DNA of 64,000 nucleotides from Brachypterus glaber (Eukaryota > Arthropoda > Insecta > Coleoptera > Kateretidae): NCBI GenBank assembly GCA_958510825.1, contig OY294046.1:49891794-49955793 (forward strand), written 5' to 3'. The notes beneath the pieces were generated by a model. It searched no databases. It was not told the origin of the DNA and saw nothing but the letters and a program-made list of their open reading frames with translations. Position numbers and translations under genes: made by a program. Below are positions 1 through 64,000 of the stretch, piece after piece (positions within the stretch are counted from its first letter, which is position 1; the number at the start of each line of letters is the position of its first letter).

Positions 1-1602
1 CTATATTGTTGCATCACTAGGTAGACAACAATTAACATTAATTACACCTCTATACAAATAAAATAATAGATTTTTAATCGAATTACTGTAAAAACGAGAA
101 GTGCTAAAGCAACATTTGTTACTTATATTTAAATAGCGTTTAATAATAACACAAGGTAACAAGGTTTTTGTTATATATATTTTTTTATTTACCGTAGTAT
201 GCCAAAAAATATTTTATTCGGTCATTTTACAGACAATCTGCTATTTGGGTTCTGGAAAAAATATTTTCAAAATTTATATTAGGACAAAAGTTCAGTTTTA
301 AGAAAGTATGCATTTATTTGTTTTCTTAAAAATGAGCTTATTATGACCTTTTGATGATCATCAGCAGGGAAATATTGAGATACAACAGGCCAATTTAAAA
401 ACGTATCGATAGTCGTCGTGGTAAGGATGGGAAGGCTTAAGAAGTTTTCTGACTGACTAAAGATCCAAACTTACTTTTGAGTTGTAATAGTTTGGAACCG
501 ATATTATTTAGCTAAAAGGTAAAAATTATCAGTAGTAATATCATAAGTGCATGTTGAATTATCGATAATTTTTTTACTGTATTAAAAAAATATTTTGCTT
601 GGGAATTGTTTGAGTGCATTTTTCGTGTTACAAAAATTATGTATGCACGAATGGTATTTTAAAAGATTATTTTACAAACAAAATAAGGAAATATATAATT
701 TTACCATGTTTAATGTTTTTTCATATTTAAATTAAAAATTTAAGAACTAAACAACAATATTACTTTACAACTATAATTAAAACTTTAAATCTCTTTGCCG
801 CGCTTTTTAAAACCACGATGTTCACTTGTTCGCTAACGTTGCCAAGTCTAAACTTTGCTTGAGGGATATTTTATGCTTGAGATTATTCCAATAAAATAGT
901 TGTTATCATATATTTTAGCATTTAAATAAAAATCATTGCTGTTTTTGTTTAAAAAGATTAGTAGTCAACTGAAAAGAAATAAAATAACGGTTGTTTCCAC
1001 CCGTAAAAAAACAATTTGGGATCGGTTTATGATATAGTTTGGCAACGCTGTACTGGTACCAGCGCCGTCATTTGATGTTTTGATTTCCGTCATTTAAAAG
1101 AAGTAAATTATTTACTTCTTTACTGTATATATATTTTTAATAAAGAAGTGTTTAAACTAGTTTTGAGTGGCCTGTTTTTAATACTAAGATTCAATTAAAT
1201 AAATTAAAATTTATGAATATCAGTGATTTAAAGCTTTTAAGATGGAAAGTACATAAAATATAATATATTATCTGAAATTAATTAGGGTTTATACCTAGCA
1301 TGTTTTGGTAATAAAATAGGCATTTATATTGCTTATCAATAAAAATAAATCAACAAAAGGTAAGCTTCACAAATTAAAAACACATTTTGCAAAAATATAA
1401 CATTTATTAAGATGACAGTAATTGTCAGTTTCTTGTTTCCATAGTAACCAAGTGATAATTGCAAAAATTATCAGATTCATTTTGATCTGATTGGTCAAGA
1501 AACTAAAAATGCAAGGTTTTGATTGGCCTATATATTGTTTGTGAAACAGTCAAGTGAAAATTTAGTATCGGCACTTTTAGTAAACGTATTAGTAAACTAG
1601 TA
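1..1602. other. AT-rich spacer, no gene seen
   Basis: No long open frame, RNA gene or clear repeat boundary is visible on either strand. The sequence is A/T-rich with short homopolymers, like unconstrained insect intergenic or intronic DNA. An exon of a host gene too short to recognise cannot be excluded. Confidence 0.5.
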
Positions 1603-1735
1603 TAATGAATTTTTTACCCACGAAACTAACTAAGAATTTGACCAATAAAATTTCAGAATTATTTGACACATTTAAGTTCAATGGTTAAATTCTTAGTTAT
1701 CTTAGTGTTAATAATTGGGTAAATCAACCTTAAGT
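1603..1735. mobile_element. Palindromic MITE, family A, degenerate copy
   Basis: The two halves are inverted copies of each other: the left arm holds CTAACTAAGAATTTGACCAA and the right arm its complement, followed by a run reading AATTGGGTAAATCAACCTTAA. The same family is better preserved at 38764-38902, which supports a mobile origin. The left terminus is eroded. It is non-coding, with almost no loop between the arms. The parental transposase is unknown. Confidence 0.65.
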
Positions 1736-2134
1736 TTTTAATAAAATATTTGCACCTGTTAACATCAATAAACTATTTCTTCATATAACACAATTAAAAT
1801 GCCCCATAAATACTTAGCAAATATAATTAATATATCCGTTCCAAATCGATCATAACTAAAAATATAGTTATTTCAAAGTAAATACAATCTATATAAATTT
1901 TATAATATATATTTTGTATTTACTGTGTCAATTAGGTATCTTTTATTTATATTAATACATGTCGATAATTAAGGAATAACTGTTAATTTAAAAACAAGTA
2001 CAACGAACAAAAATCTTAATTTTTTTTATACTTGTGTGTTTTTAAACATTTTTAGCAGTTCAAACCATTTTAAAACTGTAAAACCGAGAAATTATATTTT
2101 TTGTTGTTTTTGCTAAAGAAGCTCCCATGATATT
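1736..2134. other. Spacer, nothing recognised
   Basis: A/T-rich sequence with no coding frame, repeat family or RNA gene that I can support. Confidence 0.45.
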
Positions 2135-2289
2135 AGGGAACGTTCAAGTATTACGTAACGCTTCTAGGGGGGGTGGGGGTCATTTTGGAGTGTTACGCCC
2201 ATGTTAATGGTATAGGAAAATAGCGTTACAGGGGGGGTGGGGGTCTAAAATTATCAAAATTTGCGTTACGTAATACTTGAACTTTCCCT
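2135..2289. mobile_element. G-tract TIR MITE (family B), copy 1
   Basis: The ends are inverted repeats of about 25 bp: AGGGAACGTTCAAGTATTAC on the left and, as complement, AAGGGAAAGTTCAAGTATTA on the right, both continuing into ACGTAACGC. Just inside the left TIR and again mid-element are G-tracts of the form GGGGGGGTGGGGGT. Related copies lie at 30025-30536 and 56616-56703. The element is too short to code and must be mobilised in trans. The G-tracts could form quadruplexes. Confidence 0.75.
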
Positions 2290-3821
2290 TATCTGTTATT
2301 TAAAATAGGGCGTTTTAATTTCATATAAATAATAACAAAATATTTTTAAGTTAACAGAATGAAAAACGGCCTTGGGCTAAAATATGAAAACCAAAAGTTC
2401 TTAATATTGCACAAAATATTGAACTCTTGGAAGAGTCAGTAGCGTACCTGCAATTAAGTAAAAATGGAAAATAAAAAAATCCCTTTTTCGGACACCACTG
2501 ATTTTTAAAATAAAGATACTATTATTAGTAGAAGTAGTAGAAGATAGATCCGTTTAATAAAATTTTTGGTAGGCTCTAGCACAACAATTATAAGACTTAG
2601 AGCTTGGTGCCCATTAAGACTTTTAATCAGTCAGTTGAAGACTAAAACACATTCAAATCTTAACCCGGGGCCATTTCCCATAAGGTGTATACGTGGTACT
2701 TTATATCTGACATACCGCAGCCATGATATAAAAGTTTATAAAAGTTCATCAAAATAAATTTAGGTGACTACATTATTTACATTTGTCTGTAATAGACTTC
2801 TTTAGTTATTTGCATATGAGCAAAAGTTTGTTTTAGGAATGGCACTAGAAATACATTAAAAAAAACCGTGTGTGCCATATATGGGATAGTATGCGGGAAG
2901 GAAATGGCTTTGTTAATGTCGTATTTTACTTTCAAGTTATAATGTGGGAAATTATAAAATTCGCGTTTATTATAATTATATTTATTATATAATACTATAC
3001 TTAAGAGAAGGCCCCTCGGGATGGGTAATTTTAAATATACTTCTTAATATAGAATACTTATAAAAATGCACCTTTTTAAATGACATGTTTAATATTTTCT
3101 GTTTTAAACATACTTATTTACTAATTATCAATAATTACGACAGATCATTAATTATATACACTGCCGGTAAGTGATTATTATGAGTGTTTAAGTTATCATT
3201 TCTGACAGGAATGTATTTTTTAAAAATATCTTTTACACATATTAATAATATAATATTACATTAATATTTTTATCTATTTAATATGGGTAAACGTCTATCA
3301 TTTATGTAAAAAATGTAATAGTAGTAATAAGGTAATAGAACAAAACGTAGAATGAAAACAGCTAGAAGGAAATGTAGATATGTAGTAAACTAACATATTT
3401 TATAAAGACATCAATTTTAAATTTAAATCAAAATTTTAAAAGTGGTAATTTTTATAGACTGCAGTTTTGGGCTGCAGATCCTCTTCATCTATGTACGCGG
3501 ATTATGATTTCACGGGAGCTGAGAAACTGAATAATTAGTCTCGATTTTCGAGACAAGAAATAGTCTAAGAGCTGGTCACCATTTTTAAACGACTTCCAAA
3601 AAGAAGTCATCAATTCGACGTGTGACTTTGTTTTTTTTTATGCTTGATCCAGCACTTTAAAACGGATGAACAGAATTGAATGAAACTTTTTGCAACTTAA
3701 AGAGGGCATTCCTGAGGTGGTCCCGAATCAATTTAACCTTCGGATAATGCCAGGTAAGCCGGATAATTAAGATAAATTTAATAATTTTAACGCAATTTCA
3801 CAACGGCTTAATTTGGTTGTA
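2290..3821. other. Spacer, no supported gene
   Basis: A/T-rich with no recognisable coding region. An open frame of 63 codons at 2566-2757 has no motif and no coding bias that I can see. Around 3695-3770 there is a weak resemblance to pogo/Tigger-type ends (repeated GGATAA), too short to call. Confidence 0.45.
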
Positions 3822-3846
3822 ATATTATTATTATTATTATTATTAT
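3822..3846 (-). repeat. (ATT)n 3' tail of the retrotransposon
   Basis: Eight trinucleotide repeats lie directly after the 3' UTR on the minus strand. Tails of this kind arise by slippage during target-primed reverse transcription in CR1/L2-like elements. Confidence 0.8.
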
Positions 3847-3990
3847 ACAATGTATAGGGCAGAGGAATAATCCTATTATGCCCAGATTTATAAAACAACA
3901 AAAATTATAGTAAAAAAAAAAACTTAAAGAAATATAGTATCAAATAAAAGGTAGGTGAAAATGAACATAATAATTACAAAAAGTAGGAAT

Positions 3991-6783
3991 CTAGATTGAA
4001 ATAATTGTGTCATACTGGTTCTTGAAACTGTTTATGCTGGTGGCCTGAACCACTGATGCTGGCAAGCCATTCCATACGTTGAATATACGGTTGACTAAGA
4101 AAGACTGACGGGGTTTGGTTCGATAGTTTTGCTTCTTTAATTTTAAATTGTGTCCTCTGAGCCTGATATTCTCATTGAGAATAAACATATCCTTTATATT
4201 TACAGAGAAATGGTCATGAAGAACGTGATACGTAAATATTAAGTCTCCTCTAGTTTTTCTGTTAAGAAATGTAGGAATTCGGGCCATTTGGAGCCTTTCT
4301 TCATAGGAAGGTCTGTTTGGTCCAAATGTAATTCTACTAGCTCTTCTTTGGACAGATTCGAGGTTGTTAGAGTCTCGTATAAGTTCTGGATGCCAGATGG
4401 GACCTGCATACTCCAAAATCGGTCTAACATGCATTTTGTAAAGCTTCATAAAAGTTTGGAAACTAACATTTTTGAATGCTTTGGACAATATGTACAGTTT
4501 AGTATTGGCTTTTTTACAGGCGTTAGAAATGTGTTCCGACCATGTTAGATTTTCATTTATTGTTAGTCCTAAATCTTTTTGTGAGCGAACACTGCCTAAT
4601 TGTATACCATTGATGTGATATTGCAGACGTGGGTTTGATTTTCCGATATGCAGGACAACACATTTTTGCAAGTTGAGAGGAAGCATCCATTCTTGGCTCC
4701 ATGTGAATATGGTATTTAGATCTTCTTGAAGAGTGCCGTGTGACGTCAAAGGGTTTCCGTAAAACTTTGTATCGTCGGCAAAAGCAGAGGAGTCGGATAT
4801 GATTAGGAAAAAAAGGATAGCTGTGAAAACTAGGAAGAGAATAGGACCAAGAACAGAGCCTTGCGGGACACCACTAGTTACAATAAAGATTTCCGATAGA
4901 GATTTATTAATTCTAACTATAAACCGCCTATTAGTTAGAAAGCTAGTGATCCAAAGAAGCAATTTACCTCTAATTCCGAAATGCTCGAGTATCTTAATAA
5001 GCCTTTTTGTGGGAACGCGATCGAACGCTTTAGAGAAATCGAGATAGATAACATCAGTGGGTAGGTTTAAATCGGAAGATAACGTCCAATCGTTAATACA
5101 TTTTAGTAAATTAGTTATAACAGAGCGACCACGGACGAAGCCGTGCTGTTGCTCTGGAATAACTTTTTCATGTAGAAAAAAACTGGACATTTCTTTGGCA
5201 ATGATTGATTCCATAATTTTGGCGATAATAGGAACTAAACTTATTGGCCTATAATTATCTGGGTTGGCTTTATCCCCTTTCTTGAAAATACTTGTTATAC
5301 ATGCCAATTTCCAAGCTTCTGGAAGAACGTGATTGGAAAAGGAAAAATTCATAATTAAAGACAATGGTTTTGAAATAATACAGGAGCAATTCTTTAAAAT
5401 AACAGAAGTTATGCCGTCAAGTCCTGGAGCAGACGTATTAGAAAGTTTATTTATTTCTAACTCTATAGCCTCGGGAGTAAAGTTTATATTGGAAAGAGAA
5501 TTTACAATTCTTGGAGCGGGGATATGGGGGAGAGGAATGTTATCTGGCTCGATAGTGTATACTTTTGAAAAAGTCTCAGCTAATAGATTGGCAACTTCGT
5601 CGTCATTTCCGCAAACAGACCCATCTGGTCGTTTTAGCATTGGTACAGATACTTTTGTTTTCAATGTAGAGCGAACATATTTATGAAATGTTTTCATATT
5701 ACCATCGTTAGCTATACCGTCCAGATAGGTGCGCCTTGCATTTTTAATAGTTTGGCTTAAGGAGTTTGAAAAACTTCTGTGGTAGTTGAAATCAGTAATA
5801 TTTTCACTTGTACGATATTTGCGCCAAAGTTTTCTTTTATATCTAACCATGCTTAAGATTTCGTTATTAATCCAGGGCTTTAGTTTGTTAAAATGAATTT
5901 CTTTTTTTATTGTGTTACGATTCACGACATTTTTCAAGGTAGTAGAAAAAACGTCCCAATTATTATTGATATTTCCAGAGGACAGAAGCTCATTCCAGTT
6001 TATAGAATTAAGTTCTGATTTAACTGTTTCGTAATTAGTTATATTTAGTATTTTAATATTATTCTTAATAGGCCTGCTTGGTACAATAAATTGTATGTTT
6101 GTTGTTAAAACGACATGGTCTGATATGCTAATGGGGCTATGGAAAACAGGTTCAGTCAATAAATGTGTATCACTGGTAAGAATCAAATCAAGTAGTGAGG
6201 GATTTTGATTTCTTCTGAAACGAGTAGGACTGTTCACTAGTTGAGTAAGGTTAGAATTTAATAACAAATCACAAAAATGTGTTTCGGAATTATACGGTTC
6301 AGGAAAATTTGTAATGGGCCAGGATAGATTGGGAAAGTTAAAGTCCCCAATTATTACGGAATACTGATGAGAGTCAACGAGATCAGAGATTTTATTAAAT
6401 AAGAGTTTGTCTTTTTCGAGACCTGCATCTCCTGGTCGATATACGCATATTATTAAAAAGTTAATTTGTAATGAGGTAGATGTAAAATGAAGAGCTAAAA
6501 AATCGTTTCCTTGACCATCAAATGGAACCTCTTTAATAGTAAAATTTAAAAACTTTGAGTTATCTATGTAAATACAGGCTCCTCCACCTCGTTGAACTGG
6601 CCTATCGGACCTAAATATGGAATAGCCATCGATATTAACAAGACTGTCTGGTATATGTGGTTTTAACCATGTTTCAGTAATCATAATAATTGCGGGTTTG
6701 TGTAATTGGACAGAACAAAGGAAAGGATCAAACTTGGCAATTAAGGAGTCTAAATTTGTATACATGATGGGCCATTCTAGCAT
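3991..6783 (-). CDS. Non-LTR retrotransposon ORF2: AP-like endonuclease and reverse transcriptase
   Basis: The 930-residue product is uninterrupted. Residues 1-230 form an apurinic/apyrimidinic-like endonuclease: TETWL at 36-40, GGGACIYI near 67, GDFN at 146-149 and SDH at 221-223 are the expected metal-binding and catalytic motifs. Residues about 440-720 form the reverse transcriptase: RPISL near 512, QHGFVRGRS near 546, motif A LDFSKAFD with Asp582, motif B SGVPQGSVLGP at 637-647, and the catalytic FADD at 668-671. The C-terminal part (about 770-900) has the YVRPILEY-type and YEERL..RRLRGDL-type signature of the CR1/L2 group. It would nick target DNA and copy the element RNA at the nick. 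Oddity: the segment between motif B and FADD reads LVFTAILFFLII, where relatives usually have F(I/T)NDLP. The start codon is uncertain; homology begins at about residue 7. It ends 20 bp before the ORF1 fragment upstream. Confidence 0.93.
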   Translation of the reverse strand: MLEWPIMYTNLDSLIAKFDPFLCSVQLHKPAIIMITETWLKPHIPDSLVNIDGYSIFRSDRPVQRGGGACIYIDNSKFLNFTIKEVPFDGQGNDFLALHFTSTSLQINFLIICVYRPGDAGLEKDKLLFNKISDLVDSHQYSVIIGDFNFPNLSWPITNFPEPYNSETHFCDLLLNSNLTQLVNSPTRFRRNQNPSLLDLILTSDTHLLTEPVFHSPISISDHVVLTTNIQFIVPSRPIKNNIKILNITNYETVKSELNSINWNELLSSGNINNNWDVFSTTLKNVVNRNTIKKEIHFNKLKPWINNEILSMVRYKRKLWRKYRTSENITDFNYHRSFSNSLSQTIKNARRTYLDGIANDGNMKTFHKYVRSTLKTKVSVPMLKRPDGSVCGNDDEVANLLAETFSKVYTIEPDNIPLPHIPAPRIVNSLSNINFTPEAIELEINKLSNTSAPGLDGITSVILKNCSCIISKPLSLIMNFSFSNHVLPEAWKLACITSIFKKGDKANPDNYRPISLVPIIAKIMESIIAKEMSSFFLHEKVIPEQQHGFVRGRSVITNLLKCINDWTLSSDLNLPTDVIYLDFSKAFDRVPTKRLIKILEHFGIRGKLLLWITSFLTNRRFIVRINKSLSEIFIVTSGVPQGSVLGPILFLVFTAILFFLIISDSSAFADDTKFYGNPLTSHGTLQEDLNTIFTWSQEWMLPLNLQKCVVLHIGKSNPRLQYHINGIQLGSVRSQKDLGLTINENLTWSEHISNACKKANTKLYILSKAFKNVSFQTFMKLYKMHVRPILEYAGPIWHPELIRDSNNLESVQRRASRITFGPNRPSYEERLQMARIPTFLNRKTRGDLIFTYHVLHDHFSVNIKDMFILNENIRLRGHNLKLKKQNYRTKPRQSFLVNRIFNVWNGLPASVVQATSINSFKNQYDTIISI

Positions 6784-6803
6784 TTTTTGCGAATTGACAG
6801 AGC

Positions 6804-7118
6804 TTAGTTTTTTTCAATAATGGTTGGGATGCCTTTAACGTACTTTATAGTAAGGTCTTCTCCAGCTTCGTTGCGATTGTTAAGCTCCGTGCGAAGATCA
6901 GCTAGAAACTGACGTTCGCGCGGGCTTTTGTCGCTAGACAAGGTGATATCTGCAAATTCTGATCTATTAAGTTTGCTTTTGTTGCGGAGAAGTTGCATTA
7001 CTAAATAATCATTTTGCAATATTGCTTTTACAGGCCGCGGTTTATTGACAGTTGGTTTACCAAGCCGAATAACTGAGACTGGTGCATTAATTGCATTTTC
7101 AAAATTGATATCAACCAA
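6804..7118 (-). pseudogene. Non-LTR retrotransposon ORF1, C-terminal fragment
   Basis: About 104 residues (more if the frame is read from 7208) ending just upstream of ORF2. The order RLGKPTVNKPRPVK, then a hydrophobic stretch, then SDKSPRERQFLADLRTELNNR and TIKYVKGIPTII is the conserved C-terminal domain of ORF1 proteins in CR1/Jockey-like elements, which bind element RNA as a chaperone. The N-terminal half, including any zinc finger or PHD domain, is missing because the copy is 5'-truncated. The apparent start is a TTG inside the domain, not a real initiation site. ORF1 and ORF2 are in the same orientation, separated by about 20 bp, as usual for the group. Confidence 0.82.
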
Positions 7119-7211
7119 ATTTTTAGAGAAATATCGGATAAGCTGGATAACTTGAATAAGATATACACGGTGTATTTGAAATAGGGTCGAAAATTTTAAG
7201 GAGTGATTCTA

Positions 7212-7605
7212 CATTAGAAAATATGACAAAAAGTTCGTATAAACACAAGTCTAAAAATAGATAGATCTAATAATATGGAATATTTATAATTATAATTATA
7301 GGTACCCCCATTTAGTAAAAAAATTTGGATATATTAATAAATGAGTATAGATTTATTATTGTACTACTACGTACCAAATCAATAACTACTTAATTAATGT
7401 CAACCAGTAATTGTTCAGTTATAATTCATTTTGATTTACTTTTATTGTTAATTTAAATACGTGGGATTTTAATTGAGGGATATATAAAGTTCTATTTCTT
7501 CATTTCTAGTAGAACAAGCAGTAAATATACAGGTTGGGCAAAAAAAAACTTTTTGCAGTAACCCCAAGGTTTTAAAATAACCCTTTCAAAAAAAAAGCTT
7601 TACAC
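7212..7605. other. Spacer, nothing recognised
   Basis: A/T-rich sequence between the retrotransposon and the SINE. No coding frame or repeat boundary is visible. A-rich stretches precede the SINE. Confidence 0.45.
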
Positions 7606-7886
7606 GGGAGGATTGATGTAGTGGTCTACCGCGTCTGTACTTGACAAGTCTACTACAAGTAGCGTGAGTTCGATTCTCACTGGCACCGATTTGCCTTTTT
7701 CAGTTAATTAATAATTGAAATTTGGCGAAGGCATAAGTGACGCGGACACTCCCCATAAAAACTGGTTCGAAAGTCAGTATAAGCCGGTGGTTCCCTCTAC
7801 TACTAGCCCACACAAGTCCTGGACTTAAGGGATGCTTAATTAAGTAGAATAGTACGAGGTTAAACAAACAAAACAAAAACAAAAAA
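7606..7886 (+). mobile_element. tRNA-derived SINE, copy 1
   Basis: The first 81 bp are tRNA-like, starting GGGAGGATTGATGTAGTGG and containing A-box-like and B-box-like RNA polymerase III promoter elements. An unrelated body follows (about 150 bp, with AAGTCCTGGACTTAAGG-like palindromic sequence) and a tail of AAACAAAACAAAAACAAAAA. A second copy, 60800-61078 on the minus strand, shares the whole structure, which proves this is a dispersed SINE and not a functional tRNA gene. The head cannot fold into a clean cloverleaf. Target duplications could not be identified, probably because the 3' flank was rearranged (see the tandem duplication). A non-LTR partner must supply the reverse transcriptase. 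Confidence 0.88.
7614..7676 (+). promoter_or_regulatory. Internal Pol III promoter (A and B boxes) of the SINE
   Basis: TGATGTAGTGG at 7614-7624 resembles the A box, and GAGTTCGATTC at 7666-7676 matches the B box. The 41-bp gap is typical of tRNA-derived SINEs. Confidence 0.7.
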
Positions 7887-8212
7887 ACTGACCAATATAA
7901 ACATATTTTAAATAAATAAGTAAAATTATCTGAATAATAATAATGGAGATTTCTCCCGTTAGATTAGACCGGGATGACGCGGACACTCCCCATAAAAACT
8001 GGTTCGAAAGTCAGTATAAGCCGGTGGTTCCCTCTACTACTAGCCCACACAAGTCCTGGACTTAAGGGATGCTTAATTAAGTAGAATAGTACGAGGTTAA
8101 ACAAACAAAACAAAAACAAAAAAACTGACCAATATAAACATATTTTAAATAAATAAGTAAAATTATCTGAATAATAATAATGGAGATTTCTCCCGTTAGA
8201 TTAGACCGGGAC
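7739..8212 (+). repeat. Tandem duplication of the SINE tail plus flank, 2 x 237 bp
   Basis: The block 7739-7975 is repeated at 7976-8212 with essentially no differences by eye. It starts inside the SINE body (at GACGCGGACACTCCCC) and includes the A-rich tail and about 90 bp of 3' flank ending TTAGATTAGACCGGGA. The duplication therefore arose after the SINE inserted, by slippage or unequal exchange, and not by a second transposition. Confidence 0.92.
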
Positions 8213-8251
8213 AAAAGTTATACCCAAAAAGGATAGAAGACATACATACAC

Positions 8252-8353
8252 TCCCACTTCCACCCAACCAAGCAAATTCTGTATTTGTTCTTTGTTGAAC
8301 AAATTCAATATTTACCGATTTACTCGATATTTACTTGGCCGGGCGGAAAGTGT
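8252..8353. repeat. Imperfect hairpin, related to the next one
   Basis: The left arm contains CACTTCCACCCAACCAAG and TCTGTATTTGTT; the right arm contains AACAAATTCAATATT and TACTTGGCCGGGCGGAAAGT. The arms are complementary with mismatches and share motifs with the better hairpin at 8453-8540. It looks like a decayed copy of the same small foldback element. Confidence 0.55.
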
Positions 8354-8452
8354 AACTATATTATTAAAGAAATTACTGGCGCCATCTAAATTTTAGTAGA
8401 ATTATCTTATTCTACAGATTCACATTAGCTATGTTCGTTCGTGCCGCTCACT

Positions 8453-8540
8453 GCTACACTTTCCGGCCAACCAAATAAATACTGTATTTGTTGTATGAAA
8501 AACAAATACAGTATTAATTTGGTTGGCTGGAAAGTGTAGC
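8453..8540. repeat. Foldback hairpin with 40-bp arms
   Basis: GCTACACTTTCCGGCCAACC begins the left arm (8453-8492), an 8-bp loop follows, and the right arm (8501-8540) ends GGTTGGCTGGAAAGTGTAGC. Pairing is nearly perfect. It is probably a tiny palindromic MITE. The adjacent 8252-8353 hairpin is a decayed relative. No coding capacity. Confidence 0.78.
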
Positions 8541-8851
8541 ACAAATGAGATAGAGATAGGGTAGACGTCTTTTGTTTCATAATTCTAGTTGTAGAGAGCT
8601 CCATTAAATATTACATGATTTTAGCATATTCAGACCAAAATTCGTGAAGATCGGACAAGAAGCAAAAACGTTATGGCAGTTTAAAAATTGTCCAGGTATG
8701 TAATACATACAACACATACTCACACAGTGTGAATTATTGATGCCAATGGTCAAGAATAGTGTTGCAGGTGCTGTACCGATGTAAAATTTAGATAATAGGG
8801 ATGGCAGAAGTAAAAGACTAAATGATGCCAAAGAAGAATTAGTCCAGTCAA

Positions 8852-9682
8852 ATAATAAATGTAAATTGTAATATATTGCTGATATTTTAAAGGGTAATAC
8901 TGGATGGTAACAGAACACTCCTGTTAGTTTTGCACCGGGTGATATGCGTAAGGGGTGTTCGTTATCTTGAATTTTACGGGTGAGTTGCTTAATATGCATC
9001 TTACTATAAAAATTCATATAACCAATTTTGCAAAGGAGAATATTTCCAACAATTTTGTTAGGATCATTTTTTAATATATTAATAACAATCGAATTAATTC
9101 AAAAATATCCATGTTGGAGGTGAAATTGGTTTGTTCCCATTTTTCAACCAAATTATTCATCGAAGAATAAAAGTGGCTGTGAGAAAACTTATAGCTGTTA
9201 AAATTCTCTATAAGTTTCATGTATTATAAATTTTCATAAGTACTATGGTACGGTTACAGAGGGCGCTCACTGTAACTGTAAAAAAATACTTATAAAAATT
9301 CGTAATATATAAAACTTATAGAGAATTTCAGGGGCTACAAGTTTGCTTATAACCACTTGTATCCTCCGATTAATATTTTGACTAAAAAATTGAAAAAACC
9401 AATTTCACACCCAAATTGGCCATTTTTGAATATTTATAACTCAATTGTTATTAATAAATTTAAAAAAAATGTTCCAAAAAAATTATTGAAAATGTTCTCC
9501 TTAACAAAATTGGTTATATGGATTTTGAACGTAAGGTGCATATTTAACGAGATAACCGCACACCCTTAAAATTCAAGATAGCGGACACCCTTTACGCAAA
9601 TCACCCAGTGAAAAACTAACAAGATTGTCCTGTTACTATCCACAACTACCCTTTTAAATATCAGCCCGTGTACATTTATTGT
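8852..9682. mobile_element. Foldback element, about 830 bp, long inverted arms
   Basis: The sequence from about 8852 to 9235 is matched in inverse by about 9270-9682. Landmarks are the ATATAACCAATTTTG block, the block with TATCTTGAATTTTA, and, at the centre, TAAAATTCTCTATAAGTTT paired with AAACTTATAGAGAATTT. The arms are about 80% similar with small gaps, so the element is old. A 137-codon frame on the minus strand (8604-9017) falls across the left arm and looks incidental. Termini and superfamily are not determined. Confidence 0.75.
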
Positions 9683-9739
9683 AATTTAACATATGAATTT
9701 CTCGTAATTTGATTATACTAAATGGAGAAGATAAATTGC

Positions 9740-9883
9740 TTAGGCTGGGTTTATCAAAATCCAGCTAAATTTAGCTGACACGTAATAACCATAGCAACTC
9801 CAACCAAAATCTAGAGTTTGCTCTTAACTGAGACTTTATCTTTTAGATAAAGTTTTAACTGTACGCTGATAAACTGGGCCTTA
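9740..9883. mobile_element. Harbinger-like MITE with TTA target duplication
   Basis: Inverted ends GGCTGGGTTTATCA and (complement) GGCCCAGTTTATCA bound 9743-9880, flanked on both sides by TTA (9740-9742 and 9881-9883). A 3-bp TWA duplication with GG-starting TIRs is the hallmark of PIF/Harbinger. At 138 bp it is non-coding and non-autonomous. Confidence 0.72.
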
Positions 9884-11178
9884 GAGTTACAAACAGCGGA
9901 CTATGGTCCTAAGTAGGAAAAAAGTGTTTTTAATGGTTAATTTTTTCTCTAATATGTGAATTTATTTTGACTTAAAATGATTTATTAACCTTTTCTCTAC
10001 CTAAAAAAACCTATTTGTCTTAAATGTTTTTTTGGAAATAAACACTGAACCATATACTGTGACACTAAAAATATTAAACTTGGCATTTTTAACACATTTA
10101 ACAAAATGTGTGATTTTTCAGTAAATATAAGCCCGTTTGTGTTGAATTTTGTCATATTTATAAAAAAACATCTTATATTATCGCTTGGCTAGTAAATAAA
10201 GTAAAATAATTTTAATCTTAATATTTTTTCCATAAATAAAAAAAGTATTTGTTAACCGCTGGGGTGTTTTATAGAAGGACCTTTGTTACGTGAGGCAAAA
10301 GGGAATTACTTGTATTGATTCAGGTGTCTTCTTGTACTTGGCCCCAAGATGATGTTTACTCCGAGAAATGGCGTAAGCCCTATTTGCAACTCTTTCTACG
10401 CAAAATGTTATTTATTGGATGTATTTTCCATAGCGTGATTCATTACGAATAACTATTGTTATTTTTGTTCTTTGGAAGCGATAGTGGCGTGAGTATCGCG
10501 CCCCTGACGAATTTAACGTATTGTTCAGACCGTGCTGTTTTACGAACTAATTCAAATTACAATGAAATATCGCTTGAAGCCAGCAACTTCAGGTAGTACG
10601 TCATGCGCATGAAACCTTATATTTGTCCGCATAAGGGACATCAAAATCTACTATGTACAGGATGAAAACTAAACAGTATTTATAAATTAAAATTTTTAAG
10701 AAAAAAATGTTTTGGGCTCCGGCCCAAATTCAAGAACACCTATACTTTACATGCTATCATATATTTTACATTTTCTCTTCCCCTCAGCTCACAGGTGCCA
10801 GTTCGTAATGCCACGGCTATATTTTTATTTTGGAATTTCAAAAATATCAATAAATTACTTCTTTGCATAAAGAAAAATGGACACTCTGTATAAGTAGTAG
10901 TTTAATTTAAATAATTACAGTTTATAATATATTTAATTAATTTATATGAAAAAAAAAATAAAATAAAAGCTTTAGCAGATTTTTTTAAGATTTAAAAAAA
11001 CTGGGGCACCCTGCATAGTATTTCTTTGTTGTGGACACTCAATTTTACAAAAAATAGCTTTTTAAACAATACTCTCTTACCAAAAAAATAATTTCATAAA
11101 AAAATAAACACTTTTTTCCTACCTGGGATCATAGTGCGACGGCGTTTTAGACAAAATTTGTGAAGTAGCTTATCTTAT
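9884..11178. other. Spacer, no supported gene
   Basis: Mixed sequence without a recognisable coding region. 10262-10660 is less A/T-rich than its surroundings but has no long open frame. It may be old repeat or untranslated material that I cannot assign. Confidence 0.4.
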
Positions 11179-12071
11179 GGAAGGAGCATAGACAAAGAAC
11201 ATAGATGAGCTGTTATATACAAATTTACGAGTCCTCCATTTTGATCGGAAGTTACGTCAGAAATCAGCCGGGAAATTTAAATTAGTGGGTAAAATGTAAA
11301 TAAATAAAAGATATAACCTTACTTTTTAAAAATTACCTACATTTTATCCTGTATCACAGGCAGTTAATTGTTTTTATTAAGCATTAGGTATATAAAATTT
11401 TATTTGTTTCTTATGTTATATTAAAAAAAATCAAACTTACCTAAAAAATATGTTACTGCTGTCTGCAGGTATATGTTTCTACAACTTTTTTTAAAAGACT
11501 TTGCTAGTTCGTTGAAAAAGCACTATAAAATATACAAAAAACACAGAAAGACTTTAAAAGTTCAAAAACGCTATTATATAGTCTATAATAAAATAAAATG
11601 TTCACCCTTCTAGCACAAAACACCAAACGCGTAGAAAAAATAACAGAAAAACCTCGAAAACAAACTCAAAACATACATAAATTAGGTTATGTTAACCTGT
11701 TGCACGAATATGTTAGAGGTGTGTGCGAAGAATTATATTTTTATATTTAAATTACTGGTAAAAATAAATAAATATCTGTGTAGTATAACATATTGATTTA
11801 GTTTTTACATATATAACAAACTGTTGCAACAAAACAACGACAAAAAGAAACTTTTACTGACTACTGAAGTGAAATGAAAAGACACATCTCTAACAAAGAA
11901 AATATTCCTATCTAACGCAACACAGTGTTACCAACATAATATATATATATATTTTTTTACTTTATGTTGGACAATTGGAATCAAAATGGAGGACGCATTT
12001 AGTCGGGACGCAGAAGTATGCGCAGACGGTCAAAAATCAATCTATTTGTTTATTTTGTCTATGGGAAGGAG
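11179..12071. mobile_element. TIR transposon with 8-bp duplication (hAT- or P-like), copy A
   Basis: The element 11187-12063 (877 bp) starts CATAGACAAAGAACATA and ends TATTTGTTTATTTTGTCTATG. It is flanked by a perfect 8-bp duplication GGAAGGAG (11179-11186 and 12064-12071). Subterminal sequences are also loosely inverted: TCCTCCATTTTGATC near the left and AATCAAAATGGAGGACGC near the right. The 8-bp duplication points to the hAT or P superfamily. No transposase frame is present. An inverted copy at 60134-61410 carries a SINE; this copy keeps the empty site at GTTAT (11415-11419). Confidence 0.87.
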
Positions 12072-12720
12072 GGATGGCACCAAATGGCATGCTACATACT
12101 AAGACGTAAGAGCTTACCTAAGAATATTTTAGAGAGCGGACTGGGAGCTATAAGATAGATAGGTAAACATGATTAGAAATGCTAATTTAGAATGGAAGAA
12201 TAGAACAGATATATCTTAAATAAGTCTTTAGACTTATGTCTTAATGAAGATCTTGATGATTTGGATAATAATAAAATATAAATAAATAAAGTATATAAAA
12301 TAACTCTTCATATAAATAATAATAATATTTATGTTTAATTTTAATTGGCTTAATTGAGTTTGTTTCAAAAGGAAAATGCCTTGAAGTGTCTCTATTAACA
12401 TTACATGGGACAGCCCATAGTTGAATGTGTAAGATGTCAGATTTATAATTTATCTCCTTAGTACCCAACTTGTTTTGCTCTTTTTTATTGTGTGTATTTA
12501 TAATTAGATTATTAATTAATAAATTATAATACGATTATGATATAATTGCATTGATATGTAATTAGCTTGGATTTATTTTGATATTAATCTTGCAAAGAAT
12601 CCGATTTTTATTCAAAAAGTCTGGCCAGGTACTAATTAAACGTAAGTAAAAACATGGGAAAGGTTTAGTCTGATTCAACAATATATGCTTATTAGTCTAA
12701 GGAGTTGTCCATAAATAATT
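12072..12720. other. Spacer with an unassigned 75-codon frame
   Basis: A minus-strand frame at 12241-12468 reads a low-complexity, Tyr- and Ile-rich peptide after a short mixed stretch (IQLWAVPCNVNRD). I do not recognise it. Its AT-rich end with ATT repeats could be a retrotransposon 3' end, but this is a guess. Nothing else is visible. Confidence 0.35.
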
Positions 12721-13630
12721 TACCGTCAACCCGTGTGAAACCGATCAGCAGGGGTAAAACCAATCATCACGTATATTTTGGCTAATGTTTATAGTACTGG
12801 TAGTATACAGCAGTCAGCGCGCGGCGGAAGTCGACAAGTTTCTGCAGGAAATATCAGTCTTCCCGAGAACAGGCATAAAGAGGTTTTATTTTATCGGTCC
12901 GCCGAGATACGTATGTTGTTTTAGAGGTGTAAAAAAGTAATATTTGGAAACTTGTAGAAACGTTTGATTGTGTAGAGTCACAGAAAAGAGGTTAGAGAAC
13001 GTAGTAGGTAAATTTGATTTTAACTATTATCTGGCCCTAGAAGTAAAATTTTTTTAGTTTTTTAACAACATTGTGTAATTTTTTATTTACATTTTTATAA
13101 AAAGTGGGGAAATGGTTGGGTGAAATCGATCTCTTTGTCATTAAAGTTTTTTCGTGAATTTGTTTTGTAGGAAATTCAAGTACTTTTACTAAGTCCTTTA
13201 CACTAACCCCCTCACCGTCTCCCAAACCATTTAAGAAATAATTTTTAAGTTTAAGGTAAATATGTACCTTTTTGATACGTTGTTTTGCTAGTTTTTTTTT
13301 AACTTTTTTTCTTTATTTAAAAACGAAAAAGTTTTTTTAAACGAGTATAAATGATCGGTTTCACTCAAGTTTCACTTTCACTTAGTCAAATATACCTGAA
13401 GTAAAAAGGGTGATCGGTTTCACCCCCCTAGTACAGGGTGAAACCGATCAACCTTTAAAAAAATATATAAAAAAACTACTGTGATTATTTTGACAGTGTT
13501 GACAGTTATAAATGCTCGAAAATTTAAGCTTTAACATATATTTTTTTTGAATTTTTATTTTTGTGAGAAAGCCAAAAAAAAAAACGCAAAAAACAGTAAA
13601 TTTTGACCGGTTTCACCCCCGTTGGCGGTA
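12721..13630. mobile_element. TA-inserting TIR element with repeated 13-bp subterminal motif
   Basis: TIRs CCGTCAACCCGTGTGAAACC (12723 on) and its inverted match (ending GGTTTCACCCCCGTTGGCGG at 13628) are flanked by TA on both sides. The motif GTGAAACCGATCA, or its complement, occurs at 12734-12746, 13352-13364, 13411-13423, 13438-13450 and, with one change, 13604-13616. The pair at 13411-13450 forms a hairpin. The TA duplication suggests Tc1/mariner or a relative. A 62-codon minus-strand frame (13037-13225) inside it has no known motif. About 906 bp and presumably non-autonomous. Confidence 0.75.
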
Positions 13631-13766
13631 ACGTTTGATTAATGGACGGAGTCTCGGATTACTCTTTCCATTTTCTCAGAAATTTAAAACAGGATGAAGA
13701 CGTCGCGAAAAATGAACACTGAAAGATTAAAAAAAATACAATTGTATTAGTTCTTTATGTTTAATT

Positions 13767-14123
13767 TGGAACTGCAGACAGGCAAAGGACTTCCTTTCCG
13801 GTCCAAGCAAGTCAAAAACCGCGTGGCTACTAGGAAGAAGCCGAGCCACGATCAGCCAAATCACAGGGATCCTCACGGGTCACTGTGGACTAGGAAGGCA
13901 CCTGTTCAAGATGAAGGTCGGTAACGACCCCGTCTGTTCGGGTTGCGGGATAGACGAAAAATCGTCCTTCCATTTCCTAGGACAATGTGATCGGATCGGC
14001 AGAATACGACAGGAGATCTTCGGAGTGGCAACTCTCCGAAGAGAGGAGTTGCGAACCCTTGCCTGGACAGATATCGCGACCTTCATAAGGAGGTCCGGCA
14101 GGTTTAGGCAGGGAGTAAGGTAG
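13767..14123 (+). pseudogene. Retrotransposon ORF2 C-terminal fragment (zinc-knuckle region)
   Basis: Reading in one frame without a stop gives CRQAKDFLSGP, LLGRSRATISQITGILTGHCG, LGRHLFKM, then DPVCSGCGIDEKSSFHFLGQCDRIGRIRQEIFG and finally IRRSGRF. The order LTGH, HL.KM, C..C....S..H.L..C.....R is the conserved tail following the RNase H region of R1/LOA/I/Jockey-type elements, whose Cys-Cys-His-Cys cluster probably binds nucleic acid. Everything upstream (endonuclease, reverse transcriptase) is lost by 5' truncation. The first in-frame ATG is at 13911 but is not a real start. Confidence 0.85.
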
Positions 14124-14224
14124 ATATGTGGTTGGGACAGCTCGGGGCTGGCAAAAAGGGCCATAATGGCCTAGTTGCCTGGCTTGTAGTCTCCCCACCC
14201 TTACTACTACTACTACTACTACTA
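13767..14224 (+). mobile_element. 3' end of an R1/LOA/I-like non-LTR retrotransposon
   Basis: A 5'-truncated copy retains the last 119 codons of ORF2, a 3' UTR of about 75 bp (with GGGCCATAATGGCCTAGTTG) and a 3' tail of TAC repeats (about 14200-14224). It is more G/C-rich than its surroundings, so it probably arrived recently from a family with different composition. A shorter 3' end of a related family is at 32030-32091. Confidence 0.82.
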
Positions 14225-14389
14225 AGTGGGAAATTTTAGCACGTCACGTTATTCCCTTATTTTTTGTCCATCAATCCTGCATTTATTTGAATTTTCAGAT
14301 GAAGCCTTTTGTTAACAAATAGAACAGTGCGTACATTAAGTCTGGAATCACCCGATTAACTTTTCAGTTAGGAGTCTTTTTAAAAAACC

Positions 14390-14708
14390 CTCAGACAGGT
14401 CGAATTTTATTATTAATTTTGCAAATTTAGCTATAAAAAAAGTTATCATAATTTTCACCCCCTTGAGGGTGCATCACAACTTTTTTTTTTTTTTTCAAAT
14501 ATCAACCTACCCCTTGTGACACATCGTTGGAAAGGTTATTTAATAAGCTTTCTAACAGTGTATGACACAGCCTAATTTGGTAAATAGACTTTTGAAAAAT
14601 GGGTGGATAATTGAAAAAAATCGGTGGTTGCAAGGGGGTGAAAATTGTGATAACATTTGGTGTAAACCAAAATTTGAAAAATTTAAAATTAAAATTGACC
14701 TGTCTGAG
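14390..14708. mobile_element. TIR MITE with CTCAGACAGGTC ends
   Basis: Ends CTCAGACAGGTCGAATTTTA and its inverted match (…TTGACCTGTCTGAG) bound a 319-bp non-coding element. A second copy of the left end, TCAGACAGGTCGATTTTTAT, begins at 14755 and shares further sequence with it, including TTTACACCAAATGGTATC against GTGTAAACC within the first element. Two copies or half-copies therefore lie side by side. Confidence 0.7.
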
Positions 14709-14754
14709 CTTTTTTTTTAACTTCCAAGTTACAAGTTAAAGAAAAAAAAAAAGG

Positions 14755-14841
14755 TCAGACAGGTCGATTTTTATTTTTTATTTTGCAAATTTTGTTTTAC
14801 ACCAAATGGTATCAAAATTTTTACCCCCTTGCACCCAACCA
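14755..14841. mobile_element. Partial second copy of the CTCAGACAGGTC MITE
   Basis: It starts TCAGACAGGTCGATTTT and continues through a run ending TTTTTACCCCCTTGCACCC, matching the inverse of 14630-14708. The far end is missing or unrecognisable. Confidence 0.55.
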
Positions 14842-15269
14842 TTCCATTTTTGTTTCAAATAGGTTTATTTGAAAATTGGAATAAATCTATATATTTTTAT
14901 AATTTTATATAAGGCACGATTTTTATTTTTGTATTTTTCAAGATATAGGAGGGCCTTAAAAACCGCGTTTTTTGAAGTACCCAGTAATGCTCTAATGCAT
15001 ACCTACCAACTATGTATTAATAAATATTGGTAATATATTACCAAAAGGCTACATCTCAAAGTTCACGACTCAAAAATCAATTTTTTTTGATATACCTTAA
15101 TGCCTAAAGTATTTTAAATTGGAAAATACGACTACACTGTTAAAAATAATTGTAATATTTTGAGGTAACCTCGTAGTCTAACAAAAGTACCGTTATTTAA
15201 TGAATATTGTAAAATATTCATATTTTTATAAAAATAGAATTAACTATAATTTTTCATAAGTAAATACTT
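14842..15269. other. Spacer before the LTR element
   Basis: A/T-rich, no recognisable coding or repeat structure. It ends with TTGT, the target site of the LTR retrotransposon. Confidence 0.45.
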
Positions 15270-15273
15270 TTGT

Positions 15274-17340
15274 TGTAACGATATAAATCGTCACTTTGTA
15301 ATATAGCAAGGGTTAATTAAACTATTCGTTTACTTACATTATAATGTATGTTTATTTTGTATATAAATAGTTACGTACGTACAGAACTATTTTGTATCTG
15401 GGACTATTTAGTAGCAGGAACTGAATTCTAACCATATAAGTCTCTATTCCATAGTTCTACCTGAAAATAACATAAAGAAAACATAATTAGAATATGATTT
15501 TTAATAATAAAGAATCATATGACTTATTTCTCTATAATACATTTGTCTATGGACTTACCTGGTTTTTATATGTTTCAGAGTCTATTGAGGGTTGGATTTC
15601 ACTGGCTTTCATCTGTAGCTTGTCTCTCCTGGAAAGTTGTGTATGCTTATTCCTTCGGGATAATTTAGAATTTGTTGAAAATAGTTTGCTGGAACTGCTC
15701 ACTTAGATTCAGTATTTTGTTTATACTTAGTTCACAGGACACTTAGTATTCTGTTCGTATTTTTATTAGTTTTGCTGATAAACAATAAGTATTGTTTATA
15801 TTTGTTTCTTAGAGTAATATTTTGAGGTTAGATATCACTAATACGGATTTATTAGGAAATATTCTTTTAATTAGTTATTATTTTTGGTGTAGTTTCCGCT
15901 ACCTTTATTAAGAATCTTATACGGTAAAACTGTAGTTGATAATGACTTGCATAGATGTCGCTAATAGTTCAGAAATAGTATTTTAATTACCTGAAGGGTT
16001 CATACCGGTTAATAAGGTCGATTTTCGTGCTTCTTGAAGCAACTCTAATACAAGATGGTGGCGTACTGACGAATGTTTATTTTCTGTAATCATCGAAGTA
16101 ATCCTTCATGTATTTTTATTTAAAGTTAGTGAAAATGAATATTTAAACAATGCGGAAGATATTGTAACTGTTATTTTCTACAATTACGCATTTATAACGT
16201 TTCGATGGACATCGAAGACTTAGTATGACATGTAAGTTACGTTTTTCTGTTTCTTAGAATATTTCTGAGATATAATTATTGTTTTAGCACCATTAATTAA
16301 TCACCATTAATTAATTACCATTTCTATACCATTAATATGGAATTACATTAATTTAAGTTGAAGTTTATTTTGGTATATTTGATATACAAGTTCTCCGCAT
16401 GGAGTGATGTTCTGTTGGAACATGGTTCGGCATAGATAAATTCTATATGACCGTCTAGCAGACAATTTTATATTGGACATAATTTTCAAAAGTATATTTT
16501 ATCCCGGACAACATTTTCAATAGCACATTTTATCCTGGAAGATGATTTTTCCAAAGTAGATGGGACAGCCTATATTTTTTTTTCTTTCATTTGAGAAATG
16601 AATTCATCAGCATAGGGGAGACTTGTACAGATGGAGACGATGGAATTCATACCTCATGGATTTTGCAGAAACCAGCTAAGTACTCATTCTGAAAACTTTT
16701 GAAAGCAATATTTCATATTTAAAATTCTTTTATTTCAATATTCTTATAACTGTAAACTTTATCAGATCTGATATAGTATTGTTTAATACTATATGCCCTT
16801 CTGGCTTTTGTTCATTTTTAGGTACTTATTTTTTTAAAACATTTAATCTCATTTATTAATTATTAAATATCATACTTTTGATTAAATGATTTCTAATTTA
16901 AGCATGACTTTTATACACTGCAAGAAATGATTGCTGTTTACATACATTTCTTGGTGCTTGCTGAACTTCATGTTTTCTTTATACATTTAAGTCGAATGAT
17001 TTCTGAATTTAGTAATTTTTATTAAGACTTCTTTAATTATATCTTAATATAATTACACATATTTTTTATATATATTAATACATTACTTGATGTGCTTTCA
17101 TTAAGTTTATTTATAATAAATTTCTCAAATGAATTATCTTATTTTATTTAGGGGTTATATTTTCTCAAACTGAAAAGCTTAAGTATTTATACTAGGTTGT
17201 TACTTACCTAAAGGAGTAAAAGCTAAAGTAACTGGCGCCCCTAACAACATTAATCAATTCTTTCTATTTTTCCCTTGCCCATACCCATTGCTCCGCTGTC
17301 AAAACTAGCCGTTGGCAGTGAACGTATTAATTACGGTACA
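15274..17340 (+). repeat. 5' LTR (2,067 bp)
   Basis: Begins TGTAACGATATAAATCG and ends AATTACGGTACA. Nearly identical to 19034-21100. Exceptionally long for an arthropod Gypsy element. A 70-codon frame (15494-15706) is present in both LTRs but has no motif and is probably chance. Promoter and polyadenylation signals must lie here but I cannot place them. Confidence 0.93.
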
Positions 17341-17347
17341 CTAATAT

Positions 17348-17365
17348 TGGCGCCCAAGAACGTGG
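17348..17365 (+). promoter_or_regulatory. Primer-binding site, tRNA-Lys type
   Basis: TGGCGCCCAAGAACGTGG lies 7 bp after the 5' LTR. TGGCGCCC is complementary to the 3' end of tRNA-Lys, the primer of many Gypsy elements. Assigned by position and these first 8 bases. Confidence 0.7.
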
Positions 17366-17947
17366 TATTTGGATAGATAGAACACTTGTTTTTTTTTTAA
17401 TTTTACTCCATTTTTCTCAGTGTATTTTTTATAAAAATCTAAAGCTTTTTTTTTTCAGTGTAACTTAAAGTTCATTTTGAGAAAACCTACATATAACTGT
17501 TGAATAAAATATTTTTGTTGAAAATTAAGTCAAATTAGAGTTAATCTGATAAGATATATCAGATATGTGTTTTTTATGTTTTTTCTGAATTTTATGGAAT
17601 AACATGGAATAGAGAAATTTTGGCGTGGGTTCAGTTTTTCTAGAAATTATCGTTTATTCAATAGAAATAAATGGATAATAGGGTATTTATTTATGCGAAG
17701 GATATGAATAAATATTAGCTAATTTTGTAGTTTTGGAGACTATTTATAATTATTAATTTGTCCAATTGAGATAAATAATAATTTAGTATTTTTTTTGACA
17801 TATTTGGGAAATTTTTCAAAGTATGCAAAAACTTTGTTAAGCAGTGTACACAAAAAAAAAATTATTTGTGGTACAGTATAAATATTTTATTATTAAAATA
17901 AATATTTTGAGTAAATTAAAGTTAATTTTGAAAAATAAATATTCAAA

Positions 17948-18501
17948 ATGGACGATTTAGATAAAATGGAAATTAGATTTTTGACTGCAAAAATGGTAAA
18001 AATTTAGCAAAAATAGGTCTAGCTTTACGAACGTCTGTAAATGAAGTTACGGGGTATACGCCGGCATTTCTTAATTTTGGGAGGAATGTACCTATCACAG
18101 GAACTTATTATGGCAAAATGACATCAACTGATGGTGTTAAATTAGAACCTTGTGACAGAGACTCGTATAGCCAAGACTTGGGAAATCTTAAAGAGATTTT
18201 TGTTGATGTAAAGAAATATTTACATGAAGCTTATGAACGTAATAAGCGTACTTATGATTTGCGCAAGCGTGAAGTAAATTTTGTGATAGGTGAAAAAGTT
18301 TGGAGACGAAACAAAGTACTCTCAGATGCTAGTAAAAGTTTTGCTGCAAAACTTGCTCCAAAGTACATACTTTGCAAAGTTGTTGCGAAAAAGTCAAAGT
18401 TAGTGTATATTTTGGAAAATGCAGATGGTCATAGAGGCGACTGGCATGTTAAAGATCTAAAGAAATATTTTGGATCGAATAGTGACATTTCAGTTGGCTA
18501 G
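17948..18501 (+). pseudogene. gag start fused by deletion to the integrase C-terminus
   Basis: An ATG at 17948 opens MDDLDKMEIRFLTAKMVKI and stops at 18005-18007; position and acidic start suggest the N-terminus of gag. In another frame, from about 17983 to a stop at 18499-18501, runs a ~170-residue integrase fragment: NEVTGYTPAFLNFGRN (end of the core domain), then YDLRKREVNFVIGEKVWRRN, FAAKLAPKYI and GDWHVKDLKKYF, the C-terminal DNA-binding (GPY/F-like) module of Ty3/Gypsy integrases. The catalytic D,D-35-E core is deleted. The junction lies near 17985-18000 in an A-rich run, consistent with template switching or microhomology deletion. No functional protein is expected. Confidence 0.86.
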
Positions 18502-18724
18502 ATTTTATTAAATAAGAATATATTCTTAGTATCATTCGGAATGATATTTAAAAAATATTAATGTATTGAAAATATTTAAAGGGTACCCAAAACTTTTGTA
18601 TATAGTAAAAAAAAAAATATATATAAATATATTTTTTGTAGAAGAGAATTCTGGTGTACACAGTCAAGTCTTATTTCTATTTTTTTATCTTGATAAAACT
18701 TAGCTAAAAAGAAAAACAAAATTA

Positions 18725-18775
18725 ATTATGACAATTACCTGATTATGACAATTACCTGATTATGACAATTACCTG
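18725..18775 (+). repeat. 17-bp minisatellite, three copies
   Basis: ATTATGACAATTACCTG is repeated three times head to tail, followed by a partial fourth copy. It lies in the 3' non-coding part of the LTR element. Confidence 0.88.
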
Positions 18776-19020
18776 TTTATGACACACACCGATAAAGTCC
18801 CAAAATTATGTTCTACATAAGAGTAGGCGGATGATATACGTAGTTATCAAGCTTAGCTATTGTTAATTATCAAGTAGTATTTCAAATGATTTACATAAAG
18901 TATTGTATTTTTTGTTGATTTATTAAATAAAATATAGTATATATTTTAGCTATTTAAGTTAAATAGTTATAGAGTTTGGTATAAAAATATTTTTTGTATA
19001 TTAAATATTTTTATTATTTT

Positions 19021-19033
19021 TGGAGGGGGCATG
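19021..19033 (+). promoter_or_regulatory. Polypurine tract before the 3' LTR
   Basis: TGGAGGGGGCATG immediately precedes the 3' LTR. A purine run here primes plus-strand DNA synthesis in LTR elements. Confidence 0.75.
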
Positions 19034-21100
19034 TGTAACGATATAAATCGTCACTTTGTAATATAGCAAGGGTTAATTAAACTATTCGTTTACTTACATT
19101 ATAATGTATGTTTATTTTGTATATAAATAGTTACGTACGTACAGAACTGTTTTGTATCTGGGACTATTTAGTAGCAGGAACTGAATTCTAACCATATAAG
19201 TCTCTATTCCATAGTTCTACCTGAAAATAACATAAAGAAAACATAATTAGAATATGATTTTTAATAATAAAGAATCATATGACTTATTTCTCTATAATAC
19301 ATTTGTCTATGGACTTACCTGGTTTTTATATGTTTCAGAGTCTATTGAGGGTTGGATTTCACTGGCTTTCATCTGTAGCTTGTCTCTCCTGGAAAGTTGT
19401 GTATGCTTATTCCTTCGGGATAATATAGAATTTGTTGAAAATAGTTTGCTGGAACTGCTCACTTAGATTCAGTATTTTGTTTATACTTAGTTCACAGGAC
19501 ACTTAGTATTCTGTTCGTATTTTTATTAGTTTTGCTGATAAACAATAAGTATTGTTTATATTTGTTTCTTAGAGTAATATTTTGAGGTTAGATATCACTA
19601 ATACGGATTTATTAGGAAATATTCTTTTAATTAGTTATTATTTTTGGTGTAGTTTCCGCTACCTTTATTAAGAATCTTATACGGTAAAACTGTAGTTGAT
19701 AATGACTTGCATAGATGTCGCTAATAGTTCAGAAATAGTATTTTAATTACCTGAAGGGTTCATACCGGTTAATAAGGTCGATTTTCGTGCTTCTTGAAGC
19801 AACTCTAATACAAGATAGTGGCGTACTGACGAGTGTTTATTTTCTGTAATCATCGAAGTAATCCTTCATGTATTTTTATTTAAAGTTAGTGAAAATGAAT
19901 ATTTAAACAAAGCGGAAGATATTGTAACTGTTATTTTCTACAATTACGCATTTATAACGTTTCGATGGACATCGAAGACTTAGTATGACATGTAAGTTAC
20001 GTTTTTCTGTTTCTTAGAATATTTCTGAGATATAATTATTGTTTTAGCACCATTAATTAATCACCATTAATTAATTACCATTTCTATACCATTAATATGG
20101 AATTACATTAATTTAAGTTGAAGTTTATTTTGGTATATTTGATATACAAGTTCTCCGCATGGAGTGATGTTCTGTTGGAACATGGTTCGGAATAGATAAA
20201 TTCTATATGACCGTCTAGCAGACAATTTTATATTGGACATAATTTTCAAAAGTATATTTTATCCCGGACAACATTTTCAATAGCACATTTTATCCTGGAA
20301 GATAATTTTTCCAAAGTAGATGGGACAGCCTATATATTTTTTTCTTTCATTTGAGAAATGAATTCATCAGCATAGGGGAGACTTGTACAGATGGAGACGA
20401 TGGAATTCATACCTCATGGATTTTGCAGAAACCAGCTAAGTACTCATTCTGAAAACTTTTGAAAGCAATATTTCATATTTAAAATTCTTTTATTTCAATA
20501 TTCTTATAACTGTAAACTTTATCAGATCTGATATAGTATTGTTTAATACTATATGCCCTTCTGGCTTTTGTTCATTTTTAGGTACTTATTTTTTTAAAAC
20601 ATTTAATCTCATTTATTAATTATTAAATATCATACTTTTGATTAAATGATTTCTAATTTAAGCATGACTTTTATACACTGCAAGAAATGATTGCTGTTTA
20701 CATACATTTCTTGGTGCTTGCTGAACTTCATGTTTTCTTTATACATTTAAGTCGAATGATTTCTGAATTTAGTAATTTTTATTAAGACTTCTTTAATTAT
20801 ATCTTAATATAATTACACATATTTTTTATATATATTAATACATTACTTGATGTGCTTTCATTAAGTTTATTTATAATAAATTTCTCAAATGAATTATCTT
20901 ATTTTATTTAGGGGTTATATTTTCTCAAACTGAAAAGCTTAAGTATTTACACTAGGTTGTTACTTACCTAAAGGAGTAAAAGCTAAAGTAACTGGCGCCC
21001 CTAACAACATTAATCAATTCTTTCTATTTTTCCCTTGCCCATACCCATTGCTCCGCTGTCAAAACTAGCCGTTGGCAGTGAACGTATTAATTACGGTACA
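19034..21100 (+). repeat. 3' LTR (2,067 bp)
   Basis: Same length as the 5' LTR. Differences that I can see include A to G near 19148, T to A near 19425, G to A near 19817, T to A near 19911 and T to C near 20950. Followed by the TTGT duplication. Confidence 0.93.
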
Positions 21101-21173
21101 TTGTATATATCTAATTGTGTGTATAATAACACAGGACCACAAAAAAAAATAAAGTTGGTTTTTCATAAACCAG

Positions 21174-22177
21174 TGTTATGATCCGTATAATTTTAAAATT
21201 TTATTTTAATATACATAGCCTATAAGATCTAATTCTTAAAAGTAAGCATGAGTAACGTCGGATATTTTCGGGTTTTGTTCGGACCCCTCTAAGTAAAAAT
21301 CGTTGAACTTTGGTAGTGGGGAATTCACACCCAGAAACATTAGCGCGTGTGACCTAAATATGCCTCATTTTAATTTATGGGTTTATGAAGAGAATAAATA
21401 GAGCTCCAAATTTTAGAGGTGATCATTCTTGAATAGTTATTTGTCTTGTTAGTTAAAAAGTATCCAGTAGTGTCAAAAGTGAAAATGTAGTTTCTGTGAG
21501 AAATAATTTTTGAGAATTATTTTTGAATTAAAAATAGTTTTTAAACTTAGAAAATTTTTGAGACTTGTATTTTCAGACATAGAAATAATTTTGGACACTT
21601 ATAAATATTGATAGTTTAAACACTGATAGAAATTTTGACGAATATTAATTAACTTTGAAAAATATTTTGTAAAATAATTTAAATGACTTATACGAACCAG
21701 TTTTAATATACACTAAGATAAATGTGTAAAATAAAATGGGATTTGAAAATGATTGCGAATAGTTGGGATTTCAAACATAGAATGTTTTAAGTTAGAAGTA
21801 TTTAATGGAAAACTAATATTTAATGGAAATTAGAATTTAAGGGCTTTGCATCGAAATAGGACTTAGAAGAAAGAATTGATCTTTCATGTTCTTGGAGAAT
21901 TTATTCACATTTATTTAATATATTATTCTTAAGTTAAGAAGAAATCGTTTTATCTGTTTCCTAAGCGCCGTCTCCTAGAATACCCGCTCCCGAATAAAGT
22001 GATAAGTGGTTAAGTATATTCTCCGCTCGGGTATACTTTAAATATGACAGAAGATTAGATGGCCAACCTAAATGAGTAAGTTATAATGAAAGTTATAATA
22101 TCTGCTCGGCTATAACCGAATTATATATCACATCATTAGTAGAAAAATATTTAATAGTAAAAAACCACTTCACTACA
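21174..22177 (+). repeat. 5' LTR of the LARD-like element (1,004 bp)
   Basis: Starts TGTTATGATCCG and ends CACTTCACTACA. Virtually identical to 26195-27198. Confidence 0.92.
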
Positions 22178-22178
22178 A

Positions 22179-22196
22179 TGGTGTTCAAGTCATACG
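22179..22196 (+). promoter_or_regulatory. Candidate primer-binding site
   Basis: TGGTGTTCAAGTCATACG lies 1 bp after the LTR and starts TGG, as expected for complementarity to a tRNA CCA end. The tRNA species is not assigned. Confidence 0.5.
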
Positions 22197-25100
22197 GGAC
22201 AAAAGCGATTTTTGTGCAGAAGTAATTAATAAAAAAAAATCAAATAAGAAACGAAATTATGACAAAAGAGTCGGTAATATGAATGATTTTATTTTTTATG
22301 AGAAATAAATTTAAAAAATCGTTTTTGATGTGAGACTGGATTATTTTTGCTTAAAATCAAAAATAGGCTAAGGGAACAGACACTTCAGAAACTTAAATAA
22401 TGGCAGAAAAGGCAAGGAGATTTTTGGAAAAGCTGATAAACATAAAAAAATGGCCGCATCATGAAAATGGAAGAAGGGTGATATTTTGCAAAAATTGCAG
22501 AATTTTATGGCCTATAGCAAGATATAAATTGAAGGGAAAAATTAATTTTTTTTTTTTTCAAAAATGTTGGTATGTTTTTTCCTCAAGTTATTCGTTATAG
22601 ATTTGTAAAGTATGAAATCGTATTTAAATTTTTTGGAAATTATAAGTGTTTTTTGTTCAGTTTTTGGTTTTTTAGTTTCAATTATATTACAATGGTAGAA
22701 TTTTTTGTCTTTAAAATAAAGTATAAAAATACGATTTGATACTTGGGAAATATTTTTTTCAATAGTATTTTTTCTTTGTCAGGTTAGGTTTAGAGTATTT
22801 GATAATTTTAATTTGAACTGGACGGAAAGAAAATATATATTTAGTTTTATTCATTAGCGTGTACCTTATTTTATTTAATGGAATAATTTTTCAGGATATT
22901 TTTATTTTTTCGATATTTTTTTTATCGTACTTAAAAAAAACGTAATGATTTTTTTTTACGTTTATATTTTATTAATATTTTTTTTAAAAAATTATATTTT
23001 TATTAAAGCGTACAATAATTATAATTATTCTCAGAATTTTTTTTTATTTTTTTTGGAACTTATAGTAAGATTTTTTTTTCTTTCATTAAATAGTACAGAA
23101 TTTTTTTTAAGTAATAATTTTTTTTTTTAAAGAAATATTTTTTTTTTTCATTTTATTATTTTTTTTGGAAAATTTAAATTTGATTTTTTATTATTAACGT
23201 ATATCTACAGTATAATGTTTTATCTTTTATTCTAAGGGTTATATTTGATTAAATTTTTCTTGAAAACTAAATTTTAAATTTTATTTTATAGAAATATTTA
23301 TTTTTTTTTTTATTAAAGTGTACCTAGTATGTTTTTTTTTTCTAACGATTATCATGTATTAATTATTGTTTTAAACTGGAGTTTGATTGTTATTTTAATG
23401 GAAACAGAAATATTTAATTTTTTTTTATTGTAATTCAGTGTGAAAATTTAAACAAAATGTTTAAAAATTACCAAAAAAATATCGAGGTTTTATATGTAAG
23501 GAATGCCTACTTGGATGTAGTTTAAATATCTTGAAAAATGTTTAGTTGATTTCTGATTTTTTTTTTATTATAAAAAATATTTTAAGAACCACTTTATTAT
23601 AATTTTGTAATGTTGCTTTCAGTGTATAGGAAATACGTAAGTCTCTCTTCACCCACAGGTGCACGCTGGGTCTTTAAAAGTGTTTATGTAATAAAAATTA
23701 ATAGTGTTTACGATTTGAAAATTTAATGGTTTATTTTGTGACTTCATTTTTTATCTTAGTATATTTATAAAACAATTTTATCTATCTTATTGAAGATGTG
23801 AATAATCAGTTTATAAAAAAAAGTATTTATTCGTATGGGATTAGCTACCCCAAACGTGATGAGTATTTTTTGTTATTTTCTCAGATTTTTTTTTGTTCTT
23901 TCGAAATAATATTTTGTTTTTGTTCTTAATTTCAGTCTATAGTTTTTTAAAAATAATTTTAAGTCAAAGCGAATTTGTTTAGTATAATCTGAGAAAACCT
24001 ACAGTTTTATGGAAAAATACTGTTTGTTCAGTACTGGCCAAACTGAACGTAACTATATTTTTCTCCGTGTATTTAATTATTTTTTTTATGGAATTTGCAG
24101 TTTTATCGTTGGTTAATATGACTTTATTTTGTTTAGGCAAGATATTTATTGCACAAAGAGATAGATAGTCACATATTGTCACATATGTTGCTTTCCCATT
24201 TAAATGTTTGTAAAAATAGGGAAAGCCAGTTTTTTTGATGAAAATTATAACAAAGATAGTTTTCTGTAAAGAAAGGTTAAAAACAAGTTGCACTGATTTA
24301 AAAATGTATGTAACAGTTTTTTGTTGTAAAAAAAAACTAAGGTTAAAGGTTATTAAAGGTTTTAAACGTCCAGTTCAAAAATAAATTAAGGCAGCAAGTT
24401 ATATATTATTAAATTTATTTTGGTTGGGTATATTAAAATACTAGTAATGTTTTGTAATGAAAGTACAATTTTTGGTGTAATGGGGGAAACATATGCATAA
24501 ACAAAAATAAGTTCAATAATGAGTTATGTTTTTGTTTTTTAGTATTTTTTTTGGTGAATTCGAAATATCGTATAAAAGGTGTGCGTATATCGCATATTTG
24601 TAACTAATAAATATATTTATTAAGCTTTTACTTTCAGAAGGCTAACGTAGTCTTTCTGCCTATAGTAATATAGAGTGTAAATAAAATAAAATATCGGAAA
24701 GGTTTCAGAAAAGTTATTACAATAACTTGAGAACGCCTACAATGTAGGATGATTTTTTATTATAATTTACGTAAAAGTTTGGAATATATGAGGATTATGA
24801 GGGTTATGTTATGTAAAAATAATTAACCAGTTGGTAAAAAAGCGTAATATATCGTAAAACAGCTTAACGTAGTTTAAAGTAAGCCAAATAAATTTATTCT
24901 GTCTCAAAGCATTTATATGATAACTTGAGAACGCCTGCGATTCATTGCAATGTAGGTTTATTTTTATTGGGATTTATCTTGGAATTTACGTAGAAAGTTA
25001 GGATATTAGAGGGATACGTTACGTAAAGTTAAATATCGAGTTGGGAGTATAATATATTGACGTATTATATTAAAGGTCCGAGAAATTGGTGTTATAATAA

Positions 25101-26180
25101 GTAACACTTGGTTGTTACATGAAAAGTTTGAAGAAGGACATAGTCCTTTATGTTTTTAAATTTGCTACTTAAGCAAAAGTGGAAGTTATAAAATGGTGCA
25201 GATTTGGAGTTTTGGGTTTTTGAAAAATATTAAGAAATTTACGAAAATGTGCGCAAAATTTCGCAAATAGTATTACGATAGTACGATTATTAAAATCTGG
25301 AAATAGTAAGAAATTTGACAAAAAGTATTACAATTAAGTAAAGACTCAAACTTTAAATCAGGGGGTTAGGTGGTGTTTTTAACACAGAACCAAACAGTCT
25401 TGGTTAATTCGCAATAATTTGCAGTTACCAAAGAAAATTGCCATGGAACCTGATGACAGGAGCCGTGATGTTACCCAAGTGGAGGAATGAATTTTTGTTT
25501 CAAAACTAAAAAAAAAAATGGGTAGTTTTTTATGAAATATAAGATAGGCACCGATAAATAGTCGACAAATAGTGAGTGGGGTTGGTCGCAATAAATTTTG
25601 CGAATACTAAGTATATTTTTTTGAAATAAATGAATTTATTTTTAAAATGAGTTAGAGATTCTCGGAAAAGTAGTAGAAGTTGTATCAATACGAGGGATAG
25701 TTCGAATATAGTAAGTAACGAATGATTATAAATACTTAGTCCAATAAGTGGCTATATGAATATTGAACTTTATTTTTGTTGAAATATGTAAGGGGTTATT
25801 CATTAATGGTATAATTTTTTTTTAAGTGTGCGAAGTTGCAGTTATTAAAGTTGTATAATATTGCATATTATTAACTATATAACTTAGCAAGTTTGTCGAT
25901 ACGTAGTAAAGATTTTTTTTATTGAAGTTTGTGGTATAATGAATAAAATAGAGAAGCCTATTGTAAAGTTTATGTAAGTAATAATGTAAATTATTAACTA
26001 TAAAACGTATAAGGAAGATATAACTTGTTGTTCTTAAAAGTAATGTTTTAGTTGTTCTTATGATTTAGATATAGGTTTTTGGTCTTTGTAATGTGTTTTG
26101 AAATTCCAACTTAAGCAAGAACCGAACAGGAAAATGTTACACATTTTCTTTTTGAAAAATGCTTATCATTTTTCAAAAAT

Positions 26181-26194
26181 TAGGGGGAGAGCTA
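26181..26194 (+). promoter_or_regulatory. Polypurine tract of the LARD-like element
   Basis: TAGGGGGAGAGCTA directly precedes the 3' LTR. The purine run fits a plus-strand primer. Confidence 0.7.
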
Positions 26195-27198
26195 TGTTAT
26201 GATCCGTATAATTTTAAAATTTTATTTTAATATACATAGCCTATAAGATCTAATTCTTAAAAGTAAGCATGAGTAACGTCGGATATTTTCGGGTTTTGTT
26301 CGGACCCCTCTAAGTAAAAATCGTTGAACTTTGGTAGTGGGGAATTCACACCCAGAAACATTAGCGCGTGTGACCTAAATATGCCTCATTTTAATTTATG
26401 GGTTTATGAAGAGAATAAATAGAGCTCCAAATTTTAGAGGTGATCATTCTTGAATAGTTATTTGTCTTGTTAGTTAAAAAGTATCCAGTAGTGTCAAAAG
26501 TGAAAATGTAGTTTCTGTGAGAAATAATTTTTGAGAATTATTTTTGAATTAAAAATAGTTTTTAAACTTAGAAAATTTTTGAGACTTGTATTTTCAGACA
26601 TAGAAATAATTTTGGACACTTATAAATATTGATAGTTTAAACACTGATAGAAATTTTGACGAATATTAATTAACTTTGAAAAATATTTTGTAAAATAATT
26701 TAAATGACTTATACGAACCAGTTTTAATATACACTAAGATAAATGTGTAAAATAAAATGGGATTTGAAAATGATTGCGAATAGTTGGGATTTCAAACATA
26801 GAATGTTTTAAGTTAGAAGTATTTAATGGAAAACTAATATTTAATGGAAATTAGAATTTAAGGGCTTTGCATCGAAATAGGACTTAGAAGTAAGAATTGA
26901 TCTTTCATGTTCTTGGAGAATTTATTCACATTTATTTAATATATTATTCTTAAGTTAAGAAGAAATCGTTTTATCTGTTTCCTAAGCGCCGTCTCCTAGA
27001 ATACCCGCTCCCGAATAAAGTGATAAGTGGTTAAGTATATTCTCCGCTCGGGTATACTTTAAATATGACAGAAGATTAGATGGCCAACCTAAATGAGTAA
27101 GTTATAATGAAAGTTATAATATCTGCTCGGCTATAATCGAATTATATATCACATCATTAGTAGAAAAATATTTAATAGTAAAAAACCACTTCACTACA
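26195..27198 (+). repeat. 3' LTR of the LARD-like element (1,004 bp)
   Basis: Copy of 21174-22177; differences seen are A to T near 26891 and C to T near 27137. Followed by CCAG. Confidence 0.92.
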
Positions 27199-27541
27199 CC
27201 AGGCTATATTTTTTCTATGTATTTTTGGGTGCTGAAAACGAATAATATTTGTATATTATGGCAATGGAAAAAATTCTTGACCCTCAAAATCTTGAGATAT
27301 AGGGTTACTAAATTTTTTTTTGTATGCATTCCTTTCAAAAAAAAAAAAAATCTGCAAAATTAAAAAAAAAATGTTTTATGGAAATATTTGCTAAATAAAA
27401 GTGATTCATCCCATTACTTGCAGATTTTAAATAACTACCCCAGTTAATTTTTTACAGGGCCACAAATTTCAAATATGGTACTTTTTTCGTGTTTTTCGAT
27501 ATACTATAAATATTATTTCATTAAAAATTTTGTATAAATAA

Positions 27542-27963
27542 TACAGGGTGTTAATGAATACGTGTGCCAAAAGTATAGGGCGTGTAGAAAACCAAACCAA
27601 ACCAAAAATAGGCGGAATAGTCTCCATAAACATATGTCCTAAAACGACTCGTAAGGGAGCTACGCCCCTTCAAAAGGGATTTCTAAAAATTCAGTTTTTT
27701 GTCTCAAACTTTTTTCTGTGTAACTTTTTGGTAACTTTATTTTTGAAATATGATTTATCAGGTCAAAATACATAAAAAAGGTACAACGTTTCTCGAAAAC
27801 GGTTAATCCTACAGTATTACAACAAGAGTACCTTTTTTTATGTATTTTTATGTATTTTGATCTGAGGGATCATATTCCAAAAATAAAATCACAAAAAAGT
27901 TACACAAAATAGAGTTTGTGACAGCAAAACGGATAAGGCCCCCTCGTTTCGCACAACCCTGGT
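27542..27963. mobile_element. Palindromic CAGGGTG MITE inside the foldback arm
   Basis: It begins TACAGGGTGTTAATGAATAC and ends with CACAACCCTG at 27961. The interior is inverted: GTAACTTTATTTTTGAAATA on the left pairs with the region around ATTCCAAAAATAAAATC on the right, and TACATAAAAAAGGTA with its complement. The left side has TA as expected for a mariner-type target, but the right has GT, possibly mutated. It interrupts the left arm of the CACTA-like element. Confidence 0.65.
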
Positions 27964-28324
27964 TTAAATAAGCACATGAAAATAACATACGAAGATGAGC
28001 CTTATTAAGATTAGTTCACACACACAAATGGTTTCTAACTCTCCATTGGTGGAGAGTCTGGGGTGGGTTTAACGTTGCACATGTCAAAAGAAATATCATA
28101 AAATTGTCTGATATCCTTAACCAGACTATTTTTCTCAAATTTGTTTTTTAGCGATTTAAATAAATTTGACAATAAAATACCTTCCTGGTCCCTAATTTGT
28201 TTTAAAACCACAAGCACAGTGAAAAAATTTTATCATAAAGCTGGTAAAAACATAAAATTTTACGGTACCAGGGGATCGGAGGGGGTTAAAATTGACCAAA
28301 AAGTGCGAAACGTAATACTTCAAA

Positions 28325-28520
28325 ATCTAAATCAAATCATTTATTTTTCTTCTACATATTACATAAATATTTATATAAAAGCATAATTTAACAAATAATC
28401 TTAAGAATAATATATATTATGTATAATTTTAGTTTGTTATTGACTTTTTTTGGTATGTCACCTAAACTATAGTTTGTGTGTGAGATAACTAGCTTAAGAT
28501 TAAATACTTTTCTCTATTGT
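28325..28520 (-). mobile_element. Possible 3' end of a non-LTR retrotransposon
   Basis: Contains TCTAAATCAAATCATTTATT and, about 120 bp on, GTCACCTAAACTATAGTTTGTGTGTGA, closely matching the 3' UTR and tail of the element at 38105-38755. Probably a short relic in the loop of the foldback element. No coding sequence is left. Confidence 0.45.
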
Positions 28521-29595
28521 AATAAAATTAAGAAAGTTTTGCATCAATTAATATTGATTAAATATTAAGTAGTTTCTTTTTTTATTTAAACTTGAACTGC
28601 TCTTTTATATTTTTCATTAATAAAGAAACAAAAAGTATAATAATGCTTTCCCGTAAAAATAAAATGTTAAAATCAAAAACTATGTAAATATATTTATGAA
28701 AAAAAAAACTTATTGTAACTAATTATTTTTGTCCATCATGTAGAATGTAGAATTTTATTTATTGAAAATATATTACTATCTTTAAAATGGATGACCTCCA
28801 AATGCTTGTTTACCAGTTTTGCAAAAAAAGATTATTTTCGGTTTTTACCTGATTTATGATAAAATTTTGACAATATGCGTGTGGTTTTGAAACAAATTAG
28901 GGAACAGGGAGGTCCTATATTGTCAAATTTGTTTAAATCACTAAAAAAGAACTTAAGAAAAACAGTCTGGTTAAGGGTATCAGACAATTTTATGATATTT
29001 CTTTTGTCACGTGGAACGTTAAACGCCACTGTCCACCCAAACCAAACGCCACTCCAAACGCCACTGTCCACCACTGGATATAAAAAAAAATTGTATTTTT
29101 TTTGTAAACATATGTATGTAGTAATATTACATATATAATTTTTTGGCTGTATATAATTTATATAAAATTTTTAATAAAATATATAAAAAAAGTGCCATAT
29201 TTGAATTTTGTGACCCTGTAAAAAATTAACTAGGCTAGATATTTAAATTCTGCAAGTATTGGCATGAATCGTTTTTATTTAGCGATACTTCCATAGATTT
29301 TTTTATGAAATCTTTCGGATTTTTTTTCGGCCTCCGAATGCATACAAAAAAAATTGTGTGCTATTTCTCAAGATTTTGAGGGTCAAGAATTTTTTTCATT
29401 GCCATATTCGTTTTTAGCGCCCAAAAATACGTAGAAAAAATATAGTTTGGTTTATAAAAAACTAGGACTAAATTGCAAAGGGGATTCACAATAGATCTTA
29501 TTGGTCGCAGTGATTTGAAAGGCAGAACCATGCCTCACAACCCCACTTATATTGTATTGTATTGTATGAATATTTTTTTTTGTGGTCCTGTGTAA

Positions 29596-30024
29596 TTATT
29601 TATTTGCAATACGCAAACTTAGACATCATGATTTACACCCAAATAAAAACCGCAAAAAAACATCTGCGAAATTAAGAAATTACATCACAATCATGGCCCC
29701 AGATTGTTAAAACAGTAAAATTATAATTAATACTCATGTGCATTGAAAATATATTAATTTTTTATTAGTTTTAAGTAGCGATAATTTCGGTATAAATTTA
29801 AAGAGGTTGTGAAATTTTTATTAATTAAATTAACCACATATTTTAGCCATTTTATATGTAGTTTTGGTATTTTATGTTTGTTTACGGCAGTTTAATTTAA
29901 TTTGAGTTGAAGAATATACATAGTGATCCACATAAGTTGTCAAGGGTAAAAAAAAGGAATAAATAAGCGCCAGAACACAATATTTATACAATAAAATTAA
30001 GTTGCCGTAGGTACTAAGTTACGG
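29596..30024. other. Spacer, nothing recognised
   Basis: A/T-rich, no coding frame and no repeat boundary visible. Confidence 0.45.
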
Positions 30025-30537
30025 AGTGTTCAAGTATTTCGTAACGCTCTAGGGGGGGGTGGGGGGTCTCTAAAACGTTACGCCGCGTTACAGAGGAGGG
30101 TGGGTGTCAGTAAAAATGTTACGTAACACTTAATAAAAATTATAAACTTATAAAATGTTTATTGGGTCGCGTTTTTAACAATGATCTAGGCCTAAAGAGA
30201 CGGATTCCAGGAAAATTTTATTGCACACAGCGTGGGTAACAGTTCACTAAATCCTCTAAACAAAAACAAATTAGAAATGGAAAACCATAGCCAATAACCG
30301 GTTTTCGGTTAACCGGTTGCGGAAATTACATCAGACTGTTTTTTGGGTTAAAACACAGAAGCAATAATCGGTTAAAAACCGGTTTAAACCATAAAGCAAA
30401 ATTTCCTTTCAATTTTTTTACTTTTTGTAAAAAAAAGTTACGGGAGCACTCAAAAATATTACGCCGCGTTACATGGGGGGGGGGGGGGGTAAAAAATGGC
30501 CAAATTTTGCGATACGTAATACTTGAACGTTCCCTTA
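30025..30537. mobile_element. G-tract TIR element (family B), about 510 bp
   Basis: The left end AGTGTTCAAGTATTTCGTAACG followed by a G-tract, and the right end GCGATACGTAATACTTGAACG then TTCCCT, match the TIRs of the 2135-2289 MITE. Each end is itself followed by a second G-tract near a GTTACGCCGCGTTAC palindrome. In the middle are several ACCGGTT/AACCGG motifs (30295-30390). This is a longer member of the family, or two half-copies flanking unrelated sequence. Confidence 0.6.
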
Positions 30538-31614
30538 GAGCCATTTTGTGGTAATTTTCTAACAAAAAATTTGTAGATGGCTAATTTTAAATTATTTTAA
30601 AATTAATATACCCCAACAGGTTACAATGGCACACTTAATTAAAAAATTATTTTTGTCAATTTTGATTTTAAATATCTTAGAAACAAATGAAAATAAAAAA
30701 AAAGTATTCTACAAAATTGCTTAAAAAAATAAACTCTTTCGTTATCCGTAATTAAAATTAAACATACACTGAAAAAAAAATATAAGAACAAATGAAAATC
30801 GAATTATTAAAAGCGCCAGAGGATTTTTTTCGTTTTGCTCCTAAAATAATCAGATGATGTCCCCAAATCAATTTATATAATATAGGTACTATCAGGGATG
30901 ACGTGAAGGGGGGTAGGGGGGCGTTACAGTGTTATAGGTGGGAACATTGGCGTTACTGTTAGGAAAATTGAGTGGTAGAGTTGGAGAGGTGAGTATCTTT
31001 TTTGTTAGTCATCAAAATTTTTCAGGGGTAGAGTTGGGAAATTTGGAGAGGTGCGGACATTTTCAGGGATAAAGCTTTTTTGTTAAAAAGTAATAGTTCC
31101 TTTAAAAAATACTTTATGCTTTCTTTACCTATTGGACAGAATATTCCCAAAGTGGAACCAAAAGTGCACTAAAGTTTTAGCTTAACTTTTAACTAAACAG
31201 CAATATTGCTTTTAAAGCATAGATTTACAATATAGTTTCTGCAGATTTTTTAACTTCCTTAAACGAACTTTGTGTAATTCAAATTAACGATGTTCGATGG
31301 TGCCTGACGGACTAAGTAAAAAGTAACCATACAAAAAGTTAAACAACTTTACGATTTTTAGGAACTAGTAAAACCTCGATAACATTATTCCGATAAAAGG
31401 AGATTCTCGCGGCTATTAAATAGTAGTTAAAAAAAATACTGTTGAAATCTGTACAGTTACGTGATAAAGTGCCATTTTGTAATGTAGATTTATCCAAATT
31501 AATTTAAAAATATATGGATTGAAATAGGCCTTGGCGATGACAATGGTGCAATGGCGTCTATTCACTAAAAAAGATTTAAGTAAAGAGTTCTTTGAGATAT
31601 GAAAATCAAAAGCG
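30538..31614. other. Spacer with a small G-tract fragment
   Basis: 30895-30960 holds a fragment of the family B element (G-tracts beside GGCGTTACAGTG). TAAAACCTCGATAACATTAT at 31372 resembles pogo/Tigger ends but has no partner. Otherwise no feature. Confidence 0.4.
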
Positions 31615-31700
31615 TTATTTAAATTTTTCTAATAAACCATCGTGAGAAATATTATCAAACGCTTTTTGCAGGTCAAGCAAAGTCGCACAAACAATTTAAG
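31615..31700 (-). pseudogene. Non-LTR reverse transcriptase relic (motif A)
   Basis: On the minus strand one frame reads IVCATLLDLQKAFDNISHDGLLEKF, the motif A region of a non-LTR reverse transcriptase, with the catalytic Asp of LLDLQKAFD. Flanking sequence cannot be read in frame for long. It is a small fragment of an element distinct from the one at 3822-7208. Confidence 0.75.
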
Positions 31701-32029
31701 AATTCTTTTATAAACTTAATAAACAATAAAATTCAACCCTCTCTTCTCAAAACTTTTTATCTAGTGGATCCGGATTTCCTGAATTTAATTATTTACATCA
31801 TCAGCACAGACAATAAATAACACTAAAATAGAATGAAGAAATAATAAGTATACATATAAAAATTAAATTATAACAGTATACAATTAAAAAGTTACATAAT
31901 TACAAAGAAATTCTTTTATACCCTGTGAAATTATTGATATCAGATGTAGAGGCATCCAGAGACCGAATTTTTCCCAGAAGTGGTAAAAACTAGACCTAGA
32001 CCAGATATATGGAGATCATAAGACAAGAA
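31701..32029. other. Spacer, nothing recognised
   Basis: A/T-rich. Parts may belong to the decayed retrotransposons on either side but no motif is readable. Confidence 0.4.
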
Positions 32030-32091
32030 CTGACAAGAAGGATAATTTCGGCCTAGTTAGCAGGCTTAGGCCTCTCCACCATTACTACTAT
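32030..32091 (+). mobile_element. 3'-end relic of the R1/LOA/I-like family
   Basis: The sequence GGCCTAGTTAGCAGGCTTAG followed by CCTCTCCACC and ATTACTACTA parallels the 3' UTR and TAC tail at 14150-14224. Coding sequence is absent. An extremely short 5'-truncated insertion of a related family. Confidence 0.65.
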
Positions 32092-34108
32092 AGTATTTAC
32101 AAGAAAGATATACATTTTTCAAACCTTTTGGCTTGTAAACAAACTTTAAGTCGTAAGCCAATTGGTTAGATCCAATACACACAACAGTAAAAATGTTGAC
32201 ATGTGTCATTAACGATTTTATTAACAAACGTTGTTTCTACAGGAATAATTTTTATACAGTCAAAGTCAAAGCTTTATCAATTTTTTTTTCGAATGAAAAC
32301 ATAATGGAAAGATAAGGCAACTAAACAAAACAAAATTTGTTAATTTGTTAATTTAATTATAAATATGAAATACTATGTAAAACAAAGTGTTTTCAGGTAT
32401 GCAGTGACATAACTTCTCAGTTTATGAGAAACAAATTATTTTGTTAGTAAACGACAACATTAAATTGGAATTTTAGTATTTGAGGGTTAACTGTTGTACA
32501 TCAAGAAACAACCAAAGTATCTAGAACAGGAGCCAGGATCCTGGCTGATAATTTTACCTATTTTCAGTGTTTTTAAATGCAATAAATTATCTTATCATGC
32601 TTTTTATTATGAAAACCTACAAATTAACACAAATTCTCATGAAAAATTCACTTGATCAGTCTTTTTTAAATCTACCCTTATAACTTCCTGGAGAAGACTT
32701 TTTTGCGCTATTTTAATTGAATTTAGTTAAGAGAAGTAAAATGTCTCTGTGGTCTCTGTATGGGTCATATGATGCACATTTTACATAGTCAGTGCTAGTA
32801 ATATTGCTGTAACTTTGTCTTTTTTTTATATATTGTTACTGTTATATGGCTATTGCTGGAATAAATCTATTATTAATACTTATATTTGAAATAAGTATTA
32901 ACTGATTTGGTTCATACAGAATCATTGATATATAAGGTACAGAATATAAAATTTTGGCTTGGTTATGTTGACATTTAAAATAATAAACATATGTTTCAGT
33001 GTAAATCGGGAAGTATTTAGCGCCACATTTAAAAAATATAAAGCATATTTGGAAATATTATAGTGATATCTAGAGTGTTTTTTTGTTTACTAATAAATAG
33101 TAGCAGTAAAATATTTCGCAGATGAGCAAAATAGCAAATGGTACCTTTACCTCCGAAAAGCCACTTCTACCGGTAAGTAGTAAACATTAGCAAAGTGGGA
33201 GCGTTTTGCCGCTTTCATGGGTTCTTCACCACACACGACGTACCATTGTGTACCATAATGCCCTACTCACGAACTATTTAGTTCTAAAACGTCTCTTTTC
33301 TGTGCGGAAGACGTTTAAGGAATCTCACCAAAATCTACGCAACCAAATTGCTTGTTTCATGAGAACAGCGCTAATTTCCCTCCAATCGCTATTAAATTGT
33401 CCCATTCACATGCCGTAATATATTGCTTTCCTTATAGGTATTTTGTATAAGAAAATTTCTTTACACTTCAAGGAAGAATAGCCGATTCCGCGATTATTGG
33501 TATGCAAAAATGAAACTACTTAAAAAAAATAAAGCAAATGACCTCCATAGTAGGGAAAGCCTGAAGTACGGAAAATTATAATGGCCCTATGATTACACGG
33601 AAAAAGAATCCAGTTGCATCAACCAGATTAATAGTAAAATAAACAAATGAGCATCAACTTAAATAGATTCTTCAGGAGCGCTTATGTGCAGCTCTTTATG
33701 CCGCTTTTTGATAAATTGCGCATGCGCTGATTGTTTTTCAATATATTATTTTAAATAAAAAACATTTTTTTACAAAAAAAAACACCATACAGACGCCAAA
33801 CCAACGGTAACGTAAACCAAGGCCCTCTCATTAAAAAAAAAAAACACCAAACAACAAAAAACCAAAACAAACTACGGCACGGAGAGCTGCAATTAGGCGC
33901 TTGTGATTCTTCCTGGAGTTTACGATCAACTATTTTTGGATGGCACAGTAACAAAGCGCGTTCATTTTAGAATGTTTCAGAAGTCGTTTCTGAGCGACGC
34001 CTCACTAAAAAAAACAATAGAAACCTATAATTGTTCTTAATTTAACTGTGACGTTTCCACGATAGATTTTTGTCGTTCTTAAACAGATACTTAGTGTTCA
34101 TTATAAAA
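32092..34108. other. Spacer, no supported gene
   Basis: No recognisable domain. The repeated AGTCAAAGTCAAAGC at 32262 looks like a simple-sequence tail of a minus-strand retrotransposon, but no coding match follows it. Open frames at 33206-33418 and 33751-33954 lack motifs. Confidence 0.4.
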
Positions 34109-34311
34109 ATGAAGAAGAAGAAGAAGAAGAAGAAGAAGAAGAAGAAGCAGAAGAAGAAGAAGAAGAAGAAGAAGAAGAAGAAGAAGAAGAAGAAGAAGAA
34201 GAAGAAGAAGAAGAAGAAGAAGAAGAAGAAGAAGAAGAAGAAGAAGAAGAAGAAGAAGAAGAAGAAGAAGAAGAAGAAGAAGAAGAAGAAGAAGAAGAAG
34301 AAGAAGAAGAA
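34109..34311 (-). repeat. Long AAG/CTT microsatellite (about 200 bp)
   Basis: About 67 consecutive AAG units on the plus strand with one interruption (CAG at about 34147). It is the expanded 3' tail of the adjacent minus-strand retrotransposon. The plus-strand poly-lysine frame through it is not a gene. Homopurine/homopyrimidine tracts of this length can form triplex DNA. Confidence 0.95.
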
Positions 34312-34392
34312 ATAATTTATTGTGTTACAAAAGGTTTACACTCGTCAATGTACAGTACAATTAAAAAACATAGAATACATATAAGTAAAATA

Positions 34393-35014
34393 TCAAATTT
34401 TGACGAGTTTCAGGTTACTGATAATATCATCTATTTTGTAAAATTTGTTTTTTATTAGAAATTTTTTGATTACATTTTTAAATGTTTTGGTTGACAAGGA
34501 TTTCACCTTGGTAGAGAGGCAATTGAATGCTTTAGGTCCATAGTAATTAATGCCATTTCTTGAACGATCTAGTCTTAAGAAATCAATATTTATGTTGTTT
34601 TGATTACGAGTATTATAATTTTCATGTTTATTATAGATATGAATATTGTTTTTAACATAAGTTAGGCATTCCAGAATATACATGCAGGGTAGGGTAAGTA
34701 TATTTGCTTCGCTGAAAGCTCTGTACTCTAATTTAAATAATATTCTTAGAGCCCTTCTTTGAAGCCGAAACAGTCTGTCTGCGGAAGATGCATGCCCCCA
34801 CACCAATAAAGCATATTGGAGTCTGCTATGTATTGTTGCGAAATATACGGTTTTTGCTACCTCAAAAGATACAGTACCAGAAAGGCATCGCAGGGCATAT
34901 ACATACTTTGAAATAGCTGAGGCTACATAATCTATATGTCTATGCGACACAAGGCCGCTGTCTATATGAACGCCCAGAAATTTTACTGATTCTGGATATA
35001 AACAAATAGTTGTT
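34393..35014 (-). pseudogene. Non-LTR ORF2, reverse transcriptase C-terminal part
   Basis: Open from about 35014, the product reads YPESVKFLGVHIDSGLVSHRHID, then ALRCLSGTVSFEVAKTVYFATIHSRLQYALLVWG, SSADRLFRLQRRALRILF and a C-terminal region with YNTRNQNNI and INYYGPKAFNCL. This matches the thumb/connection region after the catalytic palm in Jockey-like elements: FLG.H.D, the Y.....S.L.YG...WG motif, the LQ..A.R signature and the terminal FK. It is 5'-truncated after the FADD motif, so there is no polymerase active site. The GTG at 34950 is not a true start. No internal stop is seen, so the insertion is fairly young. Confidence 0.87.
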
Positions 35015-35798
35015 ATATTTGTTTATAATAAACACTATCTGTTTAAGAATTTAATTAAAAAAATAAATAAAAAAAAATTTAAAAAAAAAAACGCAAAAAG
35101 AACTTTAGCAGCAACAACTAGAATTAATTTTTTATAAACTTTGAATTTGCAGTAAATATTTAAATTTACTATAGGTCGCAATCTTGAGTATTTCCATGAT
35201 AGTTAATAATAGTAAGGCACGTTGCACAATAAACAATTTGAGCACCTTATAATATTTTCAGAAACGTCTTAATAATAATTAAAATAAACCATTCTTTATA
35301 ATCAATTATCCACTACCTTATATGATAATTTGTATGATTAGTTATTTAACATATTTTTTTGCATAAACTTTAATTATTATAAAAACACTTTTACATTGTT
35401 TAAAACCATGTATTTGCATTTTTAATTCATTAAAATGTTTATAAATGTTTGTTTTTTCGTAATAATTATGGAAAATCAAGGCAAAAAGAATACATACTCT
35501 GGAGGTGTGGCCTACAATGTAAGAAATATTTGAATCATAGCTATATCTTTTGTTAAAATCAATTTTAATAAATTTTAAAATAAATTTATATATAAACATC
35601 CGTCTGAAAAAGGAAGAATGGTAGGGTAATAATTAAAGAAAGCGGCTAGGTCTGGACTTTTTTTTTGAACCAAAACAAACCAAAGATTAAGGTCATGTGA
35701 GGTCGGACGTCAAATTAGCCACTTCGATAATTAAAATACCTACTGCTGCCAAAAAACAATATTTTCTCCTATATATATTTAGTTAATTTAATAGTTAT
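35015..35798. other. Spacer with an unassigned 85-codon frame
   Basis: A minus-strand frame at 35342-35599 encodes a Lys-, Ile- and Phe-rich peptide without a recognisable motif and is probably chance in A/T-rich DNA. Nothing else is seen. Confidence 0.4.
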
Positions 35799-35921
35799 TT
35801 ATGGTACTAGTGGGTAAAGTAAGATATTGTCCACAAGAGAACGTTTGACCCACGACGGCCGTAGACCGAGTGGGTCAATATTCTTGAGTGGACAATATCT
35901 ATTTACCCACGTGTGCCATAA
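35799..35921. repeat. Palindromic hairpin element, about 123 bp
   Basis: Left arm TTATGG..CTAGTGGGTAAA, then AGATATTGTCCAC and GACCCAC; right arm GTGGGTC, GTGGACAATATCT and TTTACCCACG..CCATAA. The arms pair over about 50 bp around a small G/C-rich loop (GACGGCCGTAGACCGA). Likely a tiny non-autonomous foldback element. Confidence 0.75.
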
Positions 35922-36073
35922 AAAGTTTTATCCAGTACATTTTTAATCATAAGAAAATGCGATTTTTAATAATGCGTTTTTATGTACACACAATGTTTTA
36001 TTTCATTATGGTCGCTGTATTAGTAGGCGGCTATGGCACAAAAAAACAATTGAAAGTTTGACAGTTTAAAATC

Positions 36074-36385
36074 ATGAATGATTTTACCGCGTGGCGTCGT
36101 TTTCAAATTAAAAAAAAGACTGAAGATAAAAATAGTGTTTTCGTCCCTGAGGACACTGAGAAGCAAAAGTGGCTACTTTCATTACTATACCACCCAAATC
36201 AAAAGAAAAATACGAATGCGAGTATAGCATTTTTGATAATTGGAGGAATGCCAATTTTGAGGTTAAGATTACGATTGGCTTTTAAAATGATGAAATTGTT
36301 ACAGTCAATTGTAGTTGTTTGGCTCGTGAGATCAATTAAATGGGATCCCGGGATAAACCCACATACCCCATTCCCTTGTAGGTAA
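36074..36385 (+). other. Unrecognised 103-codon frame
   Basis: The frame starts MNDFTAWRRFQIKKKTEDKN and ends with a Leu/Arg-rich part (ILRLRLRLAF) followed by WDPGINPHTPFPCR. Composition is less A/T-biased than in chance frames nearby. I recognise no domain, see no splice context I trust and cannot tell whether it is an exon, a transposon fragment or chance. Confidence 0.25.
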
Positions 36386-36639
36386 GTATTTTGTAAAAAG
36401 AACTGCCTTTTCTAAAAGAGTGTGGTAAAAATATTACTCACGTTGCTAGGGGGGACGTGAGACAATTTATAAACAATGAATAAACTTTCAATTTCCTTAG
36501 ATAAATTGACGACAGTAAACGAGGACTTTATATTGATGTATAATACGGTAGTTTCGAATTTCCCAAAATCGCCATAAAACGTCATAGAAAAAGAATTCTT
36601 GAATACAAATGTGTTTCATGAAAAAGTAAGAAACTTTGA

Positions 36640-37010
36640 AAATGTCCGTCCGTCCGTCTTTCCGTCTGTTGTCACGATTTTGTGTACACGATTACTCAAG
36701 AACAAATAATCCGATCGACTCGAAATTTTCAGGAAAAATCAAGTTCTATGAGGGGAAGATCCCTATTATTTTTGAAAGTAATCCCCCATAAAAAAAAGTT
36801 ATGGAGGATTAAACTTTTTAAAAAATGGATAAAAATGAAAGAAATTTTCGATTAACGTAACTTTTTCAGGAAAGGTTACTTTTTTTATGAGGATCAATTC
36901 TACCAAGTTTAAAAGTAATAACAAAAAAAAAAGTTATGTGAGGTTAAACTTTTTTTAAATAAAACATCATTTAAAAAAAAAAACTTTTTTTTTATTTTTC
37001 TTTTTTTGCA
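36640..37010 (+). repeat. Dispersed repeat C (GTCCGTCCGTC type)
   Basis: Starts with CCGTCCGTCCGTCTTTCCGT, then GATTACTCAAGAACAAATAA and a series of GTTAYG-containing blocks in A-runs. An inverted copy is at 42520-42860 (matching TGTACACGATTACTCAAGAA and TCAAGTTCTATG). Such blocks are common in insect genomes, but I cannot assign the family. Confidence 0.6.
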
Positions 37011-37034
37011 AAAAGTACCTATATCATGAGTCAT

Positions 37035-37083
37035 AATAATTTATGATCGACACTATCAAATGCTTTAATAAAATCTAAAGATT
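37035..37083 (-). pseudogene. Reverse transcriptase relic (motif A)
   Basis: Minus strand reads LDFIKAFDSVDH, the motif A signature (catalytic Asp) of a non-LTR reverse transcriptase. The surrounding frame is broken. Possibly the same decayed copy as the motif B relic at 40778, but their orientations differ. Confidence 0.65.
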
Positions 37084-38104
37084 AAAGAAAAGTAGCATAA
37101 TCTTTATTAATTGAGATATTAATAGCCTAAAGAGTTGGTAGAGAATTTACAATATATTATATGTACATATAATATATAGTACCTATTCAAAAAAAAATAA
37201 AATATAATAAAAATATAAAAATGGAATTTTTTACCAAAATAATGTATAAATTTTAATCTAGATTTTAATCTGAATTTATTTTGTGTTAAAAATTGCGAAA
37301 TTCAGTCCATATTTTATCAATTAAAACTGGTCCAATTTAAATTTATCACGATTGCATTAAAAGATTTCATTCCTTCAATCAATAAATTTCAGATTAAATT
37401 TTTGAGTTTCTTATTCTTTACGTAATCTTGATAGCTAGAATGAAAATGTATTAGGTGACTCATGCATAAAATACCAAATATTTAAATATTAATTTACACG
37501 AAGAAAAGAATATACTTAGCGTTGTCTTCTAGCACATTAACTAACATTTAATATGGAAACTTAATCATAACGCATTGTCATTGCGTTTAGTAATATCCTT
37601 AGTGCAAGTTAAATTATGTATTTTTTTTTGTATATCAAAACCAGTTTGCTTGGAAATTGTTGGAGTGTAGATTTTTTTTTTTTTAATATGCCAGAACGAA
37701 ATTACCTAAATCTAATAGCTACCTCATTATTGACTAATTTTAACGTCCAATTAATAACCAACGAACTAACAACGCATACCGTTAATATAAAGTATCGCCA
37801 ACATCTCGGTTTGTTTGTAAACAAATAGATACCTACTATTCAGATCTGAACAATAACAATTACCAGTAACTGGTATTGTTGTCTCTGTTAGAACAAAGCT
37901 GTGCGAGTAAGACGTTTTTTTCAGTTTTTACAAATGAAATGCCTATTCTAGAGAGAAGAGTTATTAGTTCGTTGTTAACAACCCATATTGATTTATTGAA
38001 AGTACTGGTACGTTCTAAGCTATTCTTCTACTAAGTAACTATCTACTACTACTACTGTCTTAACAAAACGCTTTATTTTAGGCAATTTTTCTGGACCTAA
38101 AGAA
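37084..38104. other. Spacer, no supported gene
   Basis: A/T-rich. A 70-codon plus-strand frame at 37616-37828 has no motif. A short CTA microsatellite is at 38043-38055. Confidence 0.4.
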
Positions 38105-38755
38105 ATCAAATCAAATCAAATCAAATTTATTGAAGACTTTACAGAATACATATTTTTTTTTAATACACGTTTCTATGCAAAAATTATACATAAGACAGAC
38201 TAAAAATAAAATATTTGTTTTGTTTTATAAAGATAGTTTTAAAAAGTCACCTAAACCAAGGTTTGTGTGTGATCTTTTTACTCATGTATGATTATTTTCT
38301 TGATTGTAATATAAAACATAGTTTACTTCGCGCTTTGCAAAAAAAAAAAAAAATTGATTTATATAAAAAATAAATAACAAAAATCAACGAATTTTAACTT
38401 AATTCTAACGACGAGGAGATTTAATTCAAAAAACATATTGGAAAATTAACATAAATGGTAAATGTATTGTAAAGGAAGGCTGCAAGAAGCATATCATAAA
38501 TTATTAATTTTTTAAGACTTAAAAAGGCATGACGGTTATTCAAAATATATTTTTTGGTTTCTTTTTTAAATTTGGTAAACTTTTTTTGAGGTGTTAACTT
38601 TTTTATATTTTGGGGAAGTAAATTATAAAATTTAACGCAAAGATAAAAAATTTTTCTTTGGCAAAAATTATTTCTAAAAAAAGGCACAGGAACAGAAATT
38701 GCTTCGGCAGATCTAATGGTTTTATACTTTACATCATTTCACATTGATCAAAACT
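38105..38755 (-). mobile_element. 5'-truncated non-LTR retrotransposon with ATTTG tail
   Basis: Minus strand: the final ~110 codons of ORF2, a 3' UTR of about 280 bp, then CAATAAATTTGATTTGATTT and further ATTTG repeats ending at about 38105. The AATAAA followed by a pentanucleotide tail resembles other elements in this window that carry different tail units. A related 3' UTR lies at 28325-28520. Confidence 0.78.
38421..38745 (-). pseudogene. Non-LTR ORF2, extreme C-terminus
   Basis: The readable frame gives NDVKYKTIRSAEAISVPVPF, then FCQRKIFYLCVKFYNLLPQNIKKL and FTKFKKETKKYIL. The order of a 'SVP' block, a 'F...G.KLYN.LP..IK' block and a final 'FK..LKKYLL' block is the standard end of CR1/Jockey-like ORF2 proteins. 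All catalytic domains are lost by 5' truncation. The apparent GTG start at 38687 is internal. Confidence 0.78.
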
Positions 38756-38763
38756 ACAGTTTA

Positions 38764-38902
38764 AGGTTAGCTTACCCAATAATTAACACTAAACTAACTA
38801 AGAATTTAACCAATTATATGAAATGTGACCAATAAATCTGAAATTTCATTGGTCAAATTCTTAGTTAGATTAGTGTTAATTATAATTATTTGGTAAATCA
38901 AC
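38764..38902. mobile_element. Palindromic MITE, family A, intact copy
   Basis: Inverted ends AAGGTTAGCTTACCCAATAA and, as complement, AGGTTGATTTACCAAATAAT. The arms pair over about 60 bp through CTAACTAAGAATTTGACCAA, leaving a loop of about 30 bp. The degenerate relative is at 1603-1735. Confidence 0.75.
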
Positions 38903-39053
38903 CTATAAACCTGGTGTTTAAGGGAAAAAAACTATTAAGTATTAAGGTATTATAAACTGATGGAAAAAGGTTAAGGATATTTTGGTACCTCTAAGAAAAA
39001 ATAATCGAAAACAAAAAATGGCCCGCCTCTGTATCATTTTCTTGTTTACCTGT

Positions 39054-39137
39054 ATTGAACATGTCTGGGACGTGCTTGGTAGAGCAGTAATTGATCGTCA
39101 ACCACATTTTCATGACATAAGGAAACTAGCAATTTCT
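39054..39137 (+). pseudogene. Tc1/mariner transposase fragment
   Basis: One frame reads IEHVWDVLGRAVIDRQPHFHDIRKL, matching the NPIEHVWD.LGR.....P region near the third catalytic acidic residue of Tc1-like DDE transposases. The residues before it no longer resemble the family, and those after it to the stop near 39237 match only weakly. Only this C-terminal piece of the catalytic domain is left. It lies between the TIRs of its own element in the expected orientation. Confidence 0.78.
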
Positions 39138-39412
39138 TCCGGATTTATGGGATATCTTGGAAAAAAATCAGTTAAATCGCTTAATTTTAAGTATGCCTCG
39201 GCGAGAAAAACAGAGGTAAAATTACTCGGTATTAATTAATTTTTAGTTTTTAAAAATAATTTCTCTTAGTTTCATTAAGGAAAACATATTGTTAAATCCC
39301 GAATATAAATATATTTGAATTAATTAAATTTATTTGTTTTTTAGAAATGATTAGAGACCATGGACGTTTTATAATTTTTCTCCTAACCTGTTTTATTTCC
39401 CAGAGAAGTAAC

Positions 39413-39748
39413 ATTCTTAAAAATTTATTATTCCATCAATCTATTTTCTAATCATCGTACAGAGTGATATTAGGAGAGGTATGAGTAGTTGTCTACATCT
39501 AGAAATAGATGGCGCACAAGTCTACATCAATCTAATGGCTATATTCCTTTTGCGAGTAAAGTCTAAAAACGTTTTCTTAATCAGCGTGCAGAGTTGACTC
39601 TTGGTACTGAAGAGGGCCAGCAGCCCGAAACTGTCAGTCTACCAATATCACTCTGTACGATGATTAGAAAATAGATTGATGGAATAATAAATTAATATTT
39701 TTATAATTTTGTTTAAAATTAAAAATTTCTGTCCTTATTCTTAAAAAT
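39413..39748 (+). mobile_element. Hammerhead-ribozyme (retrozyme-like) element, copy 1
   Basis: The insert 39425-39736 (312 bp) is flanked by a perfect 12-bp duplication ATTCTTAAAAAT (39413-39424 and 39737-39748). It begins with a 47-bp segment, TTATTATTCCATCAATC and on, that is an inverted copy of its own 3' region (39646-39692). A body follows, then one hammerhead ribozyme (39590-39654), then the 3' part ending TTTCTGTCCTT. No coding capacity. It is inserted in a Tc1/mariner relic. The long duplication and 5' inversion are signs of target-primed reverse transcription. The same family is at 52737-53249. It could be a metazoan retrozyme or a Penelope-like terminal repeat; no Penelope protein is nearby. 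Confidence 0.9.
39590..39654 (+). ncRNA. Type I hammerhead self-cleaving ribozyme
   Basis: Core CTGAAGA (39607-39613), stem II GGGC-CAGCA-GCCC (39614-39626), GAAA (39627-39630), a 3-bp stem III CTG/CAG with a 1-nt loop (39631-39637) and cleavage after C39639 of the triplet GTC. Stem I pairs TTGGTA (39601-39606) with TACCAA (39640-39645), then an internal loop, then AGAGTxG with CACTCT. All conserved core positions (CUGANGA, GAAA, NUH) are present. The internal loop in stem I and loop II could make the tertiary contact known to speed cleavage. A stem III this short usually works better as a dimer, because CUGUCAG is nearly self-complementary. Expected role: cutting multimeric element RNA into unit lengths. 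Confidence 0.88.
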
Positions 39749-39879
39749 ATCCTTAACTTTTTTCTATCAGTTTAGTTATCCAAAAAACATTGGCATATAG
39801 AATATATTCTGTTTACATAAAATGAATACACTAGATAATCCTCTAACAACTTAAATATCAATACATTGATATTTATATT

Positions 39880-40430
39880 CAAGTAGATATTTAAATAAAT
39901 GTAAAACACTTACATAAAAACCATGTAGATATCGCTAATACATAAATATTACTTTTAATGCAAAATTTTCCAAAATCTGCATAATAATTGATATTTTATT
40001 CCTTGTTAATAGGAGGATCTATGGATTTTATTATGCTTAAATGCAAAATTTACGAGATTCTACGACATTCTTTTTTGCATAAGAGCAAAAATCCTTGTTA
40101 ATAGCCATTACTTCAATCGATAGTAAACTCTTGCTTGCAAACACTTTTTATTTTACTGTTACATCCATTTTTTTAATCGTAGGTAATATTATTAGTTAAG
40201 TGTAATATTATTAGTTAAGTAACTGACACTTGTATTCGTTACAACCATACAAGTCGATATTCAAACAAATCTAAACCACCAACATAAAAACGATTTAGAT
40301 ATCTCTAACATATAAATATAACTTTTAATGTAAATTTCTCCAAAATCTGCATGATAATTGATATTTTATTCATTCTTAATAGGAGGATCTATGGATTTTA
40401 ATATGCATAAATGCAAAACTTGCGATTTTT
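39880..40430 (+). repeat. Diverged direct repeat, about 150 bp, spaced about 365 bp
   Basis: 39890-40045 and 40255-40425 share ACATAAAAACVATKTAGATA, ACTTTTAATG, TTGATATTTTATTC and AATAGGAGGATCTATGGATT. Between them GTAATATTATTAGTTAAGT is repeated twice at 40184-40221. Probably an old tandem duplication or satellite remnant. Confidence 0.65.
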
Positions 40431-40777
40431 TTATCGAGAACATGTGCATAAGTGGGAGTCAACATCATAATTTATCTGTTAGATGTCACTTTACCTTCCG
40501 CTAATATGCAGTTTATGGTAATCGGTGTAGCATTATATGATCATACGTTTATCTGGGATTTATTTAAATCGTATGTCATTTCGAATAGATTTCCTATTAG
40601 ACATGATCAGTTATTACAGACAATTTTTGCATAAAAAGTCACTACTACATGCATTTATTTATAAATGAGCATGACTTTATGTTAAATACGTGTTTTTATA
40701 TTACTAATTCTAATAAAAGCCATAAAAATCACACCAATAAATGAAGTTTAAGGTTAATTCTCTGATTTTTTGAAGCC

Positions 40778-40855
40778 GATCTTGGAGTTCCAAAGGGTTC
40801 TACACTGGGATCTTTTTCATTTTAGATGTATATAAATGATTTGCTAAAATTTGAC
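40778..40855 (+). pseudogene. Reverse transcriptase relic (motif B)
   Basis: One frame reads DLGVPKGSTLGSFSF, stop, MYINDLLKF, the motif B region (GVPQGS.LGP..F..YINDL) of a non-LTR reverse transcriptase. The stop codon and loss of the rest show that it is dead. Confidence 0.75.
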
Positions 40856-40971
40856 TTGTATAAAACACCTTATGGGACCTAAATAGTATGAAAAACGCTG
40901 GTTTGCCAATGGCGCCAATATTACGCTACTCGCAGTGGATTTAAATTAGCTAAATTGTAATTCAAACCGAG

Positions 40972-41116
40972 TTAAGGCCTATCCAGAAGCTTGCATAAGA
41001 ACATAAGAATGCGATGCTGTGATTGGCTAACAAGATACATGGCGGCACATTAAGCCAATCATGGCATTGCATTGTTATGTACTATGTTGTTATGCGAGCC
41101 TGTGGATATGCCCTTA
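40972..41116. mobile_element. Harbinger-like MITE (139 bp), uninterrupted copy
   Basis: Ends AGGCCTATCC (40975) and, as complement, GGGCATATCC (41113), with TTA on both sides. The arms are inverted over about 55 bp (GAAGCTTGCATAAGAACATA against GGCTCGCATAACAACATA). Longer versions at 47575-48211 and 50358-50994 have TAA duplications and contain another MITE; this copy keeps the empty site ATTGTTATGTAC. TWA duplications fit PIF/Harbinger. Confidence 0.82.
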
Positions 41117-41167
41117 TTGACGATTTAGTGTTTGTGTCAAAGAAATAAATTCATCTAAAATACATAA

Positions 41168-41920
41168 AAACACAGACATAAAATAGAAAAAGTACCCGGA
41201 ACTTTTTACGAGACAGGTCTATTCTTATGTATTTTTCATCTCTGAATCCAAATCTGAAGTCAGATTAAGGGGTTTCCCAGTGATTTTTCGAGAAAAATGC
41301 AAAAAACATGATTCTTTATGTTTTTTTTTATGGTTTTTTGGAATTAAAAAAAAAACGGAAAATGATAAAACTAATCTGACTTTAAATTTGAATTCTACGG
41401 ATGATTTACATCGAAAACCACATTTTTTTTTCAGGAAATTTTGAAATTTTGAAAACTGTAGCAGCAGAAACAGCGCGTAACAGTCGAAAAAAAAAGTATC
41501 TTGATCTGGAGACGAGAGGTGCATATTCCTATGTATTTTGACACGCTGAATTCGAATCCGTCACCAGAATTGGCTCAATGGGTCTTGTTTTGGCCCCAAC
41601 CTCAAAAAACACCTCAAAATTGCCAAAATTGCCCTTGCGCTGCTAGAGTTTTCAATGTCCTGCAAGGGTCAAAATTTCGTGAAAAAAAAAACTAAATATG
41701 GGTTTCGATGTATTTTGATCCGTAGAATTCAAATTTAAAGTCAGATTAGTTTTATCATTTCCCGTTTTTTTTTTATTCCCAAAAACCATACAAAAACCAT
41801 AAAAAATCATGTTTTTAATCTGACTTTTTGGATTTGGATTTAGCGATGAAAAATACATAAGAATAGACCTGTCACGTAAAAAGTTCAGGGTGCTTTTTTT
41901 TATTTTGTGGGTCTGTGAAA
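41168..41920. mobile_element. CACTA-like foldback MITE
   Basis: 41171-41917 starts CACAGACATAAAATAGAAAA and ends, as complement, CACAGACCCACAAAATAAAA, with AAA on both sides. The arms pair far inwards: AGACAGGTCTATTCTTATGT and AATCCAAATC on the left have matches on the right, and GATAAAACTAATCTGACTTT at 41366 pairs with its complement near 41735. Related ends occur at 21130/29592, 48592/49053 and 51375/51838. Open frames through it are shadows of the palindrome. Confidence 0.75.
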
Positions 41921-42519
41921 TCAATGGCCATATTAAGTAAATGTACTAATCAAATTCTAGTAAGCCTCAGGCTGTATCGATAGTAAATAATACAATAATT
42001 GAGAACACTTTTTTGGACATGGCATATTATTATAATTCCCATGATGGGTATCGCATCCTCCTTGTTTTTGTTGGTAAACAAGGAATCAAATTTATCGATA
42101 AGTTGGCGAACAACAAACGCAAATGGAAAGAAGAAGAGTAGCAGGGGCAGATAAAATCTGTTGAAACTTCGACATGGACTCAATACGCGAACTCAATAGA
42201 GATAGCAGTTAGAGAAAGCCAACGAGATGGTCTGTCATTTCAGGCGCACAATTTACTAAAATAGATTTAAAATTTGCAGTAACTTTAGTGACCTGGCACA
42301 ATTTAATAGATTTTTTTAATTATATTTAAACAAGCCGATATGTAATGCTACGCATTCCATTATATATTATTTACAGTAAATAGTACAATATGTATATTGC
42401 GTTTCCCTAATACTTAAAAAAAAATAATCTTCAAAAAACAACAAAATACATTTTTTTTTCAAAAAGATCTTCTTTAAAAAACGAAAAATTATTGAAAAAC
42501 AAAAAATGTTTTTCAAAAA
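41921..42519. other. Spacer, nothing recognised
   Basis: No coding frame with a motif. 41950-42183 on the minus strand is open for 77 codons without a recognisable domain. Confidence 0.4.
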
Positions 42520-42860
42520 AAAAAGTTTTTTTAAGTTTTTCAATTTTTTTACTAAATTTTCTTTTTGCGAAAAACGAAAAAACTAAAATAAAAAAAATAT
42601 AAAAAAGTTTTAATTTTTTTTGTAGAATTGATCCTTATAATAAAAGAAATTTTTCATGAAAAAATAACCTTAATCGGAATTTTCTTTCAGCATTTTTCGA
42701 TTTTTTAAAAAGTTTTAGCCCCCATAACTTATTTGTTTTTAGGGGAATTACTTTCAAAAACAATAGGGATCTTTCCCACATAGAACTTGATTTTTCCTGA
42801 AAATTTCAATACGATCGAATTATTCGTTCTTGAGTTATCGTGTACAAAAATAATAATTTA
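42520..42860 (-). repeat. Dispersed repeat C, inverted copy
   Basis: Matches 36690-37010 in inverse orientation through TAGAATTGATCC, CCATAACTT, AATAGGGATC and TAGAACTTGATTTTTCCTGA. Diverged, in a region of A- and T-runs. Confidence 0.6.
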
Positions 42861-43453
42861 TATCCAACAATTTTTTGTCTAAAACGATTTTTGATTTTTT
42901 TTGAAAATTTGAAACTACCGTATAATATTATTCTAGCGCTGGCTATATTTTTTTTGTGAGAAAAATAAACTGTCATACTCAATGCACTTGTTCTATCCGA
43001 GAAAGTTAGGAAAAAATGATCTAAAAAGTCCAATCAAATTACTAAGATCTGTAAAGTTAGTCCTAGTCCTGACTTATTCGTCTAGTAAACACTAGTTAGG
43101 ACAATTTTATTTAGGCAACATTGAAAATTTTTTCCACACAGGACAAATATCTTAGGTTAATTTTTAGGATTTGGGTTTTAGATAGGACATTTCATTTTAG
43201 TAGGCACATGGGGTTAGTGTAAAGCAATACAATGGTGTGCTTTTCTCAAAAAGTGAAGTTCTGTAGATAGGACAACTTGTCTTAGTAAGGCAGTATAATA
43301 TTTCCCCTTAATTTAGGGATTCAAAAAAAGAGAAATAATGGATTATTAAACTCTAAGATGACAAGTTTATCGAACTTCCCGACTTTTTCTGCCTTTTGCC
43401 TAAACCTTTAATTTTTGTACTACCTACGTTTAAAAATATAATATAACACGTTT
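42861..43453. other. Spacer, nothing recognised
   Basis: Contains several TAGGACA motifs (43098-43280) but no repeat array or gene that I can support. Confidence 0.4.
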
Positions 43454-44150
43454 ACAATTAATAAACAAATATCGGGACTAGGACTTTAAATAAAAACACT
43501 AAGTTTTATGCACTACCGACGTTTCGTCAAGACTTTGTCAAGCTAAAAGAGAGAAAATGACCTTATGTAATAACACAAAAAAATATATAACTTAAAAAAA
43601 TTAAATAAGTCTACTTTTTAATCTTATGCCTAGATAATACGAAAAAGATTTATCTTAGCACACTACATTTAACATAAATATTATTTAAATAAACAATTAC
43701 GAACAAACAGAACTATAGAACCTTACACGTAGACATATTTCAAATTAACTGTATATGTTTTGTCTTCCTCTTTCTTAACACAAGAACACCTATATGTATT
43801 CTTGGTTCACTATAATAGTGAACTATATTTATATGAAAGACAAATGCTGAAGGTGCCTTTATATAAAATAAAATAGCAAAAGCTAAATACCAACAAATTA
43901 TCATATAACAAATAAATACATTTTACACCTGTCTGTCTTAAATTAATATTTTTAGTCAGTTTGCAGAAATGATTTTCATAAAACTGACTAAAAATATTAT
44001 AAAAAGTTATATATTTTTTTGTGTTATTACATAAGGTCTTTTTCTCTCTTTTAGCTTGATAAAGTCTTGATTAAAGACGAAACGTCGCTAGTGCATAAAA
44101 CTTAGTGTTTTTATTTAAAGTCGTAGTCCCGATATTTGTTTATTAATTGT
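43454..44150. mobile_element. Foldback element with hammerhead-like motifs at both ends
   Basis: The left arm 43454-43591 and right arm 44006-44150 are inverted copies (ACAATTAATAAACAAATATC; GTAATAACACAAAAAAATAT). Each holds, facing inward to outward, TTGAYAAAGTCTTGA…GACGAAACGTCG. This resembles a hammerhead core with stem I TAGC/GCTA, stem II GTC…GAC, GAAA and a CG stem III, but the CUGANGA box reads TTGATAA or TTGACAA, so it is probably inactive. The loop has a perfect small palindrome GTTCACTATAATAGTGAAC at 43805. It may be a Penelope-like or retrozyme relic in inverted form. Confidence 0.6.
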
Positions 44151-44736
44151 ATAATCGAAGGACACTAATATAATTTCATAACACGTTTCTGTACTTTGGC
44201 AAAACCAGGAATTTCCTGGCAGGAAATACCATCACTTTCATTTTATCACTAGTACCTAAACTTATTTCTGTTTAAACAACAAAAATCACCGTGGATTCTG
44301 CAGTACTCTGCGGTTTTTAGTACTGTAAAGCCCAAGTATTAGTGATATTAAAAAAATGTACGACTGGTGCTATAGACCCCAGCAGAGGCTGTTTCAGCGA
44401 GAGATTTATACGGGAACGCGACCGCTTCTAGGAGACAACACATTTTGTTTCTTGTACCAACACAACGTTTCATGGTAATTCACCAACGCTTACCATAAAT
44501 CCATTGTCAACACAATAGCAGCCAATTTTGAAACGTTCAAATATTTTAAGTGTAAGGTAAAGAATATATTTTGTATTATGGTGGTCCATTTTTTAGAAAA
44601 CTGTAGTTTTCTATAGAAAATTTTATAACAATTTTTAACTTGCGGAGTAAATTCTTGTTCATTATATGCATTACCTGTAAGAAAATTTCACATTAAGGCA
44701 CTCTAGTCCTGCCTAAACCTTAACCCTATATTGCAA
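44151..44736. other. Spacer, nothing recognised
   Basis: No coding frame or repeat boundary seen up to the start of the large tandem duplication. Confidence 0.4.
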
Positions 44737-45427
44737 ATAATTTTATTTTTCAACTAAAAAAATTTATGATACATCTTTTAACTTGTATAATTCATAAAAA
44801 ATTATTGTTTTTATTCGATTGATTCTAAAAGCGACACTTTCTGTTCATGTTTTACGGGCGAAGAGTTGAACTTTGTGGCCCTAGGGCCAAACAGTTTTTA
44901 TCGCCCGCTAACTAAAACTTGTTTTTTTTAAGCTTTTTAAAAGAAGATACTTTAAAAAAACTGTAATATTTATAAAGAAATATGACCTTTTGTTCACTTT
45001 TGGTTCTTTTTGACCAGATACAGTTAATAGTTAATCATTTCATACAAAATAATTTCTTCTATAACATAACCTCAAAATATATGTTAACTGATTAATTTGT
45101 ATTCATCCACTAAAATAACTTAAAAACGCAAAATTTCAATTGTAAAATCAATTTCAATATTTATAATATTCATGGAACAGTTTTGGAAGTATTATTATTT
45201 TCATAACATTTTAACAGAAAATAATCACCAAGCATTTTTAATTTGAAAATAAAACCGCACTCGAAAGAAATGATTCAATTGTTTTTTAAGCGATTTGATT
45301 GGATAGTAATTTGTCATGGATAACTAGATAAGTAATAAGACAGGAAAAAGAAATATTTCTTGCAATTTAAAATTAGTATATTTTAATAATTTATTATAAT
45401 TAGTAACAATCGAATAAAAAAATATTG

Positions 45428-45552
45428 TATAATACACGGGCAAAAAGTTAAATTTCGATTTCGTAGATTTATTACCCTCGGGCCGGCCCTATCGGCCAGC
45501 CCTCGGCTTCTAAAAACCTACTAAATCGAAATCGCCCTTGTCACGGTGCGGT
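45428..45552. mobile_element. Small G/C-rich palindromic MITE, copy in duplicate 1
   Basis: TATAATACACGGGC on the left and GCCCTTGT on the right flank arms with TTTCGATTTCGTAG and CTACTAAATCGAAA around CTCGGGCCGGCC and GGCCAGCCCTCGG. About 115 bp. Its right terminus is split by the 45542-47310 foldback; the intact version is at about 49982-50102. Confidence 0.72.
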
Positions 45553-47314
45553 GGTGCGACGGTTTAAATCAACTTCAAATTACCCCATTTCTGTTTCTAT
45601 ACGACGATTCTATGAGACGTTAGTATGATTTTAACCAAAAATAAAAAAAATCTATCGAGCACATTTTTTTTATTAAGCAAAAACCCCGTATGTTGGACAC
45701 TTACCTTGTATTTGACTATTCACTAAATATTTACTCAAACTATTATTATTTTTTTTGTTTTATTTTGTTCAATATACGTGAACTGAAAAATAATTAATAA
45801 TAAAAAACCCCTTATAACGGATGATACAAGAAGTATTGCCTACGAATTATCTCCGTAACTATAAAAGATAACAGATAACTTTTTGAAATTTACAGAGCTT
45901 GTATGAACTGTAAATACCCCATTTTGTCATGGTCATTATAAAAAAATCATTTCCTGTCTTAGCGGAAGTGATACCAACTTTTGATTTTTAAATGGAACCC
46001 TATATATTTGCTTACATTTATAGATGCGTATTTAAATTATCTTTTTATTAACATATCACAAGTCGATATTTGCATTAAAGATGGCGCCACAGGATCCATT
46101 TTTCATAAACACAACATGGCGGTCCGATGACCTCCATATTGGAATATTTCTGAAACTTAACATTTTAAATCTTTTAATAGTAGGCTAAAAATTTACTGTT
46201 GATCTGAAACTGATTTCCTTTTGTTTTTATGGATATGGCGCTATTTTGAAGTTTTTTTTTTTTTCAAATCATCAACTTAAACGCCATTTTGTGCTAAATT
46301 TTTTAAAGGAAACGACCTTTTTTTGATTTCGCTAAATTAAAAACTCAGGTATACTCTACAAGAAAAAAGTACAAACACCCTAATAGGGTTGGAAATTGTT
46401 TGGGAAAATGGCCATATTCCGTTGGGAGCTTATTAAATCCCAAGGGAATATGGACATTTTCCCCGAAAAGGGCCAACGCTATTAGAGTATTTCTACGTTT
46501 TTCTTGAGTATACCTGAGTTTTTGATCTAGTGAAATCAATAATAGGTCGATTCATTTAAAAAATTAGCACAAATTGGCGTTAAAGTGGATGATTAAAAAA
46601 AATTAACATAACGCCATTTTCATAAAAACAAAAGACAATCAGTTTCAGATAAACAGTAAATTTTTAGCCTACTATTAAAAGATTTGAAATGAAAAGTTTG
46701 AGAAATATTCCAATATGGAAGTCATAGGACCGCCATGTTGTTTTTATGTAAAATGTCTCCTGTGGCACCATATTTAACACAAATATTGAGAATGAAAATT
46801 GAATTTAAATATGAATCTAAATAAGTAAGCAAATGTAAAGGGTTCCATTTAAAAATCAAAGTTGGTATCACTTCCGCTTAGACCGGAAGTGATATTTTTA
46901 TAATGATCATGCTAAAATGGGGTATTTAGGGTTCATACAAGTTCTGTAAATTTCAAAAAGTTATCTTTTATAGTTACGGAGATAATTCGTAGGCAATACT
47001 TCTTGTGTCACCCAGTATAAGGGGTTTTTTATTATAAATTTTATTTTTTTATGACGATTATTTTGCAGTTCACGTATATTAAACAAAACGAAACAAAAAA
47101 ATAATAATAATTTGAGTAAATATTTAGTGAAAAGTCATATACAAGGTAAGTGTCCAACATACGGGGTTTTTGTTTAATAAAAAAAAATGTGCTCGATAGA
47201 TTTTTTTTTATTTTTGGTTAAAATCATCCTAAAGTATCATAGAATCGACGTATAGAAACATAAATGGGGTAATTTGAAGTTGATTTAAACTGTCGCACCA
47301 CCGCACCGTGTTGT
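45538..47314. mobile_element. 1.77-kb near-complete palindrome (foldback transposon)
   Basis: Ends CACGGTGCGGTGGTGCGAC and its complement bound 45542-47310, flanked by TTGT (45538-45541 and 47311-47314). The arms are inverted over almost all of their ~870 bp (landmarks CCCCGTATGTTGGACACTTA, ATGGCGGTCC, AGGTATACTC), meeting at GGGAGCTTATTAAATCCC near 46428. There is no coding frame; a 64-codon frame at the centre is incidental. The paralogous position in duplicate 2 (50092-50095) is empty with one TTGT, proving mobility. Superfamily unknown. Confidence 0.9.
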
Positions 47315-47574
47315 ATTATAAATAACTATTTTTTTTTAATTTCAAACATTTTGATACATTTTTTTCAAACCCATCCGGAAACATTGTGCACATAAAGAAC
47401 AAAAACGAATACAAAACTAAAAAATATTGATACTCAAAGGCACGTTTTTAAACAAAAACCAACCCACTAACAAAAATTTAACTCCGACTAATTTCAAAAG
47501 TGATTACCTGTTTGGACTTACCGGAAATTTTCGATACTGCTATCTTTCAATAGACACTTGAAGACCAGTGTTCG

Positions 47575-48211
47575 TAAAGGCCTATCCAGAAGCTTGCATA
47601 AGAATATAAAACATAAGAATGCGATGCCGTGATTGGCTTACAAGATACATGGCCGCACCTCAAGCCATTCACGGCATAGCATTGTTACACTCAGAAAAAT
47701 CTCATCACGTAAAATCAATAAGAAATTATTTTAATTTAAAAAAGTTGCCTTTTAAAATAATAAAAGTAAGAACTTTACGTTTTAGTTATGAATAATATTA
47801 ATTTAAAAAAATAATTTTTACACCAAAACGTTTTTCACTTTAAAGTAAAAGTATTGTCCCTTACTTTCTTATTTTAATGTTTTCCTAATAAAATTACAAT
47901 ATTTCCCTTTATATTGTTGAAAAATATCAATATATTAAAATAATTTTTTATAAAATAACCAGTTTTTGTATTCAAATCATTTCTGGTTTACAAGTTATTT
48001 AAAGGAAACATTTTTCAAATAACAGTGAATATTTTTATTTTTACAATGGCTTATAAAATTAAAAAGTATCTTTTCGAATTAACAAAAAACACTGTCGGAG
48101 CAAAAACATATTGGTTTTCTTTTAAATCATATGACTTTTGTTTGATTTTACAACGATTTTTCTCTGAGTGTATGTACTATGTTGTTATGCGAGCCCGTGG
48201 ATATGCCCTAA
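47575..48211. mobile_element. Harbinger-like MITE containing a second MITE (duplicate 1)
   Basis: 47578-48208 has the ends AGGCCTATCC and GGATATGCCC with TAA duplications. Inside is 47688-48170, a second element. Apart from that insert the sequence matches 40975-41113. The 65-codon frame at 48025-48222 spans the two elements and is not a gene. Confidence 0.85.
47686..48172. mobile_element. Mariner-type MITE nested in the Harbinger-like MITE
   Basis: 483 bp with ends CACTCAGAAAAATC and (complement) CACTCAGAGAAAAATC, TA on both sides. Subterminal TAAAATCAA occurs in both arms. The uninterrupted target is preserved at 40972-41116 (ATTGTTATGTAC). Confidence 0.85.
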
Positions 48212-48588
48212 GTGAAAAATAGGTGCCTATGCATAAAGTTTGGACTTTGATTATTGTTCCAAAATGATAACAAGGTTAAAGTTCAGCGGCGGATTTATTT
48301 CATTTTAAGGGGGGCATCCATAAGGAAAAAATTTGCGCATTCACCAAAAATAAAAAAATATATGCTAATATATCTCAAAATATAATCGCTGGGGGGAGGC
48401 TATGGCCCCCGTTAAGGTTAACGTTTAGGCAGGACAAGATAGCCTCAATGTGACATTTTCTCGTCATCAAATAGATTTCTGACACTGAAGTATGCTCATA
48501 AGAGTAAAATAAATGATGAGAGTAGTGGATGTCATTTTTTTATCAAACGTATAGGTACGCGTATATGAAGCCAAGCAAAAATTTTGAA

Positions 48589-49056
48589 CAACACAGGCCC
48601 ACAAAAAACAAAAGTGGTCTGCGACATGGATAGGACCATGATATTCCTATGTATTTTCTCCCGCTAAAATCGAATCTGATGTTAGTTTAGCTCCTACACG
48701 TCTGGATTTTTCTCTACAGCCGCACTATGATACCAAAAGGGAAAAAAGTGACCAAAATTATTTTATTGTGTATTTCAACTTTAAATGATTAGAAAGACAT
48801 AAAAAATATATTTTTTAATTTTTTTAATATCTTCAATTGAAGATTTTATTTATATTTTACTAATCATTTAAAGTTGAAATACAAAATAATGTTGGTCACT
48901 ATTTTCCCGTGGTATAGTGCGGTTGTAGAGAAAAACCTAGACGTGAAGGGATTAAACTGAGCTCAGATTCTGTTTCAGCCTGCGAAAATACATAGGAATA
49001 CCAATGGTCCTATGCATGGAGCAGACTACTTTTTTTTTTTTTGTGGGCCTGTGCAA
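48589..49056. mobile_element. CACTA-like palindromic MITE (duplicate 1)
   Basis: 48592-49053 runs from CACAGGCCCACAAAAAAC to its complement, with CAA on both sides. The arms pair over about 220 bp (ACATGGATAGGACCATGATA; TTTCAACTTTAAATGATTAG) with a loop of about 30 bp around CTTCAATTGAAG. Same end type as the element at 21130-29592. Confidence 0.82.
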
Positions 49057-49981
49057 TTAATTGAACGACTTTTGAATTTTTTACTGAGAAAATTGAAATC
49101 CTATTATGAAAATTTACAAAATAGACAATGTTTATTAGAGATGTAATACAGAAAGTTGCGTAAGAGTAATTCCTTTTGACTGATATATTTATTAATATTT
49201 GGACAGCGAAATCCTAATCAAAAACTTGACATTTAATATTTTTTTTAATGAAAAAAACTATGCTAAAAAATAATTTTATTTTTCAACTAAAAAAATTTAT
49301 GATACATCTTTTAACTTGTATAATTCATAAAAAATTATTGTTTTTATTCGATTGATTCTAAAAGCGACACTTTCTGTTCATGTTTTACGGGCGAAGAGTT
49401 GAACTTTGTGGCCCTAGGGCCAAACAGTTTTTAACGCCCGCTAACTAAAACTTGTTTTTTTTTAAGCTTTTTAAAAGCAGATACTTTAAAAAAACTGTAA
49501 TATTTATAAAGAAATATGACCTTTTGTTCACTTTTGGTCTTGAACTAACTGTTCTTTTTGACCAAATACAGTTAATAGTTAATCATTTCATACAAAATAA
49601 TTTCTTCTATAACATAACCTCAAAATATATGTTAACTGATTAATTTGTATTCATCCACTAAAATAACTTAAAAACGCAAAATTTCAATTGTAAAATCAAT
49701 TTCAATATTTATATTTATAATATTCATGGAACAGTTTTGGAAGTATTATTATTTTCATAACATTTTAACAGAAAATAATCACCAAGCATTTTTAATTTGA
49801 AAATAAAACCGCACTCGAAAGAAATAATTCAATTGTTTTTTAAGCGATTTGATTGGATAGTAATTTGTCATGGATAACTAGATAAGTAATAAGACAGGAA
49901 AAAGAAATATTTCTTGCAATTTAAAATTAGTATATTTTAATAATTTATTATAATTAGTAACAATCGAATAAAAAAATATTG

Positions 49982-50102
49982 TATAATACACGGGCAAAAA
50001 GTTAAATTTCGATTTCGTAGATTTATTACCCTCGGGCCGGCCCTATCGGCCAGCCCTCGGCTTCTAAAAACCTACTAAATCGAAATCGCCCTTGTATTAT
50101 AT
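49982..50102. mobile_element. Small G/C-rich palindromic MITE, intact copy in duplicate 2
   Basis: Uninterrupted version of 45428-45541, ending GCCCTTGTATTATA. Contains the empty target TTGT at 50092-50095 of the 1.77-kb foldback. Confidence 0.78.
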
Positions 50103-50357
50103 AAATAACAATTTTTTTTTAATTTCAAACATTTTGATACATTTTTTTCAAACCCATCCGGAAACATTGTGCACATAAGGAACAAAAACGAATACAAAAC
50201 TAAAAAATATTGATACTCAAAGGCACGTTTTTAAACAAAAACCAACCCACTAACAAAAATTTAACTCCGACTAATTTCAAAAGTGATTACCTGTTTGGAC
50301 TTACCGGCAATTTTCGATACTGCTATCTGTCAATAGATACTTGAAGGCCAGTGTTCG

Positions 50358-50994
50358 TAAAGGCCTATCCAGAAGCTTGCATAAGAACATAAAACATAAG
50401 AATGCGATAACGTGATTGGCTTACAAGATACATGGCCGCACCTCAAGCCATTCACGGCATAGCATTGTTACACTCAGAAAAATCTCATCACGTAAAATCA
50501 ATAAGAAATTATTTTAATTTAAAAAAGTTGCCTTTTAAAATAATAAAAGTAAGAACTTTACGTTTTAGTTATGAATAATATTAATTTAAAAAAATAATTT
50601 TTACACCAAAACGTTTTTCACTTTAAAGTAAAAGTATTGTTCCTTACTTTCTTATTTTAATGTTTTCCTAATAAAATTACAATATTTCCCTTTATATTGT
50701 TGAAAAATATCAATATATTAAAATAATTTTTTATAAAATAACCAGTTTTTGTATTCAAATCATTTCTGGTTTACAAGTTATTTAAAGGAAACATTTTTCA
50801 AATAACAGTGAATATTTTTATTTTTACAATGGCTTATAAAATTAAAAAGTATCTTTTCGAATTAACAAAAAACACTGTCGGAGCAAAAACATATTGGTTT
50901 TCTTTTAAATCATATGACTTTTGTTTGATTTTACAACGATTTTTCTCTGAGTGTATGTACTATGTTGTTATGCGAGCCCGTGGATATGCCCTAA
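50358..50994. mobile_element. Nested Harbinger-like plus mariner-type MITE (duplicate 2)
   Basis: Same structure as 47575-48211: outer element 50361-50991, inner element 50471-50953. Present because of the segmental duplication, not a new insertion. Confidence 0.85.
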
Positions 50995-51371
50995 GTGAAA
51001 AATAGGTGCCTATGCATAAAGTTTGGACTTTGATTATTGTTCCAAAATGATAACAAGGTTAAAGTTCAGCGGCGGATTTATTTCATTTTAAGGGGGGCAT
51101 CCATAAGGAAAAAATTTGCGCATTCACCAAAAATAAAAAAATATATGCTAATATATCTCAAAATATAATCGCTGGGGGGAGGCTATGGCCCCCGTTAAGG
51201 TTAACGTTTAGGCAGGACAAGATAGCCTCAATGTGACATTTTCTCGTCATCAAATAGATTTCTGACACTGAAGTATGCTCATAAGAGTAAAATAAATGAT
51301 GAGAGTAGTGGATGTCATTTTTTTATCAAACGTATAGGTACGCGTATATGAAGCCAAGCAAAAATTTTGAA

Positions 51372-51841
51372 CAACACAGTCCCACAAAAAAACAAAAGTG
51401 GTCTGCGACATGGATAGGACCATGATATTCCTATGTATTTTCTCCCGCTAAAATCGAATCTGATGTTAGTTTAGCCCCTACACGTCTGGATTTTTCTCTA
51501 CAGCCGCACTATGATACCAAAAGGGAAAAAAGTGACCAAAATTATTTTATTGTGTATTTCAACTTTAAATGATTAGAAAGACATAAAAAATATATTTTTT
51601 AATTTTTTTAATAATTTCAATTGAAGATTTTATTTATATTTTACTAATCATTTAAAGTTGAAATACAAAATAATGTTGGTCACTATTTTCCCGTGGTATA
51701 GTGCGGTTGTAGAGAAAAACCCAGACGTGTAGAGATTAAACTGAGCTCAGATTCTGTTTCAGCGGGCGAAAATACATAGGAATACCAATGGTCCTATGCA
51801 TGGAGCAGACTACTTTTATTTTTTTTTGTGGGCCTGTGCAA
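51372..51841. mobile_element. CACTA-like palindromic MITE (duplicate 2)
   Basis: Copy of 48589-49056 within the duplication (51375-51838), with CAA on both sides and a few substitutions. Confidence 0.8.
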
Positions 51842-52772
51842 TTAATTGAACGACTTTTGAATTTTTTACTGAGAAAATTGAAATCCTATTATGAAAATTT
51901 ACAAAATAGACAATGTTTATTAGAGATGTAATACAGAAAGTTGCGTAAGAGTAATTCCTTTTGACTGATATATTTATTAATATTTGGACAGCGAAATCCT
52001 AATCAAAAACTTGACATTTAATTATTTTTTTTAATGAAAAAAACTATGCTTAAAATAGATAAACTACGGCAAGCATGCACTTTTTAATAGGGCCATGTCC
52101 CTCCTACCCACGGTAAGGACATTTAACCCTTTAGGTGTCTTTGGGATACTATCTTCCCACCGACTTTATACTCCTTCCAAAGCTGTGCCCAGTGATGAAA
52201 TCTATTTTCTTAATTATTTTAAGGTAGTAGTCTGGTAACTTATACCTATTTTCATGACTTCTTTGGAGGGTGGTTTTTTATAGGAAAATAAAAATGAATT
52301 ATCTTGAATATTTAGAGTGTTTTTATTTACATATTGAAAATATAAAAAAAAATTTATTTGAAAAAATTTAATAGTTTATTACTATTATTATTGTCACTCG
52401 AAGTTGGAACCTCAAAAAAAATGCACGTGGGTGGCCCGGGTGATTTTGGCTCTTGATGTTATCTGAAATCAAATATTCTTGATTATTCTTAATCTATAGA
52501 CATGTCATTCTGGTCGGAAGTACTGAAGTTAAATTTCAAGGATAAATAACAAAATGGCGGACTTTGAAAAAAAAAGTCCTTTTATTTTAGCAAAGAAAGG
52601 GTTGTAAAATAAAAAGTTAGGGGTGAAAAAAATTCTTGTTAGTACCGACGAGAACTATAAGTGTGTAGAACAGCGTTAAAATTTGAAAGCAATCGGTAGA
52701 AAAAAAGTTAGGACCCGGGCCGACCAGAAAAACAATTTATTATTCCATCAATCTATTTTCTAATCATCGTAC

Positions 52773-52837
52773 AGAGTGATATTGGTAGACTGACAGTTTC
52801 GGGCTGCTGGCCCTCTTCAGTACCAAGAGTCAACTCT
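52773..52837 (-). ncRNA. Type I hammerhead self-cleaving ribozyme
   Basis: Reverse complement is identical in its core to 39590-39654: stem I TTGGTA/TACCAA, CTGAAGA (complement of 52814-52820), stem II GGGC/GCCC with loop CAGCA, GAAA, CTGTCAG, cleavage triplet GTC. It is the downstream ribozyme of the dimer in sense orientation; cleavage at both would release a 354-nt RNA. Confidence 0.88.
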
Positions 52838-53126
52838 GCACGCTGATTAAGAAAACGTTTTTAGACTTTACTCGCAAAAGGAATATAGCCATTAGATTGA
52901 TGTAGACTTGTGCGCCATCTATTTCTAGATGTAGACAACTACTCATATCTCTCCTTATCTGGAGACTTTGAATGGTAGCAAGTTGAAGACTTGTGTGTCT
53001 CAAGCACATAGTACCACTAACGGGTGGTTAGACGTAAAATTAGTAAGGACAGAAATTTTTAATTTTAAACAAAATTATAAAAATATTAATTTATTATTCC
53101 ATCAATCTATTTTCTAATCATCGTAC

Positions 53127-53191
53127 AGAGTGATATTGGTAGACTGACAGTTTCGGGCTGCTGGCCCTCTTCAGTACCAAGAGTCAACTCT
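53127..53191 (-). ncRNA. Type I hammerhead self-cleaving ribozyme
   Basis: Same sequence and fold as 52773-52837, exactly 354 bp away. The 5' strand of stem I sits next to the junction with the inverted segment; the AGAGTTGACTC arm is just retained, so the fold is complete. Confidence 0.86.
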
Positions 53192-53652
53192 GGAATAATA
53201 AATTAATATTTTTATAATTTTGTTTAAAATTAAAAATTTCTGTCCTTACAGAAAAACAATGTTTTGAGAAAAACGCTTTTAAAGTTCAACAACAAATTTA
53301 AACCTTAAAGGTTGGACTCCGAGGCGCTCTAGGAAACTCATTATAACTCCCGAAATATTTCGAATTTCAGTCTGAAATTTTCACAGTATATTCTCAAGAC
53401 ATTGTACTTAGGCAAAAGAAAAAATTTTCGATTTTTTGAACCCAAGTTACCAGACTACTACCTTAAATTATTAGGATACAGCTGATATCTGTTAAAGACT
53501 CTGCGACATACGCATGCCACTAATTCGGTAATAAGTGGGAAGATATACGTGAGTCATAACATGAAAAAAAAAATTAGTTTTTTTTTAATTCAATGAAAAA
53601 GGTTAAATAATAATAATAATAATAAATAATTATGTAAGTACTAAGATATATG

Positions 53653-54389
53653 TACAGGGTGATCCATAACTGCCATGCCAAAATTTAAGAGGTGATTCTA
53701 GATCCAAAAATATAAAAAAAGTTCCTATGAAGGTTGGTCCGGAAATGAGCCCTAAGGGATCTAGGGCCCTTTAAAATTGTAATAAAAATAAGGTTTTTAA
53801 TTAATAACTCGGGTACCGTTTAAGCTAGAGCGGCGAGCTTTTGCATGTATACTAGTATTAATAGGGACAATAAGTTTATGTTAATTTATTTTTTTAATTT
53901 ATCCAGAGGCGTGCCCAGACGGACAAAATATATGAGGCTTAAAACATTTTTGCCCCAAACTTTTCTATGTGTATGTTTTTTGGATTTGTTGTAAAAAATA
54001 TAGATTTCTAGAGTAAAAATACATATAAAATATCATATAGTGTAACACTGTAGGAGCAACCGTTATCAAAAAAAAAATGCAATTAAGAGGAAGTAACATT
54101 TTGTGCCACCAAAAACGTTACTTTTTAAAAGGCTATTACTCCTTTAATATTAAATTTAGGTGTTTTGGTGTATAATACTTTTTTGCTCAGTTTTAAATGA
54201 AGAATCACCCTGCAGCATTAAAATTTTATTGGTGCTTTTTTTTGTTCCCCATTCAATACGTCATCTTCGAAAGGCCGTAGCTCCCTTAGGGCTCATTTCC
54301 GGACCAACCTTTATAGGAACTTTTTTTCATATTTTTGGATGTAGAATCACCTCTTAAATTTCGGTACGCGAGTTCTGGAACAGGCTGTA
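53653..54389. mobile_element. CAGGGTG-type foldback MITE with TA duplication
   Basis: 53655-54387 (733 bp) starts CAGGGTGATCCATAACT and ends, as complement, CAGCCTGTTCCAGAACT, with TA on both sides. The arms pair over about 130 bp (AAGAGGTGATTCTA; AAGTTCCTATGAAGGTTGGT; CCGGAAATGAGCCCTAAGGG). Mariner-type target. The element at 27544-27961 has similar ends. Confidence 0.82.
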
Positions 54390-55028
54390 TATTTACTTTA
54401 CAAACTTAGCGTAAGAAAATATAGTTTATTTCATATTTAATACAATAAAAGCTGTTTTGTTCTAAAAATACTCATTTTAATAAAACGCAATTTTTAAAAT
54501 TAGCCTAACATAACGCCCTACTTCTTGCCGCCTAAAGGATTAATCTATAAATTTTGTCTCTAGCGGAGACTTTGTATTTGTGTTTGCCACAACAGCTACA
54601 AAAAAAATCTCCTCCCAATGAAACTGTTAACTCGAAAAATCTCATCAACCTTCAAAATTTGATAACTGCCACAAATTAAAAAAAGAGCTCATCGCTCAAA
54701 ATGGCAACTGCCACAAATGTTTTCTGCCAACATTAAAAGTAAAAAAAAACTTAAAATAATAGATAAAAACCAAAATCTCGATAAATTTTTTTATCCCTTA
54801 TCATTATGGATCTTGAATATAGGGATTTTATTATTTTTGTTAAAAAAAAATCTTTGTAATCTCGCTTAAATTTTGCCAACTGAACTTTATTCCTGGACAA
54901 TTTCGACATAAATTTAATGTTTTATATTTTACGAACTCGGAGCTAAATTTGCCAACTTGGAGCTAAATTTGCCGAGTTAGAAAATTATTGGGAGGCTACA
55001 TCACATATTATGCGATATGCATATAGGG
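54390..55028. other. Spacer with a short tandem repeat
   Basis: GGAGCTAAATTTGCCRA is repeated at about 54941 and 54959. Several nearby GCCAAC/GCCACAA words suggest an old simple repeat. No gene. Confidence 0.4.
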
Positions 55029-55064
55029 TCGATAGGGTCAGTCATATATGACTGACCCTATCGA
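55029..55064. repeat. Perfect 36-bp palindrome
   Basis: TCGATAGGGTCAGTCATA is followed immediately by its exact complement, with no loop and no mismatch. Confidence 0.93.
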
Positions 55065-55925
55065 TAATGAATACAATGCTTCTGCAACTTTTGCGCCGAA
55101 GTAATAATAATTACAACCTATAACGTATCTATTAAAATTGTAGGCATATCTAGGTTAGATGTGTTATTGTTTTAATTAAGTTATTATTTTAATTTTACGC
55201 ATACCATAAAAAGGTATAGTTTTGCCTTCAGATATGGCATTTATAAGAACCCACTAACGATTCTGTCAAAGATACGTCAGAGGTGCGTTTCTATAGGGGA
55301 TTAACTTCTCAGTTTGAATTATCCATTAAAATCCATTCAACTGAAAATATTTTTATCCAAGTAGTTCACACCGGTGAAAGTAACATTATTTTTTTCAGAA
55401 AAATAGATTGTTTTAAATATTGTGCAATACCGATTATAATCGGGATAATAATTATTGTTCGAAAAAATTCGAGAAAAAACATTGACTTGATATATTTAGT
55501 ATACTTATACTCTTGAAGTTACAAATGTAACCGGGTGTCACAGATCATATCGGTACCTCAGTTCTAAACTGTTATATCTCAAAAAATGGGAAAATGAGGT
55601 TTGACCATGCAATAATTAAGGATCGTATGTACAATAAAAAATCCAAAAATTTCACTCTAGACACATTTTTGCTTTTTACACTTTGTTAAAATATGAACTT
55701 TTTTCAGTTCTAAACTATTGCATCTCCAAACGAAAAAAGAAATGTTTCTTAAAAAATTTTTTTTTTCGATAAACTAAAAATAAAATATTTTGTTTTTTAA
55801 TTTTTAATATTTTTTTTTTCGTTTGGCACAGAGGTATGTAACCAAAAGTTCTCGCTCGGGCTGTTTTTCGTGCGGTAAGGGCAAATGGGGAAAAATACAT
55901 TTTTTTTAGAAATATTTGAAAATTA
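55065..55925. other. Spacer, no supported gene
   Basis: Frames at 55283-55516 (plus) and 55715-55900 (minus) have no motif. Composition is A/T-rich with homopolymers. Confidence 0.4.
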
Positions 55926-56254
55926 CTATATAGGAGTTTTTGAAATTAAATATGATAATACAATTTTTCTAACTCCACCCCCGAGGGGGTGAGAGGGTAA
56001 ATATTTTTAAATATTTTCAATATTTTCGTCAAAATTGGTATATAGGGGTTTTTGAGATGAATCTGATAATATTTTTCTTTCTAATTTCACCCAGGGGTGG
56101 GGGTAGTTTTTGTGCAAATTGGTATATTTGGGTTTTTATGGTTGATGAAAGAGAATCTGGTAATAAAACAAATCTAACTCCACCCCCTAAGAGGCGGGGG
56201 GTAGTTTTCGTGAAAATTTGTATATTTTTAAGGTTGCTAAAAGTGAATCTCATA
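55926..56254. repeat. Diverged tandem array, about 85-110-bp units
   Basis: Three to four units share GAATCTGATAATA, CTAACTCCACCCCC, a G-run answering it, and TTTTCGTCAAAATTGGTATA followed by a GGGTTTTT block. Within a unit the C-run and G-run form a short hairpin (CCACCCCCGAGGGGGTG at 55975). Overlapping frames on both strands here are shadows of the array. Confidence 0.72.
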
Positions 56255-56615
56255 ATAAAAAAGCCATTTTACGCGCTGAGGTGAAAAATGGGAAAGCTCT
56301 TTTACTGGCCAGTGAATATTTTTTGTTTTCAAAGAGCAAGAAGTTTTGACCGACCTCTGGCATTATAATATTTCAATAATATATTGGAATATATTTTTTT
56401 ATTCGCATCATTAGTTAGAAAATCTATATTGACATTTCCACATATATTTTTTTACATTCGTTAAAAATTATTTTTTTTACAAAATTGGTTAAAAAATGTT
56501 TGAATATTACCGTGTGGGCGATACAAAAGCAGTATACACATATCATTATCCACAGCTATAGCCGAAAACTCAATATTCGACTCTACTGTTAAGTGATGTA
56601 AATAGTATATTACAT
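56255..56615. other. Spacer, nothing recognised
   Basis: A/T-rich, no coding frame or repeat. Confidence 0.45.
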
Positions 56616-56703
56616 AAGGGGACGTGCAAGTATTACGTAACGCTCCTAGGGGGGGGGTCCAAAATGATCAAAATTTGCGTTACGTAATACTTCAATATTC
56701 CCT
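56616..56703. mobile_element. G-tract TIR MITE (family B), minimal copy
   Basis: Ends AGGGGACGTGCAAGTATTAC and (complement) AGGGAATATTGAAGTATTAC surround CGTAACGCTCCTAGGGGGGG and its partner. At 88 bp it is little more than two TIRs with one G-tract. Confidence 0.75.
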
Positions 56704-57563
56704 AACTAGTGTGGAAAGTAACATATTTCACGTGGGAAGGTTTACGAACGAGCCGTCAGGTGACTGAGGAAACTCCACGAGTGTACTAAATACACTTTCC
56801 AATGAGTTATGTACACTATTTTTCCTACGATCCTGAAACAATATAAAGTTTCTTAATTTAATATTTTCTAATTTTTATTACTTATTCAGAAAAATTTTGA
56901 GTAAAGCAAAGCATAAAAAGCAAAAAATAGCATAAAAATTTATGTATGTTAAACAGGAAATATGATTTTCTCTTACTTTTAGTTTTCTTGGTTTTTAAAT
57001 TTGATACAATATCATACAATACAATACCTAGCTGTTTAATAGGTTGCCTATAACGCAAGCCTCTTGTGTAAGTCAATGCAAGACAGTTTACTAATTAAAT
57101 TAGATTTCTTTCGATATGTTCCCATATAAAACAGTAACATTGTACTGTTTTAGTATTTCATAAGAAAAAGCCCGTGTATTTTGATGTTTTTTATAAAACG
57201 TAAGGTAACTAAATCAAAAATTAAGTAATTTTTATAAAATCCAGACATAAATAAAACATCCCAAGTTATATCTTGGTCAATCTAGTAAGGTTATAACTAT
57301 AGTTTCTATTCTTGACATGAAAAACAAAAATATTTGGATTGAAAAACATAAAAGATATCATAAAATTCTGTGATGAAAGGTGGAAAATGACATATAAAAC
57401 GAGGTGAGCTAAATTCGTAGAATTAGGCAAACCTACATACATAAATATCAAACTAGGGTGATGTGAAAATATCAAATAAGTGTGATATAAGGCATTTTCT
57501 AAAGAACAAAAGAGTGTGCTAAATGTCATTTTCATAGGGGATCTTAGGAAAAATATTTATACG
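56704..57563. other. Spacer, no supported gene
   Basis: 56710-56815 has weakly inverted ends (GTGGAAAGTA…TACACTTTCCA) and may be a small decayed foldback. Minus-strand frames 56882-57076 and 57266-57535 (64 and 89 codons) have no recognisable motif. Confidence 0.4.
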
Positions 57564-57670
57564 TACAGTCGACCGTGTAGACCTAAATTAACATAAAAAA
57601 CGTGTTAAAATATGTAAATTATACAAAAAACGGTGTTAATATTGCACATTTTTACACGGTCGACCATGTA
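57564..57670. mobile_element. Short MITE with TA duplication
   Basis: 57566-57668 (103 bp) has the ends CAGTCGACCGTGTA and (complement) CATGGTCGACCGTGTA, with TA on both sides. Non-coding. Confidence 0.78.
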
Positions 57671-58131
57671 ATTTTTTTTCATCAGTGTATTAATCCCATT
57701 AGGGTCCCTAAATAAGGGGACATTAAAGGCAACTAAGCATATGTGCAGAGTGCTTTGGTGCCAAACTTATATTTGGTTATAAATCTGCCAGATTCATAAT
57801 CTTAGGTTATAGTTAAATGCAATTTTATTAAATTATTTTTGATTTAAATCACTGGTCAATATCAGTATAAATATGTTACGTTTAACATAACTAAGGCTTT
57901 TAAAAAAGTATAAAAATACAATTTTTAAAACTAAAAGCAAGGGCTACGATAATGTTTATTAAAACAACAATTTTATTTAGATTGATGCCTACGTTTTGAA
58001 ACGGATATATTTCTTCTTCGGGGCTAAATACAAAATCCTCGAATTTCATGTAAAAATAATAAAAAAACAATAAAAATACACCAGATTTTGTTTATAAGAC
58101 GCCAAGGCGCGCCATACTATACTGAAAACGA
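57671..58131. other. Spacer, nothing recognised
   Basis: No coding frame with a motif and no repeat boundary visible. Confidence 0.45.
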
Positions 58132-58809
58132 CTCCAAGTAGATTCACCAACAGTAGCTTTACTTTAGTGTGTTATAGTTCCTTAAATTTTAATTAAAATT
58201 AAAAAGCAAATTGACCATACTCAAGTAATTTATTTAGGTACGATAACCTATATTTTGTGAAACTCGAGTAAATGTTTAAGGCTGTAGCCTCCATGGTACA
58301 TCTCAGAGTCAAGCAGTCTTATTTTTTATTTATTTTTTTTTTATTTTGACATAGCCTTGGATACAATCAATTGTTTTTTTCATGCTGGTGACGTCGCACT
58401 AGGTCATAGTGCCACGGTGCAAAAGACCTATATAAACATTCTTGATCCAGTGTAACTTTTGACGATTCTGAAAACGACTCCAAGTAGATTCACCAACAGT
58501 AGCTTCACTTTAGCGTGTTATAGTTCCTTAAATTTTAATTAAAATTAAAAAAGCAAATTGACCATACTTAAGTAATTTATTTAGGTACGATAACCTATAT
58601 TTTGTGAAACTCGAGAAAATGTTTAAGGCTGTAGCCTCCATGGTACATCTCAGAGTCAAGCCGTCCTATTTTTTATTTATTTTTTTTTATTTTGACATAG
58701 CCTTGGATACAATCAATTTCATGCTGGTGACGTCGCACTAGGTCATAGTGCCACAGTGCAAAAGACCTATATAAACATTCTTGATCCAGTGTAACTTTTG
58801 ACGATTCTG
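58132..58809 (+). repeat. Tandem duplication, 2 x about 336 bp
   Basis: 58132-58467 and 58468-58809 both start CTGAAAACGACTCCAAGTAG and end near TAACTTTTGACGATTCT. They differ by a few substitutions and short T-run indels. On the minus strand part of the second unit is open for 61 codons (58673-58858), reading KVTLDQECLYRSF and LVRRHQHEIDCIQGYV; the first unit has frame-breaking differences. I do not recognise this peptide. Confidence 0.88.
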
Positions 58810-59375
58810 GCAAAAACCATCGTAAAATATCCCCTCCCCACCTAGATGTATAGCCCATCCTATACAGTATAAGATTTTAGTTCGTTATTTTTAAGGTAAT
58901 AATCAATGGGCTAGGCTAAAACAAAAATTATGTCATGACAAAAATTACATTTTCGTTTCACAATACATCACAATTTGGGATTTTTATGCAACAAAACTAA
59001 ACATATTATTAATCATCTAATGTCTTTTAATAGCATATAATAAAATCGTCTATATCTAATAATATTTTATTATTTATTGTGTAATACTCAATTACGAATT
59101 TAGACAAATTTTAAGCACTTTTCGATGCTAATTTTTTTGTTAATTAGATTTAAATTCAAAGTGAATATTTATTAAAAATTTTTCATAATAAATATATAAA
59201 TTTTTTTATATATTTTATATATAAAATATTTAGTGGCAATTTTAATAACACTAGTTTACAAGTGTTATTTTTTTTTCTTGTGGGCCAATAAAAAATAATG
59301 TTTTTTTTTATCCGCTAAATCGGTCAATGAAAAGTTTTTGGCGAATATCGGACACTCGAACACTTTCTTAAAGCA
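58810..59375. other. Spacer, nothing recognised
   Basis: A/T-rich, no gene seen. Confidence 0.45.
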
Positions 59376-60125
59376 TTAATTAAAACAAAAGTCCTTTCCC
59401 CTATATTTATTAAATTGATTTACCAACCTAGGTTTCGATATTTTATAATATACTTAGGATCATCTTCAGGGTTTACATAAAAAATTACAGGAGGGTTTAA
59501 ACATTTTTTTTTCTTTGTTGGAAAACCAAATTTTAAATTTTAATTGTTTAAATGTCTAATGTTACAAGGTAGAATTGACGGGGCAATTCGGATTTACTTA
59601 TTATTGTTGCGTAAGTTTTTATATTTTGTACAATTTTTTCTGTTTGAAAGTAGGGTTATGTAAAAAAAATGTTAAACCCCTCTTGTAATATTGTCAAGAG
59701 TTGGCTAGTTAGCCATAAAGGCTTTACCTGAATTTAATAAAACAATTTTATTTATTATTTATATACAGATGTTTTGCACACCAAGCATTCTAGTGAAACA
59801 TTGAAATTAAATAAACTAGGTTTGTTTGTAAAACATCTTGGTATAAATACGATACTTAGATCAAATGATGGGAATTAGAAAATTAATAAATTATCAGATT
59901 GATAGAGTCGATAGTTGGGTAGTCCCCAAAGTGGGCAGTGCCCATTGGACAAAGTAACCAACATTGATATCTCCCAAACTTTGTGGTAAGAAGAGTTAAT
60001 TTTTATAAATAAGGGTTTAGTTATCCCAACCCCAAAACCCGTATCCGCAAGGAAGCACCATTATTCGTGACACGAAGAACCCTCATTCGTGACCATATTT
60101 TGGGTAAACCCTGAAAATGATCTTA

Positions 60126-61418
60126 GATATAATCATAGACAAAATAAACAAATAGATTGATTTTTGACCGTCTGCGTATACTTCTGCGTCCCGACTGCGT
60201 CCTCCATTTTGATTCCAATTGTCCAACATAAAGTAAAAAAATATATATTTTATGTTGGTAACACTGTGTTGCGTTAGATAGGAATATTTTCTTTGTTAGA
60301 GATGTGTCTTTTCATTTCACTTCAGTAGTCAGTAAAAGTTTTTTTTTTGTCGTTGTTTTGTTGCAACAGTTTGTTATATATGTAAAAACTAAATCAATAT
60401 GTTATACTACACAGATATTTATTTATTTTTACCAGTAATTTAAATATAAAAATATAATTTTTAGCACACACCTCTAACATATTCGTGCAACAGGTTAACA
60501 TAACCTAATTTATGTAAGTTTTGAGTTTGTTTTCGAAGTTTTTCTGTTATTTTTTCTACGCGTTTGGTGTTTTGTGGTAGAAGGGTGAACATTTTATTTT
60601 ATTATAGACTATATATAATAGCGTTTTTGAACTTTTAAAGTCTTTCTGTGTTTTTTGTATATTTTATAGTGCTTTTTCAAGGAACTAGTAAAGTCTGCAA
60701 TGACGTGTTTTATAAAAAGTTGTAGAAACATAAAACGACTGCTACCTGCAGACAGCAGTATCATATTTTTTAGGTAAGTTTGATTTTTTTTAATATAACT
60801 GTTTGTTTAACTGTTTAACTGTTTGTTTGTTTAACCTCGTACTATTCTACTTAATTAAGCATCCCCTAAGTCCAGGACTTGTGTGGGCTAGTAGTAGAGG
60901 GAACCACCGGCTTATACTGACTTTCGAACCAGTTTCTAGGGAGTGTCCGTTTCACTTATCGCCTTCGCCAAATTTCAATTATTAATTAACTGAAAAAGGC
61001 AAATCGGCGCCAGTGAGAATCGAACTCACGATAGTAGACTTGCTATTCATACGCGCTAGCCACTACGCTATGCCTCCCATAACATAAGAAACAAATAAAA
61101 TTTTATATACCTACGCATGCCTATCATAGGTATTCGAAATCTAAGGTTACCTATGTTAGTTCTCTAAACATATTTTTATCTTATCTATGATTTGAATTAA
61201 ATAATTTCATATCTACAGAAACAGAATGATATACTTTGACAGTAAATAATAAAACATTAAAAAGTAAGGTTATGTCGTTTATTTATTTACATTTTACACA
61301 CTAATTTAAACTTCCCGGCTGATTTCTGACGTAACTTCCGATCAAAATGGAGGACTCGTAAATTTGTATATAACCTTGAGATGACAGCTCATCTATGTTC
61401 TTTGTCTATGGGTATAAT
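60126..61418. mobile_element. TIR transposon with 8-bp duplication (hAT- or P-like), copy B
   Basis: 60134-61410 is an inverted copy of 11187-12063, starting CATAGACAAAATAAACAAAT and ending TTCTTTGTCTATG. Flanks GATATAAT (60126-60133) and GGTATAAT (61411-61418) are an 8-bp duplication with one difference. It is longer than copy A only because a SINE inserted in it. It sits in the right arm of a foldback element. Confidence 0.87.
60800..61078 (-). mobile_element. tRNA-derived SINE, copy 2
   Basis: On the minus strand: tRNA-like head GGGAGGCATAGCGTAGTGG (ending side 61078) with A-box TAGCGTAGTGG and B-box GAGTTCGATTC, the same body as 7606-7886, and a tail of (AAACAAACAGTT)-like repeats. It is flanked by a 5-bp duplication ATAAC (60795-60799 and 61079-61083). 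Copy A of the host element retains the empty site. The 60-codon plus-strand frame at 60803-60985 is antisense to the SINE body and is also seen near 7700-7882, so it is not a gene. Confidence 0.9.
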
Positions 61419-61490
61419 ATAAAAGATCGAAACCTAGGTTGGTAAAGCAATTTAATAAATATAGGGAAAAGGACTTAAGTTTTAATTAAT

Positions 61491-61779
61491 GATATAGTTA
61501 TCCCTACGATAGATCTATATAATAGATATTTCTTAAAGCTTTAAAAAATTAATTTTTTTATTTATAAATGCCAAAAATGTGATAATTTTATATCCAACGA
61601 CAGAACCAATAACAATTTTTTGCTTAATAACAATAAAAATTCCACTTGGCAATTGTAACGTATAGTTTTGAGAACGTAAAAATAACAAATGTGCTCATTT
61701 AGGTTGACAATAATGATCTTAAGAGAATAAAATAAGTGCTGAAAACATGAAATGCTTCAAGTTCCGTAGTATACTCTAC
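61491..61779. other. Spacer, nothing recognised
   Basis: A/T-rich, no gene seen. Confidence 0.45.
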
Positions 61780-62688
61780 TAGGGTGGACCTTATTTTTTT
61801 TATTGTTTAAAATTTTTATTTTGGTGTATATGAAACATCCTGAAAATATGAGGGTGATCAAACTTCTCTAAGGGTCCCAGTTGGATCCCTAAAATCGCCA
61901 AATTACGCAAAAATCGTGAAAAATCGTTGAAAATGGGCTGTACTTTTTGTATCAGTGAAAAATTTAAAAGCTGAAATATTAATTTCTTCCTTTTGAGTGT
62001 ACAAAAGTATGTGCCAAATTTCAATGAACAAAAGATACTATCAGGTGCCGAAAATGCACCAAAGTTGCCCCTAAAACACTAAATTTGAGAAATTTCCACC
62101 ATAAATGCGTTTCTCAGCTAAAAAAACATTTAAAAAATATTTAAACCTAGACTTAATTTAATTTAATGTATATTCATAATATAAAATAATTAAATAAAAA
62201 CAAAATGAGCTAAGTACCAAATAAGAGCACCCAAAAGGGCCTCTTATTTGGCGCTTAGCTCGTTTTGTATTTGTCAAATTATTTTATATTATTAATGTGC
62301 ATTAAAAAAAATTAAGTTAAGTCTAGATTGACCTATTTTTTTAAATGCTTTTTTAGCTTTTCTCACATTTATGGTGTAAATTCGTCAAACTTAGTGTTTT
62401 AGGGGCAACATTGGCGGATTTTCGATACCTGATAGAATCTTTTGATCATTTTGAAATTTGGCACATAATTTTGTACACAAAAGGAAAAAATTAAGATTTC
62501 AAGGCTTTTAAATTTTCCACTGATGCAAAAAGTCAATTTTCTACGATTTTTTACGATTTTAGCGTAATTTCACGATTCTAGGGGTCCAAATGGGACCCTT
62601 AGAGAAGTTTGATCACCCTCATATTTTTAGGATATTCTAGATACACCAGAATAAAAATTTTAAAACAAAAAAAATAAGGTCTATCCTA
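61780..62688. mobile_element. Large palindromic MITE with TA duplication
   Basis: 61782-62686 (905 bp) starts GGGTGGACCTTATTTTTTTT and ends, as complement, GGATAGACCTTATTTTTTTT, with TA on both sides. Arms of about 440 bp pair with many substitutions and meet at GAGCTAAGTACCAAATAAGA and its complement near 62230. Mariner-type target. No coding capacity. Confidence 0.85.
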
Positions 62689-63072
62689 ATACTGTACAGT
62701 GAATATGGTAAAAAGAAGAAAAAAAAAGTCCAATGTTGAAAATTTTCAAAATGGGAAAGCAAAAAAAGTACATATCATTCTCGATTTGTTTCAAGAAAAT
62801 TATTTTGGGCCCTTTTATATAGTCTACTTTAAATTCTATAATATACAAATTCAGCGGCGGCCATAATTAAAAGTTCACAAAAATGATGATACTACTGGCA
62901 GACGTACAATAAATCTATTATTTACCGCAATTCTACATAAAATTGTGGCAATTGATAGAATTCTATACTAACTGCCAGTGGTGTCATCTCGTAAACTGTT
63001 TATAAACTTTTAACGGTCTTTCTACATACCTTTAAATTTTAAATATATTTTGTTTTTATTTTTTATACAGAA
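62689..63072. repeat. Spacer with a 90-bp hairpin
   Basis: 62890-62986 has inverted ends CTACTGGCAG and CTGCCAGTGG, and inner arms CCGCAATT/AATTGTGG. It may be a tiny MITE. Nothing else is seen in this stretch. Confidence 0.5.
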
Positions 63073-63475
63073 TGAAAGAAGATATCATTGTGAAATTTTG
63101 TAAGTATATTTATATTTAAAGAATACAATTTTTTTAGATTTTTAAGTGCATATTTTTGCCATATTTTTTTTTAAACATCAAAAAACGGTGGTTGCCATGA
63201 TTCCGGCCGTTTGGATCGACTAAAAGTTAAAAAAAAAACTTGGTATTATTCAGTACTGATGTCGCTATAGTCCTGTCTGGAAGAACATATTTTGGCCAAA
63301 AAATAACAAAATGGCAGACGTTTCTCTTAAAAATTATTTAAAAATTTTTGAAAAACGTCCACCATTTTGTTATTTTTTTGCCAAAAAAAATCTTCTAGAT
63401 GGGGCTATGGCAAAAAATGGCACTTTAAAAATGTAAAAAAAATTTATTCTTTAACATACCTACAAAATTTCACAA
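63073..63475. mobile_element. Foldback element, about 400 bp
   Basis: GTGAAATTTTGTARGTATRT and AAAGAATA…TTTGCCATA on the left pair with the inverse on the right. An inner pair TAACAAAATGGCAGACGTTT / AAACGTCCACCATTTTGTTA flanks the centre near 63335, and ATAGTCCTGTCTGGAAGA pairs with TCTTCTAGATGGGGCTAT. Confidence 0.65.
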
Positions 63476-63578
63476 TTATATATTTTTTTTCTTCCTATAT
63501 AAAAAAAAAGTTTAAGAACAAAATATTTTTAAAATTTGTAGGTAGAAAGACTCCTTAAATATAGATGTCGTTGAATTC

Positions 63579-63642
<64 letters not shown>

Positions 63643-63643
63643 G
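63579..63643 (-). repeat. (AAT)n microsatellite, likely retrotransposon tail
   Basis: About 21 AAT units. On the minus strand the sequence before it reads CTTAAATAAACTTATTATT, i.e. AATAAA followed by a simple repeat, as in the 3' ends at 34.3 and 38.1 kb. Confidence 0.75.
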
Positions 63644-64000
63644 TTTATTTAAGTTTTACATGTACATTGTTTTATAAATTTAATAAATTTAAAAATTTAG
63701 ATTAAGTTTGACACCTAGGTTTTGGAAAACCTGTGTTGTGTCCTAGAATAACATTATTGCTTAAGAACTAAAATTATAGATATACTTAGAGTAGAGCAGA
63801 AAGAAGAGCAGATAATTCAAATGTAGCGCGGGCGGGTGAAAAGAACTGAAGGGAATCGAATTTAAAATGTGTTAAATAAAGAAAAAAAAAATAAAAATAA
63901 AAAAATAAAAAAAGGGTTAATTTAAAATACAGTCAAGAAAAAATAAATTAATTCGTATATACTTTTCCAGCTAGAGCTGCGAGGAGTATCAAAACTGGAA
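63644..64000 (-). other. Probable 3' UTR of a minus-strand non-LTR element running off the window
   Basis: No coding frame is readable before the window ends. The call rests on the AATAAA plus microsatellite arrangement only. Confidence 0.35.

Follow-up and report, generated by a model that had tools for sequence, protein, structure and literature searches.

A hammerhead-bearing 354-nt element of Brachypterus glaber: a probable retrozyme whose insertion ends suggest a Penelope-type writer

Analysis of a 64,000-nucleotide stretch of contig OY294046.1 of Brachypterus glaber (the window) points to a retrozyme that carries a hammerhead sequence at each unit junction and whose copies were probably written into the genome by an enzyme of Penelope-like elements (PLEs), a reading to which we assign a probability of about 0.7. 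The directly observed basis for it consists of three hammerhead sequences, a 354-bp unit, 12-bp target-site duplications, inverted 5′ arms and swapped outer ends, all of them seen in two insertions. It is the ends of these insertions that suggest a PLE enzyme as the probable writer.

Hammerhead sequences of the window

Direct reading and a descriptor scan confirmed, letter for letter, the type I hammerhead that a first-pass annotation had placed at positions 39590–39654 of the plus strand (core, 39601–39645). Its parts are the 5′ strand of stem I (TTGGTA, 39601–39606), the CTGAAGA core (39607–39613), stem II (GGGC, 39614–39617, followed by the loop CAGCA and by GCCC, 39623–39626), the GAAA core (39627–39630), stem III (CTG, 39631–39633, a T, and CAG, 39635–39637), T 39638 and C17 (39639), and the 3′ strand of stem I (TACCAA, 39640–39645), and the predicted cut lies between 39639 and 39640. 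The outer helix AGAG/CTCT (39590–39593/39651–39654) extends to nine pairs, one of them G-U (CGTGCAGAG/CTCTGTACG). Stem I contains an internal loop and loop II measures 5 nt, the two stems having their usual lengths of 6 and 4 bp. The invariant core (CUGANGA / GAAA / UH) and the three stems of a type I hammerhead were found complete by direct reading, by the descriptor and by a covariance model. One detail of the annotation did not hold: the stem III described there, of 3 bp and a single loop nucleotide, cannot close as a hairpin, since a hairpin loop needs at least three nucleotides. In a monomer, stem III would instead be formed by A-U, C-G and U-A pairs closing a GUC triloop.

Two more hammerheads, identical to this copy and absent from the annotation, were found on the minus strand, 354 bp apart within one second insertion: at 53136–53180, with a predicted cut after 53142, and at 52782–52826, with a predicted cut after 52788. 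The 354-bp unit and the structure of the insertions had also been missed. The descriptor used (CTGANGA, GAAA and three stems with at least 13 pairs in total, G-U allowed) matched 3 sites of the window itself; across 200 dinucleotide shuffles it matched 3 altogether, i.e., about 0.015 per shuffled window.

An Rfam search, which had been proposed as a check, returned no hammerhead at gathering score, either for the 39590–39654 site or elsewhere in the whole window, and none at E≤10 for positions 39300–39800; when only 39590–39660 was searched, RAGATH-1-hammerhead was the single match (17.3 bits, E 0.41). As a control, 8 phage loci were given whole to Rfam 15, and no hammerhead was reported in them at gathering score. 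Since the same cut-off misses descriptor-fitting sites in those 8 loci, the lack of a call at gathering score in the window says little, and Rfam was set aside as sole judge of the hammerhead. At a relaxed threshold one phage site was found by Rfam (Hammerhead_1, 29.8 bits with a cut-off of 34, E 8.6e-6); the window hammerhead is further from the Rfam type I model than this site. One or two descriptor-fitting hammerheads each were observed in 8 viral contigs (L018, L021, L036, L049, L060, L079, L082 and L001).

Since Rfam at its cut-offs also misses the hammerheads of the phage loci, we built a covariance model of our own. Phage hammerheads, which served as controls only, were collected by comparing a loose hammerhead pattern with the viral_contigs collection (at least 120 loci). 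The 120 loci listed contained 73 distinct folds, 60 of them at most 52 nt long, and 48 of these 60 short folds were aligned (12 were left out by eye, several near-duplicates). The model made from these 48 sequences, without any sequence of the window, picked out three strong sites, and no more, in the whole 64 kb, each with 30.9 bits and E 6.1e-7, and the next-best match had 11.2 bits and E 0.84, the E-values of the tool being rough. Among the matches listed, near-identical sites included, stem I next to the core measured 6 bp in 102 of the 105 phage sites with a full fold, and a stem I of 6 bp was combined with a stem II of 4 bp in 90 of the 105, a count on which it bears that the search pattern itself fixed three stem II pairs. 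An independent model with E 6e-7 and the combination of a 4-bp stem II with a 6-bp stem I, shared with those 90 listed sites, thus support the interpretation as a hammerhead made in the first-pass annotation. A difference was seen in loop II, which begins with C in the window hammerhead and with U in all 48 aligned phage sequences.

Nearest-neighbour folding, which ignores tertiary contacts and proteins, predicted for the isolated 65-mer monomer an inactive fold of −20.0 kcal/mol, in which the CUG of the core pairs with the CAG of stem III, versus −10.2 kcal/mol for the catalytic fold; an explicit double hammerhead gave −32.9 versus a two-strand minimum of −44.2. The sequence CUGUCAG can pair with itself (3 bp, U-U, 3 bp), and the dimer action hinted at by the earlier annotation for the hammerhead of insertion 1 seems plausible. 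Hammerheads of newt and axolotl with a weak helix III are described as cleaving better as dimers (PMC7229834), and those of PLEs may also do so (PMC7761336). For the PLE of Anolis (PAc), it is described that the hammerhead cuts only in the presence of its protein, and that RNA insertion in vitro was still seen with hammerhead mutants (PMC11167929). Because the monomer is predicted to misfold, weak-helix-III hammerheads offer precedents for dimer action and the Anolis hammerhead depends on a protein, any self-cleavage activity of the window hammerhead is likely to be conditional.

The 354-nt unit, its two insertions and their surroundings

Taking as position 1 the base after the predicted hammerhead cut, one complete unit lies between two predicted cut sites on the minus strand (52788–53141). 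It has 354 nt and a GC content of 0.356 (36%) and is devoid of any long frame, the longest stop-free one being of 65 codons even when the unit is read as a circle. As a circular RNA it was predicted to fold at −93.3, versus −64.4 ± 5.1 in dinucleotide shuffles (z −5.7), and none of the 150 shuffles reached a value as low.

Insertion 1, on the plus strand, is bounded by two identical copies of the 12-bp target-site duplication ATTCTTAAAAAT (39413–39424, whose last 3 nt match unit positions 52–54, and 39737–39748). Between them lie exactly the 312 bp previously given as the size of the insertion (39425–39736). The insertion starts with an inverted 5′ arm on the minus strand (39422–39471) that corresponds to unit positions 54 down to 5 with 0 mismatches in 50, and continues with a forward segment on the plus strand (39472–39737) that spans unit 187–354, continues to position 98 and matches the unit of insertion 2 in all but 1 of 266 nt. 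The last 44 nt of this segment (39694–39737, plus strand; unit 55–98) form a “tail” that is present only at the right outer end. Insertion 2 lies on the minus strand, between target-site duplication copies at 53249–53260 (ATTGTTTTTCTG on that strand) and 52725–52736, so that the duplications measure 12 bp in both insertions; element and duplication overlap by 1 or 3 nt per end, which makes the duplication ends uncertain by 1–3 nt. Its inverted 5′ arm (53191–53249, plus strand) runs from unit 99 down to 41 with 0 mismatches in 59 and carries the tail at this outer end, and its forward segment (52734–53192, minus strand) comprises unit 304–354, one whole unit, and then 1–54, without internal differences.

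The flanks of insertions 1 and 2 differ, which shows them to be two insertions in their own right rather than a single block that was duplicated. Insertion 2 holds 1.3 units and insertion 1 holds 0.75 unit, and the predicted cut site is crossed without a break twice in the former and once in the latter. The inner joint of insertion 2 shows a 2-nt overlap, and that of insertion 1 is without one. The inverted arms end inside at unit 5 in insertion 1 versus 41 in insertion 2, i.e., with no fixed inner end; the arm of insertion 1, ending 4 nt short of the cut site, could represent run-off at a cut end, which the arm of insertion 2 shows not to be a rule.

Comparison of the unit with the window and reading by eye also revealed what appears to be a decayed relative at 3400–3487 (minus strand), in which a hammerhead-like stretch (3487–3456), with the letters at C3 and G12 changed as judged by eye, is directly followed by a tail-like stretch (3455–3400), the 43 intervening unit positions being missing. 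The tail-like stretch is identical to unit 45–102 in 46 of 58 alignment columns, and none of 2000 shuffles scored as high. The covariance model at E≤10 did not find the decayed hammerhead at 3400–3487, no further unit match was present there among the best six per strand, and no exact 8- to 13-mer from the start of the 3′ flank, as expected of a target duplication, recurred within 1.2 kb upstream. If this relative is real, what is conserved would be ribozyme and tail, the very parts that a cassette serving the copying enzyme would be expected to keep. Ten other weak unit matches in the window (scores of 34–42), taken from the six best on each strand, were discarded as probable chance hits in AT-rich DNA.

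A LINE with a 930-aa open reading frame (3991–6783, minus strand) containing AP endonuclease and reverse transcriptase domains was also observed; it is 48% identical to the best environmental protein, and its named relatives, among the best 120 of 310 database matches, include those of the beetles Zophobas and Tribolium. That the hammerhead-like stretch near 3455–3487 is a part of this LINE is doubted, as it lies beyond the apparent LINE end, taken by eye as an (ATA)n run near 3830.

The window is AT-rich (20–38% GC per kb) and contains two open reading frames of at least 150 aa, including that of the LINE. Insertion 1 sits at the right end of a probable decayed Tc1/mariner-like element (38953–39774, plus strand), which has inverted ends at 38953–38983/39744–39774 (94%). 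Within this element the frame 39009–39239 reads IEHVWDVLGRAVIDRQ, which we take to resemble the end of a Tc1 transposase, and a Pfam search of 38961–39236 gave no match. Just to the right of insertion 1 there is a 179-nt direct repeat (39877–40055/40247–40425; 87% identical, 370 from start to start). Other repeats comprise a perfect 237-bp tandem duplication (7738–8211), a (GAA)67 array (34111–34311; 98%), and small tandem arrays each of which recurs as a pair, 3.8 kb (16288–16539/20048–20318) and 5.0 kb apart (21518–21840/26539–26861), pointing to larger duplicated blocks. A tRNA was matched in Rfam at 61005–61077 (minus strand; 36.1 bits), with no call by ARAGORN.

Insertion ends and the proposed writing reaction

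At the left outer end, insertion 1 has unit position 54 and insertion 2 has 99; at the right outer end they have 98 and 54, respectively, so that the order is swapped. For random ends, the agreement of both ends within 1 nt would have a probability of about 1.5e-4 in two insertions, or of about 1.6e-3 if the ends are restricted to RNA sites that match the last bases of the primer. In each insertion the 44-nt stretch between the two end positions is present at exactly one outer end. Since the ends at 54 and 98/99 are swapped, copying would begin at the same two places of the RNA, each of which could serve either DNA strand. Three of the four duplication ends are ATT or AAT (chance of 3.5e-4 for pairs of random 12-mers of the AT-rich window), and the fourth, CTG, does not fit ATT.

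These features were compared with those described for PLEs. The purified PAc enzyme of Anolis is described as cutting and extending both DNA strands with a preference for ATT and as initiating internally on the RNA, without a difference between top and bottom strands, and the optional tail of 30–40 bp corresponds to the interval that separates its two start sites (PMC11167929). By subtraction of the numbers in the same paper, the start stem loop of PAc lies 85–92 nt after the hammerhead cut, versus 98 nt for one of the starts found here. The typical insert of a rotifer PLE has been described as a direct tandem that carries an inverted copy (5′ pLTR) on its 5′ side and a 31-bp tail on one inverted end; target duplications in the rotifer elements are given as 8–10 bp, with 9 bp in a typical insert of one element (PMC3846280). 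Both insertions of the window show a footprint of this Penelope-like kind, with an inverted 5′ arm, a single tailed end and a short duplication.

On this basis we propose that a tandem copy would be transcribed and that the hammerheads would cut the RNA, probably as dimers or with the help of a protein. The template would be a circular or an uncut multimeric RNA, given that the cut site is traversed uninterrupted in both copies. Cleavage of the two DNA strands by a PLE-type enzyme, at AT-rich positions spaced about 12 bp, would leave 3′ ends, each of which would act as primer for reverse transcription from one of two fixed starts, 54 or 98 nt past the ribozyme cut. Head-to-head joining of the resulting two cDNAs, one per DNA strand, may follow and would account for the inverted arm, for a tail at one end and not at the other, and for the duplicated target. 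To our knowledge, the swapped ends of the two insertions would be the first known footprint of a double target-primed reaction on a retrozyme, and no report of a retrozyme with twin priming, or with internal initiation of reverse transcription, was found in the open-access papers searched.

Identity of the element and alternative readings

The 354-nt element is very likely an animal non-LTR retrozyme, a very small parasite that would propagate by way of RNA. The metazoan non-LTR retrozymes described by Cervera and de la Pena (2020; PMC7229834) are characterized there by units of 170–400 nt, low GC, occurrence as dimers to multimers, target duplications longer than 4 bp and highly self-paired RNA. 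The element shares with them a type I hammerhead per unit of a non-coding tandem repeat (354 nt, with two hammerheads in insertion 2), a GC below about 45–50%, the lack of coding capacity, target duplications longer than 4 bp (12 bp in both insertions) and, as a prediction, a strongly self-paired RNA circle (z −5.7). Inverted 5′ arms, two fixed but interchangeable ends and an optional tail appear to be additional to the retrozymes as they are described in that paper. The satellite hammerheads of newt and axolotl are alike in their weak helix III with a near-palindromic loop that would favour dimer cleavage, and their units of 330–350 bp are similar in size; for axolotl some 126,000 such motifs are given, versus one copy of 1.3 units and one of 0.75 unit in the window (PMC7229834). 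With PLEs, as described for PAc of Anolis (PMC11167929) and the Pen families of A. vaga (PMC3846280), the element shares the inverted 5′ arm, a single tailed end, a short duplication, ATT ends, a partial tandem and a hammerhead upstream of the start sites, and it differs from them in lacking a gene for reverse transcriptase and GIY-YIG endonuclease, in its unit of 354 nt and in its 12-bp duplications, compared with 8–10 bp in the rotifer examples.

No open reading frame of the PLE kind (telomerase-like reverse transcriptase and GIY-YIG endonuclease between pLTRs) was found in the 354-nt unit, which lacks any long one and therefore is not an autonomous PLE. A Pfam scan of 21 of the 28 stop-free frames of at least 90 aa, which a decayed or distant PLE would escape, revealed no PLE gene in the window, the LINE being the only retroelement. 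Searches with GNNGCAGCCCGAAACTGNCAGTC in viral_contigs, with a 28-nt core in genome_contigs and with CTGANGAGN11CGAAACTGNCAGTC in both collections gave 0 matches; little was to be expected of them, since these collections consist of viruses and prokaryotes.

The same enzyme could also have acted on an element of other origin, namely a PLE that lost its coding part by internal deletion and left hammerhead, start sites and tail as its inheritance. We hold this as a possible, though tentative, explanation: the anatomy of the insertions is that of PLEs, ribozyme, start sites and tail follow in the order described for PAc (though the unit is far shorter than a PLE), and a derivation of retrozymes from PLEs by reduction has been proposed in a review (PMC11722881), but no trace of PLE coding sequence was recognised, with at most 65 stop-free codons on the circle, and 354 nt fits the size range of retrozymes. 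A further question is whether the hammerhead is a relic, in an RNA that no longer cuts itself and in which the sequence is kept only through the recency of the insertions. The predicted monomer energy, by which an inactive fold (CUG of the core paired to CAG of stem III) is favoured, is consistent with a relic, two insertions differing at 1 of 266 nt are too similar for selection to show, and PAc RNA with a mutated hammerhead was still inserted in vitro according to PMC11167929. All core positions are intact, however, the stem lengths are those of 90 of the 105 listed phage sites, and the PAc hammerhead likewise needs its protein to cut (PMC11167929), and we consider a relic unlikely.

Quite unlikely, in our judgement, is a retrozyme moved by a LINE, such as that at 3991–6783, through twin priming of the L1 style. 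Twin priming is known to produce 5′ inversions in L1; priming of this type starts at the 3′ end, and the position of the second primer is variable. A LINE with endonuclease and reverse transcriptase is at hand in the window as one uninterrupted 930-aa frame, about 500 nt downstream of which, on the same strand, the element's decayed relative is found, and LINEs are among the possible movers of retrozymes named in PMC7229834. However, among the matches listed none linked the unit to the LINE as far as the (ATA)n run near 3830, taken by eye as the LINE end, both ends of the insertions use the same two internal sites interchangeably, unlike L1-type priming, and the tail rule and the ATT ends fit PLEs. 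The 56-nt inverted repeat that flanks insertion 1 (96% complementary) might suggest a fold-back or terminal-inverted-repeat DNA transposon (MITE) with a chance hammerhead. This reading was rejected and is largely refuted, as the arms are not the same in the two copies (unit 54–5 versus 99–41) and do not reach both outer ends; moreover, one copy is made up of 1.3 tandem units plus an arm, whereas an element with terminal inverted repeats would repeat the same ends. We regard it as extremely improbable.

A retrozyme written by a PLE enzyme remains our preferred reading. Both LINEs and PLEs have been named as movers of animal retrozymes, PLEs being a strong candidate because retrozymes and PLEs both have type I hammerheads and a tandem arrangement and occur in common genomes (PMC7229834). 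PLEs were thus suspected, in the account given there, and the end positions in the window would add an argument on the mover of retrozymes that comes from the insertion reaction itself. We lean slightly towards a wider statement, that animal retrozymes generally are written by Penelope-type enzymes via double target-primed reverse transcription, with both cut DNA strands priming on the ribozyme RNA at two fixed and interchangeable starts, 54 and 98 nt after the cut, so that every copy would have an inverted arm and exactly one tailed end. For other genomes that bear retrozymes this gives a rule: two positions of the outer ends, one tailed end per copy, and cuts at ATT. If it is true, a ribozyme, start sites and a tail would make up a small cassette sufficient to recruit a PLE.
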